From Saprospiraceae bacterium (GTDB lineage Bacteria > Bacteroidota > Bacteroidia > Chitinophagales > Saprospiraceae), in NCBI GenBank assembly GCA_022842725.1, contig JALHOZ010000003.1:1-64000 (forward strand): a stretch of DNA of 64,000 nucleotides, written 5' to 3'. The notes beneath the pieces were generated by a model. That model worked only from the letters and a program-made list of their open reading frames with translations. It ran no database searches and was not told the DNA's origin. The number at the start of each line of letters is the position of its first letter. Position 1 is the first letter of the stretch. A program made the position numbers and the translations under genes. Below are positions 1-64,000 of this stretch, one piece after another.

Positions 1-876
1 CAACATGTCGACCCTTCGGTATTTAATCTTTGGAAAGATCGTTTATTGCTCGAAAAACTAAAGGAAAAGGAAACTTTGATATCCCGATTGCTCCATAAAT
101 ATACTTTTGATTGGGAAACATGTTTTTACATTTTGTTGGCCAGATATTTTGGAGGAAAGGTGAATGATATTCCTTTTGAAGCCCTGGCAGACCGGACGCC
201 ACTTGACCTGGTAAGAAAAAATGCTGATGATACCATGATGATTCAGGCATTGTTTTTTGGACAATCCGGCTTGCTGGAAAATGAATGTATACATCCTTAC
301 ACCGTCACGCTACAATCAAATTACCGTTTTCTGAAAGCTAAATATAATCTTACTCCCCTTCAACCTGTTGTGTGGAAATTCAGCAAATTGAGGCCTCCGA
401 ATTTTCCAACCGTCAGGTTGGCAGAATTTTCAACTTTAAAAAACCTGGGTTCCTCATTGTTTCAGGCTCTATGCGAAGCAGACAACCTGAAAGCTATGCA
501 TGAACTGATTCAAACCCATCCTGATGATTATTGGTCCAACCATTATGTTTTTAATACGTACGCTAAGGTTGTACACAAAAACATAACCAATGACTTCAGA
601 AATCATTTGCTGATCAATGCCTTTTTACCTTTGGTTTTTGTTTTTGCCAAAACCTATGGTCAGGACCAACGGATAGAATGGATTTTGAAAATTTTTGGTG
701 AAATGAAAAAAGAAAATAACAAAATCATCCGTCAATGGGAAACTTCAGGAATGTCGGTTCATACAGCATTGGACTCTCAGGCACTGTTATATCTTTATTC
801 AGATTATTGTTCAAACAAACATTGTTTGTCTTGCCGTATCGGTCATCAGATCATGAAACAATCACCTCCTGGTTAA
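1..876 (+). CDS. DUF2851 family protein (5' end outside window)
   Basis: The reading frame is open from base 1, so this is the C-terminal portion of a longer protein; the first ATG-like start inside the window is not the real start. The sequence matches the DUF2851 family of Bacteroidota, whose members are roughly 420 residues; about 291 residues are visible. Recognisable parts are the WETCFYILLARYFGGKVN stretch (around visible residues 37-54) and the Cys cluster near the C-terminus (CSNKHCLSCRIG), which looks like a metal-binding or structural cysteine motif. No signal peptide can be judged because the N-terminus is missing. The family has no established function. It is followed by a 240-bp gap and is probably transcribed separately from the next gene, which has its own promoter box. 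Confidence 0.85.
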   Translation, partial: QHVDPSVFNLWKDRLLLEKLKEKETLISRLLHKYTFDWETCFYILLARYFGGKVNDIPFEALADRTPLDLVRKNADDTMMIQALFFGQSGLLENECIHPYTVTLQSNYRFLKAKYNLTPLQPVVWKFSKLRPPNFPTVRLAEFSTLKNLGSSLFQALCEADNLKAMHELIQTHPDDYWSNHYVFNTYAKVVHKNITNDFRNHLLINAFLPLVFVFAKTYGQDQRIEWILKIFGEMKKENNKIIRQWETSGMSVHTALDSQALLYLYSDYCSNKHCLSCRIGHQIMKQSPPG

Positions 877-1022
877 AAAAAGATATCTCAGGGACAGTTT
901 TTTGTACGTTTTTATATTGAATTGTTGCATAAGAGAGCTTTATATATTCGAAAGTATGAACATATATCCTGATATTAAAAAGTTAAAAGTTTCTTATTTT
1001 TAAAAAATATGAGATTCTCTTG

Positions 1023-1030
1023 TAACTTTG
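1023..1030 (+). promoter_or_regulatory. Putative -7 promoter box TAACTTTG
   Basis: Exact match to the Bacteroidota sigma-ABfr -7 consensus TAnnTTTG, 88 bases before the ATG of the thioredoxin-like lipoprotein. No clear -33 TTTG is visible at the usual spacing, so only the -7 half is supported. Confidence 0.5.
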
Positions 1031-1118
1031 TGCTGAAAAATCAGATTTTATAAAGATATCTTTCAAAACCTGATGTTTCGAAAGAATCTTTTTACCTCAA
1101 CAAATAATCTTTTAATCG

Positions 1119-1667
1119 ATGAATTTCAAAAGTTTTGTTCAAATTCCTGTGATTTTTTTATTATTCGCAAATATGGTTTCATGCCAGAATAATGCAAATC
1201 CGGCGACCCAAAATAATCCTGAAACTGTTCAACAATCTCCTGTCAGTTCTGAATACAAAGCTGAAAATGAAGGTTGGTTGGTCAATCTGGAAGAGGCCTT
1301 TCAACTGTCACAAAAAACCGGCAAACCTATCATGGCCAATTTTACAGGCAGTGACTGGTGTGGTTGGTGTAAAAGACTGACAGCATCCGTTTTTGTTCAG
1401 GATGAGTTTAAAAAATGGGCTGCAGAAAATGTTATTTTATTAGAAGTTGATTTTCCAAGAAGAAAACAGCTTCCTGCCAATATTCAGGAACAAAATGCGG
1501 GTTTACAACAAGCATTTCAGGTCAGAGGATATCCTACCGTTTGGGTTTTTAATTTAACAAAAGATCCTCAATTGAATCAATTTCAGGTACAGGCTTTAGG
1601 TTCTACCGGTTATAAAGCTTCTGCCCAGGAGTTTATTGCTGATGTCAACCTGATGATGAAAAAATAA
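1119..1667 (+). CDS. Thioredoxin-fold lipoprotein with WCGWC motif
   Basis: A 182-residue protein with a lipoprotein signal peptide ending in the lipobox NMVSC (Cys at about residue 22), a low-complexity Asn/Gln/Pro linker, then a thioredoxin-like domain of the Thioredoxin_7/DUF255-like type. The active site is SDWCGWCK (about residues 79-86) and a cis-Pro motif RGYPT lies near residue 139. These features support a membrane-anchored thiol-disulfide oxidoreductase facing the periplasm. It is preceded by a TAnnTTTG box and followed, 47 bases later, by a gene for a cysteine-rich putative outer-membrane protein, with which it probably forms an operon. Its substrate is unknown; the neighbour is an obvious candidate by inference only. 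Confidence 0.85.
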   Translation: MNFKSFVQIPVIFLLFANMVSCQNNANPATQNNPETVQQSPVSSEYKAENEGWLVNLEEAFQLSQKTGKPIMANFTGSDWCGWCKRLTASVFVQDEFKKWAAENVILLEVDFPRRKQLPANIQEQNAGLQQAFQVRGYPTVWVFNLTKDPQLNQFQVQALGSTGYKASAQEFIADVNLMMKK

Positions 1668-1714
1668 TTCCGGATCTGTCGAAAACTTATTTCGTCACCT
1701 ATAAATCAAAACAA

Positions 1715-2455
1715 ATGCGAATACTAACAACTTTTTTCCTGACTCTATTGTCGGTTGTTTTATGGTCCCAGGACGTTGTGGTTACCATGTCAAATGATTC
1801 GATGATGACAAAAAATATGACTGCTTGTTGTGATTCAACCAATGTCAAACAAAAACCCTGGGTTTCTGTCGAATACAGAGTTTATCTTGATCCTGCTAAA
1901 ACAACCAGAAATGAGTTGAGCGCTGCAGGTTTTTCGCTTGACCAGCAAGCTTCAGAAATAGCGGTAAAATTCGGTCAGTTTCCTAAAATATTTTTGTACC
2001 AGCAATTGGGAACATTGACCAATTCCAATTATACATCTTTGTATGGTTTTGGTCTGAAAGAAAAATATCAAAGAGACCTGATCAAACATCCCGCTATTGT
2101 ACTGGCGCCATATATCGAATTGGGCGCCGGTTACTACCAACTGACCACCGTAAGAAATGTTAACGGAAACAGCACCTCTTCAAGCTTTTCCGGCAATATT
2201 CAGGAAAATAAAATCAGCAATTTTAGTTTTACAGGTGATCTTGGAGTAAACATTGGATATTCCTTTAAGATGTTGGGTTCTAATGTATCTCTGACAGCAA
2301 ATGGAGGTTACCAAACCAATTTGCCGAGCACATGGAAAACCGGACATTCTCTTGCTTTCAGAGAAAAACTGGATTTGTCTTCTCTCTATTTTGGCGGAAG
2401 AATCGGCATAACCCTTGATGATTGTTGTTGCTGTTGCACTGCAGCTTGTAAATAA
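1715..2455 (+). CDS. Cys-rich putative outer-membrane beta-barrel protein
   Basis: A 246-residue protein with a signal peptide (cleavage likely after LWSQ). The body has the alternating aromatic and glycine pattern of small outer-membrane barrels (for example GFGLKEKYQRDL, GYSFKMLGSNVSL, FGGRIGITL). The unusual part is cysteine: a CC pair soon after the signal peptide (TACCDS) and a C-terminal run of five consecutive cysteines followed by one more (DDCCCCCTAACK), with no other cysteines in the barrel region. I do not recognise a named family. It lies 47 bases downstream of the thioredoxin-like lipoprotein and is followed by a strong terminator, so the two genes form a compact unit. Metal binding or disulfide-based anchoring are possibilities, not shown. 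Confidence 0.7.
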   Translation: MRILTTFFLTLLSVVLWSQDVVVTMSNDSMMTKNMTACCDSTNVKQKPWVSVEYRVYLDPAKTTRNELSAAGFSLDQQASEIAVKFGQFPKIFLYQQLGTLTNSNYTSLYGFGLKEKYQRDLIKHPAIVLAPYIELGAGYYQLTTVRNVNGNSTSSSFSGNIQENKISNFSFTGDLGVNIGYSFKMLGSNVSLTANGGYQTNLPSTWKTGHSLAFREKLDLSSLYFGGRIGITLDDCCCCCTAACK

Positions 2456-2469
2456 GTTTATTACAAGAT

Positions 2470-2519
2470 AAAAAAAAGGAGGTAAAATGGTCAGAGTATC
2501 CATTTACCTCCTTTTTTTT
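2470..2519 (+). terminator. Rho-independent terminator after the Cys-rich gene
   Basis: GGAGGTAAAATGG pairs with CCATTTACCTCC (one-base bulge) around a short loop, flanked by a run of A on the left and a run of eight T on the right. It lies 15 bases after the stop codon at 2455 and isolates the upstream unit from clpB. Confidence 0.85.
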
Positions 2520-2696
2520 GTACCTCATGAAGGTATACGTACACTTATGGTCAAAAAATAAAAAACTAAGCTTCAAATTAATCAAAACATAAGAATGGCA
2601 TGCACAATTGACAGATATTTTTTGTGTTTTTATGTCAAAATGTCATGATTTTGGCTTGGTCACATTTTTGATATATACTATGCAAAATACATTTTT

Positions 2697-5432
2697 ATGA
2701 CATACGATCATTTTACAGTTAATGCGCAGGAAGCTATATTAAAAGCGCAACAAATTGCGGGAGGACTTGAACAACAAGTGGTAGACACTACCCACATTCT
2801 GAAAGGAATTATGGAAACAGATCCTAAGCTGACCGAGTTTTTATTACAAAAATCATCCTTTAACGTAACAACGCTCAAAAGAGATATCAACCTGGAAATT
2901 GAAAAATATCCCAAGGTGGAGGGTGGCGAAAAACAATACCTGAGCAACGATGCCAATAAAGCATTGGCTAAAGCCAAAAACTTATTAAAAGAATTCGGTG
3001 ATGAGTTTATTTCTTTGGAATTGATCATGTTGGGAATTCTGGATGGTAATGATAAAATGGCCACCATCCTGAAAGGTCAGGGATTAAATGCGAAGGATTT
3101 TAAAAGTGCCATCCTTGAATTGAGAAAGGGCAGAAAAGTGACAGATGCCCATGCAGATAATCAATACAATGCACTTAAAAAATATGCCGTTAACCTCAAC
3201 GAACAAGCTGAAGCAGGCAAACTCGACCCCATCATCGGAAGAGATGAAGAAATCCGCAGAATCCTGCACATTCTTTCCCGAAGGAAAAAAAACAATCCCA
3301 TCATATTGGGTGATCCGGGAGTCGGAAAAACAGCCATTGTGGAAGGAATAGCCTGGAGAATCGTGCAACAGGATGTTCCTGAAAACCTGATATCCAAAAA
3401 AATATTTACCCTGGATATGGCGTCACTCATCGCAGGAGCCAAATACAAAGGAGAATTTGAAGAAAGATTAAAGGCCGTAGTCAATGAAGTCATCAATTCT
3501 GAAGGTCAGGTTATCCTTTTTATTGATGAAATTCATACACTCATCGGTGCCGGAGGAGGACAAGGTGCCATGGACGCAGCGAATATCCTGAAACCCGCCT
3601 TGGCAAGAGGTGAATTGAGAACTATCGGGGCCACAACGTACGATGAATATCAGAAATATTTTGAGAACGACAAAGCCTTAGTACGAAGATTTCAGACAGT
3701 TATGGTCGACGAACCTTCCGTAGAAGACACCATTTCTATCTTACGTGGTATTCAGGAAAAATATGAAGTTTATCACAAAATCGCTATCCTGGATGAAGCG
3801 TTGATCGCTGCAGCAGAGTTGTCACACCGATATATTTCTGAAAGAAAATTGCCTGATAAAGCCATCGATCTGATAGATGAAGCAGCTTCTAAACTCAGGC
3901 TGGAGCTTGACTCCGTTCCGGAAGTGATAGACGAGCTGATTCGTAAGTTGAGACAATTGGAAATCGAAAAAGAATTTATCAAAAAAGAAAATGATACTAA
4001 AAAACTTGCCGTTCTCACAGAACAGATTGCCAATGTAAAAGAAAAGCTCGATTCAACTACCGCAGCCTGGAAATCAGAAAAAGATATTGTCGACAGAATC
4101 CAAAAAACAAAGGAAGAAATCGAACAATTGGAATATGAAGCTCAAAAAGCGGAAAGGGAGAGTGATTACGAAAAGGTAGCAAAAATCCGTTATGGTGATT
4201 TGAAACAAAAGGAAACCGAACTTTCAGCAGCCAACGAAGCATTGAGTAAATTGCCGGAAAACAGTCGTTTTACCAACGAAGTAGTGACGGCAGATGATAT
4301 TGCAGATGTAATCTCCAAATGGACCGGCATACCTGTTTCAAAAATGATGCAGAGTGAAAAACAAAAATTATTGACTCTGGAAGATGAAATCGGTAAAAGG
4401 GTAATTGGCCAGAAAGAAGCCGTAGAAGCGGTATCCGATGCTGTAAGACGAAGCAGAGCCGGCCTTCAGGATGAAAAAAAACCAATAGGTTCTTTTATTT
4501 TCCTGGGACCTACAGGTGTGGGTAAAACCGAACTTGCCAAAGCACTGGCTGAAGTACTTTTTGATGATGAAACAGCCATCACCCGAATCGATATGAGTGA
4601 ATATCAGGAAAAACATTCTGTGAGCAGGTTGGTTGGTGCGCCTCCGGGATATGTTGGGTATGATGAAGGTGGTCAGCTTACTGAGGCTGTACGCAGAAGA
4701 CCTTATTCTATCATTCTGTTGGATGAAATAGAAAAAGCACACCCTGACACCTTCAATGTATTGCTACAGGTACTGGATGATGGTCGTCTGACAGACAATA
4801 AAGGACGAATTGCCAATTTTAAAAATACCATCGTCATCATGACGTCCAATATGGGAGCAGAAAGAATTCTTGAAAATTTTGAAGATCTGGATGCTTTGGG
4901 TGACAAACATAGAGAAGATATCGTTGAGACGACAAAAATCGAACTTTTTGATGCCCTTAAAGAAAATTTAAGGCCGGAGTTTTTGAACAGGATTGATGAA
5001 AAAATTATGTTTCTTCCTCTTTCCAAGGCAGAAATCAAACAAATTGCCGTTCTGATGATCAAAAAATTGACAAAAAATCTGGCAAAACAAGAAATATCCA
5101 TTGTTTTTGATGAATCTGCGATGGACCTTCTGGCAGATTTGGGTTATGACCCTCAATTCGGTGCCAGACCTATGGCGCGCGTATTACAAAAGGAAATTAT
5201 CAACACATTGGCAAAAGAGATTTTGAGTGGAAAATTTTCTGCAGGTGAAACCATCCACATCGGAACGGATAAAAAAGGTTTTACCTTCGGCGAACAAAAA
5301 TCTGATTCCGAACCACCGGTAGAAATTCTGGATAAAAAAAGAAATCAGGACAACCTGTCAAAACTGAACAAAGCCACAGAAGATCTCAATGACACCATTG
5401 AAGACATCGAAGAAGCTGAAGAAGACCAATAA
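2697..5432 (+). CDS. clpB: ATP-dependent disaggregase ClpB
   Basis: A 911-residue Hsp100 chaperone that resolubilises aggregated proteins together with DnaK. Order of domains: Clp N-domain (about 1-145), AAA+ 1 with Walker A GDPGVGKT at residues 205-212 and Walker B ILFIDE at 273-278, a long coiled-coil middle domain (about 400-530) that distinguishes ClpB from ClpA/ClpC, AAA+ 2 with Walker A GPTGVGKT near 604-611 and Walker B ILLDE, then the ClpB D2-small domain. The E. coli protein is 857 residues; the excess here is a C-terminal acidic tail of about 45 residues. No CIRCE-like operator or clear TAnnTTTG box was seen upstream. The gene is monocistronic between two terminators. Confidence 0.97.
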   Translation: MTYDHFTVNAQEAILKAQQIAGGLEQQVVDTTHILKGIMETDPKLTEFLLQKSSFNVTTLKRDINLEIEKYPKVEGGEKQYLSNDANKALAKAKNLLKEFGDEFISLELIMLGILDGNDKMATILKGQGLNAKDFKSAILELRKGRKVTDAHADNQYNALKKYAVNLNEQAEAGKLDPIIGRDEEIRRILHILSRRKKNNPIILGDPGVGKTAIVEGIAWRIVQQDVPENLISKKIFTLDMASLIAGAKYKGEFEERLKAVVNEVINSEGQVILFIDEIHTLIGAGGGQGAMDAANILKPALARGELRTIGATTYDEYQKYFENDKALVRRFQTVMVDEPSVEDTISILRGIQEKYEVYHKIAILDEALIAAAELSHRYISERKLPDKAIDLIDEAASKLRLELDSVPEVIDELIRKLRQLEIEKEFIKKENDTKKLAVLTEQIANVKEKLDSTTAAWKSEKDIVDRIQKTKEEIEQLEYEAQKAERESDYEKVAKIRYGDLKQKETELSAANEALSKLPENSRFTNEVVTADDIADVISKWTGIPVSKMMQSEKQKLLTLEDEIGKRVIGQKEAVEAVSDAVRRSRAGLQDEKKPIGSFIFLGPTGVGKTELAKALAEVLFDDETAITRIDMSEYQEKHSVSRLVGAPPGYVGYDEGGQLTEAVRRRPYSIILLDEIEKAHPDTFNVLLQVLDDGRLTDNKGRIANFKNTIVIMTSNMGAERILENFEDLDALGDKHREDIVETTKIELFDALKENLRPEFLNRIDEKIMFLPLSKAEIKQIAVLMIKKLTKNLAKQEISIVFDESAMDLLADLGYDPQFGARPMARVLQKEIINTLAKEILSGKFSAGETIHIGTDKKGFTFGEQKSDSEPPVEILDKKRNQDNLSKLNKATEDLNDTIEDIEEAEEDQ

Positions 5433-5454
5433 TTAAGGGTTTCCTTACCTAAAT

Positions 5455-5518
5455 CTGAATCCTGCAACAGCAAATAATTGCTGAAACTTGCAGGATTCAG
5501 GTTTAATTTTGTTTTTCA
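5455..5518 (+). terminator. Terminator hairpin after clpB
   Basis: A perfect 13-base stem, CTGAATCCTGCAA (5455-5467) with TTGCAGGATTCAG (5488-5500), extended inward by CAGCAA/TTGCTG, followed by a T-rich stretch. It lies 22 bases after the clpB stop. Confidence 0.85.
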
Positions 5519-5533
5519 ACAAAATTATTGTCG

Positions 5534-5541
5534 TACCTTTG
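5534..5541 (+). promoter_or_regulatory. Putative -7 promoter box TACCTTTG, very close to ATG
   Basis: Exact TAnnTTTG match directly after the clpB terminator. The ATG of the DUF4271 gene begins only 7 bases downstream, so a transcript starting at the usual distance would have almost no leader. A TTTTG at 5507-5511 could be the -33 element, with a slightly long spacer of 22 bases. Confidence 0.5.
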
Positions 5542-5548
5542 CGGCAAT

Positions 5549-6511
5549 ATGTGGCATAATATTTTCCGAAATATAGTGACTATTCCCTTAATATGTTTTT
5601 TCATAACGGGAATATATGCACAAAATACCAATCCTTTTGAAATCAGATCCCGTCTGGATTCAGTGGCTGCCCTACCCGTCGACCAAACGAATGAATCTTT
5701 GAATGATACCCTTGTTTCGAATGATGAAACAAACCTGAATCTTAATGACAGCCTTTCTCAGGAGTCCGTCAATCCTTTTGATGTCGACCATTTACCTTTG
5801 AGAAAAAGCAAATTAGATTCAGAAAAAACAAAAGCTGTCGGTAACCAAAACAACAGCCCTGTCAAAGAACAATCAAATAATTTTTTATTCTGGATTTTAC
5901 TATTGGCAGCAGCTTTGCTGGCTATAGTTATCAATCTGAACCTAGCCTTTATCAAACTGGTCTTCAGATCTTTGATCAATATGAATTTATTTAAGTTGTT
6001 TCACAGAGAAGAAGGCAACGGGTTTACGCCGTCATTCCTGTTTTTATATTTTGTTTTTTTTATCAATGTCGCAACGATTGTTTTTTTATGGCTGAAGCAG
6101 GATAATATCACGTTAAACTTTTCTTTTTGGTTGAAGATTTTGGCTGGTATAACCGTCTTTTATTTGGTCAAACATATGTTGATATCTATCATCGGATTTA
6201 TTTTTAACATTACCAAAACAACAGGATTGTATAATTTTTCAATTGCAACTTATCATATTTTTGCAGGAATTGTATTACTCCCCCTTAATTTTGCGATCGC
6301 TTTTGTCAACCCCGGTATCTCATCATTTTTACTCATTCTTGCATCAATATTCATTGCCGGCATATTGATTCTTAAAAGCGGACGTGGACTATTCATTAGT
6401 TTGGAATATTGGAATGATAGGTTTTTTCAATTTTTTATGTACCTTTGCGCCTTCGAAATTTTACCTGTGTTGATTTTGGTAAAATTTTTGATGTATCAGG
6501 TAAATCATTAG
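5549..6511 (+). CDS. DUF4271 family multi-pass membrane protein
   Basis: About 320 residues from the ATG at 5549; the frame extends upstream to a TTG at 5528, but that would overlap the promoter box. The N-terminus is a signal peptide (cleavage near IYAQ), followed by a hydrophilic Asn/Ser/Asp-rich stretch of about 80 residues and then roughly six membrane helices, starting with FLFWILLLAAALLAIVINL. This layout and the position directly before hemD match DUF4271 proteins of Bacteroidota. The family has no experimentally assigned function that I know of. The last 70 bases contain a second TACCTTTG box that could drive hemD, so the two genes may be expressed both together and separately. Confidence 0.75.
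   Translation: MWHNIFRNIVTIPLICFFITGIYAQNTNPFEIRSRLDSVAALPVDQTNESLNDTLVSNDETNLNLNDSLSQESVNPFDVDHLPLRKSKLDSEKTKAVGNQNNSPVKEQSNNFLFWILLLAAALLAIVINLNLAFIKLVFRSLINMNLFKLFHREEGNGFTPSFLFLYFVFFINVATIVFLWLKQDNITLNFSFWLKILAGITVFYLVKHMLISIIGFIFNITKTTGLYNFSIATYHIFAGIVLLPLNFAIAFVNPGISSFLLILASIFIAGILILKSGRGLFISLEYWNDRFFQFFMYLCAFEILPVLILVKFLMYQVNH
6440..6447 (+). promoter_or_regulatory. Putative internal -7 promoter box for hemD
   Basis: TACCTTTG followed by CGC, nearly the same ten-base string as at 5534, located inside the 3' end of the DUF4271 gene and 96 bases before the hemD start. Confidence 0.4.
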
Positions 6512-6542
6512 CTATCAAGGTGAAGTTTAAAATCAAACATGC

Positions 6543-7352
6543 ATGTCAACAAAAGGTAGTGTAAATAAAGAATCAACAACTTATGTCGAAGAATACCGCA
6601 AGGTTTCGACCATCTTGATTTCGCAACCCAAACCGGTAGATAAATCCCCATACTTCGATATGGAACAAAAATACGGATTGACCATCGATTGGCGACCTTT
6701 CATTCATGTTGAATCTGTTTCAGAAAAGGAATTCAGAAAAAACAGAATCAATCTTGCGGATTATCCTTGTGTTATTTTTTCCAGTAAAGGAGCTGTTGAT
6801 AATTATTTCAGACTTTGCGAAGAGACGAGGGTTAAAATTTCTCAGGAAACGAGATATTTTTGTCTCACTGAAGCTATTGCCAATTATTTACAAAAATTTA
6901 TACTTTACAGAAAACGTAAAGTATTTATGGGCAAAAGGATCATTGACGATCTGGCACACTATTTTAATAAGTATAAAACCGAAAAATATCTGCTCCCTTG
7001 TTCCAATGTAGGTTCTTCAGAACTGGTAAGTTATCTCACAAAAATCAATGTCGATTTTACGCCGGTGATTATGTACAACACGGTCTCAAGTGATTTGTCC
7101 GATCTCAGTGATGTATACTACGATGTACTTGCATTTTTCAGTCCCCAGGGAATCGAGTCTTTATTTGAAAATTTTCCGGATTTTAATCAAAATAAAACCA
7201 GAATCGCTGTATTTGGCAACACTACGTTTAAAGCAGCAGAAGATAAAGGTTTGTTTGTAAATATCAAGGCTCCTACGCCTGAAGTGCCTTCGATGACCAT
7301 GGCATTGGAAAATTATATTCAAAAGGCCAATAATGGACACAAAGCCGGATAG
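6543..7352 (+). CDS. hemD: Uroporphyrinogen-III synthase
   Basis: A 269-residue cytoplasmic enzyme expected to cyclise hydroxymethylbilane to uroporphyrinogen III in tetrapyrrole synthesis. The sequence shows the two-lobed HemD pattern: an N-terminal half with VIFSSKGAVDNYF and a C-terminal half with DVLAFFSPQGIESLFENF (the S-P-x-x-x-x-x-F stretch typical of the family), followed by IAVFGNTTFKAAEDKG and a closing P-T-P-E-V-P-S-M motif. HemD sequences diverge strongly, so the call rests on these short motifs and on the Bacteroidota-style N-terminal extension. It follows the DUF4271 gene by 31 bases and precedes a Nudix gene by 31 bases, suggesting one transcription unit. Confidence 0.88.
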   Translation: MSTKGSVNKESTTYVEEYRKVSTILISQPKPVDKSPYFDMEQKYGLTIDWRPFIHVESVSEKEFRKNRINLADYPCVIFSSKGAVDNYFRLCEETRVKISQETRYFCLTEAIANYLQKFILYRKRKVFMGKRIIDDLAHYFNKYKTEKYLLPCSNVGSSELVSYLTKINVDFTPVIMYNTVSSDLSDLSDVYYDVLAFFSPQGIESLFENFPDFNQNKTRIAVFGNTTFKAAEDKGLFVNIKAPTPEVPSMTMALENYIQKANNGHKAG

Positions 7353-7383
7353 GTTGTATTTTTTACCTTTTATGGTTTGATTT

Positions 7384-8016
7384 ATGGATATCCGATTCAT
7401 TCAAAATCTGGAATCCAGATTGGAAAAGCCACTTCCCGGATTTGAATCACAACTCAAAATGGCGGGATACACTACTTCAGAACATTTTTACAAACCTGAA
7501 GAAAATCACAAAACAGCTTGTGTCATGCTGGTGCTTTTTCCCAAAAATGATGATTGGAATTTTGTTCTTATAGAACGTAGCAGCATTGATCCGAATGACA
7601 GACACGCTGGTCAGTTGAGTTTCCCGGGAGGAAAACTGGATGAAAGTGATAAAACACTGGAAGATTGTGCACTCAGAGAAACATATGAAGAAATAGGCCT
7701 CCATCCCGGTGGCATCGGAATTTTAGGGTCTCTGACTCCGCTTTATGTTAAAGTCAGTAATTTTTTAGTCCACCCGTTTATCGGTTTTACAACAGATCTT
7801 CCAAAATTTGTATTACAAACTACCGAAGTACAACAAATATTTGAAGTACCTGTTCCACTCGTTACAGATTCCGGTTACAAAAAAAAGGTCGATATATCGG
7901 TTCGCGACTTTGTAATCAATGATGTACCTACTTACCAGATTTTCGGCAAAAACCTTTGGGGTGCATCAGCTATGATCCTTTCTGAATTTGAGGATATTTT
8001 ACGTGACATAAAATAA
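7384..8016 (+). CDS. Nudix hydrolase, CoA pyrophosphatase-like
   Basis: A 210-residue Nudix protein. The Nudix box is present as FPGGKLDESDKTLEDCALRE followed by TYEEIGL (about residues 80-105), and the region just before it (VLIERSS...DRHAGQLSFPGG) matches the extra UPF0035 signature of the NudL/PCD1 subgroup, which cleaves CoA and CoA derivatives. The substrate is therefore inferred at subgroup level. It starts at the ATG 31 bases after hemD and is probably co-transcribed with it. A weak inverted repeat (GTCAAATT/AATTTGAC, 8022-8059) spans the junction with the convergent next gene and could serve as a poor terminator. Confidence 0.85.
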   Translation: MDIRFIQNLESRLEKPLPGFESQLKMAGYTTSEHFYKPEENHKTACVMLVLFPKNDDWNFVLIERSSIDPNDRHAGQLSFPGGKLDESDKTLEDCALRETYEEIGLHPGGIGILGSLTPLYVKVSNFLVHPFIGFTTDLPKFVLQTTEVQQIFEVPVPLVTDSGYKKKVDISVRDFVINDVPTYQIFGKNLWGASAMILSEFEDILRDIK

Positions 8017-8047
8017 ACGCCGTCAAATTTACAGGCATGGTGTTTGG

Positions 8048-11000
8048 CTATAATTTGACAAACTTTTTTACATAACTTGTTTGTCCGTCAACCCATTTTA
8101 TCGTGTACATTCCTGCAGCCAATCTTACAACATCTACATTGACCTCGGAAGTAAACGATTGATTGACCGGTAAATACTCTTCCCACACTTTTTCACCTGA
8201 AATATTATATATTTGGAGATTGCCTGATTGGGTCTGACCGGTTATTCCCACCACCAGGCGATCATACACCGGATTTGGTTTTATGCGGATACCTGCCGTT
8301 ATTTCTGTTGCTTCTGTTGAATTTGTCATACCTGCAGCAAACCTGAAGGAATATTCTCTTCCGAAATCCGGTTGGAATACCCTGAAACCTGTCTCTTTCA
8401 ATCCTTTGGCCCGAATGAATCCATTGCCGTCTCCGTTTGCCCACCAGGCAATACCATCATCATCGCTGTCTCTGAACTGAAGGGTATAACATCCGTTGAG
8501 GTTTGAAATTGTATCATTATACATGATATTGGCTGCCATTCCGGATCTGCTTTGTTTGATAAGATTACCAGCTTCATCCCTTAATGTCCAGGAAGTTTCA
8601 TGTGGCGCATTGTTGGGCCTCATGGATATGACAATACCATCCTGCAAATAAGGTGTTTTTTCAATGGTTGAACGAAGCTGATTGTTCTTTTTATAAACAT
8701 CCTCCACACCATTGATTTTTTCAACCCAAACGACAAAATTACCTCCATTCCACAACTCCTGGCCCGGCAAATTGGGTAGGCTGACGGACTGATTTTTTAG
8801 AAAAGGAATATTTCCTGACCAGGTAAACGTATGGGTGCTTTGACCTTCGACACCATATTTGAATTCCACAGAGGTAATGGCCGTTGTTCCGTTATTTCTG
8901 ACCAAAACTTCCGGGTTGGCGCAAACCGGATTTTTCCTGAACTGAAGGATGGAAGTAGAAGGCGATATAATATCCTCCAATGAAATGTCGAGTTGATGGT
9001 TGGGAGGACCATATTTGACCAATTGGTTGTTAATTATATATCTGCTGTCTCCTGCCGCTGTATTCAGACCATAATCAACCATAAAGTTTGAACCTGAACC
9101 GATGAGTGACATAATTTCAAATTCTCTGAGGTCACTCGGAGCACCGGGACACCATCCTGCACGATCATAAACCCAGGTTCCGCCCTGAGGGTAGACAGGA
9201 TTATCAGCACATTCTGTCCACAATTGCCATGAAAAATTCGTATTATTTACCAAAACAGAATGTGTCCGGGGAATAAACTCTCCTTCCTGACCATGTCCGG
9301 TCGCTACACTACGGATTTTCATCGAATGTACGTTGGGCTCAACTTGTATTCTTCTTGGTTCAAGCTGCTCATTGGACAAAACAGAGGTGAATCCGTAAGC
9401 TTCCACAGGCCAGATCGGGCGGACAGACAATACCGGTCTCGTCGGAATTCCTTTGATAAAAGCAAAACGAATATTCATTTCTTCCTGCCATTCGCCTCCG
9501 CGGTCCATCAAAAACCGTTTTCTGTTTTTTAAGACCGGTCCGAAGTCCGTTACGTCAAAAACCCAGGTTTTACCTGACAATCCAAAGTCAAGACCAATGC
9601 CATATGGTGTCACAAAAGACAAAAGTTCATATTTTGAAGGAAACTTGCGGAAATAAATCAGGTCCTCAATAATAATGACATCTTCTTCCGGATATTCTGT
9701 TTCATCAATGATGTCACCCGACTCATTGTAAACCGGATAAAATCCGGCTAACCAGAGATATCTTGTTTGTCCTTTTACCAGATTTGAGTTTTCAACGGTA
9801 TATTCTGTGACCTGAAAAGGTGGATTCAGGATAGAATCGTTTACAAAAGAATTGTTTGTCGTAAGGGTCACCTGACCTCTCAAAAATTCGATAGAAAGTC
9901 TGTTTTTATTCGGTTTTACGGCTTTAAAAAGTTCTGAAACCGCAAATCTTTTCTGAGCCATCACATTCGAAAATCCGGCTGAAACCTGAAATGAAGATTG
10001 GTCATAGATGGTTTGATTGTCTTCTTTGTTAAAATCGTAGTAAGCTACCAGATTTTCTGACAAATCCGGATCACCTGTCGGATCAAAGGTCAGCAGTTTT
10101 TGAATCTCAGAAGCAGTCAATTCTTTATTCCATACACCAAAATCATCGACATCACCATGATATAATAACGAACCATTTACCGCACCTCCGATGACAAAAT
10201 TCTGAATATTCATCTCTTTGGATTTTGCAGTGCCTGTATGCCAAAGGGAACCATTAAGGTAAATTTTCATACTACCTGTCGTTGTATTTTTGGTGAAAAC
10301 CCAATGATTCCAGTTGTCGGTATATTCAGCGGCGACTGCTGCCTTGTCAATCCGGTCATAAGAACCGTTTGAAAAACCTGCATCCCAATAAATTCTTCCG
10401 TTTGACCATGGGAGATGGACATTGAGCTGTCTGTTGCCTGTTCCGTCCGTCGCTTCAAAAATAGAATTATTGGTGGGAAGGACCAGACTGTTGCCACGGG
10501 ACCAAAATCCGACTGTAATTTCTTTTTTTATGGTCGAAAAAGCATTTATGGGCAAAGATGCAATTCCCTGACTTCCCATCTGTATATATTGATCGCCAGT
10601 ATTGCTGTAAGCCAAAACTTCAGGTGTATTGTCAAATGAAAAGGATAAATCCTGAAGTTCTGCCGTTCGTCCGAATAATGTCAATTCCAGTACGATGTGA
10701 TTGCCAGCAGTATAGGAAAATGGTTTGTCAAATAAAACATTCTGATTTGTCCCACTGAAGTTCAGGCCCCGTTGTACCACCGAAGTAAAAGGCAGCGCAC
10801 TGACAGTCTCATAAGACAAATCATTAGTATTGGTTTGGGCAAGGTTACAGACAAAATAATCGATTTTACCATTTCCTTTGGTAAAAAGTTTTAACCCGTT
10901 GAGATTACCTGAGGTCAAAGAAGTCAGTTCATTTTTATGAAAAACAAAATACGCTTTGACCGGTCGCATATCAGAGACTGCGACATCTGTTTTCGGCAAT

Positions 11001-11455
11001 ACAGGAACTGTTGAAAATGATGTCAGCATACCTTGATTTGATACATTGATGTTTTTGACCGGAAAAGTATGGATCGTATGTGTAGGTAAGGTAGTATATG
11101 GAAAAAATGTCTCATTAAACCCGCTGATGATATAATTCGGATGAGTCGCCTGTAAAGAGTCTACCATAGAAGAGTCGATAACATTGGTATTACAACTGTA
11201 ATCCCACTCACCACAACCCAGATTTCTGTTGGTGCCGGTAGAAACGAGACCTTTTTTACATCGCATGGTGTAATACATCAGAATTTTTTCATATTGTGTA
11301 TGGTCACCTTCCGGAAAATTGACCATAGTGTCTCTTGTCGTTGACTGAAAGTTAAAAACTTGCGTCCATAGAGTATCTTGTGAAAAGGAAGGTTTTATGG
11401 AAATGATTAGAAGTATAAAAATGAAAAGGCACTTATATCCATTGGATGTGTACAT
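8048..11455 (-). CDS. Secreted PNGase F-like protein with LamG domain and T9SS sorting domain
   Basis: A 1135-residue secreted protein. After a signal peptide (cleavage near SFSQ) the N-terminal region resembles the peptide-N-glycosidase F N-terminal fold, including the LGCGEWDYSCNTNV stretch (about residues 80-93) with the Glu/Asp pair expected near the active site. A LamG/concanavalin-like domain follows (about 305-455; note WNHWVFTKN and a D-D-F-G-V-W-N motif), then a second PNGase-like region with FVTPYGIGLDFG and WVFDVTDFGP. The C-terminus is a T9SS type-A sorting domain beginning IKPNPVYDRL and ending YVKKFVKL. It should be exported by T9SS and attached to or released from the surface. 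Deglycosylation of glycoproteins is the family activity; activity here is inferred. Confidence 0.82.
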   Translation of the reverse strand: MYTSNGYKCLFIFILLIISIKPSFSQDTLWTQVFNFQSTTRDTMVNFPEGDHTQYEKILMYYTMRCKKGLVSTGTNRNLGCGEWDYSCNTNVIDSSMVDSLQATHPNYIISGFNETFFPYTTLPTHTIHTFPVKNINVSNQGMLTSFSTVPVLPKTDVAVSDMRPVKAYFVFHKNELTSLTSGNLNGLKLFTKGNGKIDYFVCNLAQTNTNDLSYETVSALPFTSVVQRGLNFSGTNQNVLFDKPFSYTAGNHIVLELTLFGRTAELQDLSFSFDNTPEVLAYSNTGDQYIQMGSQGIASLPINAFSTIKKEITVGFWSRGNSLVLPTNNSIFEATDGTGNRQLNVHLPWSNGRIYWDAGFSNGSYDRIDKAAVAAEYTDNWNHWVFTKNTTTGSMKIYLNGSLWHTGTAKSKEMNIQNFVIGGAVNGSLLYHGDVDDFGVWNKELTASEIQKLLTFDPTGDPDLSENLVAYYDFNKEDNQTIYDQSSFQVSAGFSNVMAQKRFAVSELFKAVKPNKNRLSIEFLRGQVTLTTNNSFVNDSILNPPFQVTEYTVENSNLVKGQTRYLWLAGFYPVYNESGDIIDETEYPEEDVIIIEDLIYFRKFPSKYELLSFVTPYGIGLDFGLSGKTWVFDVTDFGPVLKNRKRFLMDRGGEWQEEMNIRFAFIKGIPTRPVLSVRPIWPVEAYGFTSVLSNEQLEPRRIQVEPNVHSMKIRSVATGHGQEGEFIPRTHSVLVNNTNFSWQLWTECADNPVYPQGGTWVYDRAGWCPGAPSDLREFEIMSLIGSGSNFMVDYGLNTAAGDSRYIINNQLVKYGPPNHQLDISLEDIISPSTSILQFRKNPVCANPEVLVRNNGTTAITSVEFKYGVEGQSTHTFTWSGNIPFLKNQSVSLPNLPGQELWNGGNFVVWVEKINGVEDVYKKNNQLRSTIEKTPYLQDGIVISMRPNNAPHETSWTLRDEAGNLIKQSRSGMAANIMYNDTISNLNGCYTLQFRDSDDDGIAWWANGDGNGFIRAKGLKETGFRVFQPDFGREYSFRFAAGMTNSTEATEITAGIRIKPNPVYDRLVVGITGQTQSGNLQIYNISGEKVWEEYLPVNQSFTSEVNVDVVRLAAGMYTIKWVDGQTSYVKKFVKL

Positions 11456-11651
11456 GGTATGAAATTTATTTTATTGGTAAAAATAATAGATTACCTTGTG
11501 ATGTACATCATTCGGCATCTTCTTTTTTAACAAATATTTTTTTGGATTCATATAATGTTTTTTTCGTTCATGCCGTTTAGAAAACAAATTTTACCTTTAT
11601 GGCAGGTTTTATACATTCTGATTCCTTTATATTCATGAATACACATATAAA

Positions 11652-11972
11652 ATGATCGCTAACACACCGATTCCGCCTTATTATGCTGTAATTTTTACAT
11701 CTCTGCGCACAGAATCCGACAACGGATATGCTGAAGCTGCACAAACCATGATGGAACTGGCAGCCCAACAAGAAGGATTTTTAGGTGTGGAAAGTGCCCG
11801 CAATCAGGTAGGAATTACCATATCGTATTGGGCAGATCAGGAATCCATTAAAAACTGGAGAGACCATGCCGAACATACGGTCATCAGAGAAAAAGGCCGA
11901 AAAATCTGGTATAAACATTTTAAAACCAGAATCTGCAAGGTCGAAAGAGACTATGAATTTTTTAAAGAATAA
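11652..11972 (+). CDS. Antibiotic biosynthesis monooxygenase (ABM) fold protein
   Basis: A 106-residue cytoplasmic protein of the dimeric alpha-beta barrel ABM family. Characteristic parts are YYAVIFTSLRTE, AAQQEGFLGVESAR and the YWADQESIKNWRDHAEH stretch (about 57-73), which is the usual family signature. Most members that resemble this one are small uncharacterised enzymes, often of the YqjZ type; a specific oxygenase reaction cannot be inferred. It is a single gene convergent with radC, from which it is separated by 31 bases containing a weak hairpin (CATTCC/GGAATG, 11974-11999). Confidence 0.85.
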   Translation: MIANTPIPPYYAVIFTSLRTESDNGYAEAAQTMMELAAQQEGFLGVESARNQVGITISYWADQESIKNWRDHAEHTVIREKGRKIWYKHFKTRICKVERDYEFFKE

Positions 11973-12003
11973 ACATTCCCCTTTTGATAAAAAGGAATGA
12001 TCA

Positions 12004-12702
12004 TCAAATCAACCCTTCGTCTCTGAAACTGAAAAATTCCGTTTCACAAACGATGATGTGGTCAAACAATACAATCGAAAAAAAGTGAGCAGCCTTATAT
12101 ATCTGATCCGTCAGGATTTTGTCCTCTTGCGACGGTTTTGCCACACCTGAAGGATGATTGTGCGCCAGGATGATGGCCGTTGCATTGTGATCCAAAGCAG
12201 ATTTTACGATCATTCGGGGATCTGCCAATGTTGCGGTCTGTGTTCCCGAACCAAAGTTTTTGACAGCTAAAACCTTATTGGCTCTGTTGAGAAAAATAAC
12301 CCAAAATTCTTCATGTTTCAGGGATGCTATCACAGGTTTCATCCTATCGTATGCTTCGCGGCTGCTGCTGATTACCGGCTTGTCGATAGCTTGTTCTGAT
12401 TGTTGTCTTCTGGCAAGTTCCAATGCAGATATAATGGTGACAGCTTTGGCAACGCCTATACCTCTATATTTTTTTGTCAGATCAGGAATTGTAGCTTTAG
12501 CCAATTCGGTAAGACTGTGGTTGTAATCAGCAATAATTTTTTTGGACAAATCAACGACAGGCATTCCCACACTTCCCGAACCCAAAAGGATGGCGATCAA
12601 TTCTGCATTGGTGAGCGATCTTACTCCTTTTTCCAAAAGTTTTTCACGGGGTCTGTCTTCCGGTGACCAATCTTTAAGGGTGATGTTTTTACTTCTGAAC
12701 AT
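12004..12702 (-). CDS. radC: RadC family JAMM-domain protein
   Basis: A 232-residue protein with an N-terminal UPF0758 helix-hairpin region (SLTNAELIAILLGSGSVG) and a C-terminal JAB/MPN+ domain. The metal-binding motif HNHPSGVAKPSQED (about residues 174-187) has the H-x-H-x10-D spacing normal for RadC. The name comes from a historical DNA-repair assignment in E. coli that has been questioned; the true role of chromosomal RadC is unsettled. The start at 12702 gives the standard N-terminus MFRSKNITLKDWSPEDRPRE. No promoter box of the TAnnTTTG type was seen upstream. Confidence 0.93.
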   Translation of the reverse strand: MFRSKNITLKDWSPEDRPREKLLEKGVRSLTNAELIAILLGSGSVGMPVVDLSKKIIADYNHSLTELAKATIPDLTKKYRGIGVAKAVTIISALELARRQQSEQAIDKPVISSSREAYDRMKPVIASLKHEEFWVIFLNRANKVLAVKNFGSGTQTATLADPRMIVKSALDHNATAIILAHNHPSGVAKPSQEDKILTDQIYKAAHFFSIVLFDHIIVCETEFFSFRDEGLI

Positions 12703-12841
12703 AGTTTTAATTTTTTAAACATAACATTGGCATCTGAATACTTCAAATACAAAATTTTACAAAAAAAATCAGGGAAACAATAGTTAATTTGTTCCTTTTC
12801 AGAAATATAAACAAAGATCAAAAAAAAAGGTTTAGTGCCTT

Positions 12842-13987
12842 TTATACCAAATCCAAAGCTTTATTGAGGTCGTCCCAAAGGTCTTCGACATCTTCGATAC
12901 CTACACTGAGGCGAATCAAAGAATCCGTCAGTCCCACTTTGAGTCTGTCTTCTTTCGGAATACTCGCATGGGTCATAGAAGCAGGATGGCCGATGAGCGA
13001 CTCCACACCTCCCAACGATTCCGCCAAAGAAAAATAATGGGTTCCCGTTAATACCTTTCGGGCTGCTTCTTCGGTATTGTCGTGCAGATCAAACGAGACC
13101 ATACCCCCGAACATTTTCATTTGTTTTTTGGCTACCTCGTGGTTGGGGTGGTTTTCAAATCCCGGAAAATACACTTTTGCCACTTTTGGGTGTGAAGCCA
13201 GTTTTTCAGCTATGTACATAGCGTTTTCGCAGGCGCGCTGCACCCGAATGTGAAGGGTTTTGATTCCTCGCAGCACGAGAAAACAATCCTGTGGTCCGGG
13301 TACGGCACCGGAAGCATTCTGAATAAAATGAAGCTGGTCTCCGATGGCTTTATCTTTGACGATAACAGCTCCGTGGATCACATCCGAATGACCACCCAGA
13401 TATTTTGTGGCTGAATGTAAAACGATGTCAGCACCCAAATCCAAAGGTGTCTGAAGATAAGGTGATGCAAAGGTATTGTCCACACAAACAAGGATAGATT
13501 TTGATTTTGCCCAGTTTGCCACTTTTTGAATATCGATGATGTTGAGCATAGGATTGGTAGGTGTTTCAATCCAGATCATTTTTGTTTTTTCATTTGACAA
13601 TGCGTCGAGGTCGGCAATATTATCAAAAGAGGTAAAATGAAAATGAATGCCGTAATTGCCAAATATTTTTGTCATCAGACGGTAAGATCCTCCGTACAAA
13701 TCATTAGTCGCTATGACCTCATCGCCGGGTTTCAACAATTTTAAAATGGCATCCAAAGCGGCCAGTCCGGAAGCAAAACAAATGGCATCCGCACCGTTTT
13801 CCAAAGCGGCGAGATTGGCTTCGAGGACAGTACGTGTAGGATTTTGTGTCCTGGCATATTCATAACCTTTATGATCTCCCGGAGCTGCCTGTACATAGGT
13901 AGAGGTCTGATATATCGGCGTCATTATAGCGCCTGTGGTGGGATCGGGCTGAATGCCGGCATGAATAACTTTGGTATTGAACTTCAT
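12842..13987 (-). CDS. Cystathionine gamma-synthase/lyase-family PLP enzyme
   Basis: A 381-residue PLP-dependent enzyme of the Cys/Met metabolism family acting in transsulfuration. The cofactor lysine sits in SATKYLGGHSDVIHG (about residue 197) and the N-terminal YEYARTQNPTR and TPIYQTSTYVQ motifs are typical. The frame extends 14 codons upstream to 14029, but the start at 13987 (MKFNTKVIHAG) fits the family and leaves room for a well-formed promoter at 14005-14037. Sequence alone does not separate cystathionine gamma-synthase (MetB) from gamma-lyase or beta-lyase, so no gene symbol is given. The gene is monocistronic. Confidence 0.92.
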   Translation of the reverse strand: MKFNTKVIHAGIQPDPTTGAIMTPIYQTSTYVQAAPGDHKGYEYARTQNPTRTVLEANLAALENGADAICFASGLAALDAILKLLKPGDEVIATNDLYGGSYRLMTKIFGNYGIHFHFTSFDNIADLDALSNEKTKMIWIETPTNPMLNIIDIQKVANWAKSKSILVCVDNTFASPYLQTPLDLGADIVLHSATKYLGGHSDVIHGAVIVKDKAIGDQLHFIQNASGAVPGPQDCFLVLRGIKTLHIRVQRACENAMYIAEKLASHPKVAKVYFPGFENHPNHEVAKKQMKMFGGMVSFDLHDNTEEAARKVLTGTHYFSLAESLGGVESLIGHPASMTHASIPKEDRLKVGLTDSLIRLSVGIEDVEDLWDDLNKALDLV

Positions 13988-14004
13988 GATTTTAATATTT
14001 ACCG

Positions 14005-14037
14005 CAAAAGTAAGTTTATGTTTTAACATTAAGCAAA
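14005..14037 (-). promoter_or_regulatory. Bacteroidota -33/-7 promoter
   Basis: On the minus strand TTTG (14034-14037) is followed 21 bases later by TACTTTTG (14005-14012), both halves of the sigma-ABfr promoter. It lies 17 bases before the ATG at 13987 and argues against the longer upstream start at 14029. Confidence 0.65.
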
Positions 14038-14099
14038 TTGAACCACAAGAGTATCTGAAAAATATTATTGTAAAATATTATACAAACCGGAATTTTTAA

Positions 14100-14107
14100 T
14101 ATTTTTG
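14100..14107 (+). promoter_or_regulatory. Putative -7 promoter box TATTTTTG
   Basis: Matches TAnnTTTG 40 bases before the ATG at 14148. The surrounding sequence is extremely AT-rich, so a chance match is more likely here than elsewhere. Confidence 0.35.
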
Positions 14108-14147
14108 TAAAATTATATATTTTTTTAATTTTTTAATATAAGGCATT

Positions 14148-14927
14148 ATGAGGAGTAATTTTTATTTTACAACATTTTATTTTACTTTTATTTTACTTTT
14201 AGGTTTTTTATCTTGTTCGAAAGAAAATAACGAAGTAGTAAAAGAAGAAAATTTTGCAGTCACTTTACGAAGTAATAGTATTCCATTAGGTAGTTCGGGT
14301 AGTGTTTCTTTTGAAGATATTGTCTGTTTGGGAAATGAAAGCGTTTTTACTTTTAATTTTTCAGGCAACCGGAACATAATTATCCATGAAAGAATAAATG
14401 GACAATGGGTTCAGATTCATCATTCTCAGGGATTAAAACCATCTCCTTATATTTGGGAAAATGTTTTTGATTCAGGTAACCACGAACTTCGTTTCAGAAT
14501 AACGGGTCCTGGCGGAGGATCGGCTATTGGAAATGTAGAGGTGACAACATTTGAGGGTATCGAATTTACAGGTGTTGCGGGTCAGAATTCCTGTGGCCTT
14601 AGTCGTTCGGCTACCTATACCGTCTCCTCCGAAGAAGGAGGATTGTACCGGGTTTCCGGAATCATTGGTAACGGAATTATCTTAAATTCCATTTCTGTAA
14701 GCGGTGCTCAAAGTGCAGGTTGGAATCTTCTGGGCGGAGGGCCTAATGCACCGGTTTTGTTTCAGATAATTCATACTTTGAGTCCTTGCAGTGTATTAAA
14801 TTTTACTATTACCTGGAATGTTTCATCAAATAATAACAATCCCAATATCACCGGTAATTGGTTTCTAACTGATGCAACAAACAATACTCAGATTGCTACG
14901 CTTCCGGGTTTGGTTTGTGTGCAGTAA
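14148..14927 (+). CDS. Hypothetical lipoprotein
   Basis: A 259-residue protein with a phenylalanine-rich signal sequence and lipobox GFLSCSK (Cys near residue 23). The mature part looks all-beta: an Ig-like half with FTFNFSGNRNIIIHERINGQ and LRFRITGPGGGSA, then a glycine-rich half ending in TITWNVSSNN and a final WFLTDATNNTQIATLPG. I do not recognise a family. The 5' end of the gene is visibly richer in A and T than its neighbours. It stands alone between the PLP enzyme (divergent) and the peptide transporter. Confidence 0.7.
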   Translation: MRSNFYFTTFYFTFILLLGFLSCSKENNEVVKEENFAVTLRSNSIPLGSSGSVSFEDIVCLGNESVFTFNFSGNRNIIIHERINGQWVQIHHSQGLKPSPYIWENVFDSGNHELRFRITGPGGGSAIGNVEVTTFEGIEFTGVAGQNSCGLSRSATYTVSSEEGGLYRVSGIIGNGIILNSISVSGAQSAGWNLLGGGPNAPVLFQIIHTLSPCSVLNFTITWNVSSNNNNPNITGNWFLTDATNNTQIATLPGLVCVQ

Positions 14928-15210
14928 ATTCAGCAATAAAATGGTATAACTCTAATCAGAAAAATCAACTTTTTTACGGTTGAATTTGATGATTGAACAG
15001 GGCCGGATTTATAAAACGCTGACCCTTTTTCAGTTTACTTTTTAGTCACCATATAAAAATTGTAACCTGTCCTGATTCCTTCAGTTCTTATCTGTTCAGA
15101 TTTTTCGTAAAGGCAGAACAACATGAAATATTTTATTAAGGTAATAAAATCCAAAAATTCATATATCTTAGTGCCTTTATTTCTAATCTGAAACAGGTTT
15201 ATACACAAAT

Positions 15211-16752
15211 ATGGCAACAGAAAACACGTCTCTTTCACAGGATAAAGCTTTTTTCGGACACCCTAAAGGTCTGTCTATTTTATTCCTTACCGAAATGTGG
15301 GAAAGGTTTTCCTTTTATGGTATGAAAGCATTGCTGATTTTTTATCTGACAAAATATCATTTGTTCAGTGATGAAGGCGGAAATTTTATCGTAGGAAGTT
15401 ATGCGGCTTTGGTTTATGCCCTGCCGGTGATCGGAGGATATCTGGCTGACCGGTATCTCGGATTTCGCAAGGCTGTCATTTTTGGTGGTGTCATGTTGGT
15501 ATTGGGTCACCTTGGTCTGGCTTTTGAAGGCAACAAAGCTTATGTCGATGCTGCCGGTAATATCGTAAGAGACGGATTTGCCCTTCAGAGTTTTTTCTTT
15601 TCTTTATCGCTGATCATATTAGGTGTCGGATTTTTAAAAGCAAATATATCTTCTATCGTTGGAGCCTTGTATGAAGAAAATGACCAGCGAAGGGATTCCG
15701 GTTTTACCATTTTTTATATGGGAATCAACCTGGGTTCTTTTATGGCGACCTTACTTTGTGGTTGGCTGGGCGAAAATTATGGCTGGGGTTATGGTTTTGG
15801 TGCGGCCGGTGTCGGTATGGTGCTGGGTCTGATCACCTTTATCTACGGCCAGAAATTTTTGCATGGAAAAGCTGAACCCAAGGATGTTGCCGCACTGTCA
15901 AAACCTGTGGTGGGTCCGCTCAATACCGAATGGCTGATCTATATCCTTGCTGTCGGGTCATTGTTAATCATCAGTCAGATGGTTCAAAATCATACCATCG
16001 TCGACTGGACGCTGCGTATATCAGGACTGTTATCTTTGATCATGATTTTGTATTTTGGTTTTACGTCAGAAAAAATCGTCAGGGATAAGTTGTTTGCCCT
16101 GACCATTCTCATTATATTTTCGGTCGTTTTCTGGGCTTTGTTCGAACAGGCATATACCTCTCTCAATCTTTATGCGGAAAGAGTGACCAACAGAAACTTT
16201 TTCGGTTGGGAAATCCCCGGTCCCTGGTTTTTGAGTTTAAACGCTTTGTTTATCATCCTTTTTGCTCCGGTAGTTGCCTCTGTTTGGGTGAGATTGGGCA
16301 AATACGATCCGAATGTCGTGGTTAAGTTTGGTATCGCCATTGTTTTGGTGGGACTGGGTTTTGGTGCTTTGGTATTCGGTATTCAAACGACCGGAGAAGG
16401 AGCTAAGATTGCGATGATTTGGTTGGTACTGGCATATTTTTTCCATACGCTCGGAGAGTTGTGCCTTTCACCTGTGGGACTTTCATCCGTTACCAAACTG
16501 GCACCTCAAAAAATCGTAGGATTTATGATGGGTGTATGGTTTCTGGCTACAGCGGCTTCAGAGTTTATCGCTGCCATTCTGGCCAATATTGCACAATTAG
16601 AAACCAATAATGGTGAAGTTGCTGATGTCGCTTTGGCGGTTGAAGCTTACAAAAATCTGTTTTCAACTTTATTTTATGCAGGTATCATCATTGGTGGTTT
16701 TCTATTGTTGATATCTCCGTTTATTAAAAAACTGATGCACGGTGTAAAATAA
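15211..16752 (+). CDS. POT/PTR2-family proton-coupled peptide transporter
   Basis: A 513-residue inner-membrane transporter of the major facilitator superfamily with about 13-14 membrane helices. The family signature E-x-x-E-R-F appears in TEMWERFSFYGMK (about residues 28-40), and GFLKANISSIVGALY (about 141-155) and FYMGINLGSF match the PTR2 signatures. Expected role: uptake of di- and tripeptides driven by the proton gradient (DtpT-like). It is followed 7 bases later by a glycosyltransferase gene on the same strand, so the two are probably co-transcribed although no functional link is obvious. Confidence 0.93.
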   Translation: MATENTSLSQDKAFFGHPKGLSILFLTEMWERFSFYGMKALLIFYLTKYHLFSDEGGNFIVGSYAALVYALPVIGGYLADRYLGFRKAVIFGGVMLVLGHLGLAFEGNKAYVDAAGNIVRDGFALQSFFFSLSLIILGVGFLKANISSIVGALYEENDQRRDSGFTIFYMGINLGSFMATLLCGWLGENYGWGYGFGAAGVGMVLGLITFIYGQKFLHGKAEPKDVAALSKPVVGPLNTEWLIYILAVGSLLIISQMVQNHTIVDWTLRISGLLSLIMILYFGFTSEKIVRDKLFALTILIIFSVVFWALFEQAYTSLNLYAERVTNRNFFGWEIPGPWFLSLNALFIILFAPVVASVWVRLGKYDPNVVVKFGIAIVLVGLGFGALVFGIQTTGEGAKIAMIWLVLAYFFHTLGELCLSPVGLSSVTKLAPQKIVGFMMGVWFLATAASEFIAAILANIAQLETNNGEVADVALAVEAYKNLFSTLFYAGIIIGGFLLLISPFIKKLMHGVK

Positions 16753-16759
16753 CATTCGG

Positions 16760-17860
16760 ATGGTTCTTTTGATCCTGGTCACCCTCGCGGGAATCCAATT
16801 ATCTTATTGGTGGTATTATTTCCGAAGGGTCTCCCGGTATGATGTTTTATACAACGGACAAACCGCAATTTTTCCGCCGGTCAGCATCGTCATTTGTTTT
16901 AAAGGTTTGCCCGAAGACTTTTTTTCCAGGCTGATGGCCATTACAAACCAAAAATATCCTGACAAAGAAATCATCCTGGTCAATGATTTTTCCTCAGATG
17001 AAGATGTCCTCAAAATAATGGATTTTATCACCACCTCTTCCTTCAAAGGCATCAGACTCATCCCATCCACAAAAGATGTAGCCGGCAAAAAACAGGCGAT
17101 CCTCGATGGCATTGCGGCGGCATCGTTTGATTATATTTTGTTTACAGATATCGATTGCAAACCAACATCCGGACTATGGACCCAAAAAATGATGGAAAAG
17201 ATGGTGGCAGAAAATGCGGATGTTGTGTTGGGTTACGGGCCTATGGAATCTGTCAAAACACCGGTAGCGTGGTTTTCCGGATTTGAAACGTTGATGACGG
17301 CCATGTTGTATTTTGGATTTCATCTGGCCGGCGAATCTTATATGAGTGTGGGGCGCAATTGGCTGGTCAGAAAACAAATGTATCTCGATGTCCAACAAAA
17401 AATCGAAGGTAAAAACTTACCTTCCGGCGATGATGACCTCACTTTACAGGCTTTGGTGGCTCAAAAAGCCCGCATCACTTGTTGTCTGGACGCTGATACC
17501 TTTATGTATTCATCACCCAAAAAGACGTTTTTTGATTTTATGAGGCAAAAGTCACGTCATATCTCAACGTCTGTCGTCTATCCGGTCAGGATTTCGGCAA
17601 AATTATTTTTATTTTCGTTTGCCCTGATGGCCGTGTATGTGTGTTCTGTCCTTTTTCTGTGGTTTGGGTGGATAGGATGGACAACGTTGGTTTTGATATT
17701 TATCGGCAAATGGACGGTTCAGATGTTTATTCACTACAAAGGATTTACCAAACTGAAAGCCGGGCCATGGATATTCTTATATCCCGTCGGAGAAATCCTG
17801 TTGGCTTTGTATTATCCTGTATTGGCGGTGTACCGGGTTATAACCAAAAACCGCTGGTAA
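16760..17860 (+). CDS. Membrane-bound family 2 glycosyltransferase
   Basis: A 366-residue GT-A enzyme with an N-terminal membrane helix, a catalytic domain starting PPVSIVICFKG, and about three C-terminal membrane helices. Catalytic elements visible: FTDIDCKPTSG (DxD, about residue 125-135), SGDDDLTLQ (about 223-231, catalytic base region) and RQKSRHIST (a Q/R-x-x-R motif like processive GT2 enzymes). The donor and acceptor cannot be told. The start is 7 bases after the peptide-transporter stop. It converges on the aspartate kinase gene with only 17 bases between the stop codons and no terminator visible. Confidence 0.88.
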   Translation: MVLLILVTLAGIQLSYWWYYFRRVSRYDVLYNGQTAIFPPVSIVICFKGLPEDFFSRLMAITNQKYPDKEIILVNDFSSDEDVLKIMDFITTSSFKGIRLIPSTKDVAGKKQAILDGIAAASFDYILFTDIDCKPTSGLWTQKMMEKMVAENADVVLGYGPMESVKTPVAWFSGFETLMTAMLYFGFHLAGESYMSVGRNWLVRKQMYLDVQQKIEGKNLPSGDDDLTLQALVAQKARITCCLDADTFMYSSPKKTFFDFMRQKSRHISTSVVYPVRISAKLFLFSFALMAVYVCSVLFLWFGWIGWTTLVLIFIGKWTVQMFIHYKGFTKLKAGPWIFLYPVGEILLALYYPVLAVYRVITKNRW

Positions 17861-17877
17861 AAACCGCAAAAAATGAT

Positions 17878-19173
17878 CTAATCTACCTCCTTTCTTTTCA
17901 TCACGGGGATGTTTTTTACCACCATTTGAATGGTTTTGTGCAGCCGTTCTTCCATCAATACCAAACGATTGTGTTTCATGGCTTGCAGGGTTTCGTCATT
18001 ATAATGGCGAATGGTGATGAGCTCGAGGTCTTCATCCGTCACACAGCGGAAGTCGGAACCCAATTCGGTTTCAAACAATTTGATTTTGTCCGGAAAATAA
18101 TTGGTACAGATAGAAAAACTGATGGCGGTATTGCGCATCATATTGACTTTGATCCGGTGTTTGTCTAGGAGGGCAAAAATACTGCTGAGGTGATGTTCGG
18201 CGACAAAAGAAAAGTCATTGGAAGATATGTGGAGCAGGCATTGATTGGGTTCGATGACGATGACCGGCGGATAACTCAGCTCCATCACATCACTGATGAG
18301 GGTGCCTTCACTTTCGGGATCGTCAAACGGTCTTACGTAGAGGGGAATGTTTTTGTTTTGTAAAGGTTTGATGGTCTTCGGATGGATGACTTTGGCACCG
18401 TAATAAGTCATCTCTATGGCTTCTTTGTAAGAAAGCCGGGGCAGCTTCAGTACATCTTCAAACAATCGCGGGTCGGCTGTGAGTACACCGGGTACATCTT
18501 TCCAGATATGCATACTTTTGGCATCCAGGCAGTAGGAGAGTATGGCTGCGGTATAGTCAGAACCTTCTCTGCCGAGGGTGGTCGTAAAATTTTCGCTGCT
18601 GCTGCCGATAAATCCCTGGGTGATGATGATTTTTCCCTGTTCGATCAGGGGCATCATCTTTTGTACCGTCTTTTTTTGGGTTTGGTCCCAGAGGATGCGG
18701 GCATCCCGGTAGGTATTGTCCGTATGGATACAATCTCTGGCATCTACCCAGACGGCGGGCAATCCGATAGAGATCAGGTAGGCGGCCATGATTTTTGTGG
18801 AGAGTATTTCGCCGATGGAGACGATCTGGTCATAGTAGTAGTCAAAAGATTCTTCCGGCTTTTCTTCTATGATCCAGTCTATTTCGACCAGGGTATCGTT
18901 GATTTCTGTCAGGATGTCGCTGGCGTTCGGGATGAGTGATGAGGCGATATCTTCGTGTTGTTTCTGCAGTTTTTGGAGTAAATCCCGGGTATTTCCTTTG
19001 CCGGTATACCAGGATTTGACGATATCTTCGAGGGCGTTGGTGGTTTTGCCGAGGGCGGAGATGACGACCACGGGGTTTTCGTGTTGAAACCTGCGGATGA
19101 TGTTGGCTACATTTTCAAAACCTGTTTTGTCTTTGACGGATGCCCCGCCGAACTTAAAAACTTTATGATCCAT
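17878..19173 (-). CDS. Aspartate kinase (monofunctional)
   Basis: A 431-residue enzyme phosphorylating aspartate, the first step toward lysine, threonine and methionine. The N-terminal KFGGASV, the central TTLGREGSDYTAAIL, and IWKDVPGVLTADPR are diagnostic of the kinase domain; the C-terminal 130 residues form the ACT regulatory region. There is no fused homoserine dehydrogenase. The frame is open 57 codons further upstream, but the ATG at 19173 gives the family N-terminus MDHKVFKFGG and lies 21 bases after a TATCTTTG box. Several paralogous aspartokinases occur in this phylum, so I do not assign lysC or thrA. The 5' half appears richer in G and C than neighbours. Confidence 0.93.
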   Translation of the reverse strand: MDHKVFKFGGASVKDKTGFENVANIIRRFQHENPVVVISALGKTTNALEDIVKSWYTGKGNTRDLLQKLQKQHEDIASSLIPNASDILTEINDTLVEIDWIIEEKPEESFDYYYDQIVSIGEILSTKIMAAYLISIGLPAVWVDARDCIHTDNTYRDARILWDQTQKKTVQKMMPLIEQGKIIITQGFIGSSSENFTTTLGREGSDYTAAILSYCLDAKSMHIWKDVPGVLTADPRLFEDVLKLPRLSYKEAIEMTYYGAKVIHPKTIKPLQNKNIPLYVRPFDDPESEGTLISDVMELSYPPVIVIEPNQCLLHISSNDFSFVAEHHLSSIFALLDKHRIKVNMMRNTAISFSICTNYFPDKIKLFETELGSDFRCVTDEDLELITIRHYNDETLQAMKHNRLVLMEERLHKTIQMVVKNIPVMKRKEVD

Positions 19174-19194
19174 GGTATAATGCTTCTGAAGGCA

Positions 19195-19202
19195 CAAAGA
19201 TA
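19195..19202 (-). promoter_or_regulatory. Putative -7 promoter box TATCTTTG
   Basis: Exact TAnnTTTG match on the minus strand, 21 bases before the chosen aspartate kinase start at 19173; it supports that start over the upstream one. Confidence 0.5.
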
Positions 19203-19453
19203 CATTACCCGTAAAGAAGAATAAAGTTTTGGGTGGGATTAAGTTTGGGGAGATGTCGAAAAGAGGAGTATAAACTTCAAAAAATAATTTCTTTTTGATA
19301 CTATCCCTCTTGGCACCATCTTGAATCAGAGTTTGAATTATCAAGTCTAATGAGCACGTAAGAAACCCCTATTAAAACCAAAAACTGAGTTAAAAATCAA
19401 CAACAGATTGATGTATTCAATTTTGTCATAAATCTCTGATTAGAAATTCTTTT

Positions 19454-20254
19454 TTAGTTACAACACGGCTGCATGTTATATAATTCCAATACTTCAGCTT
19501 CGTTGAGTTCTTTATTCAAAATTATGACATCATCTATAAAACCAGTATAATATTTTCCTAAAACTATATCTCCGATGTTTCTTGAATTATATCCACATTG
19601 AGCGTCGCCTGAAGCAATTTCCTGTAATTTACCATTAATATAAATAGCAATTTTTTTATTGTTGAAGGTAAACACAGCATGCTTCCAGACATTACTGTTG
19701 TATGCATGAAAAAAGCCATCACATAATAGTGAATCGGGGATTGGATCCGGGATTGGATCCAGGATTGAATCCAAATTGATTTTATTTTCCCATACAGAAT
19801 TTCTATTTACTGCAGCTACTGCTTTTCGGCAATCATACAAACCTAATGACCATTCACCATATTTGTCCGGACATTCAAACTGATCGTATTTTGTCCTTGA
19901 TATGAGGACCTCATATTCTTCAAAAGCGTCTTCTGCCATATACCACAATGAAACAGAAAAAGAATTATTCTGAAGATTGTTCGTAAAGTCTCCGTTTACA
20001 TACAAAATTTGATTGAATGTGTGATCAAATCGGGCAGCACAAAAGTGGTTTTCTTGTCTGTCTTTTCCAAACTGAACACCGTTTTTATTTTTCAGGTTGC
20101 CTTGCTTTCCACTTTGATCCTGAAGGCTTCCCTTTGAAAAACTATAATAGGCAATAACAGAACGATCTAAGTTGTCCGGGATACAATCAATGGCAACTTC
20201 TTTAGAACACGATAAAAAAACCATTAAAAAAAATATTACACAACTGTGTTTCAT
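19454..20254 (-). CDS. LamG/concanavalin-A-like domain lipoprotein
   Basis: A 266-residue lipoprotein (lipobox VFLSCSK, Cys near residue 16) with a single LamG_3-type domain: AYYSFSKGSLQDQSG, NSFSVSLWYMAEDAF, WKHAVFTFNNKKIAIYINGK and the closing GFIDDVIILNKELNEAEVLELY, which is the typical end of bacterial LamG domains. Such domains bind carbohydrate or protein ligands on the cell surface; the ligand is unknown. In the middle, an Ile-Pro-Asp-Pro tract is encoded by three 12-base tandem units (19737-19772), an insertion within the domain. The gene is isolated and opens the repeat-containing accessory region. Confidence 0.78.
   Translation of the reverse strand: MKHSCVIFFLMVFLSCSKEVAIDCIPDNLDRSVIAYYSFSKGSLQDQSGKQGNLKNKNGVQFGKDRQENHFCAARFDHTFNQILYVNGDFTNNLQNNSFSVSLWYMAEDAFEEYEVLISRTKYDQFECPDKYGEWSLGLYDCRKAVAAVNRNSVWENKINLDSILDPIPDPIPDSLLCDGFFHAYNSNVWKHAVFTFNNKKIAIYINGKLQEIASGDAQCGYNSRNIGDIVLGKYYTGFIDDVIILNKELNEAEVLELYNMQPCCN
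19737..19772. repeat. Tandem repeat, 3 x 12 bases, inside a CDS
   Basis: Three consecutive units GGGATTGGATCC, GGGATTGGATCC and AGGATTGAATCC. Read on the minus strand they encode Asp-Ser-Ile-Leu-Asp-Pro-Ile-Pro-Asp-Pro-Ile-Pro. In-frame unit length means copy-number change would keep the gene open. Confidence 0.9.
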
Positions 20255-20700
20255 ATTACATATTTAAGTGAAAATACTAAGCCGTATGAAAAAAAATCTT
20301 TCTTCTATTCTCCCGGAAATAGCATGAAAAAAGTACGTATAATTGGAAATTGCCATCCAATTGAAAATATTAGAATAATAAAGAAACATTACTTATTGGC
20401 ATTTAATATCTGTCTTTCACAATCAAACTGAATATTATCTTTTATATTGTTCCATTAAATTGTAAATTATTATTTTTTTTGGGATGATGACTTAACTGAT
20501 AGACTGTTGAGCTTGGATACCATTGAGTTTATGATACTGCCAGTAATTTTGATTTTCATTCTGATAGCTAACAGTATTTTAACCTATATAATCGTAACCG
20601 AACTATTTAAAACACTATTAACGGTTACAAACGGAAACGTTTTCTTCCTGTTGTTTGGTTTCGGTAAAAACGAATTATACATTTTTTCATGTATTAGTTC

Positions 20701-20715
20701 GCAGTTACAAACTGC
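20701..20715 (+). repeat. REP-like hairpin copy A (GCAGT-TACAA-ACTGC)
   Basis: Perfect 5-base stem around the loop TACAA. Same design as the hairpins at 20764, 23128, 23184 and 27896, but with different, compensating stem bases. Confidence 0.55.
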
Positions 20716-20760
20716 CTCTAGATCGTGGTAATCTGTTGAATGGCTTTTTTGGTGATATGG

Positions 20761-20791
20761 GCACAAGTAGCAAACTTGCGTCAGCAAGGGG
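20761..20791 (+). repeat. REP-like hairpin copy B
   Basis: CAAGT-AGCAA-ACTTG (20764-20778) followed by the tail CGTCAGCAAGGGG. The tail matches the CGCCGGCAAGG tail of copy D at all but two positions. Confidence 0.6.
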
Positions 20792-20912
20792 AATCAGGGT
20801 AACATGCTAAAAAATACCTTCATAGGGCTTATGTATACGGTGCGGCTTAAAGCCAGAAGTTCCGGCTCTTTACCTAAAAAGTAAATTTAACATAGTTTTC
20901 TCCCGGAACCAA

Positions 20913-20949
20913 CAAATCATCCAAATGAATTTGGATGTCCGAAGAAGCC
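20913..20949. repeat. Palindromic intergenic repeat, copy 1
   Basis: Core ATCCAAATGAATTTGGAT, a palindrome, followed by GTCCGAAGAAGCC. It matches 20913-20949 to 30702-30738 with four differences in 37 bases by eye. Confidence 0.7.
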
Positions 20950-20997
20950 AAAAAAAGGTGGTATGTTTTATGTGCGATTTTTAACTCATCCTTTCAG

Positions 20998-21032
20998 ATG
21001 TCTCGTCATGTTTTTGAGACACGACGAGACAT
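20998..21032. repeat. Inverted repeat ATGTCTCGTC/GACGAGACAT
   Basis: Perfect 10-base arms separated by 15 bases, 81 bases after the stop of the minus-strand lipoprotein gene. No T-tract follows the stem on either strand, so it is not a normal terminator. Confidence 0.6.
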
Positions 21033-21112
21033 AAAAGTTAAAAAAAAGACAAAATTATTTATTACAAATTTTTAATGAAGATTCCGGATAACTATGCCAA
21101 CCCTGCTTATTG

Positions 21113-22297
21113 TCAAAATGAAACGATACGAATGAGGTCACTACTCCCTACATCACCATAATCATAGTCATATAACACTTTTTTGTCAAAATCAAATATG
21201 GCTTTATACGTTGTGGTAACTTGTTTTACAAAACAATTGGTGCTGAGATCAAGAAACAAAATGGAACTTCCGTCTTCGTAGATCATTTGATTGCCTTTTG
21301 CATCATAGTCCAACCAATCGGCATTTCCTCTTACCGGTATGTTAAAACTTCGGATGACGTTTTTGGTACGGAGATCCGTTATGCTGCCAGTAGGTCTGAT
21401 TACATAAGGCAGTTTTATGTGATGTTTGTCTGAAAACTTGTTAACCTCTCCCGTTAGACAGTTGATTACATATTTCAAAGAAAGATTGGATTCGAATGAA
21501 AACGTATGTAACACAAAATAAGGTTGGTAGGGATCATATTTTATAAGGGTGCTACTACTCTGAGAGACCTGGTCGATGATAAAAACGTGTTCTTCTTTTT
21601 GTTGATCAAGATTGAAGGAATAAACGACGAATTCATGATATACAGCATCGTTTGCGTACATGATCCAAAGGCACAAATCACCTGACTGGTTCCGGTACAT
21701 TTTCATAAAAGCTTCTTTCCATCCGTCTATTTCAGTATTTTTTATATCAAAAACGGATAATACCTCTTTGGCCTGGCCTGTAGGGATATGATAACTGATG
21801 ACATTAAACTTATTGGCGCTTTTGTTGGCAAAAAGGAAATACAAAGTATTTTCAAAATTAAAAATTTGTTTACAAGAAAAATAATTATTATTCATTTCTA
21901 CCGGAAGTGCAGAAACCGAACCTGTCAACAAATCCATGCTTTGTAAGATCCTTTCGCCATAGACATAAAAATAGATTTTATCGTCCACCAAAACAAATTC
22001 AGACATATTTCCGGTAAAAGGAAAATCCTTTAATGAATTGTCAGATTTATCCACAACCATGATGTGTTTTTGTTGTGAATTGTTTCGCTCATAACCCTGA
22101 TATACTAAATATCGATCGTTAGCCTGTGTGTGTTCTATAAAACAACGTAAAGGTACTGTTATTTCTTTATCAATGGATAATGTGAAAATCTCGCCGGCAC
22201 ACGGGTCGACATCTGAAAGATAATTGTCCTTGTCACAGGAAAAAAATAAAATGATTCCGGCAAGGATAAAAGTTTTAAAAATGGTTTGATTGTACAT
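21113..22297 (-). CDS. Hypothetical lipoprotein, possible beta-propeller
   Basis: A 394-residue lipoprotein (lipobox LFFSCDK, Cys near residue 21). The mature protein consists of repeated short units of the kind LVYQGYERNN, KIYFYVYGERILQSMDLLTG and TLYFLFANKSANKFNVISYH, which resembles a beta-propeller of about six or seven blades, but I recognise no family. It starts 27 bases after the stop of the upstream barrel-like gene, so the two form an operon. A surface-exposed partner of the barrel protein is one possible reading; nothing in the sequence proves it. Confidence 0.7.
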   Translation of the reverse strand: MYNQTIFKTFILAGIILFFSCDKDNYLSDVDPCAGEIFTLSIDKEITVPLRCFIEHTQANDRYLVYQGYERNNSQQKHIMVVDKSDNSLKDFPFTGNMSEFVLVDDKIYFYVYGERILQSMDLLTGSVSALPVEMNNNYFSCKQIFNFENTLYFLFANKSANKFNVISYHIPTGQAKEVLSVFDIKNTEIDGWKEAFMKMYRNQSGDLCLWIMYANDAVYHEFVVYSFNLDQQKEEHVFIIDQVSQSSSTLIKYDPYQPYFVLHTFSFESNLSLKYVINCLTGEVNKFSDKHHIKLPYVIRPTGSITDLRTKNVIRSFNIPVRGNADWLDYDAKGNQMIYEDGSSILFLDLSTNCFVKQVTTTYKAIFDFDKKVLYDYDYGDVGSSDLIRIVSF

Positions 22298-22324
22298 GAT
22301 AGTTTATTTAAGAAGTGAATAATA

Positions 22325-22984
22325 TTAAAATACAGTATAACGCAGACCCAACTGACCAAATAATGCAAAAAGATCATATTCCAAATATTCTTCTACTATC
22401 GTTTCTTTAAAATGATACCTGCCACCTGCCGATATGATGCAGTCCAAATTTTTTCTCACAGGCATATTAAATTCAAATTTCATCATCAAAAAATCATCTG
22501 TTTTTGTATGAAGTTTACGGCCTGACAGAATCGTTTCCGCTCCGTGAAAGTCATTGATCAAACTGCCATTTAACTCAGGTTTGTAAAAACAAAGGCCGTA
22601 ATGCATATAAAAAGAAGTATACTTATCAAGCTGATATGCCAACCCGGCTGCAAGTATCATTTTATCGATATCCACGGTCAGATGGTCTGTATCATAGTGC
22701 GAAAAATTAAAAGGAATTTTTAGTGATTCGTTTCCGTAACCCAGTAAAAGGCCGGCCCTGTATCTTTTATTTATTTGTTTTTCCAACTCAAAATAGGCCA
22801 TGGATCTGTCTGTGAATGTCCTTCTGTCATCATCGGAAAAGTCGGTTACAATATTACCTGCAAGAGGCGTAAAATCCATCAGAACTTTGACACTGACTCC
22901 CTGTTGCCCCGATAGAGGGTTGAAGTCAAAACATAAAAAGTAACCTACAAGTAAAATCAGAATTTTGTAATTCTTTGTTTTCAT
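22325..22984 (-). CDS. Putative outer-membrane beta-barrel protein
   Basis: About 219 residues from the ATG at 22984, chosen because it gives a clean signal peptide (cleavage near PLSGQ) and is preceded by a TATATTTG box; the open frame continues 31 codons upstream. The mature part has alternating beta-strand patterns (GLLLGYGNESLKI, ILAAGLAYQLDKY, FYMHYGLCFYKP) and ends in a C-terminal aromatic strand GQLGLRYTVF, the usual end of outer-membrane barrels. No specific family is recognised. It heads a two-gene operon with the lipoprotein at 21113-22297. Confidence 0.7.
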   Translation of the reverse strand: MKTKNYKILILLVGYFLCFDFNPLSGQQGVSVKVLMDFTPLAGNIVTDFSDDDRRTFTDRSMAYFELEKQINKRYRAGLLLGYGNESLKIPFNFSHYDTDHLTVDIDKMILAAGLAYQLDKYTSFYMHYGLCFYKPELNGSLINDFHGAETILSGRKLHTKTDDFLMMKFEFNMPVRKNLDCIISAGGRYHFKETIVEEYLEYDLFALFGQLGLRYTVF

Positions 22985-23023
22985 AACATTTGTTTTTTCA
23001 GTTAACAATAATAATTTATAGCA

Positions 23024-23031
23024 CAAATATA
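23024..23031 (-). promoter_or_regulatory. Putative -7 promoter box TATATTTG
   Basis: Exact TAnnTTTG match 39 bases before the ATG at 22984; it lies inside the longer open frame and therefore supports the shorter start. Confidence 0.45.
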
Positions 23032-23127
23032 ATGGCGAAAAATAATACCCGTCAAGAGGTAAAACAGATTTTAACATAATTTTAAATCCGGTACAATCAA
23101 AAGGGAGTTTTGTGTGTGATTAAAGGG

Positions 23128-23150
23128 ACGGGCTACAAACCCGTGTTGGC
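23128..23150 (+). repeat. REP-like hairpin copy C
   Basis: ACGGG (23128-23132) and CCCGT (23140-23144) flank a loop CTACAAA, followed by GTTGGC. Same loop core TACAA as the other copies, with a different stem. Confidence 0.5.
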
Positions 23151-23181
23151 GAAAAGGCCTAATTAGTTTCAGTATTGGAAA

Positions 23182-23212
23182 GGCACGAATTACAAACTAG
23201 CGCCGGCAAGGA
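23182..23212 (+). repeat. REP-like hairpin copy D
   Basis: GGCACGAAT-TACAA-ACTAGCGCC followed by GGCAAGG. The stem is partly mismatched; alignment with copy B covers the whole 29-base unit with about seven differences. Confidence 0.5.
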
Positions 23213-23350
23213 GTTATTTTTATACATCTTCTTGGCTTAACCTTGTATCTGATTCATTGCTGACTATTCCAACAGAAATTTAATGAATACGTCACACAAA
23301 AACAACTGATCCTACCTTCGTTCTACCTGCATCCATACCATAATCGACAC

Positions 23351-26300
23351 CTATATCTTAGACACTTTACAGGTATACCTATACTCTTTTGTTTTTATCT
23401 CGATCACATACAAACCTGGTCTTACATAGCCGAGATCAAGCGTGATGTCTGACGTATTTCCTGTTTCAGCAGAAATTAATCTGCCGTAGATGTCATATAA
23501 ACGAATCAGACAAGATTGTTGGGCTGTAAAATCTCCTTTGATGTCGACCGTGGCGTTTGTCGGATTGGGAACGGCAAAAATCGTGTGTTTGATGACATCT
23601 TTTGTTTTGTCCGGAAAGTCATACAGGGTAACTACTTTGTTTGTGATAATCGGTTCATTAAAATCAAAAAAGATAGCCGCTTCGTTTTGCAGGGTGTCTC
23701 CCAATTGTATCGTACTGTCAAGTGCCATGTCAAACTTCACAAAACCATTTGACCCGGGTTCATTGGTAAAACTATCCACCAGCTGAATATTCGGAAAATA
23801 GATTACAAGTTTTCTGCCGGGTTGGATCTCCCATTCAAATTCATGGGACGCCACCACAGGCCGAAGTGTATGGATATCAAAAACAGGACTGATGACATCC
23901 TCGATTCTGACATTAAAAGCGGTATCCGTCCCTGTATTTTGAAATCTGACCAGGTATTCTATTTTGTCCTCTTTACTTTGATATAAAACATCTTTATAAC
24001 CATTGACAAAAATAGCTTTGTCATTAGGATCAAAAGAACCCACATTTATTCTGCATTCTTTGCCATTATTTTTTGGTAACGGTTGGTCACAATCATTGTC
24101 CGCTTCAACAAATGCTGAGATACAATGTTCCTGCCCCAAATCGGCTTCACAACTCAGCTCAAATAAAAAATTAAATCTCAAATCTTCTCCTACTTCGAGA
24201 TCCGGAAGTTTTAATATCAACTCAGGATGTGTATAAGACACCACTTCGAGATCACTGGACTTAAAAATAAAAAAACTGTCCAAAGTGATATAAATGAATC
24301 CGTTTTCTACCGTTTCATTACCATTATTTTTAACATTCCCGTAATACCTATTATCAAAACATCTTCTCAACAAGGATGTACTCAATCCTAATGTAAGATC
24401 AGCACATTCCTGATACACTTTGACATGAAAAGTGATGGTGCTATCCGGGTGATAATCTTTTACCAAAATTTCCTTTTCGCATACTTCAGAAAAATTTCTG
24501 TTATAATTGAGTGAAAAGGTGGTAGCGTCCGTACTATAATACATATAGGCTTCTCCATGGATGTCCAGGGGTCTTTGACGTCCGTCACTTGACACTACCA
24601 CTCCGGTCATCGGTCTGGCTTCCCACGGATCTGCGGCACAATTAAAATTTTCATCCCTGAGCCCCCTGACTTTAATAAATTTTGATATGTCAGAATCAGG
24701 CACAACCGTTTTGAGAATACCTACGCCACTTGTAGCTACATAGATATAATGATCAAAACTGACAGAAATATCCGTCAGATATTCTATTCTGGCATCTTTT
24801 GGTGTGATATCCGGCCATGTCAAACCTTGATTAAATGAGGCCAATATTCTGTTACGAAACAAAATATACATATTTCCGTAATGGTCTACGGTAAATTTAC
24901 TAAAAATCAAAGTTCCCATATCATGAATAATGGTATCCGTGATAAATGTATTCCCTTCATCTGTTGATATATGGAAAATCAAAGCCCGTTTGTTTGTGGT
25001 ACCCACCGCTACATTTGTCAAAGCATAAATATTTTTGCCATCGTATGATGATTCCAAACCTAAAGCATTGACAAAAGGTAGTGATTTCGTGCTGTTGGTC
25101 GCAAGATCAAGGATCCGGTAACCAAAACTGCCTCTCTGTATTAATTTGTTGTTTCCGGTGGGAATACTCCGGGAAGTATTGGTATAATTAAAGCTTTTAG
25201 ACGACTTGATATTTACATAATCCTCAGAAGTATGAATTTTTCCTGATTCTATAATGTACAACTTATTGTTTTTTAGATAAACCTGACCGTTGTGTATATA
25301 ATTAAAATTACATAATGTTATATCATCAAAGGTTTCATTAATTATATAATTATTGTAGGGAACATTAAAAAATACTTTACCATTGGGCAAACCCAATTTT
25401 ATATATTGGCTGACATTGATGCCAAATCTCGTAGTGCCCTCCTGCCAGTCATCCTCAGCTTTTTTGTAGGTCAGATATCTTTCGCACTGATCCTCAGCTA
25501 TTACATTTCCATTGATTGCTGCGGTGACAGAAAAAGCATACGCTTTCTGCTGTATATTGCAGGCAATATCCTTCCAGGTGGTGCCTTGATCAAAAGAAAT
25601 CTGGTTCATTTTATTATCTGTACAATTTAAATACATTCTTATAAAATTTCCGGAACTATCACAAGTAACCCATGACCGGATATTGTCAAACAAAACCTTT
25701 GAAGTTTCTCCCTTATCCGTCGAATAAACATATTGAGCACCTTTCTGACTAAATATATATCCGTTTTTTCCTACATTAGAATTACCATCAAAAATGGAAA
25801 ATGCAGTCAATGTTTGCCATGTTTTTCCGCCGTCGTCTGAATATTTTCCATTCATAAGGAACCTGCCTTTAGCATAATGGAGCTTGGTAAAATAAGGAAA
25901 CTCAATTTTGTCACCTATAAATGTAAGACTGTCGGTAAATTCCTGAAAACCTGTGGCTGTCGACAGGCCTCCGATGTCAACATAATTTTTATGTCCTTTG
26001 GATAAGTATAAAAAGCCTCTGGTAATGGTGACTGTTTTTTTAAATTTTTCAGTTTTTGTCGTTGCATCCAATACCCGCATATCCTTTCTGGTCACGATGA
26101 TCAGATCTCCGTTGCTCAAAAAATCAAAGTCCGTAATTGAATTTGCATATCCATTGGTAAAATAAACCGAAATCTCATGGGTCAACTTATCAAACTTATA
26201 GATGATGTGATTGCTATAGGTAGAGGTGCCGGGACTTAAAAGTTTTTGCTCCTGACCTAAAAAATATATATTGTTGTCATTATCTTCTTTAAATACAGGA

Positions 26301-26557
26301 TCTGAAACGCTTGAAAATCCTACCGCAAGGCGATAAACAGGATAGTCGAGTTTTTCCCACGAATCACCGTAATTATAAGAAGCAAAATACTCCAACGTTC
26401 TTTTATCCTTATACAGCAATGTTCCGGCTTTGCTTATATAATCAAATTGCCGGTATGATGAATCAGGACTTGCCACCCTCTCCCATTGTATTTCACCCTG
26501 ACTGAAACAAACTAAATGGAAATGCAAAAGAAGAATAATGAATATTGAATTTTTCAT
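23351..26557 (-). CDS. Large secreted T9SS cargo with BNR-like repeats and DUF7619-like domain
   Basis: A 1068-residue protein with a signal peptide (cleavage near CFSQ). The first 600 residues are BNR/Asp-box-like propeller repeats (FASYNYGDSWEKLD, YSDDGGKTWQTL, SFDQGTTWKDIA, SFNQGLTWPDIT). After a Cys-containing middle part there is a conserved domain starting GSFDPNDKAIFVNG (about residue 860) with YLVRFQNTGTDTAFNVRIED and NEAAIFFDFNEPIITN, which I place with the DUF7619/DUF11-like repeat of Bacteroidota surface proteins. The end is a T9SS type-A sorting domain (VPNPTNATVDI to YRYTCKVSKI). It should be a secreted or surface-attached protein; function unknown. The gene is monocistronic. Confidence 0.82.
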   Translation of the reverse strand: MKNSIFIILLLHFHLVCFSQGEIQWERVASPDSSYRQFDYISKAGTLLYKDKRTLEYFASYNYGDSWEKLDYPVYRLAVGFSSVSDPVFKEDNDNNIYFLGQEQKLLSPGTSTYSNHIIYKFDKLTHEISVYFTNGYANSITDFDFLSNGDLIIVTRKDMRVLDATTKTEKFKKTVTITRGFLYLSKGHKNYVDIGGLSTATGFQEFTDSLTFIGDKIEFPYFTKLHYAKGRFLMNGKYSDDGGKTWQTLTAFSIFDGNSNVGKNGYIFSQKGAQYVYSTDKGETSKVLFDNIRSWVTCDSSGNFIRMYLNCTDNKMNQISFDQGTTWKDIACNIQQKAYAFSVTAAINGNVIAEDQCERYLTYKKAEDDWQEGTTRFGINVSQYIKLGLPNGKVFFNVPYNNYIINETFDDITLCNFNYIHNGQVYLKNNKLYIIESGKIHTSEDYVNIKSSKSFNYTNTSRSIPTGNNKLIQRGSFGYRILDLATNSTKSLPFVNALGLESSYDGKNIYALTNVAVGTTNKRALIFHISTDEGNTFITDTIIHDMGTLIFSKFTVDHYGNMYILFRNRILASFNQGLTWPDITPKDARIEYLTDISVSFDHYIYVATSGVGILKTVVPDSDISKFIKVRGLRDENFNCAADPWEARPMTGVVVSSDGRQRPLDIHGEAYMYYSTDATTFSLNYNRNFSEVCEKEILVKDYHPDSTITFHVKVYQECADLTLGLSTSLLRRCFDNRYYGNVKNNGNETVENGFIYITLDSFFIFKSSDLEVVSYTHPELILKLPDLEVGEDLRFNFLFELSCEADLGQEHCISAFVEADNDCDQPLPKNNGKECRINVGSFDPNDKAIFVNGYKDVLYQSKEDKIEYLVRFQNTGTDTAFNVRIEDVISPVFDIHTLRPVVASHEFEWEIQPGRKLVIYFPNIQLVDSFTNEPGSNGFVKFDMALDSTIQLGDTLQNEAAIFFDFNEPIITNKVVTLYDFPDKTKDVIKHTIFAVPNPTNATVDIKGDFTAQQSCLIRLYDIYGRLISAETGNTSDITLDLGYVRPGLYVIEIKTKEYRYTCKVSKI

Positions 26558-26581
26558 AAACTGAAAAGTTGTTTAACATCG

Positions 26582-26589
26582 CAAATATA
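26582..26589 (-). promoter_or_regulatory. Putative -7 promoter box TATATTTG
   Basis: Exact TAnnTTTG match on the minus strand 24 bases before the start of the 1068-residue T9SS cargo gene. Confidence 0.45.
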
Positions 26590-26875
26590 AGGTACACCAT
26601 GTTGCAAATCATGTCAAATTTAAACAACATTTTATACAACGAGTCAAATCTACCGTAAAAACTCAGAATTTAGGGTTTAAAAGGTGAAAATCTTTGGTGA
26701 TCATGACTCCGGGTGACTCTGTTTTGACCTCGCGCTGGCGTAGAGCTGTATACGGTGCTCTAAAATCATCAAAGCCAACAACTTTTGATTTTTTATGTTT
26801 ATCTGGTAGACTAATAATTACAAATTCTTAAGGTTTAGCATAGCAGTGACAACCTGTGACGATGAGGGTAGGGTG

Positions 26876-26917
26876 TTTTTCAGTGATGCGCAAGAAATGC
26901 TACACATCACTGAAAAA
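26876..26917. repeat. Inverted repeat TTTTTCAGTGATG/CATCACTGAAAAA
   Basis: Perfect 13-base arms around a 16-base loop, 38 bases beyond the stop of the minus-strand gene at 26955. The T-run precedes the stem instead of following it on both strands, so a classical intrinsic terminator is not formed. Confidence 0.65.
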
Positions 26918-26954
26918 ATGAGCACCAAAATGAATAGAGGTTTATTTAACATGC

Positions 26955-27701
26955 TCAATCACATTCAAAACTCTTAATTTTTTTTTTATAAAAACCAGCA
27001 TTCTCATGAAACATGTAGTTGTTTTTTGTGGAATCAAATTTCATTCCATCATAATACTTAACATGTTGGTGGCCAAACATTTCATAGTGCCATTCTAAAA
27101 AGTTCTCAAATTTGATAAACCCATTATTTTTACACTTCCTAAACTGAAAACCTAATTTTAACTTTTCGATTTCTTTAAATTTGTCAAAATACTCACTATA
27201 CTCCAAAAATATAAAATACAAGTCTCCTACACTAACAATGTCTGATATGGTAAAAACACATTTGTACTTCGAAGTAGCACTTAGTTGATGTTCATTGGTT
27301 TGATTAGACTCATCTACAAAATGAGCTGACATCTGCGTACTGTTGCAAATATTTAAAACGTCAATTTTGTTTTTTATAAATTTTATCGACGGGTTGTCCA
27401 TACTATCAACAACATACTTCATGTTCTCGTGTAAAATGGAGTCATTCATCTTTTGATACAATATAAAACTCTTGTTTTTATCAAACTTTAACTCCGTAAA
27501 AAATTCTGCATCAAAAATCATATCATTACTCTCCATGATATAAGATAAGGCCTTATTATTGATATAGCACAATTCTTGTGTTGTAAAATCTAAGCTTGAT
27601 TTTGGCTCAAGAATTTTTTGGTTTTGTTTTGTACATCCAAGGCATAATATTATAGCAATTATTATTACACTTTTAAAACAAATAAAGGATCTATAAATCA
27701 T
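26955..27701 (-). CDS. Hypothetical lipoprotein, AT-rich
   Basis: About 248 residues from the ATG at 27701, chosen because it gives a compact lipoprotein signal (MIYRSFICFK then a hydrophobic run and lipobox LCLGCTK); the frame also opens 15 codons earlier at 27746, where the ATG overlaps the stop of a 66-codon frame. The mature part is rich in Lys, Asn, Phe and Tyr and the gene is visibly more AT-rich than its neighbours. No family is recognised. It sits alone among repeats and gene remnants, which fits an acquired or fast-evolving gene. Confidence 0.65.
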   Translation of the reverse strand: MIYRSFICFKSVIIIAIILCLGCTKQNQKILEPKSSLDFTTQELCYINNKALSYIMESNDMIFDAEFFTELKFDKNKSFILYQKMNDSILHENMKYVVDSMDNPSIKFIKNKIDVLNICNSTQMSAHFVDESNQTNEHQLSATSKYKCVFTISDIVSVGDLYFIFLEYSEYFDKFKEIEKLKLGFQFRKCKNNGFIKFENFLEWHYEMFGHQHVKYYDGMKFDSTKNNYMFHENAGFYKKKIKSFECD

Positions 27702-27735
27702 ACTTGAAATATTATTATGGACAAGCAACAAAATT

Positions 27736-27936
27736 TTATGAAACATTTGCTGGGTTTAATATAAAACTATTATACACAGCCATTTTATTGTTAATATCTA
27801 TTTGTGTATAATTAGTATATTGAAGAAGATCTTGTCCAAATCCTCTAAGTACCAATCCTTCAAAATCACTAAAAGTACCGATTTCCCTGCTCCCGCAAGT
27901 TTGTAACTTGTGTATCAAAAAAAAATTGCCCATCAT
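27736..27936 (-). pseudogene. Possible 3' remnant of a gene interrupted by a REP-like hairpin
   Basis: A 66-codon frame whose first third reads through REP-like copy E and whose last 45 codons (from TFSDFEGLVLRGFGQDLLQY onward) look like ordinary protein sequence. Its stop overlaps the upstream ATG of the AT-rich lipoprotein frame. It could be the tail of a lost gene that was once coupled to the lipoprotein. It could also be a chance frame; support is weak. Confidence 0.25.
27893..27912 (-). repeat. REP-like hairpin copy E
   Basis: On the minus strand ACACAAGT-TACAA-ACTTGCGGG: a perfect CAAGT/ACTTG stem (27896-27910) around TACAA, followed by an AGCAGGG tail. This is the best-conserved stem-loop of the set and the only full copy in minus orientation. 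Confidence 0.6.
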
Positions 27937-27972
27937 TAGTCCACATTTTATCCCCTTTTTTCAAAAAAAAAC

Positions 27973-30630
27973 CTACTTATTTATCATCAGCCCCTGATTT
28001 TCCAATATACTGCCGTCCAGGGCGACAATGTTGCGCACCTGGATGCCATTGATGTATATCCTGCCCTGATTCAGCAAAGAGCCGGAGAGGACGATGCCGT
28101 CCTGGTCAGCGTCAGTGATGTCGATGCGGCCATAGTTTTCTAATCTGCCCGTTATATTCCAACAAGAGATGCCGGCTTCCATACCGGAATGGATCATCAT
28201 ATGGGCACCGGCCTCCACGACACAGGTCGCGTCCTGGCCTATGGTCACACTTTTGACCGCCCGGTAGTCGGTGACGACGACGGTATCATCGGTGAGTATA
28301 TATACATGTTGGCAAGGCAGGGGTACCATGTTCTGCACCCAATTGGCAGGGTCTTCCCACGAGGTAGCGTCGCCGGCACCTGACCAATAGGCCGAAACGC
28401 CACTGTCCGCCACGCCGTCACAATCATTGTCCTCTCCGTCACAGATCTCTGCTGCGCCGCTGTACACCGAGGCATCATTGTCATCACAATCGAGATCACT
28501 ACACATACCGTCATCATCCACATCGATACCGGACGCCCCGATACAGGGACCACAGGTCACCGCAGAGGTCAGGGTCATAAATAATTCGTCAAAATAACTG
28601 TCATTGTCGCCGCCCGCCACGCGGGTACCTCTCATGATAAACTTAATCCTCCGGGTCAACGGTGGCACAGGGACCATGTTTTGGACGAGCAACCACTGCG
28701 GCTGATTGTTGCCGACAAAAGGAGCATTTACAACTTGTCCGTCAGCTTTCAGAAACTGTACGGATACCTCCGGAAAATCATTGTTGGTCGCCCAGGTCCG
28801 GAGGTAACCCCCGTAAAACACCTGCAAAGCACCGTTGTCAATATCTGTTGCGTAAGCCGACACATTGACGGTCTGATCTGCAAGTCCAAGATCCTGCTCA
28901 TTGGCACAGATGCCGCCGACACCAAAAAACCTCGTGCCGGCATAGACGGGTACAGAGTTGCATTGATTGGACGTAAGGGCTTCGACCTGTCCGTTCCATC
29001 CGGTGATGCCGTTTTCAGCATTTGCATTGGTCAAAAGATTGGGTGTGGTCGTCGCCTCGCGGGTGATAAAAGTTTTGGGTACGGACCAATCGCTCCACCT
29101 CAGGTAATTGTCTCTGTACCGTACCCGCCAGTAATAGGTTTGATCGGGTGAGACGACGATTTGTTGTTCGTCGGTGAGGTCATCATTTGTCTGGGTGTCG
29201 ACATTCTGATAGAGGTTTTCGTGCTGACGCCAGCTGTCGTGGATGATGTTTGAAAAATTGATCTGGTCAGAGATCTGCCATTGGCTTGCCTGATGAAAAT
29301 TGTTGGGATCAAAAAATGCCGAAGCTTTGAGGGTCACACAATTGTAGTCGACAGAATCATCGGGCCATACACCGTAGGGTTGTGCCGGAGGAAAGTCAAA
29401 CATTTTGAGTATCACAGAATCGGTCACTTCATTGTTTTTCATCAGCGCATCATCACCCCGCGAATATCGTTTGACAAAAACTTCCGGGTCGGGTCCGGCC
29501 TGTCCTTTGAGCAGCACAAAACCGTATTCGTCTTCGCTGTGGGTAAACTCTTCATAATCGTGGTTGGGAAACTGGCCCCAATAGTCCAAAGCCCCGCCGG
29601 CAGAAGCGACATTGATCCAGAGATGGTCGTGGTATTTGGACTGCCCTCTCGAATATCCGTGGGTATGACCAAAGAGGTGAATGGTGGGTTTCTGACAGTT
29701 TTGGGTAAAATTTTCCATCGCTGTCACGACCTGACCCGTAAAATTGGACTCACCGGGTGTCCACATCTCACTTTTGTAGGGAGCGTGGAGTTGGACAAAT
29801 ACAAAGTCGATGACCGGATCGGTACAAACGCCATTGAGGGTATTGTTGAGCCAGGTGAGCTGAAGGTTTTGTTCTGTGGTATTGGAATTGGAATTGAGGG
29901 CGATCACGCGGATATTGGAAAAATCTTTGTACCACCATTGTTCCGGAAAATTTGTATGACCGTTGAGTGGAAGATCAAAATATTTGAGATAGTTTTGAAG
30001 GCCGTTGGAGTAATATTCGTGATTGCCGACGGAAGGATACATGGGTACGATGGTCGTCATGTTTTCACCGAGGTCAAAAAAATCATTTTTCCACTGGCTG
30101 TAGGTACCGCCACTTTGCACCAGGTCACCGGGAGCGATGATGCCGTGCAGATCATCCATGCCGTTCTCTAGTTCCTGATTCATTACCGGAATGATGCCCT
30201 GATTGACCAGATTGGTGTAGACATTGGGATAAGCAGAAGTTCGTTGAATATCGGAGATGGAGACAAAATTGATGTTTTGTTCTTTGTGGGTTTCATCCAA
30301 AGTCAGGAAGTGATAGACGGAAGATTGTACATTATTGCCCAAAACCACTTTGTAGTAATATTTTTTGAGGGGCGACAATCCGGTGATTTGCCCGGTAAAT
30401 ATCCGGCTTGTTCCGTTGCCCGTCTGCGAAAAAGCTTCTGTAGTCATGGTCAGATTGAAAGGACTGTCACCATAGTGGATAAAAGCCGTGGTGGTGGTGT
30501 TTGTTTCAAACATCATTTTGGCACTGGTCGTCGTGATATCCTGCAGGTAGGGTTTGACGATGATGGATTGGGCAGAAGAAACCATCACAAAAAAAGAAGC
30601 CAAACCCACTAAAATCAACCGGTAAATCAT
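27973..30630 (-). CDS. Secreted purple-acid-phosphatase-like metallophosphatase with MopE-type motif
   Basis: An 885-residue protein with signal peptide (cleavage near SSAQ). Domains: N-terminal fibronectin-III-like domain (about 25-115), calcineurin-like metallophosphatase of the purple acid phosphatase type with GDLVQSGG, VGNHEYYSN, QLHAPYKS and FGHTHGYSRGQ (about 120-390), a second Fn3-like region (WQISDQINFS to YYWRVRYRDNYLRWSDW), a carbohydrate-binding-like region, and a MopE-type Asp/Cys motif DLDCDDNDASVYSGAAEICD with EDNDCDG. The C-terminal 130 residues are beta-rich and end LENQGLMINK with no T9SS type-A sorting motif. It probably hydrolyses phosphoesters outside the cytoplasm. Base composition is clearly richer in G and C than the flanking genes. 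Confidence 0.82.
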   Translation of the reverse strand: MIYRLILVGLASFFVMVSSAQSIIVKPYLQDITTTSAKMMFETNTTTTAFIHYGDSPFNLTMTTEAFSQTGNGTSRIFTGQITGLSPLKKYYYKVVLGNNVQSSVYHFLTLDETHKEQNINFVSISDIQRTSAYPNVYTNLVNQGIIPVMNQELENGMDDLHGIIAPGDLVQSGGTYSQWKNDFFDLGENMTTIVPMYPSVGNHEYYSNGLQNYLKYFDLPLNGHTNFPEQWWYKDFSNIRVIALNSNSNTTEQNLQLTWLNNTLNGVCTDPVIDFVFVQLHAPYKSEMWTPGESNFTGQVVTAMENFTQNCQKPTIHLFGHTHGYSRGQSKYHDHLWINVASAGGALDYWGQFPNHDYEEFTHSEDEYGFVLLKGQAGPDPEVFVKRYSRGDDALMKNNEVTDSVILKMFDFPPAQPYGVWPDDSVDYNCVTLKASAFFDPNNFHQASQWQISDQINFSNIIHDSWRQHENLYQNVDTQTNDDLTDEQQIVVSPDQTYYWRVRYRDNYLRWSDWSVPKTFITREATTTPNLLTNANAENGITGWNGQVEALTSNQCNSVPVYAGTRFFGVGGICANEQDLGLADQTVNVSAYATDIDNGALQVFYGGYLRTWATNNDFPEVSVQFLKADGQVVNAPFVGNNQPQWLLVQNMVPVPPLTRRIKFIMRGTRVAGGDNDSYFDELFMTLTSAVTCGPCIGASGIDVDDDGMCSDLDCDDNDASVYSGAAEICDGEDNDCDGVADSGVSAYWSGAGDATSWEDPANWVQNMVPLPCQHVYILTDDTVVVTDYRAVKSVTIGQDATCVVEAGAHMMIHSGMEAGISCWNITGRLENYGRIDITDADQDGIVLSGSLLNQGRIYINGIQVRNIVALDGSILENQGLMINK

Positions 30631-30649
30631 GTTATCAGGTATTTGATGG

Positions 30650-30657
30650 CAAATATA
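30650..30657 (-). promoter_or_regulatory. Putative -7 promoter box TATATTTG
   Basis: Exact TAnnTTTG match on the minus strand, 19 bases before the start of the metallophosphatase gene at 30630. Confidence 0.5.
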
Positions 30658-30701
30658 GACTTTCTGTGGTATATCTTGAAGTAAGATTGGTACAGATAAT
30701 A

Positions 30702-30738
30702 CAAATCATCCAAATAAATTTGGATGTCCGGGGAAGTC
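30702..30738. repeat. Palindromic intergenic repeat, copy 2
   Basis: Core ATCCAAATAAATTTGGAT followed by GTCCGGGGAAGTC. The counterpart is at 20913-20949, same orientation, about 9.8 kb away. Confidence 0.7.
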
Positions 30739-30996
30739 CCGATGATGGAAGGTTGCAACTGCGATATGGAGAATTAATATTTTTTAATTCGTTCTTACGA
30801 TATTAAAAAAAAATTGTAGGCCAGCTCATGAAATTAAGAGTTTTACTCCTTTTGCCTCAAGCCGGCAAGGCTTTTACTTTTTTTGTAATTGGTTGACCTC
30901 CCTAATCTCTTCATAAAAATATTAGTACCCGCAACGGCTCAAGGGAAAAACTCTTAAGCTTTTTGGTTGTTTGCCTATTATTGAAAATATTTCCTC

Positions 30997-32547
30997 ATGA
31001 TCTTTGCCATCGACGATACCTTTACAAAAGAACTTCCTGCTGATCCGATCACCATAAATCAGGTGAGACAGGTGGCTGATTGTTGTTATTCGTACGTTGA
31101 CCCGACGCCCTGTGTCGCGCCATCGATGATCCATGTTTCTCCTGATATGATGGACAAACTGGGCATTACGGCGGAGGATACAAAAGATCCCTCATTTGTA
31201 AAGCTGATGTCCGGTAATGAAGTTCCGCAAGGTTGTTTTCCGTATGCTATGTGTTATGGTGGTCATCAGTTTGGTTCCTGGGCCGGCCAATTGGGTGACG
31301 GCAGGGCCATCAACCTGTTTGAAACGGTGGTCAATGGCCGACGTTGGGCTCTTCAGCTCAAAGGGGCAGGATTGACGCCGTATTCCAGATCGGCTGACGG
31401 ACTGGCGGTGTTGAGGAGTTCGGTGAGAGAATACCTCTGCAGTGAAGCCATGTATTTTTTGGGTGTGCCGACGACCAGAGCCTTGTCCCTGGTGCAAACG
31501 GGTGATATGGTATTGCGCGATGTGATGTATGACGGCCATCCTGCTTACGAAAAAGGAGCCATCGTATGTCGGGTAGCTCCTACGTTCATCCGGTTTGGCA
31601 ATTTTCAGATTCTGGCAGCCCGGGGTGAGACCAAAAATCTTAAGGCACTGACGGATTATACCCTGAAACACTTTTTTCCGGAATTGGGTCCTCCATCAAA
31701 AGAAACCTACATCCGCTTTTTCGAAAGTGTTGCACAAAAGACCATCGACATGATCGTGCACTGGCAACGGGTGGGATTTGTCCACGGCGTGATGAATACC
31801 GACAATATGTCCATCCTTGGCCTCACGATAGACTACGGACCGTACGGATGGTTGGAAAATTACGATCCCGGATGGACGCCCAATACAACGGATGCCCACG
31901 GAAAAAGGTATCGTTTCGGCAATCAGCCGGCGATCTCTTCGTGGAATCTGTATCAATTGGCCAATGCTTTGTATCCTTTGATTGAAGAAGCAAAACCATT
32001 GGAAGACATCATCCATAGTCTGCAGGACAGATATGAATCAGCTTATCGCGAAATGATGAAAAAGAAGCTTGGATTCACCACATCATTTGACGAAGAAAAA
32101 GGGTTGATCGCCTCTTTGGAAGAGTTGTTGCACAGCAGTGAGATGGACATGACCCTGTTTTTCCGGACGTTGAGTGATTTTGACAAAGGAAACGATACCA
32201 CTTTTGTGGAAAAGTTGTCCGGAATGTCTTATTCCAAATCATTTGACCAGTTTATCCCTGCGTGGAAAGAATGGTTGGACAGGTATAACCAATTGTTGTT
32301 GTTACATGCTGATCCGCATAAAAAAGCCTTAATGGATTCGGTCAATCCCAAATATGTATTGCGCAATTATATGGCACAAATTGCCATTGACGCCGCCGAC
32401 AAAGGCGACTATTCCTTCATCGAAGAATTTTATACCCTGCTGCAAAAACCCTATGATGAGCAACCGGAATACCAAAGGTGGTTTGCCCTCAGACCCGAGT
32501 GGGCAGAACATAAAATCGGTTGTTCGATGTTGAGTTGTAGTTCGTAG
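30997..32547 (+). CDS. selO: SelO/YdiU protein adenylyltransferase
   Basis: A 516-residue pseudokinase-fold protein of the UPF0061/SelO family, which transfers AMP to Ser, Thr or Tyr of target proteins. Family motifs are in place: GGHQFGSWAGQLGDGRA (about 88-104), LQLKGAGLTPYSRSADG (Lys122, Arg131), SSVREYLCSEAM (Glu145), and the catalytic-loop equivalent FVHGVMNTDNMSILG followed by IDYGP (Asp279). The C-terminus GCSMLSCSS retains the conserved Cys that is selenocysteine in animals; here it is encoded by an ordinary TGT codon. Role in redox stress is known for the family. The gene is monocistronic and converges on the TolC gene. Confidence 0.94.
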   Translation: MIFAIDDTFTKELPADPITINQVRQVADCCYSYVDPTPCVAPSMIHVSPDMMDKLGITAEDTKDPSFVKLMSGNEVPQGCFPYAMCYGGHQFGSWAGQLGDGRAINLFETVVNGRRWALQLKGAGLTPYSRSADGLAVLRSSVREYLCSEAMYFLGVPTTRALSLVQTGDMVLRDVMYDGHPAYEKGAIVCRVAPTFIRFGNFQILAARGETKNLKALTDYTLKHFFPELGPPSKETYIRFFESVAQKTIDMIVHWQRVGFVHGVMNTDNMSILGLTIDYGPYGWLENYDPGWTPNTTDAHGKRYRFGNQPAISSWNLYQLANALYPLIEEAKPLEDIIHSLQDRYESAYREMMKKKLGFTTSFDEEKGLIASLEELLHSSEMDMTLFFRTLSDFDKGNDTTFVEKLSGMSYSKSFDQFIPAWKEWLDRYNQLLLLHADPHKKALMDSVNPKYVLRNYMAQIAIDAADKGDYSFIEEFYTLLQKPYDEQPEYQRWFALRPEWAEHKIGCSMLSCSS

Positions 32548-32601
32548 TTATGAAGAATTAATTGTTTGATCCAGTACCTTTGATCAGCATTTTCCGACTT
32601 C

Positions 32602-33894
32602 TTATTTTTCCAGGACTTTGTCCAGTTTCAGTGCTGCCATCAGATAATTGTAAGCAGCCGTCAGATAATTGTTCTCGGTATTTTGCAAGGTAAATTCTGA
32701 ATTTTTCAAGTCACTCAGTACGAGATTGCCCTTTTCATAACGGAAAACATCTGTTTTATATACATTTCTGGCCAAATTGACATTTTTTTCACTTTCTTCC
32801 AGATCGAGTTGCGCCTGCTCAAGTGATTTTCGGGCTGAACGGACTTCAAAATCAAGATCGGAAGTCAACTGATCGATGTTTAGTTGGTTGATTCGTTGTT
32901 TTAACAAATAATCCTGTTTGGCCAGGTTTGATTGTTTGCCATCGTACAAAAGCATGGTTGTGCGTATTCCCACATAACTGAACGGATAGACATTTTCATT
33001 TAGTGCCAGCAAAGACAGATTGCCATAAGCAGAAATCGTAGGGACAAATTGTCGGGTTGCTTTTTGAGCCATCAACTCATTGTTGTTCATGGCGATTTGT
33101 TCTTTGAGGATCGACGTGTTGATGGGAGATGTTTCAGTCTGCTGCAGGTCTCCGGATTGTATCATGGATTGAATGGTTTCCGATATTTCGACTTTTGTAT
33201 CTTTGCCAACATTCATCCGGTATTTCAACTGTTCGATAGCAAATGTATAATCCTGTTGTGCTTTCCGGGCAGCAATCAAGGCATTGCTCAGATCCAATGA
33301 AAGGCGATCCACATCATTGTTTAACGCTGTACCTGAAGCAAAACGGGTTTTTACATTTTCAAGATTCACCTCTGCCCTGCTGACGGCTTGTTCGGAAAAG
33401 GTTACTTTTTCTTTTTGAAAAACAACCTGATAATACGCTTCCGTGATCACATAACGGATGTCTTTTTTTTGTTTTTCTATTTCAATGGATTGATTATTGA
33501 CCGCATTTATATTCAGTTTTTTATCGATTTTTTTGTTCGGGTCGAAAATTTTTTGATTTACATCCACACCGACCGATGTATTAAACGGCACCCCAAAAGC
33601 TACGGTGGTGGTGGCATCCTGACCGACACCCGGTATTCCAAACTCTCCGATCGGCAAGACACTTTGCTGAAGGATGGCATTGTACCGAAAATCACCTGCC
33701 ACGCTGAACTGAGGCAACCACGAAGCTTTGATTTTGTCATTCTTCATTTGTTCTGATTGAAGCAACAGGCTTCCTGTTTTTATTTCTGTACGGTTTTTAA
33801 TACCGATTTCTATGGCTTCAGACAATGATAGGTTTTGTGTATATACTTTGTCAAAAATGAATAGTAAAAATACCAAAAGGAATGATCTTACCAT
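32602..33894 (-). CDS. TolC-family outer-membrane efflux protein
   Basis: A 430-residue outer-membrane channel protein with signal peptide (cleavage near KVYTQ) and two long helical repeats of the OEP type, for example SLSEAIEIGIKNRTEI near the N-terminus, AYYQVVFQKEKVTFSEQAV (about 150-168), and FEVRSARKSLEQAQLDLEES (about 345-364). It is the last gene of a four-gene operon running ATPase, adaptor, permease, TolC, together forming a tripartite exporter across both membranes. The gap to the permease is 57 bases. The substrate cannot be told. Confidence 0.9.
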   Translation of the reverse strand: MVRSFLLVFLLFIFDKVYTQNLSLSEAIEIGIKNRTEIKTGSLLLQSEQMKNDKIKASWLPQFSVAGDFRYNAILQQSVLPIGEFGIPGVGQDATTTVAFGVPFNTSVGVDVNQKIFDPNKKIDKKLNINAVNNQSIEIEKQKKDIRYVITEAYYQVVFQKEKVTFSEQAVSRAEVNLENVKTRFASGTALNNDVDRLSLDLSNALIAARKAQQDYTFAIEQLKYRMNVGKDTKVEISETIQSMIQSGDLQQTETSPINTSILKEQIAMNNNELMAQKATRQFVPTISAYGNLSLLALNENVYPFSYVGIRTTMLLYDGKQSNLAKQDYLLKQRINQLNIDQLTSDLDFEVRSARKSLEQAQLDLEESEKNVNLARNVYKTDVFRYEKGNLVLSDLKNSEFTLQNTENNYLTAAYNYLMAALKLDKVLEK

Positions 33895-33951
33895 GTTTAT
33901 TTTATTTTAGAATCATATTTTTAAAAGAGGATATCATAAGGTTTTTTTCCA

Positions 33952-35067
33952 TTACATCCTAAACACTTCAGCTGGTTCGAGTTTTGTAATCTTCCTCATG
34001 GCAAAAAGACTGCTGATGACCGAAATCAGGATGGTCACAAAAACCATAAAAACAATCAAATAATCGGGCAATTGAGCGTCAAGAGATTTTTTGGTACCTT
34101 CGATAAAAAATTTTACCATGATGATGGCCAATAAAAAGCCTACGATGGCATAAATCACGGACTGATAGAGAATGATTTTCCTGACCACACCGTTTGTTCC
34201 TCCGATGGCTTTGAGTGTTCCGTAATCCCGGACCCGATCCTTGACAGCAGAAAACAAGGTAAGGCCCACAATAGCAAATCCGGTGATTATGGCAAAAACA
34301 ACCAAAAACCCGAAAGACGTCACAATACCGCTTGAAGTCGAAATATACATCAATGTTTCTCTGGCAAATGTTTTTCCTTCGCGGGCTTTAACACCGGGAA
34401 TTTCTGTTTCAATATTTTTGGCTACTTGTTCCGGAGAGGTTCCGTCTTCCCATTCTACCAAAAAAGCAGAAGCCCTGTCCGGCGAAACCCTGCCGAGCTT
34501 ACGGGCCAATTGGACAGTTGTGAATGCATAAGACTGACCCAATCCGCGGGCTCCTTCGGTAGAATCCACAAGGATGACTCTGTTGCCGTTCACTTCAAAA
34601 TTATCACCTACTTTCACATTTTCATTCAACACCGCTTCCCAACCATCGGTGATGATGGCTCCTTCCTGCAAAAGAACACTTTTATCGCCTTTAAATTTCC
34701 AGGGACCGCCGGCAAATGTCTGTGGTGAAACTCCGATCACACTAAGTTGTACTTTTTTGCCATTATTAAATTTGGCAGCACCGGGAATAACCACCATCGG
34801 ATTAACTCTTTTGACTCCGGCTACCGACACGAGGGAGCGCGCCACACGCATGTCGAGTTCGGGCAGATCATTGACTTCGCGGCTTTTGTCGCTGACAACC
34901 CAAATGTATTGATCGTTAAAACTTGCCAAAGAGGAAGCGCTGCCGATAAGGGCAAGGCAAATACCGAGCTGTTGGCCAATCAGAAATACAGAAAGGGTGA
35001 TGCCGGTAATGATACCAAACATTTTGGCTTTGTCAAACCACATAAATTTGAATGCAATACTTAACAT
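33952..35067 (-). CDS. ABC transporter permease, DevC/FtsX type
   Basis: A 371-residue inner-membrane permease with one N-terminal membrane helix (MFGIITGITLSVFLIGQQLG), a periplasmic domain of about 220 residues, and three C-terminal helices in the FtsX arrangement (FGFLVVFAIITGFAIVGLTLF; VIYAIVGFLLAIIMVKFFI; LIVFMVFVTILISVISSLF). The order FtsX-like permease, HlyD-like adaptor and LolD-like ATPase matches DevBCA/MacAB-like exporters. Only 4 bases separate it from the adaptor gene upstream, indicating translational coupling. Confidence 0.9.
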   Translation of the reverse strand: MLSIAFKFMWFDKAKMFGIITGITLSVFLIGQQLGICLALIGSASSLASFNDQYIWVVSDKSREVNDLPELDMRVARSLVSVAGVKRVNPMVVIPGAAKFNNGKKVQLSVIGVSPQTFAGGPWKFKGDKSVLLQEGAIITDGWEAVLNENVKVGDNFEVNGNRVILVDSTEGARGLGQSYAFTTVQLARKLGRVSPDRASAFLVEWEDGTSPEQVAKNIETEIPGVKAREGKTFARETLMYISTSSGIVTSFGFLVVFAIITGFAIVGLTLFSAVKDRVRDYGTLKAIGGTNGVVRKIILYQSVIYAIVGFLLAIIMVKFFIEGTKKSLDAQLPDYLIVFMVFVTILISVISSLFAMRKITKLEPAEVFRM

Positions 35068-35071
35068 AAGC

Positions 35072-36025
35072 CTAGTTCAATAAGATAATACAATCTACGC
35101 GACTTCCGATCAAAGGTTTTTGACCTTCTTCGATTTTGATATGAACTTCGCGAATGCGGCGGTCTTCCAGCTCAGTCGACTGATCTTTAAACAGAGATTT
35201 TGCTTTGAGATAATCAGCAGCAAAAAATACCGTTCCTCTGGCCAATGTATCACCCGAAGTCTGAGAAAGAATGATGGCTTTTTGTCCTGTTTTTATTCTT
35301 TCGGCATAAATTTCATCTATTTCGGTTTTTGCCACCAAGGGTCCTTCCGGTGCAAATTCAGCGATGACTTTGTCATTTAGGGCATACTCACCTCTTTTGA
35401 CACTTACTTTGAGAATTTTGCCATTTTGAGTGGCTTTTACCTTTTTTTGATTCAATAAAGTTTCGTAATAGGTAATATCCGTTTCCAATTCCGAAATGCG
35501 GCTGTTGGCTTGTGTGACGAGAGATTCTGCGGCGGACAATTCTTTTTCCAACTGCTCAACAAGGTATCTGCTGTCGTCCAAAGTTTGTTTGGTAATCGCA
35601 TTTCCGGTATAAAGGTCCTGATTGCGCTTCATCACTTCCCTTGCATTTTTCAAACGGGTTCTGGCTGTTTCGACATTTGCTTTTTGAGCTGAAACAGCTA
35701 CTTTTTGTGGTGTGATTTTACTTTTTGCCTGTTGTAACTGACTGTTTTCTACAGACTGGTCCAGCAACAGTAAGGTTTGCCCTTTTTGAATGGTCATATT
35801 GTCTTCGATCATCACATCCAATATTTTTCCGGAAGCACCGGCGACCAGATTTATGATGCCTTCCTGGGGTTCGATGCGGGCGACACCCAAAACCCGGTCG
35901 TTTGTAGTTTTTACCACAACATTTTTATTGGTCGAATCAAATTTCTGGGCTTCTGTTTTATCACCCTGACAGGAAAAAGTCAGCGTTATTGCCAGTAAAA
36001 AAGCCAATTGTAAAAAATAGTTCAT
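35072..36025 (-). CDS. HlyD-family periplasmic adaptor lipoprotein (DevB-like)
   Basis: A 317-residue membrane-fusion protein with lipobox LTFSCQG (Cys near residue 19). A lipoyl-like half-motif (GKILDVMIEDNMTIQKGQTLLLLD, in two pieces around residue 68) flanks a long coiled-coil hairpin (about 90-190), followed by the second lipoyl half (QNGKILKVSVKRGEYALNDKV) and a beta-barrel segment ending in GSRVDCIILLN. It would link the permease/ATPase to the TolC channel. A 173-base gap separates it from the ATPase reading frame upstream, unusual inside such an operon. Confidence 0.9.
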   Translation of the reverse strand: MNYFLQLAFLLAITLTFSCQGDKTEAQKFDSTNKNVVVKTTNDRVLGVARIEPQEGIINLVAGASGKILDVMIEDNMTIQKGQTLLLLDQSVENSQLQQAKSKITPQKVAVSAQKANVETARTRLKNAREVMKRNQDLYTGNAITKQTLDDSRYLVEQLEKELSAAESLVTQANSRISELETDITYYETLLNQKKVKATQNGKILKVSVKRGEYALNDKVIAEFAPEGPLVAKTEIDEIYAERIKTGQKAIILSQTSGDTLARGTVFFAADYLKAKSLFKDQSTELEDRRIREVHIKIEEGQKPLIGSRVDCIILLN

Positions 36026-36198
36026 GTATATATTTTTATGGGTTACCTAAAGGTCCTCACTGCCAGACTCTGCCGGCGGGAAGAACTTTTTATAAAAAAA
36101 TTATCATCATCTTATTTGTGTCTTCTTTTTCCATGGTTTTAAGAAAAAGACTACGTTTTATGTTATTGTTTGAAAACAGTTTATAAACCATGATTCCA

Positions 36199-36889
36199 CT
36201 ATTTACTGGCATTTTTTTGAATGACAAAATCGGTTACAAAACCATTTTTTACTTCCACGGCTCTGTCGGCATAAATTTGTAATCTCGGATCATGGGTCAC
36301 GACTGCCACTGCTTTACCACTTTCTGCAAGACCTTTTAATTTTGTCATGACTACGGCAAGACTATCTTTGTCAAGAGAAGCTGTCGGTTCATCACATAAT
36401 ATAATTTTGGGATTGGTGACCCATTTTGGCTATGGCTACACGTTGTTGTTGTCCTCCTGACATCTGTTTAGGCAGACTTTTTCTTCTGTCGGTCATATCC
36501 ACCAGTTCCATGGCTTCGTCTACTTTTTTTCTGATTTCCCGGCCATGCAGGCCCAACATTTTTAAGGGCATGCCGATATTCTCTTCCGTATTTAAGGGTG
36601 CCAACAAATTAAATTGCTGAAAAACAAATCCGATATTTTCGAGTCGAAGTTTGGCCAATTCTTTGGCGTTGAGCTTATTGACATGACGTCCCATCACATA
36701 AAGATCGCCAGAGGTAGGATATATCACACAACCCAACAAGGACAACAATGTAGTTTTACCGCTTCCCGAAGGTCCAAGAATCAATGTCAACTGTCCTTCC
36801 TGAAGTTTAAAATCAGTTGTTTGAAGGGCGATGATTTTTCCATCACCTGCCTGATATTCTTTACTTACCTTGATTAATTCGGCTAACAT
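36199..36889 (-). pseudogene. ABC transporter ATP-binding protein, frameshifted
   Basis: A LolD/DevA-type ATPase split by one frameshift. From 36889 the frame encodes Walker A GPSGSGKTTLL (about residues 36-46), the Q-loop region FVFQQFNLLAPL and the signature MSGGQQQRVAIAK, then runs into MGHQSQNYIM and a stop at 36392. Reading the other frame from about 36420 gives VTNPKIILCDEPTASLD, i.e. the Walker B, and then AVVTHDP with the H-loop histidine, ending at 36199. The break is at minus-strand ATGGGTCACC: removing one G, or restoring two bases, rejoins the frames. As read, the first fragment lacks Walker B and cannot be an active ATPase. A sequencing or assembly error is a real alternative. 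Confidence 0.85.
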
Positions 36890-37248
36890 TCCGTTCTGGT
36901 TTCGTGTTGTGTTTATAGCTGTTTCAACATCTGAAAGTTCATTTTGTTCTTTAATTCAACTAATTGATTATCAATACTTTTGTTTTCATAATCTACATTA
37001 TATTAAAAAAAGAGTTTGAATTTTGTATGGGCTAACCTTATTTTACCTAAAAAATGTAAAAAGGACAAAAAACGACCTGTCAAATGTGTTCTTTTTTCAC
37101 CTACGATATATCTTTACCCTTTTCAAATGTTGCTGACACGACATTTATACTTAAAAATGGTCAATTATGTATCATTTTTTTTGTTAGTTGGTTTTTGAAA
37201 ACCCATTTTCAATTACCTTGCACAAGTTTTTACAACAAACCATCAACC
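36890..37248. other. 359-bp divergent gap
   Basis: Separates the exporter operon from the divergent T9SS cargo gene. A TACCTTGC at 37214-37221 is close to the -7 consensus and lies 28 bases before the cargo start. Nothing coding is supported, and no repeat was recognised. Confidence 0.45.
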
Positions 37249-40197
37249 ATGAAGTCATTTATCCTTTTCTTTTTACTGATCTCAGGATTTTGTAGTCTTT
37301 CTCTTTCCGGACAGGAATATATTCAAATGATTGAATCGGGTCAGCATTCTGTCTATGAAATTCAGAAGAGTGCTGAACAATATTTTATGACCACAGATAA
37401 AGGAAAAGGCACCGGATACAAACAATACAAAAGATGGGAATATAATGCGCTCCGGATGGCAGATGAAAACGGATACTTGAAGTCTGATGTGTTTTTTCTG
37501 AAAGAATGGGAAAATCTGAATTCAAAACTCAATTCGGACAACAAATTGGTTTTGAGAAACAATGATTTCTGGACAGAGATGGGACCCGATTATTATAGTT
37601 CCACGACGAGTTGGAATCCGGGAATAGGACGTCTGACTTCCTTTTATATCGATCCGAAAAATGAAAACCATATTATTGCAGGCGCTGAAACCGGAGGCGT
37701 TTGGAAAACAACCAATGGTGCGATCTCATGGCGACCACTAATGGATTTTTTTTCTAATATTGCGGTAGAAAGTGTAGTGATGGATCCGATAAACCAAAAC
37801 ACTTATTATTTCGGGTCTACAGGCGGAAGAATCTATGTTTCACGGGATGAAGGAGCGACCTGGACACCACTTGCCAATGCCGGCACATCAAAAGTCCGTA
37901 AATTATTGATTCATCCGCAAAACACAAATATCATATATGCCTGTACCCAAAATTCCGGGTTTTTCAGATCTGATGATGGTGGTGATTCATGGACTAAAAT
38001 AACGTCGGATGGACAGGCATACGATGCAGAATTTAAACCCGGCAATCCAAATACAGTTTACCTTTCCGGTACTGCAGTACACATTTCAGAAGACGGCGGA
38101 CTTACTTTCAGAACCATCAATCAGGGTCAGGGAAATCGTGAATTGGTCAGAATCACCGGTCCCGACTCCCTTGTCAGAGACATCAGTGCTGTGGAAAACA
38201 GCTTCAATCCCGGTTACGTTTCTGTCCCCGTTTTTCCGGCATTTGTGTCGGGAAAATTAGTATTGTATATAGACAGTCTGAGCGGAAGTTCATTAGGTTG
38301 TGAAAACCCAAAAAATGGTGATTTATTTTCCGGAAATATTGTTTTGATAGAACGGGGAACCTGTGCTTTTGCAGTAAAAGTTGCAAAAGCTCAGCAATAC
38401 GGAGCGGCGGCTGTGATCGTAATGAACAGCATTGCAGGAGGAGGTGCCAGCAATATGGGCGGTGGTGATGGTTCAATCTCCATACCTGCTGTGATGATCA
38501 GTTTTGAAGATGGAGAAAAACTCAAAACAGAATTGGAATCTCAAGAAATTACGGTCGTTTTGCAAAAAGCTTTTTATAGCGAAAATACAATGAAAAGTGG
38601 CCCAAAAATGATTGGAGTATCTGAAGATGATCCAAACGTTTTATATGTTTTGGAAGCAAATAAAAATATTTTTAGTGCTTTGTTTAAATCTGTAGACAGC
38701 GGTGAAAATTTCACTAAGTTGGATCATGCGAATAAAAATTATTTTGGTTACGACACCAATGCCAATGATGACAGAGGGCAGGCTCCCCGGAATATGGCGA
38801 TTGCTGTTCATCCAAAAAACGCTGATGAAGTACATATAGGCGGAATTTTAACTTTCAAATCAAACGACGGAGGTTTGTCTTTTTCGCCAACATCTGACTG
38901 GATACCAGATAATGCTTATGATGCGAATATCGGGTATTGTCACGCTGATATATGTGATATGTCTTTTTACGGGGACAAACTGTACGTCTCTTCGGATGGT
39001 GGAATATTCAAAGCTGAAAATACCGAAACCATAGATCTTGATTATTATGAAGACCTGACAACCGGTTTGGGAATCAGACAGTTTTACAAAATCGGAGTTT
39101 CGCAGACAACGCCCGCTGTAATAACCGGTGGTTCGCAGGACAATGGCAGTTCGTGGTATTCAGAGTCCACCGGATGGCAGGATTGGTTGGGAGCAGACGG
39201 AATGGAAGGATTTGTGGATAAAAACAATCCTCTGGTATTATATGGCACATCACAAAATGGTGGTTTGTACAGAAAAAATGAATTTGACGAAATCAAATAT
39301 ATTGACAGACCCACCAATGAATCCGGAAACTGGGTTACACCTTTTGAACAGGATCCCCTTATTCCCGGCACTATTTACACGGGATTTGATGCGGTTTACA
39401 AAAGTAACGATGAAGGTGATTCCTGGACTCAGATTTCACAAATTTTTAGTGCCAAACTGAATCACCTCAAAATTGCACCTTCTGACAATAATTTTATGTA
39501 TGCCGCACATGGCAGTAATTTGTTTAAAACCGTCACAGGTTCCGGTAGCTGGATCAGACTTTCCGGATTTTCAGGAAATATCAATGATATTGCAATACAT
39601 CCACAAAACCCTCAAAAAGTAGCCATTGTCACAACAGGCGGTACCAAAGTATTTATTACTGAAAACGGCGGCACCACGTGGCAATCCTTCAGAAAAAATT
39701 TACCGGATTTTGCCGCCCTTTCTGTAGTCTGGCAAGGGAATAATTCAGATGGTTTGTATGTAGGTATGAATTACGGCATATTTTATCTTGACAATCCTTT
39801 GGAAGATTGGATTCCTTTTTTCAATAACCTTCCCAATGTAATCATCAATGAATTGGAAATCAATCATGAGGAAGGTAACATATATGCTGCTACTTATGGT
39901 CGGGGATTATGGGTGTCACCTGTTTACAGCAAACCAAATAAAACCCGGGATGAAAACGAGCTTGTGAAACTATCCGTTTTACCCAATCCTGCCGGTGAAA
40001 CTGCAGTCATACAAACCTCTGTAAAAGACCGGGGCGATATTTCTGTATTCAATAGTGAAGGCAAACTTGTGATTTACCGCAAACAGGTTTTGGTTGATCA
40101 GCATCAACTGGATGTTTCAGGATTAAAAACAGGATTGTATTTTTTGAGGATAAATCACAAAACAGGTGTTTATACTACAAAATTGATAAAATCGTAG
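37249..40197 (+). CDS. Secreted T9SS cargo with BNR/VPS10-like repeats and a PA domain
   Basis: A 982-residue protein from the ATG at 37249, which gives a signal peptide (cleavage near LSLSGQ); the frame is open 55 codons further upstream without a signal. The N-terminal half has BNR/sortilin-like repeats (ETGGVWKTTNGAISW, VSRDEGATWTPL, RSDDGGDSWTKI), then an inserted protease-associated (PA) domain with GNIVLIERGTCAFAVKVAKA and GAAAVIVMNS (about 340-475), then more BNR repeats (FKSNDGGLSFSP, YKSNDEGDSWTQI, ITENGGTTWQSF). It ends in a T9SS type-A sorting domain (VLPNPAGETAV to YTTKLIKS). Likely a surface or secreted protein; substrate and enzymatic activity unknown. Confidence 0.85.
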   Translation: MKSFILFFLLISGFCSLSLSGQEYIQMIESGQHSVYEIQKSAEQYFMTTDKGKGTGYKQYKRWEYNALRMADENGYLKSDVFFLKEWENLNSKLNSDNKLVLRNNDFWTEMGPDYYSSTTSWNPGIGRLTSFYIDPKNENHIIAGAETGGVWKTTNGAISWRPLMDFFSNIAVESVVMDPINQNTYYFGSTGGRIYVSRDEGATWTPLANAGTSKVRKLLIHPQNTNIIYACTQNSGFFRSDDGGDSWTKITSDGQAYDAEFKPGNPNTVYLSGTAVHISEDGGLTFRTINQGQGNRELVRITGPDSLVRDISAVENSFNPGYVSVPVFPAFVSGKLVLYIDSLSGSSLGCENPKNGDLFSGNIVLIERGTCAFAVKVAKAQQYGAAAVIVMNSIAGGGASNMGGGDGSISIPAVMISFEDGEKLKTELESQEITVVLQKAFYSENTMKSGPKMIGVSEDDPNVLYVLEANKNIFSALFKSVDSGENFTKLDHANKNYFGYDTNANDDRGQAPRNMAIAVHPKNADEVHIGGILTFKSNDGGLSFSPTSDWIPDNAYDANIGYCHADICDMSFYGDKLYVSSDGGIFKAENTETIDLDYYEDLTTGLGIRQFYKIGVSQTTPAVITGGSQDNGSSWYSESTGWQDWLGADGMEGFVDKNNPLVLYGTSQNGGLYRKNEFDEIKYIDRPTNESGNWVTPFEQDPLIPGTIYTGFDAVYKSNDEGDSWTQISQIFSAKLNHLKIAPSDNNFMYAAHGSNLFKTVTGSGSWIRLSGFSGNINDIAIHPQNPQKVAIVTTGGTKVFITENGGTTWQSFRKNLPDFAALSVVWQGNNSDGLYVGMNYGIFYLDNPLEDWIPFFNNLPNVIINELEINHEEGNIYAATYGRGLWVSPVYSKPNKTRDENELVKLSVLPNPAGETAVIQTSVKDRGDISVFNSEGKLVIYRKQVLVDQHQLDVSGLKTGLYFLRINHKTGVYTTKLIKS

Positions 40198-40263
40198 TTA
40201 ACAGGTCCACACAATGGAAAATGATTGTTTGAGGATAAATCAGACTGTTGGTTTTTTTCCTTC

Positions 40264-41028
40264 TTAAATCAAATATCCGCCGTCAGCGACGTATTCACCA
40301 CCCGTACAATACGAAGATGCGTCTGAAGCCAAAAAAACGGCCAATCCGGCTATTTCTTCAGGTTCAGCCATCCTTTGTAAAGGAAGTTGTGCTGTCCAGG
40401 ATTTCAAAAAGTTTTCATTTTGCCATATAGCCGCGCTGAACTTGGTTTTTATTAATCCAGGCAATATGGCATTTACCCGAATATTGTATTTGCCCCATTC
40501 TTTTGCCTGAGTTTTGGATAACATACTCAAAGCCGCTTTACTGACACTGTATAAGGCCAAACCCGGACTTGGTTTTCTGCTTTCGACAGAACTGATATGG
40601 ATGACAGATCCACCGGTTTTTTGCATGTGCGGGAAAACCTCATTGCTTAACAAAAAAGCAGCTTTGACATTTACGTCCATGATTTTGTCAAAAAGAGTCT
40701 CATTTTGTTCGTGAATAGAGCCAAAAGCAGGGTTGATAGCGGCATTATTGATCAATACATCAATTTTTTTCATTTTTTCGACAGCAAAAGAAACGAGATG
40801 TTTCCGGTCCGCTTCCATCCCAACATGACATTTTGTATAAAAAAGATTCGGGTGAGAAAGTTTTTCGGCAACTTTGGCTAGTTCCTCTTCATTTCTGCCT
40901 GAAATCAATACTTTAGCACCGGCCTGTAAACACATAGTCGCTATGGACAAACCTATTCCTTTACTCGATCCGGTGATGATGACTGCTTTATCCTGAAGAC
41001 TAATTACCGGAGTTGTGTTGTTATTCAT
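40264..41028 (-). CDS. Short-chain dehydrogenase/reductase
   Basis: A 254-residue classical SDR. Cofactor motif TGSSKGIGLS (about residues 18-27), NNAA (about 91-94), catalytic Ser in HISSVES and Tyr/Lys in YSVSKAA (about 158-164). The ARG-like residue after the beta-2 strand (SGRNEEEL) suggests NADP(H). Substrate unknown; best compared with FabG/glucose dehydrogenase-like SDRs. Its start overlaps the stop of the upstream DUF1572 gene by 8 bases, so the two are translationally coupled and probably belong to the trkA-trkH operon. Confidence 0.9.
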   Translation of the reverse strand: MNNNTTPVISLQDKAVIITGSSKGIGLSIATMCLQAGAKVLISGRNEEELAKVAEKLSHPNLFYTKCHVGMEADRKHLVSFAVEKMKKIDVLINNAAINPAFGSIHEQNETLFDKIMDVNVKAAFLLSNEVFPHMQKTGGSVIHISSVESRKPSPGLALYSVSKAALSMLSKTQAKEWGKYNIRVNAILPGLIKTKFSAAIWQNENFLKSWTAQLPLQRMAEPEEIAGLAVFLASDASSYCTGGEYVADGGYLI

Positions 41029-41542
41029 TGATTTCCAGATTTAAATGGCCGTAATAAAACGTTTGTTTATTGGTGAGTTGTTTTGTAAGTAACGTGATCT
41101 GACCTGTGTGATAAGAAAAATGTTCTATGACATGTATCACAATGGACAATCCCGTTTCTTCAAATACCTGAACTTTTTTTACTTCAGTTAATGATTCCTC
41201 TGTCAGGTGGTTTATAATTGGTTTTATGTCGGTTTCCAATTGTTCAAGCAACATGATCAGCTGATGTTTTGACAGGTTTCTGTCGGGCAAAAACTCTTCA
41301 GATCTTTTGCGGTCATCCGGTTTTTGTCCCAATCCGGAAATGATCCATTGGCGGGCATTTCCTTCCAGATGTAGAATCAGATTGCCGATACTATTGACAT
41401 GATCATTATGCCGGTACCAAAGTTGCGAATCATCAATCATGGACAGACATTTTTTAATTCTGCTTATTGATTCTTCACAAACTCTGCGGAAAAATTCCTT
41501 TTTAATTTCGGAAATGAGTTGGGTTTCATTTGACATAATCAT
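41021..41542 (-). CDS. DUF1572/DinB-superfamily protein
   Basis: A 173-residue four-helix-bundle protein. The metal-ligand histidines expected in the DinB superfamily are visible in NLILHLEGNARQW (about residue 58) and in VIEHFSYHTGQI (about residues 138-145). Members are often thiol transferases using bacillithiol or mycothiol, and this genome also encodes the bacillithiol enzyme BshA at 61408; the link is only suggestive because many DinB-like proteins have unknown activity. It lies 34 bases after trkH and overlaps the SDR gene. Confidence 0.83.
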   Translation of the reverse strand: MIMSNETQLISEIKKEFFRRVCEESISRIKKCLSMIDDSQLWYRHNDHVNSIGNLILHLEGNARQWIISGLGQKPDDRKRSEEFLPDRNLSKHQLIMLLEQLETDIKPIINHLTEESLTEVKKVQVFEETGLSIVIHVIEHFSYHTGQITLLTKQLTNKQTFYYGHLNLEINE

Positions 41543-41576
41543 CGTTTTTACCCATTAATTATATATTAAAATAAAT

Positions 41577-43031
41577 CTAATTTGTTCTCCAGAAAGATCG
41601 GGAAAATAAAATCAAAATAGTAAATAATTCCAATCTTCCGATGATCATCAGAAAACTACACGTCCATTTGGCAAGATCGGGAAAATTCCCAAAATTGTAA
41701 GGCGGCCCTACCAAACCTATTCCCGGCCCGACATTTCCCAAAGTAGTTGCTACCATACTTAAGGATGTCGGCATGTCGATTCCCAAAAACATCATAATCA
41801 GACTACCAAGTACTATTACCAGCAAATATACCAACAAAAATACCAAAATATGGGTCAATATTCTGGGTGGTACAATTTCTTTATTGATTTTAAGCCGGAT
41901 AATGGCCCGGGGATGAAGTATCCTTCTGAATTCCAAAAAGGTATTTTTAACAAAAACCGTATGTCTGATAATCTTTATGCCTCCGGCCGTTGACCCGGCA
42001 CATGCCCCTGAAAATAACAACAGGAAAAAAATCATGGTAATACCATTGCCCCAGGTGGTGTAATCATAGGTTATAAATCCCGTTGTTGAGACAATACTTG
42101 CAAATTGGAACAAGGTATCTCTGAAGTTTTTTTCAAGATCTCCGGGATGAAGATAGTGAACCAATGATGTGATGATAAATGTAGTTGTGATGATAAAATA
42201 CAGGTAATATCTGAATTCATCATTGTACCACATCTTTTTAAAATACCTTTTATAACCATAATACAAAACCGTAAAATTTGTCCCGGAAATAAGCATAAAT
42301 ACAGCTATCGTATAGTGAATAGCCGCGGAATCATAAAAAGCCACACTCGTATTTTTTGTACTGAATCCTCCTGTAGAAATGGTCGCAAATGCATGGTTAA
42401 TGCTGTCAAAAAGAGACATACCTTCGAGCCATAATAAAATTATTAATACTACCGTAATTCCAAAATAAAGCAACCACAATCGTTTGGCCGTTTCTTTGAT
42501 CCTGGGATGAAGTTTATCAGCAGTAGGTCCCGGAGACTCTGCTACAAACAATTCTATACCTCCGATTCCCAAAAGAGGAAACAAGGCTATCGTTAGGACC
42601 ACAATACCCATTCCTCCGATCCATTGGGACAGACTACGCCACAACAAGATCCCGTTTGGAAGGGCTTCAATATCGCTAAAAATCGATGCACCGGTGGTCG
42701 TCAATCCGGAGACAGACTCAAACACCGCATCGGCAAAAAGCGGGGTAACTCCTGAAATATAATAAGGCAATGCCCCAAAAAATCCCATAAACAACCAGGC
42801 AAGAGCAACGATAAGATAACCCTCTTTTTTATTGATCTGAGCACTGCTTCTGAATTTATATGTCAACAACAAAACCCCGAAAAAGAAGGTTAGCAGACCT
42901 GCTTTTATGATGGGTTCGCTATCATTTCCTCCGTAGTAAAGAGCTACTCCACCACACAACAATATGGACATCCCGAAAATGATCATCAGGACACCTAAAA
43001 CATTGGAAATGGGTTGAAAATTAAATCGCAT
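41577..43031 (-). CDS. trkH: TrkH-type potassium transporter
   Basis: A 484-residue multi-pass K+ channel-like transporter. The four pore-loop selectivity segments are visible as TTTGASIFSD (about 110-119), STGGFSTKN (about 219), STTGFITYD (about 314) and TLGNVGPGIG (about 430). It starts 9 bases after trkA on the same strand; the pair forms the Trk uptake system, with TrkA as the cytoplasmic gating ring. Confidence 0.95.
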   Translation of the reverse strand: MRFNFQPISNVLGVLMIIFGMSILLCGGVALYYGGNDSEPIIKAGLLTFFFGVLLLTYKFRSSAQINKKEGYLIVALAWLFMGFFGALPYYISGVTPLFADAVFESVSGLTTTGASIFSDIEALPNGILLWRSLSQWIGGMGIVVLTIALFPLLGIGGIELFVAESPGPTADKLHPRIKETAKRLWLLYFGITVVLIILLWLEGMSLFDSINHAFATISTGGFSTKNTSVAFYDSAAIHYTIAVFMLISGTNFTVLYYGYKRYFKKMWYNDEFRYYLYFIITTTFIITSLVHYLHPGDLEKNFRDTLFQFASIVSTTGFITYDYTTWGNGITMIFFLLLFSGACAGSTAGGIKIIRHTVFVKNTFLEFRRILHPRAIIRLKINKEIVPPRILTHILVFLLVYLLVIVLGSLIMMFLGIDMPTSLSMVATTLGNVGPGIGLVGPPYNFGNFPDLAKWTCSFLMIIGRLELFTILILFSRSFWRTN

Positions 43032-43040
43032 GGTCCATTT

Positions 43041-44381
43041 TTACCTGAATAAATCTTCAACCTTTTTTAACGAGTCCGGCATAGCCAGAACAATTACTTT
43101 ATCATGAAGATTTAATATAAAATCGCCTGTCGGAATATAATATTTATCATTTCTGATTACACTGCCGATGATAGCATTTTCCGGAAATCTGAGGTTTCTT
43201 AACGGGTTTTTGGTCAATTGGCTGTCTTTTTGAATGACATATTCAATAACTTCAGCATTAACACCATGTAATGAGGCGATCGCTTCAATTTTACCTTTTC
43301 TGACAAATCTGAAGATATAATTTGCTGCAATCAGTTTTTTATTGATTATCGTGTCCACACCAATATTTTGTGATATGTGAATGTATTCCATATTATCTAC
43401 AAGGGCTATGGTTCTTTTGACACCTTCCTTATCAGCCATAAGACATGAAATGATATTAATTTCAGAGTCTTGTGTCAGTGCTATCAACGCATCCATATCT
43501 GCCAGACCTTCTTCACGGAGCAATTCTATGTTGGATGGGTCTCCTTTGATAACCAATACATTGTGAAATTCATTAACCAGACGCTTGCAGATCGATTCAT
43601 TTTTTTCTACTATCGTAATGTTATAATCCTCTTCCAGCAACTTTCCGACCTGAATCGAAATTTCATTGCCACCCAGAATCATTAGTTTTTTTATTTTATT
43701 TTCGGATTGTGTGCCTATGGCACTCAAAAGGCTTTCGATTTCTTTGGATTCAATCAGAAAATAGATATGGTCTCCTTTTTGTATTTTTATCTGATTTCTG
43801 GGCAGGATAGTTTCGTTGCCCCGCAGAATAGCGATAGGATTATACTTTGTTCCTTTTATGGTTTTTATTTCTTCAATTGACAAACCGATGTAAGGAGAGT
43901 CTTCCTTTATACTGATGCCGATCAGAGACAGTTTACCGTTTTCAAATTCAAAACTATCGGTGACTTTACCAACTTTAATAAGTCTCGAAATTTCCTGTGC
44001 TGCGAGATTGGACGGAGAAATGATTTTATCTACTCCCAATTGCCTGAAAGTGTCTCTAAATGCATCCCTTAAGTTGGACACTTTATTAATTCTGGCTATA
44101 GTTTGTTTACATCCAAGGTTTTTAGCCAGAATACAAGCAACTATATTATCATTTTCCAAGGTAGTTACGGCTAGAAAAATAGTGGCTGAAGATACCCTGG
44201 CTGTTTCAAGAATCTCCAATGACGTTGCATCACCAAGGACCGTAATTACATCAAGATGTGTATTGGCATATTCCAAAACATCATGGTTAGAATCTATAAG
44301 CACAATATCATGTTGTGCAAATGATAGCAACTTTGCTAAGTGAAAGCCTATACCGCCGGCTCCAGCTATGACAATTTTCAT
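43041..44381 (-). CDS. trkA: Trk system regulatory subunit TrkA
   Basis: A 446-residue protein with two RCK modules, each a Rossmann (TrkA-N) plus TrkA-C domain. The first begins MKIVIAGAGGIGFHLAKLL with the acidic end of beta-2 in LIDSN; the second begins near residue 231 with LMILGGNEISIQVGKLL, where the glycine motif is altered (GGNEIS), suggesting weaker nucleotide binding by that half. The first gene of the trkA-trkH-DUF1572-SDR operon, with a TAAATTTG box 32 bases upstream. Confidence 0.95.
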   Translation of the reverse strand: MKIVIAGAGGIGFHLAKLLSFAQHDIVLIDSNHDVLEYANTHLDVITVLGDATSLEILETARVSSATIFLAVTTLENDNIVACILAKNLGCKQTIARINKVSNLRDAFRDTFRQLGVDKIISPSNLAAQEISRLIKVGKVTDSFEFENGKLSLIGISIKEDSPYIGLSIEEIKTIKGTKYNPIAILRGNETILPRNQIKIQKGDHIYFLIESKEIESLLSAIGTQSENKIKKLMILGGNEISIQVGKLLEEDYNITIVEKNESICKRLVNEFHNVLVIKGDPSNIELLREEGLADMDALIALTQDSEINIISCLMADKEGVKRTIALVDNMEYIHISQNIGVDTIINKKLIAANYIFRFVRKGKIEAIASLHGVNAEVIEYVIQKDSQLTKNPLRNLRFPENAIIGSVIRNDKYYIPTGDFILNLHDKVIVLAMPDSLKKVEDLFR

Positions 44382-44764
44382 TTTACTTGCTTAGGTAAAA
44401 AAATAAGCACGGCAAATTTAGGACTATTTTGTACAGTAGTTGTTAATAAATACCAAACTAATATCTGATACCGGAAATGCCTTTCATTTTGAATAATATT
44501 TAATTTGTTTTTTTTGATTAACCATATATAAAAAACCCGACAAGTCCTCACTTTCTGATGGAATAAACCTCCGGATTTGTCATAAAACTCATCAACTAAA
44601 AATTATCATCGACAAAACCACCTGAACAATCCTTCAAAAAACGATTTGATACTGTCATTCTTTTCACGTTTATAAAGTCAGGATTGAAAATAATTTTTAT
44701 ATTCCGATAAATCATTTTTATTTTGCATCCATTTTGGTACAATCAAATGAATCTTTTATCCGTT
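44382..44764. other. Divergent intergenic region between trkA and the MORN lipoprotein gene
   Basis: Holds the trkA -7 box (44413-44420). A loose inverted repeat, GACAAGTCC with GGATTTGTC (44538-44579), lies in the middle; its role is unclear because both flanking genes are transcribed away from it. A TATTTTG at 44719, one T short of the consensus, may serve the rightward operon. Confidence 0.4.
44413..44420 (-). promoter_or_regulatory. Putative -7 promoter box TAAATTTG for trkA
   Basis: Exact TAnnTTTG match on the minus strand, 31 bases before the trkA ATG. Confidence 0.45.
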
Positions 44765-45406
44765 ATGGTAGACAAAACAAGTCAAGTGAATCTTAAAATA
44801 GTCAGCCTTTTTGCCTGTTTCTTTCTGATTTTTTCGTGCGGCACAAAAACAGAAAAAACGTATCACGAAAACGGACAATTGATGGAATCTTTTTCCATTG
44901 ACAAAAATGGTATTAAAAATGGTGCGTATGAAGCATTTTATGATGATGGTGTTTTATACGAAAAAGCCACCTATAAAGACGGCAAACTCATTGGCAAAAG
45001 GATATTACACTTTACCAACGGGCAGCCTGAAATCGTAGAACATTATAACGACAAAGGAGAACTCGACGGGCCATACCTAACTTATTATAAAAGCGGAAAG
45101 GTCAAGGCTGAAAAAACATATAAAAATAATAAACTTGAGGGAAAAGTTCTGGTGTATTATGAAAACGGAAAACTTTTTGAAGAGGTTTATTTTAAAGACA
45201 GTCAGGAAAATGGTCCTTTCACAGAATATTTTGAAAATGGAAAAGTCCAATGGAAAGGAACCTATCTGAACGGTCCGAACGAATTTGGTGAATTAGAAGA
45301 ATTTGACAGCACCGGTATCCTCATCAAAAAAATGGTGTGTGATAGTTTTGCCATCTGCAGATCAACCTGGAAAATCGAAAACTACGATCAAAAATATAAA
45401 CAATGA
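44765..45406 (+). CDS. MORN/YwqK-like repeat lipoprotein
   Basis: About 213 residues from the ATG at 44765 (in-frame ATGs also at 44723 and 44747), giving a lipoprotein signal with lipobox LIFSCGTK. The mature protein is made of tandem 22-24-residue units of the YwqK/MORN type, each built around tyrosine-glutamate-asparagine-glycine, e.g. KTYHENGQLMESF, ILHFTNGQPEIVEHY, YYENGKLFEEVYF and EYFENGKVQWKGTY. Such repeats form extended beta-solenoids; no function is established. Its stop codon overlaps the porQ start by four bases (ATGA), so the two are translationally coupled, which ties it to type IX secretion or its regulation by context only. Confidence 0.8.
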   Translation: MVDKTSQVNLKIVSLFACFFLIFSCGTKTEKTYHENGQLMESFSIDKNGIKNGAYEAFYDDGVLYEKATYKDGKLIGKRILHFTNGQPEIVEHYNDKGELDGPYLTYYKSGKVKAEKTYKNNKLEGKVLVYYENGKLFEEVYFKDSQENGPFTEYFENGKVQWKGTYLNGPNEFGELEEFDSTGILIKKMVCDSFAICRSTWKIENYDQKYKQ

Positions 45407-46452
45407 TCCGAACTTTAACCCTACTTTTTATCTTTATTGTCGGACATACCTCTTATGCTCAGGAAACCGGTGGTCGCTATTCATTTCAGTTTCTCAGCCT
45501 GCCAAACAGCGCAAGAATCACATCTCTAGCCGGAAGTCTGATCACAGTCCAGGATGATGACGTGACGCTGGGTTATGTTAATCCTGCTGCATTAAATCCT
45601 TTAAATCACGGCCATGTCAGTGTGTCTCATCAGTTTCATTTTGCAGATATTCAACATACCTATGCTGCTTATGGACATCATTTAAAAAAATGGGGAATCA
45701 ACAGTCATGTCGGCTTTCACCATTTTGATTACGGACAATTTAATTATGGTAATGAAATCGGACAACAGGAAGGCAGTTTTGGAGCTGCAGAAACGGCTTT
45801 TGTCCTGGGTGCTTCAAAAATTATTGAAAATAAACTATCTGTCGGGGTTAATCTGAAAAATGTATTCAGTTCCTTTGAATCTTACAATGCTTATGGCCTG
45901 GCAGCGGATGTCGGCGCTATTTACAAACTTGACAGCGCACATACTGCAATCGGATTGGTCATCAGAAATATCGGTGGAGAAATCACTTCCTTTAACAGTG
46001 AAAATAAAATCGCTCCCCTGGACATTCAGATTGCTTATTCCAAGAAACTAAAATATCTGCCTTTCAGATTTTCGGTAATTTTTCAGAATTTACAACGCTG
46101 GGGAGTACGGTATGATGATCCCGATAAAGCACAGAATACCAATTTGTTTGGTGAGGAAGAAGAACAAACATCTTTTCAGGTGGGTTTGGATAATTTTTTC
46201 AGACATTTTGCCCTGAACGGTGAGTTTTTGTTGGGAAAATCTCAGAACCTGCGTATCCGTGGAGGTTACAACCATTTGCGACGAAAAGAACTTTCACTTC
46301 AGTCTCTACGGAGTTTGGCAGGATTTTCTATGGGTTTGGGTATTAAAATCAGTTATTTCAAACTCGACTATGGTATTGCCTACCACCACGTTGCAGGTGC
46401 CACACATCATCTGAGTCTGGGAGCCAATATTTTCAGGTTTAAAAAGTTATAA
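45403..46452 (+). CDS. porQ: Type IX secretion system protein PorQ
   Basis: A 349-residue outer-membrane beta-barrel protein of the PorV/PorQ (FadL-like) group with signal peptide (cleavage near SYAQ). Diagnostic stretches are FLSLPNSARITSLAGSLIT (about 27-45), DDDVTLGYVNPAALN and the C-terminal GFSMGLGIKISYFKLDYGIA with a closing LSLGANIFRF. In T9SS, PorQ works with PorU/PorV-type components at the surface in sorting-domain processing and anchoring. The four type-A sorting-domain proteins in this window would be its clients. Confidence 0.92.
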   Translation: MIRTLTLLFIFIVGHTSYAQETGGRYSFQFLSLPNSARITSLAGSLITVQDDDVTLGYVNPAALNPLNHGHVSVSHQFHFADIQHTYAAYGHHLKKWGINSHVGFHHFDYGQFNYGNEIGQQEGSFGAAETAFVLGASKIIENKLSVGVNLKNVFSSFESYNAYGLAADVGAIYKLDSAHTAIGLVIRNIGGEITSFNSENKIAPLDIQIAYSKKLKYLPFRFSVIFQNLQRWGVRYDDPDKAQNTNLFGEEEEQTSFQVGLDNFFRHFALNGEFLLGKSQNLRIRGGYNHLRRKELSLQSLRSLAGFSMGLGIKISYFKLDYGIAYHHVAGATHHLSLGANIFRFKKL

Positions 46453-46469
46453 TAGGTATTATTCTAAAA

Positions 46470-47492
46470 TTATTCCGGATCAGAAATAATGATATCATTT
46501 GTGTGCAGATATCGGTAAATTTCCAACAAAAGCTGATGTTGTTCATAAGATGAATCCACTTCGTCTTTGATTCGGTATTCCATGGTCAAAACCACTTTTG
46601 TGGCGCCAAATGAGGACAACAACACCTTCCCGCTTTGTGAAACTAAAGATGGATTGTTGTCAAGTATCGTTTCAATGTCAGAACATACCTTTTTTACCAT
46701 ATCAGGATCATTATTCCGGGACAGACTTATTTTTGATTCAATCTTTTTGTCTTTTACTTTGGAAATATTGATAATGGTTCTGTCGGAAAACAAAGTGTTT
46801 GGCATGGTAATCAACATTCCGTCCACACCTCTTAATTTGGTACTCCGTAGACCAATATCTTCCACGATTCCTTCATAAGAATCAACTTTTATTTTTTCTC
46901 CTATCCTGAATGGTTTATCAAACAGAATAATTAAACCGCCGATCATGTTTTTAACTGTATCCTGTGATGCCAAAGCAACTGCCAAACCACCTATACCCAG
47001 TCCCGCAAGCAGAGCGCCCACATCCATACCTGCATTGTTGAGTCCGGTGATGATACCCAGCGCCCAGATCATAATAGTAACCATTCTGATCAATACCGGT
47101 GAAAATCTTTCCATCTCCGAAACTTCATCACGGGTTTGATTTTTCAGAAATTCCTCAATGAGTATACTGATTAATCGGGAAAAAAACCAGGTGACTACAA
47201 AAACAGTCGCCAAAATAAAACCCCGCTGAATCCTATCATTAACTATTATATCAAACTCCAGAAAGGTGAACGCTATTCTGAAACCAAACAGGATAATACC
47301 AATCATAATTATAGGACCTGAACGTGTCAGAATCAGATCATCCAGACTGGTTTTAGTTCTTTTGGTCCATCGTTGAACACATAATCTTAAAATCCGGTAG
47401 ACGATTTTTGAAATCAGAAAAGAAAAAAGCACAATAGATGCGGCAATCAGCCAGTTTTCAGTCGTATTACCAAGGAATGTATTTGTCAACAT
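46470..47492 (-). CDS. MscS-family small-conductance mechanosensitive channel
   Basis: A 340-residue inner-membrane protein with about four helices followed by the MscS pore helix and beta domain: GMDVGALLAGLGIGGLAVAL (about 150-169; Gly/Ala-rich pore lining), NMIGGLIILFDKPFRIGEKI, VEDIGLRSTKLR and ITMPNTLFSD. Acts as a turgor-release valve. It is adjacent to, and convergent with, porQ (17 bases between stops). A TACCTTCG (47506-47513, minus strand) resembling the -7 box lies 13 bases before the start. Confidence 0.93.
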   Translation of the reverse strand: MLTNTFLGNTTENWLIAASIVLFSFLISKIVYRILRLCVQRWTKRTKTSLDDLILTRSGPIIMIGIILFGFRIAFTFLEFDIIVNDRIQRGFILATVFVVTWFFSRLISILIEEFLKNQTRDEVSEMERFSPVLIRMVTIMIWALGIITGLNNAGMDVGALLAGLGIGGLAVALASQDTVKNMIGGLIILFDKPFRIGEKIKVDSYEGIVEDIGLRSTKLRGVDGMLITMPNTLFSDRTIINISKVKDKKIESKISLSRNNDPDMVKKVCSDIETILDNNPSLVSQSGKVLLSSFGATKVVLTMEYRIKDEVDSSYEQHQLLLEIYRYLHTNDIIISDPE

Positions 47493-47815
47493 TGCATTTT
47501 TATTGCGAAGGTATCATTCCTGATTAACAAAATTTTCATTTGTGTAATTTTTATTTTCCGATTTTAGTGACCTGATATTTATAACTATTTTTTTCATTCT
47601 ATAATATAAAAGGAGATCATTATTCAATGTCCGTCAACGTGATATTTCTATTTTATTAGTTTCTATTCCTTAATATTATACATTAAAAATCTTCAAATTA
47701 ACAAGGCGTTTAATATTGGTTTTGTAATTAAACGTAACTTTGCCACGATTTTACTTAATAAAGAAACATCAAATCATCAATATTTCATTTTTCATTTTAT
47801 AAAAATTAACGCACT
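47493..47815. other. Divergent gap between mscS-like gene and asnB
   Basis: AT-rich, with the asnB -7 box at 47735-47742 and the near-consensus box of the channel gene at 47506. No gene or repeat was recognised. Confidence 0.5.
47735..47742 (+). promoter_or_regulatory. Putative -7 promoter box TAACTTTG for asnB
   Basis: Exact TAnnTTTG match 73 bases before the asnB ATG; TTG at 47716-47718 could be the -33 element with a short spacer. Confidence 0.5.
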
Positions 47816-49483
47816 ATGTGTGGAATAGTTTGTGCTTTTGAATTAAAAGAATCCAGTGAAAAACTGAGACCACAGGTACTGGAAATGGCAAAAAAAATCA
47901 GACACCGCGGGCCTGATTGGAGTGGAATATATGCTGATGAACATGGTATCCTTGCTCACGAAAGATTGGCGATTGTAGACCCGGCTTCCGGAAAACAACC
48001 TTTATTTTCATCGGACAGAAAATTGATTATGGCTGCAAATGGTGAAATATATAATCACCGCGAATTGCGCAAAAAATTGAAAGAGCCTTACGATTTTCAG
48101 ACAGAATCTGATTGTGAAGTGATTTTAGCATTATACAAAGAAAAAGGTAATGATTTTCTTGACGATCTTAACGGTATCTTCGGATTTGTGCTTTATGATG
48201 TTGAAAAAAATGAATATCTCGTTGCCAGGGACCATGTCGGTATCATTCCGTTATATATAGGGTGGGACAAAAACGGTACATTTTATGTTGCTTCAGAGCT
48301 CAAAGCATTAGAAGGGTTTTGCAATAAAATCGAGCTTTTTCCTCCGGGTCACTTTTACAATAGCAATGATAAAGTTTTTGTTAAATGGTACAATCGGGAA
48401 TGGGCTGAATATGATGCGGTAAAAAATAATTCCACAGATATTACAACGCTGAGAACGGCTTTGGAAGATGCTGTTCACCGACAATTGATGTCAGACGTTC
48501 CATACGGTGTATTATTATCCGGTGGACTTGACTCGTCCATAACATCAGCTATTGCCAAAAAATTTGCTGAAAAAAGGATAGAATCGGATGATACTCAGGC
48601 AGCCTGGTGGCCCAGATTACATTCATTTTCGGTAGGTTTGAACGGTTCTCCGGATCTGGCAGCCGCACGCAAAGTGGCCGCACACATAGGTACCGTCCAC
48701 CACGAAGTGACATTCACCATCCAGGAAGGTCTCGATGCCATTCGCGATGTTATCTACAATTTGGAAACCTATGATATTACTACCATCAGAGCCTCAACAC
48801 CGATGTATCTCATGGCCAGAGTAATCAAATCTATGGGAGTTAAGATGGTATTATCCGGAGAAGGTGCCGATGAACTGTTCGGCGGCTATCTTTATTTTCA
48901 TAAAGCGCCCAATGCTAAAGAATTTCACGAAGAGACGGTCAGAAAACTCAGTAAACTTCATATGTATGATTGTCTGAGAGCAAATAAATCACTGGCTGCC
49001 TGGGGAATAGAAGGTCGGGTCCCCTTTCTGGACAAAGAATTTATGGATATCGCCATGCGGATCAATCCGGCTGACAAAATGGTAAATAAAGACAAAATGG
49101 AAAAGTGGGTTCTTAGAAAAGCATTTGAAGACTTACTTCCTCAGGAAATCGTTTGGAGACAAAAAGAACAGTTTTCAGATGGTGTGGGTTACAATTGGAT
49201 TGATACATTAAAAGCTTTGGTCAATGAAAAAGTGAGCGATGCCCAAATGATCAATGCACACCATACTTTTCCGATACAGACACCGACAAACAAAGAAGAA
49301 TATTATTACCGTTCGATCTTTACAGAACATTTCCCTTCCGACACAGCGGCACTGAGTGTACCTCAGGAAGCTTCTGTTGCCTGCAGCACCAAAATAGCCC
49401 TTGAGTGGGATGAAGCTTTCAAAAATCAAAACGACCCTTCAGGAAGAGCGATCGCCGGAATCCATAATGACAGTTTAGGCTAA
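47816..49483 (+). CDS. asnB: Glutamine-hydrolysing asparagine synthetase B
   Basis: A 555-residue enzyme making asparagine from aspartate, ATP and glutamine. The N-terminal glutaminase domain begins with the nucleophile Cys2 (MCGIVCAF) and contains RHRGPDWSGIY, AHERLAIVDP and AANGEIYNH. The synthetase domain has the PP-loop LLSGGLDSSITS (about 233-244) and LSGEGADELFGGYLYFHKAP (about 345). The length and order fit E. coli AsnB. The gene is single and flanked downstream by a pair of hairpin terminators. Confidence 0.97.
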   Translation: MCGIVCAFELKESSEKLRPQVLEMAKKIRHRGPDWSGIYADEHGILAHERLAIVDPASGKQPLFSSDRKLIMAANGEIYNHRELRKKLKEPYDFQTESDCEVILALYKEKGNDFLDDLNGIFGFVLYDVEKNEYLVARDHVGIIPLYIGWDKNGTFYVASELKALEGFCNKIELFPPGHFYNSNDKVFVKWYNREWAEYDAVKNNSTDITTLRTALEDAVHRQLMSDVPYGVLLSGGLDSSITSAIAKKFAEKRIESDDTQAAWWPRLHSFSVGLNGSPDLAAARKVAAHIGTVHHEVTFTIQEGLDAIRDVIYNLETYDITTIRASTPMYLMARVIKSMGVKMVLSGEGADELFGGYLYFHKAPNAKEFHEETVRKLSKLHMYDCLRANKSLAAWGIEGRVPFLDKEFMDIAMRINPADKMVNKDKMEKWVLRKAFEDLLPQEIVWRQKEQFSDGVGYNWIDTLKALVNEKVSDAQMINAHHTFPIQTPTNKEEYYYRSIFTEHFPSDTAALSVPQEASVACSTKIALEWDEAFKNQNDPSGRAIAGIHNDSLG

Positions 49484-49511
49484 AAAAAACAGCACCTTCT
49501 TGCGAGGGTGC
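49482..49511 (-). terminator. Terminator for the minus-strand TonB receptor gene
   Basis: Stem GCACCTTC (49492-49499) with GAGGGTGC (49504-49511), one G-U pair, four-base loop. On the minus strand it is followed by eight T (49482-49489), placing it downstream of the receptor stop at 49580. Confidence 0.75.
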
Positions 49512-49544
49512 CGTTGCCATATACACGTAAAGTGAAATTTTGTA

Positions 49545-49577
49545 AAGAGCACCTTTTTAAGAATGCTCTTTTTTTTT
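49545..49577 (+). terminator. Terminator for asnB
   Basis: AAGAGCA (49545-49551) pairs with TGCTCTT (49564-49570), followed by a T-run to 49577. It lies 61 bases after the asnB stop and immediately abuts the end of the convergent receptor gene. Confidence 0.75.
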
Positions 49578-49579
49578 GT

Positions 49580-52453
49580 TTATCTGATTTGATATCCGAA
49601 ACGAATACTAAATGATGTTCCCGGATTCAAATTTATAAATATCTGATCCTGTGCATTATATGCTGAAAAAACTTCTTGTCTCACACTATTCAGGATATTG
49701 TTGACCTTACAACCAGCTGAAAATCTGTCATCTTCGCCAAATGGAATGTTAAAGTTAAGGTTAAGACTATGGAAAGGAACCGTATAAACATCCGGTCTGT
49801 CAGCAACTCCAACAAATCTGAGTGTTCGGCCTTGTACATTGTAAAAAACACCCAACTCCATTTTAGACTTTGGTGATTTGTACGTCAAACCGGAATTAAT
49901 AATAAATGGTGCTTGTCCTGCCATAGGTCTGGTATCTTTAATAACTTCACCATCTCTCGCCGTTAATTGTCTTGACTGTAACTCAGAAGCACTCATTTCA
50001 ATCTGAGAATATGCGTACGTTGCATTCAGATTAAATTGAAAATCCGAAAGTTTGTCACTCAGACCAGAAAGATTTTTGAAAAGTTCAAATTCAAAACCCA
50101 AAATAGTTCCGTTTCCTACGTTTCTGGGTTGAAAATTGCCGGCTGCCTGAACATATTGTACGATTTCGATAGGATTTTTCAGCATTTTATAAAAAGAGCT
50201 GACAGAAATAAGTTGTCCTTCTTCCTGAAACATTTCCCATCTGATATCAAAATTGTCGATATCTGTACTGACCAATTGTCCATCCCAGATTTCTTCTCCG
50301 TTTTGAACATTGATATCCTTAAAGAAACCACCTATGAAGGTACGACCGGAAATCGGGTCAAGAATTGTGGCAAAAGAAGCTTCTTTAAAGGAAGGTCTTG
50401 CAACTGTTCTGGCATAAGAAACCCTAAGATTTTGTTTTTCTGTGAGTTCATAAATAAAGTTTGCTGTCGGGAAAAACTTTAACTCATCAAACATTTTTTT
50501 ATCTCTGAATGTCTCACCACTTTGATTTCTTCCGCTGTACAACAAGTCAAATTTTTCTACTCTGACGCCGGTAATCGCCTTCAGCTTTCTGGCAACATAC
50601 ATTTCATTTGAAATATATCCACCAAAATTGGAAGAAGAGGAATTAAATTTATTAGGGTTAAACGGAATAAACTGAGGATCGTATGTCACGCCATTCAGGT
50701 TTTCGGGACTCCACAGGTTTTCAGGATTAAAAATTTCATCAGGGTTACCTGTTAATGTCAGACCGTTTGTATAAATCTGAAAATTCTGGATTTCAAAATC
50801 TCTTTGTTTGACAACAGCATTTAATCCCATTTTCAGTTTCGCTGTCTGACTTTTGACCTTGTACTTGTAGTCGATGTGTGTATTTCCGTTGTAATTGACT
50901 TCATCAAGAAATCTCCAGGCTCTTTCAGGAATTCCGGATTCTGTACCTATGGTAAGACTTGTTCCGTCATTTCTGTACCGTGCGATTCTGATATCCGGAT
51001 CGTAAATGGTTGACAAAGTTGGTGAAAGATTCCATCTGAGATCCCATTTTCCTTTAGCCATAGTATGTTCTCCTTTCAACAATACGTTTGTTATGCTTCT
51101 TTCACTGTATTCGATATTGTGTTGGAACGCAGAAAAATTAGCTCCGAAATTTGTACTGGTAAAGTTAAAAATACCATTTTTTGACTCTCCGTTCTGAATA
51201 CGCATCAAACTCAAAGCTATTTTTGATGTTTTGGTTTTGATAGAAAGACCTCCCAATCCGGCAGCAATAACATTATTTGAACCGTAACTTCCTTTTTGTT
51301 TTACCCTTTCTTCCAATTCAAAATTGGCCATATTTCTGTCCTTTCCATATAAATTATATTCTACATCGGTATAATATTCAGTATTGTTTATGTAAGACAA
51401 ACCAACGTTATACCCAATTGAATAATTTCTTTTTTGAATTTGGTTTCCTAATGAAAAACCAAGATTAAAGTCCGCAAAACTTCTGGCCTGACTTACCGCC
51501 ATATTCGGATTAAACCCATCCAGTATTTTTCTGTATTGGGTACCCACTCCGAATGGATCCACCAATGCATTGGTTCTGAAAGGAATGTTGGTGTTTTTGT
51601 CCGTAGGAATTGCTCTTAATCCATCATCAAAACCTAAAAAATCTGTACTACTTTTTGAAGAAGTCAGATAATTACTGTTAAAATGCATATTGGGATTGTA
51701 AGACAAACCTCCGGAAATGGTCATATTTTTTTCTTCAGGAAAATCTTTAGTTGCAATATTTACAACACCACCTGTAAAATCTGCCGGTAAGTCTGCCGTA
51801 AATGTTTTTAAGACGATGATATTGTCCAGAATACTGGTAGGAAAAATATCCATTTGTAACGTATTTCTGTCAGGATCGAGGCCCGGAACTTCCATACCGT
51901 TCAAAATAGATTTTGTGTAACGGTCTCCAAGACCTCTGACGAATACATATTTTCCTCCCTCCACAGAAACACCTGTGACCCTTTTCATAGCTGATGCTGC
52001 GTCTGAGTCACCGATTTTTTTAAAGTTACCTGAAGAAATCCCATCCATAACATTTGTTGAGTTTCGACGGATGGTTGCCAAAGCAACTTCGGTGTTTCTC
52101 GATGCTGTAGCTTTAACAACAACTTCCTCCAATACCTGAGATTCTTCTTCCAGCTGAGCATTTACCAGAGTAACTTCGTTTTCTTTTACGACTATCCCTT
52201 CTATAAAAGAAGTTTTTAAGCCCAAATAAGAAAATTCCATGGTGTAGGTGCCCGGATCGATATTGATCTGATAACTACCGTCTAAGTCGGTTGAAGTTGC
52301 GAGGTTGTCAAAACCTTTGATAGAAACTGTTCCAAACAAAATAGGCTCACCTGTTTTTGCTTCGTTCATATTTCCTCTGATGATTCCTTTCTGTCCGAAA
52401 GAAATCGTGGTTATCATAAAATAACCAAAAATAAAAATAATGATGTTTTTCAC
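49580..52453 (-). CDS. TonB-dependent outer-membrane receptor
   Basis: A 957-residue receptor with signal peptide (cleavage near TISFGQ), an N-terminal carboxypeptidase-regulatory-like domain (IIRGNMNEAKTGEPILFG to about residue 95), a TonB-box-like EVVVKA, a plug domain (about 110-240) containing VEGGKYVFVRGLGDRYTKSI and FTADLPADFTGGVVNIATKD, and a 22-stranded barrel ending in the aromatic SFSIRFGYQIR. The substrate is not evident. The gene directly upstream on the same strand encodes a beta-helix lipoprotein, with a hairpin in the 76-base gap, so the two are an operon with probably unequal output. Confidence 0.94.
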   Translation of the reverse strand: MKNIIIFIFGYFMITTISFGQKGIIRGNMNEAKTGEPILFGTVSIKGFDNLATSTDLDGSYQINIDPGTYTMEFSYLGLKTSFIEGIVVKENEVTLVNAQLEEESQVLEEVVVKATASRNTEVALATIRRNSTNVMDGISSGNFKKIGDSDAASAMKRVTGVSVEGGKYVFVRGLGDRYTKSILNGMEVPGLDPDRNTLQMDIFPTSILDNIIVLKTFTADLPADFTGGVVNIATKDFPEEKNMTISGGLSYNPNMHFNSNYLTSSKSSTDFLGFDDGLRAIPTDKNTNIPFRTNALVDPFGVGTQYRKILDGFNPNMAVSQARSFADFNLGFSLGNQIQKRNYSIGYNVGLSYINNTEYYTDVEYNLYGKDRNMANFELEERVKQKGSYGSNNVIAAGLGGLSIKTKTSKIALSLMRIQNGESKNGIFNFTSTNFGANFSAFQHNIEYSERSITNVLLKGEHTMAKGKWDLRWNLSPTLSTIYDPDIRIARYRNDGTSLTIGTESGIPERAWRFLDEVNYNGNTHIDYKYKVKSQTAKLKMGLNAVVKQRDFEIQNFQIYTNGLTLTGNPDEIFNPENLWSPENLNGVTYDPQFIPFNPNKFNSSSSNFGGYISNEMYVARKLKAITGVRVEKFDLLYSGRNQSGETFRDKKMFDELKFFPTANFIYELTEKQNLRVSYARTVARPSFKEASFATILDPISGRTFIGGFFKDINVQNGEEIWDGQLVSTDIDNFDIRWEMFQEEGQLISVSSFYKMLKNPIEIVQYVQAAGNFQPRNVGNGTILGFEFELFKNLSGLSDKLSDFQFNLNATYAYSQIEMSASELQSRQLTARDGEVIKDTRPMAGQAPFIINSGLTYKSPKSKMELGVFYNVQGRTLRFVGVADRPDVYTVPFHSLNLNFNIPFGEDDRFSAGCKVNNILNSVRQEVFSAYNAQDQIFINLNPGTSFSIRFGYQIR

Positions 52454-52478
52454 TTTACGTTGTGTTTGATTAAGAAAA

Positions 52479-52507
52479 ACATCCCGGGATATGGCGTACC
52501 GGGATGT
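52479..52507 (-). terminator. Intercistronic hairpin (attenuator-like) between lipoprotein and TonB receptor genes
   Basis: Perfect 9-base GC-rich stem ACATCCCGG (52479-52487) and CCGGGATGT (52499-52507), loop of 11 bases. On the transcribed minus strand it is followed by GTTTTTC, a short T-run, 23 bases after the lipoprotein stop and 26 before the receptor ATG. It could be a partial terminator or an mRNA 3'-end stabiliser. Confidence 0.65.
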
Positions 52508-52529
52508 GAATTTATATTATAAAATGATC

Positions 52530-53837
52530 TTAAAAATCAGTTAATTGACCTTTTTTATCAGAAACTGTCCATCCTGTAAAAGCAGATTTGTTGGCTCCTG
52601 TAGATTTGGCTGTAACAATTTTAGCAAAACCTGCCGCTGCAGTATTAAAATCAGCATCTCTTCCACCGTCATCTTTGAAGATTGCGTCAAGTGTGGTATT
52701 TCCGCTGGTCAAATGACTCACGTTAAACTCAAGATTTTTTAATACGATTTTACCTGATGCCCAGTTGTCAGAAACACCTGCATTATCCAATTCAAAATCA
52801 GAAGAAGTACTGAAGTTGAAAAAATAAACATTTTCAAGGGTACACTCTAATTTATCTCTGAAGTCAGCATATTCACCGTTAGTAATTGCTGTTCCATTAC
52901 CTTTACCTTTCAAACTTCCGTTTTTAACGGTAAAACCACCTGTTCTGCTTCCTTCAGGTCCGTCAAATTCCAATCCATGGTCAGAATCAGATCCCAATAT
53001 AGCAATGAAGTTTTCCAATGTACCTGTCCAGGCCTGATCCATGTCAAATTGATCATCACCTGCATTCCATACAATAACATTTTTAACATTTACTGTACCA
53101 CCAAAAATTTCCAAACCATCATCCTGATTAGAAATAATTTCAATGTTTTCAACTTTTGTTGCGCTACCAACGCCACCCAAAGTCAAACCATTGATTTCGT
53201 TACCTTCACCGATATTAGCACCACCGTGTCTGATTGAAATGTACGTAAACTCTCCGCTGTTGTCGTTAGGATCCGTTCCACCGTACAAACCATTTACATC
53301 ACTGGCAGGAATTCCTTCTATCTGTACTGCTTCGGCACTACCTGAACCTGAGATAGGCGCTCTTCCCAATACGATTAATCCTCCCCAAAGACCATTTACA
53401 GAATTATCCAGGTTTGGACTTTCGATTTGTCCCGGTTGAATTTTGTCTGCAAAAGATGTAAAGATGATCGGAGATGCTGCAGTACCTTTAGCAATCAATT
53501 TTGCTCCTCTTGGTACCAATAAAGCAGTAGCATTCGCTCCTGAACCCGCTTCACCTTTTACAATTGTACCCGGTTCAATAGTCAATGTAACACCTGGTGC
53601 CACAGTAATCCTTGTGGTTAATATCCAGATTTTGTCTTTAGTCCATGTTGTGTTTGCTGTAACATTAGAAGTAACTTTTACTTCATTAGAAGCATCAATT
53701 TTCACGCATGTACAATCAGCTGTAAGAACTTCACCCGTTCCACAAGTCAGGGTACACTCATCTTCTTTATCACAACTACCTAATCCGATAGAAAGTGAGG
53801 CAAAAGCCAAAAGCAATAATTTGTTAAATGTCTTCAT
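52530..53837 (-). CDS. Right-handed beta-helix lipoprotein paired with a TonB receptor
   Basis: A 435-residue lipoprotein (lipobox IGLGSCDK, Cys near residue 22) with a short Cys-rich segment just after the lipid anchor (DECTLTCGTGEVLTADCTCV). The body has parallel beta-helix rungs: VAPGVTLTIEPGTIVKGEAG, GGLIVLGRAPIS, VENIEIISNQDDGLEIFGG, VNVKNVIVWNAGDDQFDMD and SDHGLEFDGPEGSRTGGFTV. It is the first gene of the operon with the receptor. By position it parallels SusD-like partners, but its fold is different and it shows no SusD motif. Ligand unknown. Confidence 0.8.
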   Translation of the reverse strand: MKTFNKLLLLAFASLSIGLGSCDKEDECTLTCGTGEVLTADCTCVKIDASNEVKVTSNVTANTTWTKDKIWILTTRITVAPGVTLTIEPGTIVKGEAGSGANATALLVPRGAKLIAKGTAASPIIFTSFADKIQPGQIESPNLDNSVNGLWGGLIVLGRAPISGSGSAEAVQIEGIPASDVNGLYGGTDPNDNSGEFTYISIRHGGANIGEGNEINGLTLGGVGSATKVENIEIISNQDDGLEIFGGTVNVKNVIVWNAGDDQFDMDQAWTGTLENFIAILGSDSDHGLEFDGPEGSRTGGFTVKNGSLKGKGNGTAITNGEYADFRDKLECTLENVYFFNFSTSSDFELDNAGVSDNWASGKIVLKNLEFNVSHLTSGNTTLDAIFKDDGGRDADFNTAAAGFAKIVTAKSTGANKSAFTGWTVSDKKGQLTDF

Positions 53838-53864
53838 TTTAATTGAATTTGTTTAATGATTGTG

Positions 53865-53872
53865 CAAAAGTA
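53865..53872 (-). promoter_or_regulatory. Putative -7 promoter box TACTTTTG
   Basis: Exact TAnnTTTG match on the minus strand 27 bases before the beta-helix lipoprotein start; drives the lipoprotein-receptor operon. Confidence 0.5.
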
Positions 53873-54015
53873 AAGTACTAATATTAAGTTAAAGTTAAGC
53901 CTGGATTAACTTTATGATTTGGTTTAAATTATTGTTTTTCAGCTTTTTACAATATATAAATTATAATATATAACTATAAAATTTAGACCAATAACAAAAT
54001 ATTTTTAATTACATC

Positions 54016-54046
54016 TTGATTTAATATTAATTTTGTGTTAACTTTG
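54016..54046 (+). promoter_or_regulatory. Bacteroidota -33/-7 promoter
   Basis: TTG at 54016-54018 and TAACTTTG at 54039-54046 with a 20-base spacer, 24 bases before the ATG at 54071. Confidence 0.6.
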
Positions 54047-54070
54047 TATGAAATATATATTAAGTAAGCC

Positions 54071-54925
54071 ATGCGCAGACTTCATTTTCTTCTGGTTTTA
54101 TGTTGTTTTTCTGTTTCTGCATTCGCAGCAAACAACATCATTCCTTTCAGAATGGTCAATGGCTTAATCATTATTGAAGCAGGATACAATAATAGTGAGG
54201 GCCAATTTATACTGGACACAGGTTCTGACGGATTATTTATTGACAAACAAAACAGTGGACTTCAAACCTCCCCTCAGGTTTATCAGACGTTGTCCGGTAA
54301 TATGGAAGTTGAATCGATTACCATCAAACAGTTTTCATTCGGCAATATAAAAAAACGAAATGTCCCGGCATATACTACAAACCTTACCCATCTTGAAAAC
54401 TTCCTTCAGATAGACCTTGCGGGTATCATGGGGACCACAATATTTAACCCTCATTCCATTTATATTAACTTTACAGACAATACGATACACATATTTAATT
54501 CGCACGTAGATCATCATAAAAATGTGCTTTTAAACACCACTTCATTTGATTGGGAAAATGGGGTTCCTGTCGTGCAGGTTTCCATAGGTAATTCTTATTA
54601 TGCATTTATCCTGGACAGTGGTGCGTCCATTCACCTGTTAGATAATGCCATTTTAGAAAATCATACAAACCTGATAACAAATGAACAAACCAACGTTCAT
54701 TTAAAAACGTTGAATACCAACGCTTCAGATAATCTTACAAAAAAATTCAAACTTGCAGAATTAACCATTGAAGACAATACGTATCGGAATATTTCATGTT
54801 TAAGCGCCGATTTGTCTCAAATTCAGGAAGGGTTTTCTAAAAAAATATCAGGGATACTAAGTCTGTCTGAAATCGCAGATAAAGGAGTGCTTATAGATTT
54901 TAAGAATAAAAAATTACATTTCTGA
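54071..54925 (+). CDS. Secreted retropepsin-like aspartyl protease homologue
   Basis: A 284-residue protein with signal peptide (cleavage near AFAA). It carries two copies of the retropepsin/pepsin-like half: GQFILDTGSDGLFID (about residues 46-60) and AFILDSGASIHLLD (about 177-190), each with the D-T/S-G triad expected in an aspartic protease and a later hydrophobic-Gly motif (LAGIMGTTIFNP; ISGILSLSEI). Two halves in one chain could form a single pepsin-like active site. Protease activity is inferred. The gene is monocistronic. Confidence 0.82.
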   Translation: MRRLHFLLVLCCFSVSAFAANNIIPFRMVNGLIIIEAGYNNSEGQFILDTGSDGLFIDKQNSGLQTSPQVYQTLSGNMEVESITIKQFSFGNIKKRNVPAYTTNLTHLENFLQIDLAGIMGTTIFNPHSIYINFTDNTIHIFNSHVDHHKNVLLNTTSFDWENGVPVVQVSIGNSYYAFILDSGASIHLLDNAILENHTNLITNEQTNVHLKTLNTNASDNLTKKFKLAELTIEDNTYRNISCLSADLSQIQEGFSKKISGILSLSEIADKGVLIDFKNKKLHF

Positions 54926-55156
54926 TTTCCTTTTTACCCTTCAAAATGAATGTAAACAATACTGCTTTGTTTATTTAAAACAGAAAACAGACTTCCTTTT
55001 GCAATAAAACCTTCTTAAAACCCTCTTATGTAAGCATCAGCAGGGGGAAAATTATTCCCAGGTATAAAATATCAGAAACTTCCGACAACCAAAATTTCTT
55101 TATGTATCGTCAGTCGCTTCGCTTTCAGTTAAGTATTCAGACATTTTTGATATAAA

Positions 55157-55190
55157 AAAAAGGGACAGCTCTTCCGAACTGTCCCTTTTT
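55157..55190. terminator. Bidirectional terminator
   Basis: AAAAAGGGACAG (55157-55168) pairs perfectly with CTGTCCCTTTTT (55179-55190). A-run on the left and T-run on the right make it usable from either strand. It sits 24 bases beyond the stop of the minus-strand Omp28-like gene; the plus-strand gene ends about 230 bases to the left. Confidence 0.85.
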
Positions 55191-55213
55191 CTATTTTCTA
55201 AAATGAAGGTTGA

Positions 55214-57088
55214 TTATTTAACCATCAGTTTTCTGTTGACCATTTGATTATTTATCTGAATCTGAATGTTGTACATTCCGGTATTCAAACCATCAGTCAA
55301 AACAGGGAAAATCTGATCACCTGATACATTTCCGTATTGTCTGGTTGAAATGACCTGACCTAATACATTAACCAATGAAATCTGAACTTGTGCATCAGCA
55401 TTCAGGTTCATTCTTACGTAAGTTGCATCATCAGCAGGATTCGGGAAAACAGAAAGATTTTCCAAAACTTTAATATCCTCCACATTGGTGTATAAAGCAT
55501 CAGTTTTGGTTCCTCCTACGATTACACCCTGATCATCCGTTACAAAAACGGCAGCATACATATTTTTCCCAACACTTGTTGTTGGTATTTCATAAGAAAA
55601 ATTGAAAGCAACTGATTGTTCGTTTGTCAATTCTGCAGGAATAGTTTCAGCATTTCCGCTAAAACCAAACGGCAAAGCTCTTGCTACTTCCTGATATACC
55701 ATTTGTGAAGCCGGTACGGGATTCGGAAGGTTTTCATAACCACCCATTACTCCTTGTCCGCCTCCAGCATATGCATTGGCTTGTGCCCATGCCGGACCTG
55801 AACCTTTTACAAAATCTTCAAGTACAACACTAACTACATTAAATTGTGCCTCTTCAATGTTACCATAAAAAGTTACATTTCCGGAAACATTCAATACATT
55901 GTTAGTAATGGATTGTGTTGCACTCATTTCGATAGGAGAAAATTCTTTACTGACCGTGTTTGTATAAAAAGCTGGCAAATCCTCCGGATCCACTTCATAA
56001 ACTCTGTTGACAGCCACACTCGGATATCCGCTGATATAATCTCCGAATGGTGTATCATATTCATCAAATGCCATAGGGTCATTGTTATGAACTGCGATAC
56101 CTATAAACTCATTTGGATAATCATCTCTCATTTTTTTCATAAAGACAGACCCTCTTGGACACCATACACACCAAGTTCCGGTTCCTTCTTCAGCAACCAT
56201 CTTTCTTGTAATGGATTTACTCAAACCATAAACAGATGTATAACCGAAGTTATTGTCAAGTGTTTCATCAGATGTACCATTTACCCCTGTGATTTCCAAT
56301 GCAACATTATAAGTTTTTACCTGAGCTGCATTAAATTTCAGGGTTCCGATATACTGTTGTCCGAAAGCGAGGTTAACACCGTTTACGGTTTCACTAAATG
56401 TATTTTCACCATTCGACCACTCATAGGTAAATGATGTAACCGGGTTCAACCCTGTGTTGGATACAACAAACTGAACGGTTGACTCAGAACCAACAGGATA
56501 ATATTTAGTTGTGGTCATTCCTTCTACCAACATGTCAACGTCTTTCAGATTGACGACCTGAATATCATCAATAGCAAGAATAAACATGTCATTAGAATTG
56601 TTTCTGAATGCAATTCTGATATTTTTACCTTCAAATTGGGACATATTGACCGATCTGGCCGTTACTTCTGCATTTTCTGCATTCACACTAAAAATTACTT
56701 TTGAAAAATCAGCAATCTCTGAACCTCCGTTTTCAGAAACACGTACTTCATAACCATCTCTGAAGTTAGCATCAATCGCAAAAGCGTTCCATAATAAAAA
56801 AGTTTTTGGACCAAAACCGGAAATTACCGGCGTTATCATCCAGTCATCAGCTCTACCAACAGGCTGAGTCCATGATGTACTAAGCGCAGAAATACCTAAA
56901 TCGTCGTTTGCTGCTCTGAGATTCCATGCATCAACAAGAGAACCAACATTGGGATGTGGCGGTCTTTTATCCTGATCAATTAAAATCATATCTCCGAATC
57001 CATCTTCGAAGTCTTGTTTGTAAAGTACCTGTGCTGTACTTAAAGTTTGTAATAATACAAATAGGGAAAGTGTAAAAATAAACCTCAT
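55214..57088 (-). CDS. Secreted Omp28-like thioredoxin-fold T9SS cargo
   Basis: A 624-residue protein with signal peptide (cleavage near LSTAQ). An N-terminal choice-of-anchor/cleaved-adhesin-type jelly roll (DFEDGFGDMILIDQD; DDWMITPVISGFG; ILAIDDIQVV; about 25-185) is followed by a CARDB-like segment and an Omp28-like thioredoxin domain with the redox motif EEGTGTWCVWCPRGSVFM (about 305-322) and GYPSVAVNR. It ends with a T9SS type-A sorting domain (VFPNPADDATYV to NRKLMVK). A TACTTTTG box (57126-57133, minus strand) lies 37 bases upstream. A surface-bound oxidoreductase is plausible. Confidence 0.86.
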   Translation of the reverse strand: MRFIFTLSLFVLLQTLSTAQVLYKQDFEDGFGDMILIDQDKRPPHPNVGSLVDAWNLRAANDDLGISALSTSWTQPVGRADDWMITPVISGFGPKTFLLWNAFAIDANFRDGYEVRVSENGGSEIADFSKVIFSVNAENAEVTARSVNMSQFEGKNIRIAFRNNSNDMFILAIDDIQVVNLKDVDMLVEGMTTTKYYPVGSESTVQFVVSNTGLNPVTSFTYEWSNGENTFSETVNGVNLAFGQQYIGTLKFNAAQVKTYNVALEITGVNGTSDETLDNNFGYTSVYGLSKSITRKMVAEEGTGTWCVWCPRGSVFMKKMRDDYPNEFIGIAVHNNDPMAFDEYDTPFGDYISGYPSVAVNRVYEVDPEDLPAFYTNTVSKEFSPIEMSATQSITNNVLNVSGNVTFYGNIEEAQFNVVSVVLEDFVKGSGPAWAQANAYAGGGQGVMGGYENLPNPVPASQMVYQEVARALPFGFSGNAETIPAELTNEQSVAFNFSYEIPTTSVGKNMYAAVFVTDDQGVIVGGTKTDALYTNVEDIKVLENLSVFPNPADDATYVRMNLNADAQVQISLVNVLGQVISTRQYGNVSGDQIFPVLTDGLNTGMYNIQIQINNQMVNRKLMVK

Positions 57089-57125
57089 TGAAATTGTTGT
57101 TACGTTAAAAAATAGAATAAGAAGT

Positions 57126-57133
57126 CAAAAGTA
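57126..57133 (-). promoter_or_regulatory. Putative -7 promoter box TACTTTTG
   Basis: Exact TAnnTTTG match on the minus strand, 37 bases before the start of the Omp28-like gene at 57088. Confidence 0.45.
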
Positions 57134-57216
57134 CTGTTTTCCATGAATTTACATAACTTTTCTGTCAGAATTGTCGGTTGCGGGACAAAAATCCAGTTTT
57201 TAGGTTCGTAATAACG

Positions 57217-57224
57217 TAATTTTG
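57217..57224 (+). promoter_or_regulatory. Putative -7 promoter box TAATTTTG for pth
   Basis: Exact TAnnTTTG match 67 bases before the pth ATG, in an AT-rich setting. Confidence 0.4.
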
Positions 57225-57291
57225 ATTATCCAGTTTTGCAACAAAACACCTGTAAAATCTATTTTTATATGATATTTTTAATCTGTAAAAC

Positions 57292-57852
57292 ATGAAATAT
57301 CTCATCGTAGGTCTGGGAAATCCTGGCTCCGAATATAATCATACAAGACACAACATTGGATTTGATATCGTGACGCAAGCCGCACAAGAAACCGGCGGGG
57401 TTTTTAAGACGGACTCTTTGGCCGAAATCGCTGAAGGTAAATGGAAAGGCAGGACACTTGTTTTTATCAAACCAACTACTTACATGAATCTAAGTGGAAA
57501 AGCAGTTCATTATTGGATGCAAAAACTAAAAATACCTGTCGAAAATCTTATGGTTATTGTAGATGACATCCATCTTGACCTGGGTAAATTACGCCTCAGA
57601 GACAAGGGCAGTGACGGAGGGCACAACGGACTCAAAGACATTCAGGCAAAACTCGGCCATTCAAATTACATCAGACTTCGGGTAGGGGTCGGAAAAGATT
57701 TTTTTCCGGGTCAACAAGTCACTTACGTGTTAGGCAAGTGGAAAAATGATGAAAAAGAAGCCGTCGAGGTAATGATAACAAAAAGTATCACTGCTATAAA
57801 AAACTATACGACTATGGGTCTGAAGTTGACTACTGATCAGTTAAACCGATAG
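57292..57852 (+). CDS. pth: Peptidyl-tRNA hydrolase
   Basis: A 186-residue cytoplasmic enzyme that recycles peptidyl-tRNA dropped from ribosomes. Catalytic residues are visible: Asn10 in VGLGNPG, His20 in NHTRHNIGFD, Asn66 in PTTYMNLSG, and the Asp of VIVDDIHLDLG (about 91-92). DGGHNGLKDI and RLRVGVGK complete the family pattern. The length is normal (E. coli 194). It converges on the metalloprotease gene with 25 bases between stops. Confidence 0.97.
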   Translation: MKYLIVGLGNPGSEYNHTRHNIGFDIVTQAAQETGGVFKTDSLAEIAEGKWKGRTLVFIKPTTYMNLSGKAVHYWMQKLKIPVENLMVIVDDIHLDLGKLRLRDKGSDGGHNGLKDIQAKLGHSNYIRLRVGVGKDFFPGQQVTYVLGKWKNDEKEAVEVMITKSITAIKNYTTMGLKLTTDQLNR

Positions 57853-57877
57853 GATAAAAAAATATCAAGTCCTCATT

Positions 57878-60800
57878 CTAATCATCAACAATAGAACAGT
57901 TTCCTTTCACTTCCAATACAGCTCCCGTTCGGTTGTTAAGGGTTGTAAAGGTTGATGTTGGAAAATTATATAAAATAACATCATCGAGCACAAGTTTCCC
58001 ACGATTATCTATCCCGCTTATCGTGTTGTTTGCGGCATGCATATGAAGTCCTTTTATTCTTAATCCTTCTCCTGCGGTAGTATTCAAAACAGACAATAAG
58101 GTATTGTTACTATTTGTCTTAATATGAATATTTCGGCTCAAATCCGCTTCAATTACAATATCATTTGAAATGATAAGATTCTGATTGCCCAGCTGTATGG
58201 TATCATTATCAAGCTGGGCTGCAAAACGGATGGTATCTCCCGGAAGAGCGCATTGTACAGCATCATACAAAGAACCGGCTCCTTTCGGAAAAGGATTGTC
58301 AACCACCAATCTGCAAAAATTATTCAAACATGTTTTTATACCCCAGCTATTCAGGTTGCCTCCGTCCTGATCAGCCAGGTCTTGCACCTGCAAACTCCAT
58401 TGTCCGGTGACCAACTGATTGTTAAAACCGTTTAATGAGTTGGAAGGTCGGTATGTTCCTCCGTTTACAGGGGGACAAGGCCACGGACTGACAGGTGCCT
58501 GCTGGTCAAAATTGATGTTAAAATCGTCTTCACCATTGCAGGGTTGATTCCAAATAATCACAGAACTTCCTGCCGGAGAAAATAGAGTGAATCTCAGATT
58601 ATCTACATTAGTGTGAGTGCCCGTCAGATTAAGAACATCCAAATCCGTTACAGTTCCTTTATCGGTAACCAGTCTGAATGAATTAATAGTCGGCGTTCCT
58701 GTTGGAGGAATGGCAATAGGAAGGTCTTGTGCGCCATAAAAATAACAGGATTCGGTCGAAAAGCTATATACACCTGACCAGGCACCTGTTATACAGTCAT
58801 TTTTGGCCCTTACTCTCCAAAAATATTCACTGCCGCCTTCAAGAAATTGAGTAAAACCAAAAGATGTTCCCGGGACATTAAGATTCTCCAGGACGACCTC
58901 TGAAAAATCTTCTATTCTTGTTAATTGTAGTTCGTAAGCATTTGCTCCGGACACAGATGTCCACGTAAAAACAGGTTTTAATCCGATATTCACGACATTA
59001 TCCGATGGAAATGTCAATCCCGGTACTCCTGACAAGGCACTGTTATTGCTGATAATGGTAACATTGGTGTTTTTATTGATACTTCCACTTACGCCATTGA
59101 TGTTTTGATTAGTGGTCCCTGCAGGTGCAGATACATTTGTAATGGTAAGAACAGAAGTATTGTTGGGAAGCACCGGATTTACACTAAAATTTGCATTATA
59201 TCCTGCCGGCAGACCAGGCAGGGATAAAGTAACCGGATTAGAAAACCCCAAAACACCACCTACCGACACTTCAAAAGTTTTGGATTGACCCTGACAAATC
59301 GTTTGACTTATCGGATTTGCGGCAAGTGTAAAAGTAGCAGCTCCCGGAGAAACGGTGATATTTGCATTGTTGATATCAAAAAATATATTTCCGACTCCTT
59401 TTACCATGATTCGCCCCAAAGTTGTGGTTACAGCCGGTACAATAATCTCAAAACTACCGGAATTTGGTGCATTACTTTCCAAAACTACCGGGAAAGTCTG
59501 TCCACCATCACTTGAAAATAAAATCTCCACATTATTACAATTGATACCGTTTCCGGTTGTACCTGCAACGTTCCAGGTTATGGTTGCTAACTGACCTTCC
59601 ACCCAGGTTGTCGGTGTATTCTGGGATGTAATGACAAAAGGTCCGGCAGCAGCCACTGTCGTAACAGTCAGGTTTATCTCTGAATTACAGGACGCAGTGC
59701 TGTTTTCAGAAATATCCCTCACTACTCCGCGAAAACTCATGTTTCTTCCTACTGAAGGTACAACTTCCCAGGTGTTTGCGGTATTGCCGGCCAATATTGT
59801 ACTTCTGTTGGGAAAAAAACGTGTCGGAGACAACGTATAAAGAATACTCCTGAAAGTAGGTCCCCCGGTATTTGTTGAAACCGGAGGCATCGTGGCTACC
59901 TGATTGTCCATTTGTTCCCAGGCATACACCAAAACGTCTCCATCAGGATCTGATGCCTGAAGGGTCAAGGCAAATGGTGTGGATCTCGGAATCACATAAT
60001 TTGGTTGGGAAGTAACCAGCGGAGGAGAATTATTAAAACCCGGAACAAAATTATCACAATTTCCTCCGTTGCCCAATAAAAAGTTTTTCATTTCCTGAAG
60101 ACTGTAGGCATGAAAATAGGCATCACTGTTTGACTGAACATTAGGCGAACAAATTCCGGCGTAGCCCATGATCGTGGAAGCACTTCCGGGTTCTCTTGCT
60201 GCAGCTGCCACGCGGTTACAATTATTGTTTTGGGTGTGATTTCCTCCAAATTGGTGCCCCATTTCGTGAGCCACATAATCGATATAAAAAGGATCATTGA
60301 CCGGAGCTGTTGAGGTTGTGACACCTCTCGCTTTATTATTTGCAGAACAAACTGAACCCAGGGAAGCAACACCGTTATTACCCAAAGCTCCGAACACATG
60401 TCCGATGTCGTAATTGGCGGAGCCAATCACATTAGTGCATGTGGTTTGATTTTCTCCCAACATGGTGGATGCATTGGTCGCAGTGTAAGGATCCGTTGTC
60501 GGGTCATAATAAAAAATCTGCGTATTATTAGCGACCAATATCAAGCGGACAGCAATCTCTGATTCATACACCTCATTGATACGGTTGATTCCTGTCGTTA
60601 CTGCAGAAAGGACCAATCCCGACTGACCGGGATTAAATGCACCAAAATATCTGCTGTATTCACCTGTAGTGGCCTGAGCCAACCTGTAACTTCTGAACTG
60701 ACAATCACCTATTCTCAAACCGGAAGCCTGCTCATTTTTATGTTCTCTCAAAAATTCGTCATCCACCAAACATCCCCAGGAAGGGACTTTTTTATAATCT

Positions 60801-61276
60801 TTTTTGTAGTAAACAATTCTTGAGTTCTTGTCCCCTCTTTGAAAATGATCAATATAAATTTTATCCTGCTCGAGACCTGAAATCACAGCTCTGAAACCTT
60901 GTTCTGTATAATCAATTCTGATTCTGCAAGCTTTGGTGGTGGTTGAAATACCGTGAAATGTCCGTATATCAGGATATTGTACCTGCAGACCCTCTTCCAT
61001 CATGGCATAACGAACAATCCGGAATGTTTCCGTTTTTCCATCAGGTAAACCGATATTTAATTCAGTTTTTGAGTTTTTTACGCCGGTTATTTCATCCGGT
61101 GCTGACCATAATATTTGTTTTATTTGCTCATCATCGACCCGGTATAACGTATATTTTAACGGTGTTATATCCTGAATACCTGATATTGAAATATCTTTAT
61201 TTTTTATTTCATTCCATTGTTGCCCAAACAAAGAAAGCTGGCAAAAAAACACTATAAACAGAGTGGCAAACCGCAT
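57878..61276 (-). CDS. Secreted reprolysin-like zinc metalloprotease with P-domain
   Basis: A 1132-residue protein with signal peptide (cleavage near LFGQQ), a propeptide region of about 190 residues, and a metzincin-type catalytic domain with zinc motif HEMGHQFGGNH (about 339-349) followed by SASTIMGYAGIC carrying the Met-turn. Then come Ig-like repeats (ITWNVAGTTGNGINCNNVEI), a fibronectin-III-like segment (FTWTSVSGANAYELQLTRI; YFWRVRAKNDC), a proprotein-convertase P-domain (VDNLRFTLFSPAGSSVIIW; TGQWSLQVQDLADQDGG) and a right-handed beta-helix C-terminus (NIHIKTNSNNTLLSV; GIDNRGKLVLDDVIL). There is no T9SS type-A motif at the end. A secreted endopeptidase is expected. Confidence 0.87.
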   Translation of the reverse strand: MRFATLFIVFFCQLSLFGQQWNEIKNKDISISGIQDITPLKYTLYRVDDEQIKQILWSAPDEITGVKNSKTELNIGLPDGKTETFRIVRYAMMEEGLQVQYPDIRTFHGISTTTKACRIRIDYTEQGFRAVISGLEQDKIYIDHFQRGDKNSRIVYYKKDYKKVPSWGCLVDDEFLREHKNEQASGLRIGDCQFRSYRLAQATTGEYSRYFGAFNPGQSGLVLSAVTTGINRINEVYESEIAVRLILVANNTQIFYYDPTTDPYTATNASTMLGENQTTCTNVIGSANYDIGHVFGALGNNGVASLGSVCSANNKARGVTTSTAPVNDPFYIDYVAHEMGHQFGGNHTQNNNCNRVAAAAREPGSASTIMGYAGICSPNVQSNSDAYFHAYSLQEMKNFLLGNGGNCDNFVPGFNNSPPLVTSQPNYVIPRSTPFALTLQASDPDGDVLVYAWEQMDNQVATMPPVSTNTGGPTFRSILYTLSPTRFFPNRSTILAGNTANTWEVVPSVGRNMSFRGVVRDISENSTASCNSEINLTVTTVAAAGPFVITSQNTPTTWVEGQLATITWNVAGTTGNGINCNNVEILFSSDGGQTFPVVLESNAPNSGSFEIIVPAVTTTLGRIMVKGVGNIFFDINNANITVSPGAATFTLAANPISQTICQGQSKTFEVSVGGVLGFSNPVTLSLPGLPAGYNANFSVNPVLPNNTSVLTITNVSAPAGTTNQNINGVSGSINKNTNVTIISNNSALSGVPGLTFPSDNVVNIGLKPVFTWTSVSGANAYELQLTRIEDFSEVVLENLNVPGTSFGFTQFLEGGSEYFWRVRAKNDCITGAWSGVYSFSTESCYFYGAQDLPIAIPPTGTPTINSFRLVTDKGTVTDLDVLNLTGTHTNVDNLRFTLFSPAGSSVIIWNQPCNGEDDFNINFDQQAPVSPWPCPPVNGGTYRPSNSLNGFNNQLVTGQWSLQVQDLADQDGGNLNSWGIKTCLNNFCRLVVDNPFPKGAGSLYDAVQCALPGDTIRFAAQLDNDTIQLGNQNLIISNDIVIEADLSRNIHIKTNSNNTLLSVLNTTAGEGLRIKGLHMHAANNTISGIDNRGKLVLDDVILYNFPTSTFTTLNNRTGAVLEVKGNCSIVDD

Positions 61277-61407
61277 ATAAAATGGTTAAAAAGATTAATC
61301 TGTAACGTACAAAACTCCTGATTAGAAGGTCTGATACCTATTTCGACAATTAAAATTAATTCGTAAAACGTTTTTTCAGATTCTTTGTTTATAATCAAAA
61401 TCGAAAC

Positions 61408-62547
61408 ATGAAGATTGGTATAGTTTGTTACCCAACTTTTGGAGGGAGCGGTGTGGTAGCCACTGAATTGGGTATAGGTCTTGCAGGATTGGGTCACGAA
61501 GTTCATTTCATCACCTATAAAAGACCGGTAAGATTAACCAGTTTTTATCCGAATATATTTTTTCATGAGGTGGCTTCCCTTGAGTATCCGCTTTTTGAAT
61601 ATGCGCCTTATGAATCTTCTCTGGCCAGCAAACTGGTGGATGTGGTCAGATTTGAAAAACTGGACATCCTTCATGTTCATTATGCTATCCCTCACGCAGC
61701 AGTAGCGTACATGGCCAAACAAATATTAAAAGAACAAGGCATCACACTGCCTGTCATTACAACCCTACACGGAACCGATATCACCCTGGTAGGTGCAGAC
61801 AAATCCTTTTCGCCGGTCGTGGAATTCAGTATCAACCAATCCGATGGTGTCACCGCCGTTTCCAATCATTTAAAAGAAGAAACACTTGAAAATTTTTCTA
61901 TTACCACACCGATCAAAGTGATACCAAATTTTATTGACTTCACACGATTCAAAAAGACAAATAAAGACCATTTTCGTAAAGCGATAGCTCCGGATGGCGA
62001 AAAAATATTGATCCACATTTCAAATTTCCGTAAGGTAAAACGTGTGGAAGATGTATTAAAAGTATTCAAGTCTGTTCACGAAAAAATCCCCTCAAAACTT
62101 TTGTTGATCGGTGACGGTCCGGAAAGAACACATCTCGAAGAATTATGCCGTGCATGGCATTTGTGTGATGAAGTCAGGTTTTTGGGAAAACAGGAAGCCG
62201 TCGACGAATTGTTGGCTATTTCTGACATATTTTTACTACCGTCAGAAAATGAAAGTTTTGGTTTGGCTGCCTTAGAAGCTATGGCCTGTGAAGTTCCTGT
62301 GATTTCATCAAATACCGGCGGAATTCCTGAAGTCAACATCCATGGTGAAACCGGTTATTTATGCGAAATCGGAGATGTGGATACCATGGCGGCTTATTGT
62401 ATTGAATTGCTATCTGATGACGAAAAATTAAAAACATTCAGAAAAAATGCTTTTGCACATGCCCACAATTTTGATATCACCGCTTTATTGCCCGAATATG
62501 TAAACTATTACGAAGAAATCATTGATCTGGTGAACCAAAAGGTTTAA
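61408..62547 (+). CDS. bshA: N-acetyl-alpha-D-glucosaminyl L-malate synthase BshA
   Basis: A 379-residue GT4-family glycosyltransferase that joins UDP-GlcNAc to L-malate, the first step in making bacillithiol. Family hallmarks: MKIGIVCYPTFGGSGVVATE at the N-terminus, HVHYAIPHA (about 93-101), TLHGTDITLVG (about 127-137), NFIDFTRF, and the nucleotide-binding E-x7-E in PSENESFGLAALEAM (about 280). The start at 61408 matches the family N-terminus exactly. It implies that this organism uses bacillithiol as low-molecular-weight thiol; bshB and bshC are not in the window. Divergent from the metalloprotease gene with 131 bases between starts. Confidence 0.95.
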   Translation: MKIGIVCYPTFGGSGVVATELGIGLAGLGHEVHFITYKRPVRLTSFYPNIFFHEVASLEYPLFEYAPYESSLASKLVDVVRFEKLDILHVHYAIPHAAVAYMAKQILKEQGITLPVITTLHGTDITLVGADKSFSPVVEFSINQSDGVTAVSNHLKEETLENFSITTPIKVIPNFIDFTRFKKTNKDHFRKAIAPDGEKILIHISNFRKVKRVEDVLKVFKSVHEKIPSKLLLIGDGPERTHLEELCRAWHLCDEVRFLGKQEAVDELLAISDIFLLPSENESFGLAALEAMACEVPVISSNTGGIPEVNIHGETGYLCEIGDVDTMAAYCIELLSDDEKLKTFRKNAFAHAHNFDITALLPEYVNYYEEIIDLVNQKV

Positions 62548-62651
62548 ACAAGAACCCACATTTTTTCGTTTAATCATAGCAACCGTTATAATCTTTCCCC
62601 AAGAGGTATTTTTTTGTAATTTTACGTCTTCATTCTTCAGATATTTTTGAA

Positions 62652-64000
62652 ATGGGAAAGTATCCAACAATTTTGTTTTTTTTGATGTTCCTCACAGGCA
62701 GTTTGTTTGCTCAGATTGATCCCGATAAAAATTACACCTATGAAGAACTGAATAATATCCTGGAAAATGCCCGGATCAACAAAGATCAGAAAACGCTGAG
62801 TAAGGTATATTTTTTGTTGGCAGAATATGAAGACAAACAATTCGGAAACTACGATAAAGCGTTGGAATATTTTTCCCGGGCAAAACAATATTATCAAATA
62901 TTGGGAGACAGCTTTCAGGTCAGCAAAACCCAACACGCTATCAGTAAAAAATATATAAAAACAGGTTTTTACAATGAAGCTGAATCCATATTAAAAAGTC
63001 TGTTGAAAAAACCTTATGCTGAAAATTATCCGGAAAATAAATCCTGGATACTTTTTGAATTGGCAGAACTACAAAAATTAAAAGGTGATCAATATGCGGC
63101 GCTGCAATTTATGGACCAATCAAAAGCCGTAAATAATTTTAATGGTAATACGCTCCTCGAAGCAAGGTATAATTTAGGAAAAATTGATTCTTATGTTTAT
63201 TTTAATGACCTGGATAGTGCTTTAATTTCAGCATTTAACGCCTTTACTGTCAGCAATAACATTAAAAACATGGAACTATTGTCTGAATCGCTTTTCTACA
63301 TCGGTTATATCAATAAATTACAAAAGAATTATCCCAATGCTATCAAATATTTATTAAAATCACAAGCCCTTATTCCTTACAAAGATTATGACATCAACAG
63401 AAAAAAAATCTATGAGGAATTAGCCAATTCTTACGAACTACTCAGCGATTTTAAATCTGCACTCATTTATAAAAAGAAATATACTTCGCTGAACGACAGT
63501 ATTTTAAATCAGGCTAGGATAGAATCTATTTCCAACCTGGCACTAAAATACGGAACAAAAGAAAAAGAATCCAACATCAAACTTTTGGAAATCGACAAAC
63601 AATATGCCGATTTAAGAAATAAACAACAACGAAGAGCCCTGTATTTTCTGGCTGGCGGTCTCTTTTTAGCTTTGATTTTTTTATATTTTCTCAAAAGATT
63701 TTATGACCAAAGAATTACCACAAGCAATATTATAAACCTACAAAGAGAAGAAATCAATCAACGCAAAATCAAAGAACTTGAAGATGAAATCAAGATTGCC
63801 AGCATGCATTCTGTGATCGAAGGACAGGAAATCGAAAGAGAAAGAATTGCCAAAGAACTTCATGATAGTCTGGGAGGTCTTTTGAGCACCATCAAGCTTC
63901 AGATCGATAATGCCAAAACTTCTCCTTTTGATGAAAATAAAGCCGTATTCAACAGGGCTCACGAACTGATTGATACTGCCGTAGAAGAAGTACGGACTAT
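62652..64000 (+). CDS. TPR-containing histidine kinase (HisKA_3), 3' end outside window
   Basis: A frame of 449 codons, open to the window edge, starting at ATG 62652 with a signal peptide (TGSLFAQIDP). The sensor part is a series of TPR-like helices (residues about 30-290; e.g. DKQFGNYDKALEYFSRAKQY and ALISAFNAFTVSNN), then one membrane helix (ALYFLAGGLFLALIFLYFL, about 329-347), a coiled coil, and the dimerisation/phosphoacceptor motif ERIAKELHDSLGGLLSTIK with His404. This is the NarL-type (HPK7) layout; the ATPase domain lies beyond 64000. Such kinases usually pair with a LuxR-type regulator. The lack of a recognised box upstream leaves its promoter open. Confidence 0.88.
   Translation, partial: MGKYPTILFFLMFLTGSLFAQIDPDKNYTYEELNNILENARINKDQKTLSKVYFLLAEYEDKQFGNYDKALEYFSRAKQYYQILGDSFQVSKTQHAISKKYIKTGFYNEAESILKSLLKKPYAENYPENKSWILFELAELQKLKGDQYAALQFMDQSKAVNNFNGNTLLEARYNLGKIDSYVYFNDLDSALISAFNAFTVSNNIKNMELLSESLFYIGYINKLQKNYPNAIKYLLKSQALIPYKDYDINRKKIYEELANSYELLSDFKSALIYKKKYTSLNDSILNQARIESISNLALKYGTKEKESNIKLLEIDKQYADLRNKQQRRALYFLAGGLFLALIFLYFLKRFYDQRITTSNIINLQREEINQRKIKELEDEIKIASMHSVIEGQEIERERIAKELHDSLGGLLSTIKLQIDNAKTSPFDENKAVFNRAHELIDTAVEEVRT

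What the first reader, a model, noticed from the sequence alone, without database searches (positions are those of the whole stretch)
20701..27912. Family of REP-like hairpins with a constant TACAA loop and changing stems
At least five small hairpins occur in the accessory gaps: 20701 (GCAGT/ACTGC), 20764 (CAAGT/ACTTG, loop AGCAA), 23128 (ACGGG/CCCGT), 23184 (degenerate) and 27896 (CAAGT/ACTTG, minus strand). The loop stays TACAA(A) while stem bases change with compensation, and several share a tail like CGCCGGCAAGG. A tail fragment also lies at 30861 and a degenerate one near 26740. Compensated stems suggest that structure matters. REP elements mobilised by REP-associated tyrosine transposases behave this way; no such gene is in the window.
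Basis: partly seen in the sequence, partly recalled or inferred. Interest (0 to 1): 0.55.

Follow-up and report, generated by a model that had tools for sequence, protein, structure and literature searches.

The report
REP hairpins of a Bacteroidota transposase
These small DNA hairpins are scattered copies of a transposase-linked repeat that occurs across the Bacteroidota; their stems differ from place to place while their loop stays the same, and one copy sits exactly where a gene has been cut short.

Summary
The five hairpins are real. They are REP elements of the kind tied to REP-associated tyrosine transposases (RAYTs). The main hairpin is GGC-A-CNNGT | TRCAA | ACNNG-C-GCC + AGC: a nine-position stem with one constant A.C mismatch and a near-constant loop. 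A covariance model finds 36 copies at E<=1e-3 in the 4.6-Mb genome; 116 of 119 other family genomes sampled have none. An exact pattern hit its 120-locus limit, almost all Bacteroidota; at its two free stem positions 253 of 266 cells pair. No RAYT was found in the assembly. A RAYT of a same-genus genome lies between inverted copies; RAYTs of other lineages carry the hairpin on one or both sides. The loop recurs with different stems at 21 of 71 RAYT loci, against 2 of 71 for the loop read backwards. Often a second hairpin lies 5' of the first. The copy at 27884-27920 sits at a truncation junction. 'Atypical' Bacteroidetes REP hairpins are in print (PMC6006769); the signature, two-hairpin layout and junction are what I add. 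The sites at 26740 and 30861 are not members.

The parts
20697..20719 (+). 5' hairpin (A) of two-hairpin unit 1: GTTCGCAGT|TACAA|ACTGCCTCT
   Evidence: Read; scans; weak model match 20702-20714 E 0.1; unit 20672-20786 aligns (65% over 115 columns, E 3e-5) to another two-hairpin unit on contig C52
20754..20790 (+). main hairpin (B) of unit 1 with tail: GGCACAAGT|AGCAA|ACTTGCGTC AGCAAGG
   Evidence: Model R1 46.4 bits, E 3.3e-12
23128..23144 (+). 5' hairpin (A) of unit 2: ACGGG CTACAAA CCCGT
   Evidence: Read; DNA fold -4.4 kcal/mol, z -1.1; not found by R1 on this strand
23176..23212 (+). main hairpin (B) of unit 2, inner stem decayed, foot GGC/GCC and tail kept
   Evidence: Model R1 42.9 bits, E 4.1e-11; does not fold better than shuffles
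27884..27920 (-). main hairpin (B) of a single copy, at a gene-truncation junction
   Evidence: Model R1 43 bits, E 3.7e-11; homology to the same-genus locus stops at 27887
27736..27887 (-). remaining C-terminal fragment (about 46 codons) of a gene whose 593-aa homologue is intact in a same-genus genome
26955..27746 (-). intact 263-aa lipoprotein-like gene directly 3' of the fragment; its homologue (254 aa) follows the intact 593-aa gene in the same-genus genome
   Evidence: no Pfam match

Best explanation
The hairpins are non-autonomous REP elements mobilised in trans by RAYT (TnpA-REP) enzymes of the Bacteroidetes class (subclass 2.6 / Bertels group 5 by motif). The enzyme probably reads the hairpin as single-stranded DNA through its near-constant loop TRCAA (an RCA triloop closed by T-A) and the constant A.C mismatch, while the inner stem drifts as long as it stays paired. 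Cleavage is inferred at the 3' end, just after the tail that begins AGC. In the window genome the copies are relics, or are fed by a RAYT that the assembly lacks. Shown: family, copy number, stem compensation, RAYT genes flanked by the hairpin. Inferred: recognition by loop and mismatch, cleavage at the tail, mobility.
For: 36 copies at E<=1e-3 in G000; 52 in same-genus G180, which has RAYTs; 0 in same-genus G047, whose best RAYT-model match is only E 2.3e-7. RAYT L280 has GGCACAAGTTGCAAACTTGCGCCAGCAAGGG on one side and GGCACAAGTTACAAACTTGCGCCAGCATGG on the other, inverted; L255 (same family) and L212 likewise. RAYT identity: NF047646 REP_Tyr_transpos at 99.7-111.1 bits over a cut-off of 80 for three proteins. 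Loop at RAYT loci: 21 of 71 against 2 of 71 backwards; triloops GCA and ACA each in 9 of 30 family loci against 0.4 and 0.3 in shuffles. Stem compensation 253 of 266 cells. 29 of the 30 best own copies lie outside ORFs of >=90 aa.
Against: No RAYT found in the own assembly (best E 1.39). 50 of 60 RAYT-model loci show no hairpin with the GGCAC/GCGCC foot, so most RAYTs use other palindromes. In the class-wide sample only 3 of 30 loci have the TACAA/TGCAA loop. Orientation at RAYTs is not uniform: L198 and L229 have flanking copies in direct orientation, and in L237 the upstream copies point towards the gene. No insertion with an exact empty site was seen; no biochemistry.
Confidence: 0.86

Rival explanations
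1. The hairpins are RNA elements (terminators or mRNA stabilisers) kept for a host function; the RAYT link is secondary.
For: Intergenic position of 29 of the 30 best own copies; REPs elsewhere have such roles (PMC6006769, passages).
Against: No run of T follows the main hairpins read; no Rfam match reaches its gathering score in window 19000-32000; very patchy distribution even within the genus (52, 36 and 0 copies); orientation to genes is mixed.
Confidence: 0.06
2. The mobiliser is the IS200-like TnpA present in the genome (two genes) rather than a RAYT.
For: Two Y1_Tnp genes are present.
Against: Neither has the hairpin in its 17-20 kb stretch; each is surrounded by its own GCCCTTTCAGGGC-type palindromes. 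Of the 21 high-scoring Y1_Tnp loci fetched only L214 carries the hairpin, about 1 kb or more from the gene.
Confidence: 0.04
3. Recombination sites of a cassette system (integron-like, or toxin/immunity shuffling) rather than REPs.
For: On contig C38 three copies each precede an open frame and a small co-oriented gene beside a PT-HINT/EndoU toxin gene; the window copy sits at a junction.
Against: Most copies are not in such arrays: in 19 of 27 scorable own copies the gene on the 3' side runs towards the hairpin. RAYT genes are flanked by the same hairpin. attC features were compared from memory only; no test was run.
Confidence: 0.04

Closest known systems
TnpA-REP (RAYT) subclass 2.6 / Bertels group 5 and its 'atypical secondary structures' in Bacteroidetes (PMC6006769; passages and sections 12-13 seen)
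   Same: Phylum; protein length about 175-197 aa for the full-length ones against a median of 179; motifs [NS]H[AILV]H, W[QR], Y[ILV]HxNP in alignment A3 against NH[LIV]H, WQ, YIH[QN]NP in its Table 1; GTAG rare outside Pontibacter; copies elsewhere in the genome
   Different: [quoted passage not shown] here one loop, foot and tail recur across the phylum. Its Table S1 could not be read, so single members may be listed there.
Canonical GTAG REPs and BIMEs/REPINs (PMC3733652 abstract and passages; PMC2817692 passages)
   Same: Short, mainly intergenic imperfect palindromes in many copies, often in dimers; RAYT gene between inverted copies at some loci
   Different: GTAG at the foot of 0 of 23 own copies and 2 of 81 non-Pontibacter copies, but 22 of 52 Pontibacter copies; close pairs here are mostly direct, not inverted
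CGTC REPs (PMC3733652, passages)
   Same: 8-9 bp stems, 4-5 nt loops, short unpaired tail
   Different: No CGTC tag seen by eye in alignment A1; that family is reported without RAYT genes flanked by it

Membership tests
REP element associated with RAYT (atypical, subclass 2.6) | short imperfect palindrome in many, mostly intergenic copies | tested here: met
   36 copies at E<=1e-3 in G000; 29 of the 30 best outside ORFs of >=90 aa
REP element associated with RAYT (atypical, subclass 2.6) | the same palindrome flanks a RAYT gene | tested here: met
   L280 same genus, L255 same family, L212, L198, L197, L228, L234, L237; not in the own genome, where no RAYT was found
REP element associated with RAYT (atypical, subclass 2.6) | flanking copies in inverted orientation | tested here: inconclusive
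   inverted at L280, L255 and L212; direct at L198 and L229
REP element associated with RAYT (atypical, subclass 2.6) | RAYT is of subclass 2.6 | tested here: inconclusive
   NF047646 matches and motifs in A2/A3 close to those of Table 1; no tree was built
Canonical GTAG REP superfamily | GTAG tetranucleotide at the 5' foot | tested here: not met
   0 of 23 own copies; 2 of 81 outside Pontibacter, 22 of 52 in Pontibacter
BIME/REPIN | unit made of two REPs in inverted orientation | tested here: not met
   within 80 nt, TRCAA-loop partners: 5' same strand 40, 5' opposite strand 11, 3' same strand 5, 3' opposite strand 1 of 129
RAYT-mobilised element | binding and cleavage by the cognate enzyme | not testable with these tools
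   needs biochemistry
IS200/IS605 insertion sequence end | hairpin flanks an IS200-type TnpA | tested here: not met
   0 of 21 high-scoring Y1_Tnp loci have it within 900 bp; both own IS200-like genes negative

The most novel reading that the evidence does not exclude
A whole RAYT clade reads its DNA targets mainly by one loop (T-RCA-A), so the stems are free to drift. The hairpin works as a one-ended transposon terminus with a fixed 3' end and a variable 5' side. Such events drag along neighbouring DNA, cut genes at the tail and help to build orphan toxin-tail/immunity arrays. (Lowered from 0.17 on checking: flanking copies in L198, L229 and L237 do not all point outwards.)
Probability: 0.14. 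Interest if true: 0.7.

Novelty: new variant of a known kind. Interest (0 to 1): 0.45.

Why it matters
The Bacteroidetes RAYT class was in print with only manually found 'atypical' hairpins. A loop, foot and tail signature makes these REPs searchable by machine across the phylum. It also gives a clean test of how a RAYT tells its target without the GTAG tag: by loop and mismatch rather than by stem. The truncation junction in the window, and the 3'-fixed homology in two genomes, suggest which end is cut.

Tried and rejected
Degenerate copy at 26740: not found at E<=5 with filters off. IS200-like TnpA as mobiliser: rejected. Rfam: nothing over a gathering score in window 19000-32000 or in the seven Pontibacter loci scanned; in L022, L023 and L027 only an SRP RNA and DUF805b RNA, unrelated. 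Integron attC: considered from memory only and dropped. Coding function: 1 of 30 own copies lies in an ORF of >=90 aa.

Results against the reading: within alignment A1 the number of pairs with a two-sided change (3) is reached by 56 of 500 shuffles and the further pair types by 336 of 500; only cells paired, two-sided cells and covariation score exceed all shuffles. The fixed 3' end of homology is clear in the own genome (58 pairs, quartiles 30-39) and in Pontibacter mucosus (227 pairs, 26-33) but not in G180, where tandem arrays blur it (54 pairs, 30-97); pairs share ancestry and are not independent. By the automatic rule only 5 of 30 own copies have an upstream hairpin; the distances around 22 nt are mostly the Pontibacter layout. 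Triloops GAA and GCA are raised at IS200-like loci too (5 and 3 of 23 against 0.3 and 0.35). The alternative fold of 20754-20790 and the poor fold of 23176-23212. Flanking copies at RAYTs are direct in L198 and L229. The G022 and G110 matches (26.7 and 26.5 bits) were read and look unconvincing. The 261-kb sample was taken around known copies and is biased towards them.

Rows dropped: one search lists 24 copies, of which 23 were aligned (one with a 3-nt insert left out). One search lists 134 matches; one search used 133 and one search used 129 (copies too near a locus end left out). R1 searches scored only 56 to 150 candidates per genome, and over 40 genomes with stricter filters. The 71 RAYT-model loci include 7 below the family's cut-off and several repeats of the same place (for example L212/L219, L199/L217, L223/L248/L277). 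Searches used the 30 own copies that had loci, not all 46 matches.
Full report
WHAT IS THERE. The window is contig C3:1-64000 of a 4.6-Mb, 87-contig genome. Its genus also holds G180, which by identical RAYT places and E-values is the assembly reached as G123; locus L088, titled 'Aureispira sp. CCB-QB1 isolate MiH-14oct19-171', lies in G123. The five hairpins of the finding are in the sequence. The window holds three main (B) hairpins (20754-20790 +, 23176-23212 +, 27884-27920 -; E 3.3e-12 to 4.1e-11) and two 5' partner (A) hairpins (20697-20719 and 23128-23144, +).

MORE THAN CHANCE. The pattern TACAAACNNGCGCCNGCNAGG with <=3 mismatches has 16 hits in the genome against 1 for the pattern read backwards. 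The covariance model R1 finds 46 matches at E<=1, 36 of them at E<=1e-3; of 120 family genomes 4 have any at E<=1e-3, the own one included. In about 261 kb of this genome, taken around known copies, the most frequent five-base loop over five-pair stems is TACAA (12 seen, 3.7 expected in a first-order model). On alignment A1, 90.8% of cells pair against 83.0% (sd 1.4) in shuffles; 9 of the 12 two-sided changes are one A-T to C-G change at the second inner pair, and the number of pairs with such a change is not exceptional. Within the own genome, then, compensation rests mainly on one pair.

DISTRIBUTION AND COMPENSATION. Its free stem positions pair in 253 of 266 cells (95.5% and 94.7% against 52% and 37% under independence), with stems CGAGT/ACTCG 35, CGGGT/ACCCG 29, CAAGT/ACTTG 25, CGCGT/ACGCG 19 and rarer ones. 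Copies within a genus are related, so these are not independent events, but stem classes recur in different lineages. The loop was TGCAA in 76 and TACAA in 54 of 134, although its first two bases were free in the pattern.

THE ENZYME. Two Y1 transposase genes were found in the own genome; both are IS200-like and have their own GCCCTTTCAGGGC-type palindromes, not this hairpin. A profile of 12 RAYTs finds nothing in the own genome (best E 1.39), which is 95.5% complete. In the same genus, G180 has 52 hairpins at E<=1e-3 and RAYTs; G047 has no hairpin and RAYT-model matches no better than E 2.3e-7. The RAYT on G123 contig C56 (L280) has the hairpin on both sides with the tails outwards. So have the RAYTs of L255 (same family) and L212. 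L198 and L229 have it on both sides in direct orientation, and L197, L228, L234 and L237 on at least one side. Three of these proteins were scanned and match NF047646 REP_Tyr_transpos; the alignments show motifs and lengths close to those PMC6006769 gives for subclass 2.6 (Table 1 passage). That paper says this class is mostly in Bacteroidetes, lacks GT[AG]G and is flanked by 'atypical secondary structures' found by hand (section 12).

LOOP KEPT, STEM FREE. At RAYT-model loci the loop NRCAA over stems of at least six pairs occurs in 21 of 71, the loop read backwards in 2 of 71; at IS200-like loci in 2 and 0 of 23. The stems there differ from each other: CTTTCGGAT, CTGTTTTAAGT, CTCAGC, TCGAAGT, GCCGAAGT, CGCCAGT and more, though several share an innermost AGT/ACT. 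Counting triloops without regard to strand, GCA and ACA each occur in 9 of 30 family loci (0.4 and 0.3 in shuffles) and AGA, GAA, GGA in 7, 7 and 5: all are purine-N-A. In the class-wide sample the loops TACAA/TGCAA are in 3 of 30 loci, while ACA and GCA triloops are in 6 each, so the loop is common but not universal. My inference is that the enzyme reads loop and mismatch rather than stem; passages of PMC8266576 report that other RAYTs and IS200 transposases use loop and mismatch contacts.

TWO HAIRPINS AND A FIXED END. Of 129 core hairpins 40 have a second TRCAA hairpin within 80 nt on the 5' side, same strand; 5 have one on the 3' side, and 0.2 are expected from shuffles. Most of the 40 sit at the Pontibacter spacing of about 22 nt. 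Window unit 1 aligns over both hairpins to a unit on contig C52. When two copies are aligned, the shared sequence ends near the tail (3' quartiles 30-39 in the own genome, 26-33 in Pontibacter mucosus; core length 23), while the 5' side ranges from 0 to 382 and from 1 to 770 nt. In G180 tandem arrays blur the 3' limit. Together with the outward tails at L280, L255 and L212 this suggests that the tail is the outer end; the direct copies at L198 and L229 do not fit so simply.

THE JUNCTION. Window 27051-27887 is 86% identical to G180 C45:4395-5228, while the other long matches of that search are 66-72%. In G180 the DNA continues as an intact 593-aa gene, and a 254-aa gene follows that gene. In the window the second gene is whole, but of the first only about 46 C-terminal codons remain, and homology stops at 27887, where the hairpin tail begins. 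A run of shared C/G bases leaves the exact point open by a few bases. On contig C38 three hairpins each stand before an open frame and a small co-oriented gene, downstream of a PT-HINT/EndoU toxin gene. Whether the REP caused the truncation or settled at an older break is not shown.

LITERATURE. Searches: 'REP-associated tyrosine transposase' + Bacteroidetes, 'repetitive extragenic palindromic' + RAYT, palindromic + Pontibacter, RAYT/Bacteroidetes/REPIN, REPIN/RAYT/group 5/domesticated, polymorphic toxin + extragenic palindromic, RAYT with flavobacterial, saprospiral or cytophagal names. None of the listings or passages seen showed a TRCAA-loop REP family or a REP link to toxin/immunity junctions. 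The one listing (PMC10210955) was not opened; supplementary tables and subscription papers were not searched.

VERDICT.

Noticed in passing
window 30851-30887: A 37-bp repeat TTTTGCCTCAAGCCGGCAAGGCTTTTACTTTTTTTG has 97-100% copies at five places in G180 and a 93% partial copy in G047; not part of the hairpin family.
   Followed up: partly
L019 and L020 (G000 C8:15442, C2:244433): Both IS200-like genes carry a Y motif like that of TnpA subclass 1.2 (YITNQKEHH, YIANQHEHH; sequences), for which Table 1 of PMC6006769 gives no REP, yet both are surrounded by GCCCTTTCAGGGC/GCCCTGAAAGGGC palindromes.
   Followed up: no
Pontibacter loci, for example L162:2339-2784: A dispersed element of about 350 nt ends at its 3' side in the two-hairpin unit; many copies in P. 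mucosus and P. chinhatensis; no Rfam match over a gathering score in the seven loci scanned. Might be a passenger or a structured RNA.
   Followed up: partly
G180 C3:125072-125513 (L328): Tandem array of seven hairpin copies with a period of about 68 nt.
   Followed up: no
L023:13177-19175 (G000 C38): PT-HINT/EndoU polymorphic toxin gene followed by hairpin + open frame + small gene repeats, looking like orphan toxin-tail/immunity modules.
   Followed up: partly
window 20912-20947 and 30701-30736: Another repeated palindrome, CATCCAAATNAATTTGGATG, in two 92% identical copies of 36 nt.
   Followed up: no
L278 (G123 C152) and L277 (G123 C121): Two other RAYTs of the same-genus genome have their own unrelated palindromes; that of L278 is again a two-hairpin unit.
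   Followed up: no
L021:773 and L023:7870-7899, 19441-19470: A second two-hairpin family in the own genome (GACGAAT|TACAA|ATTCGTT then TCGAAGT|TACAA|ACTTCGA); its second stem equals that at a RAYT of another family member, L265.
   Followed up: no
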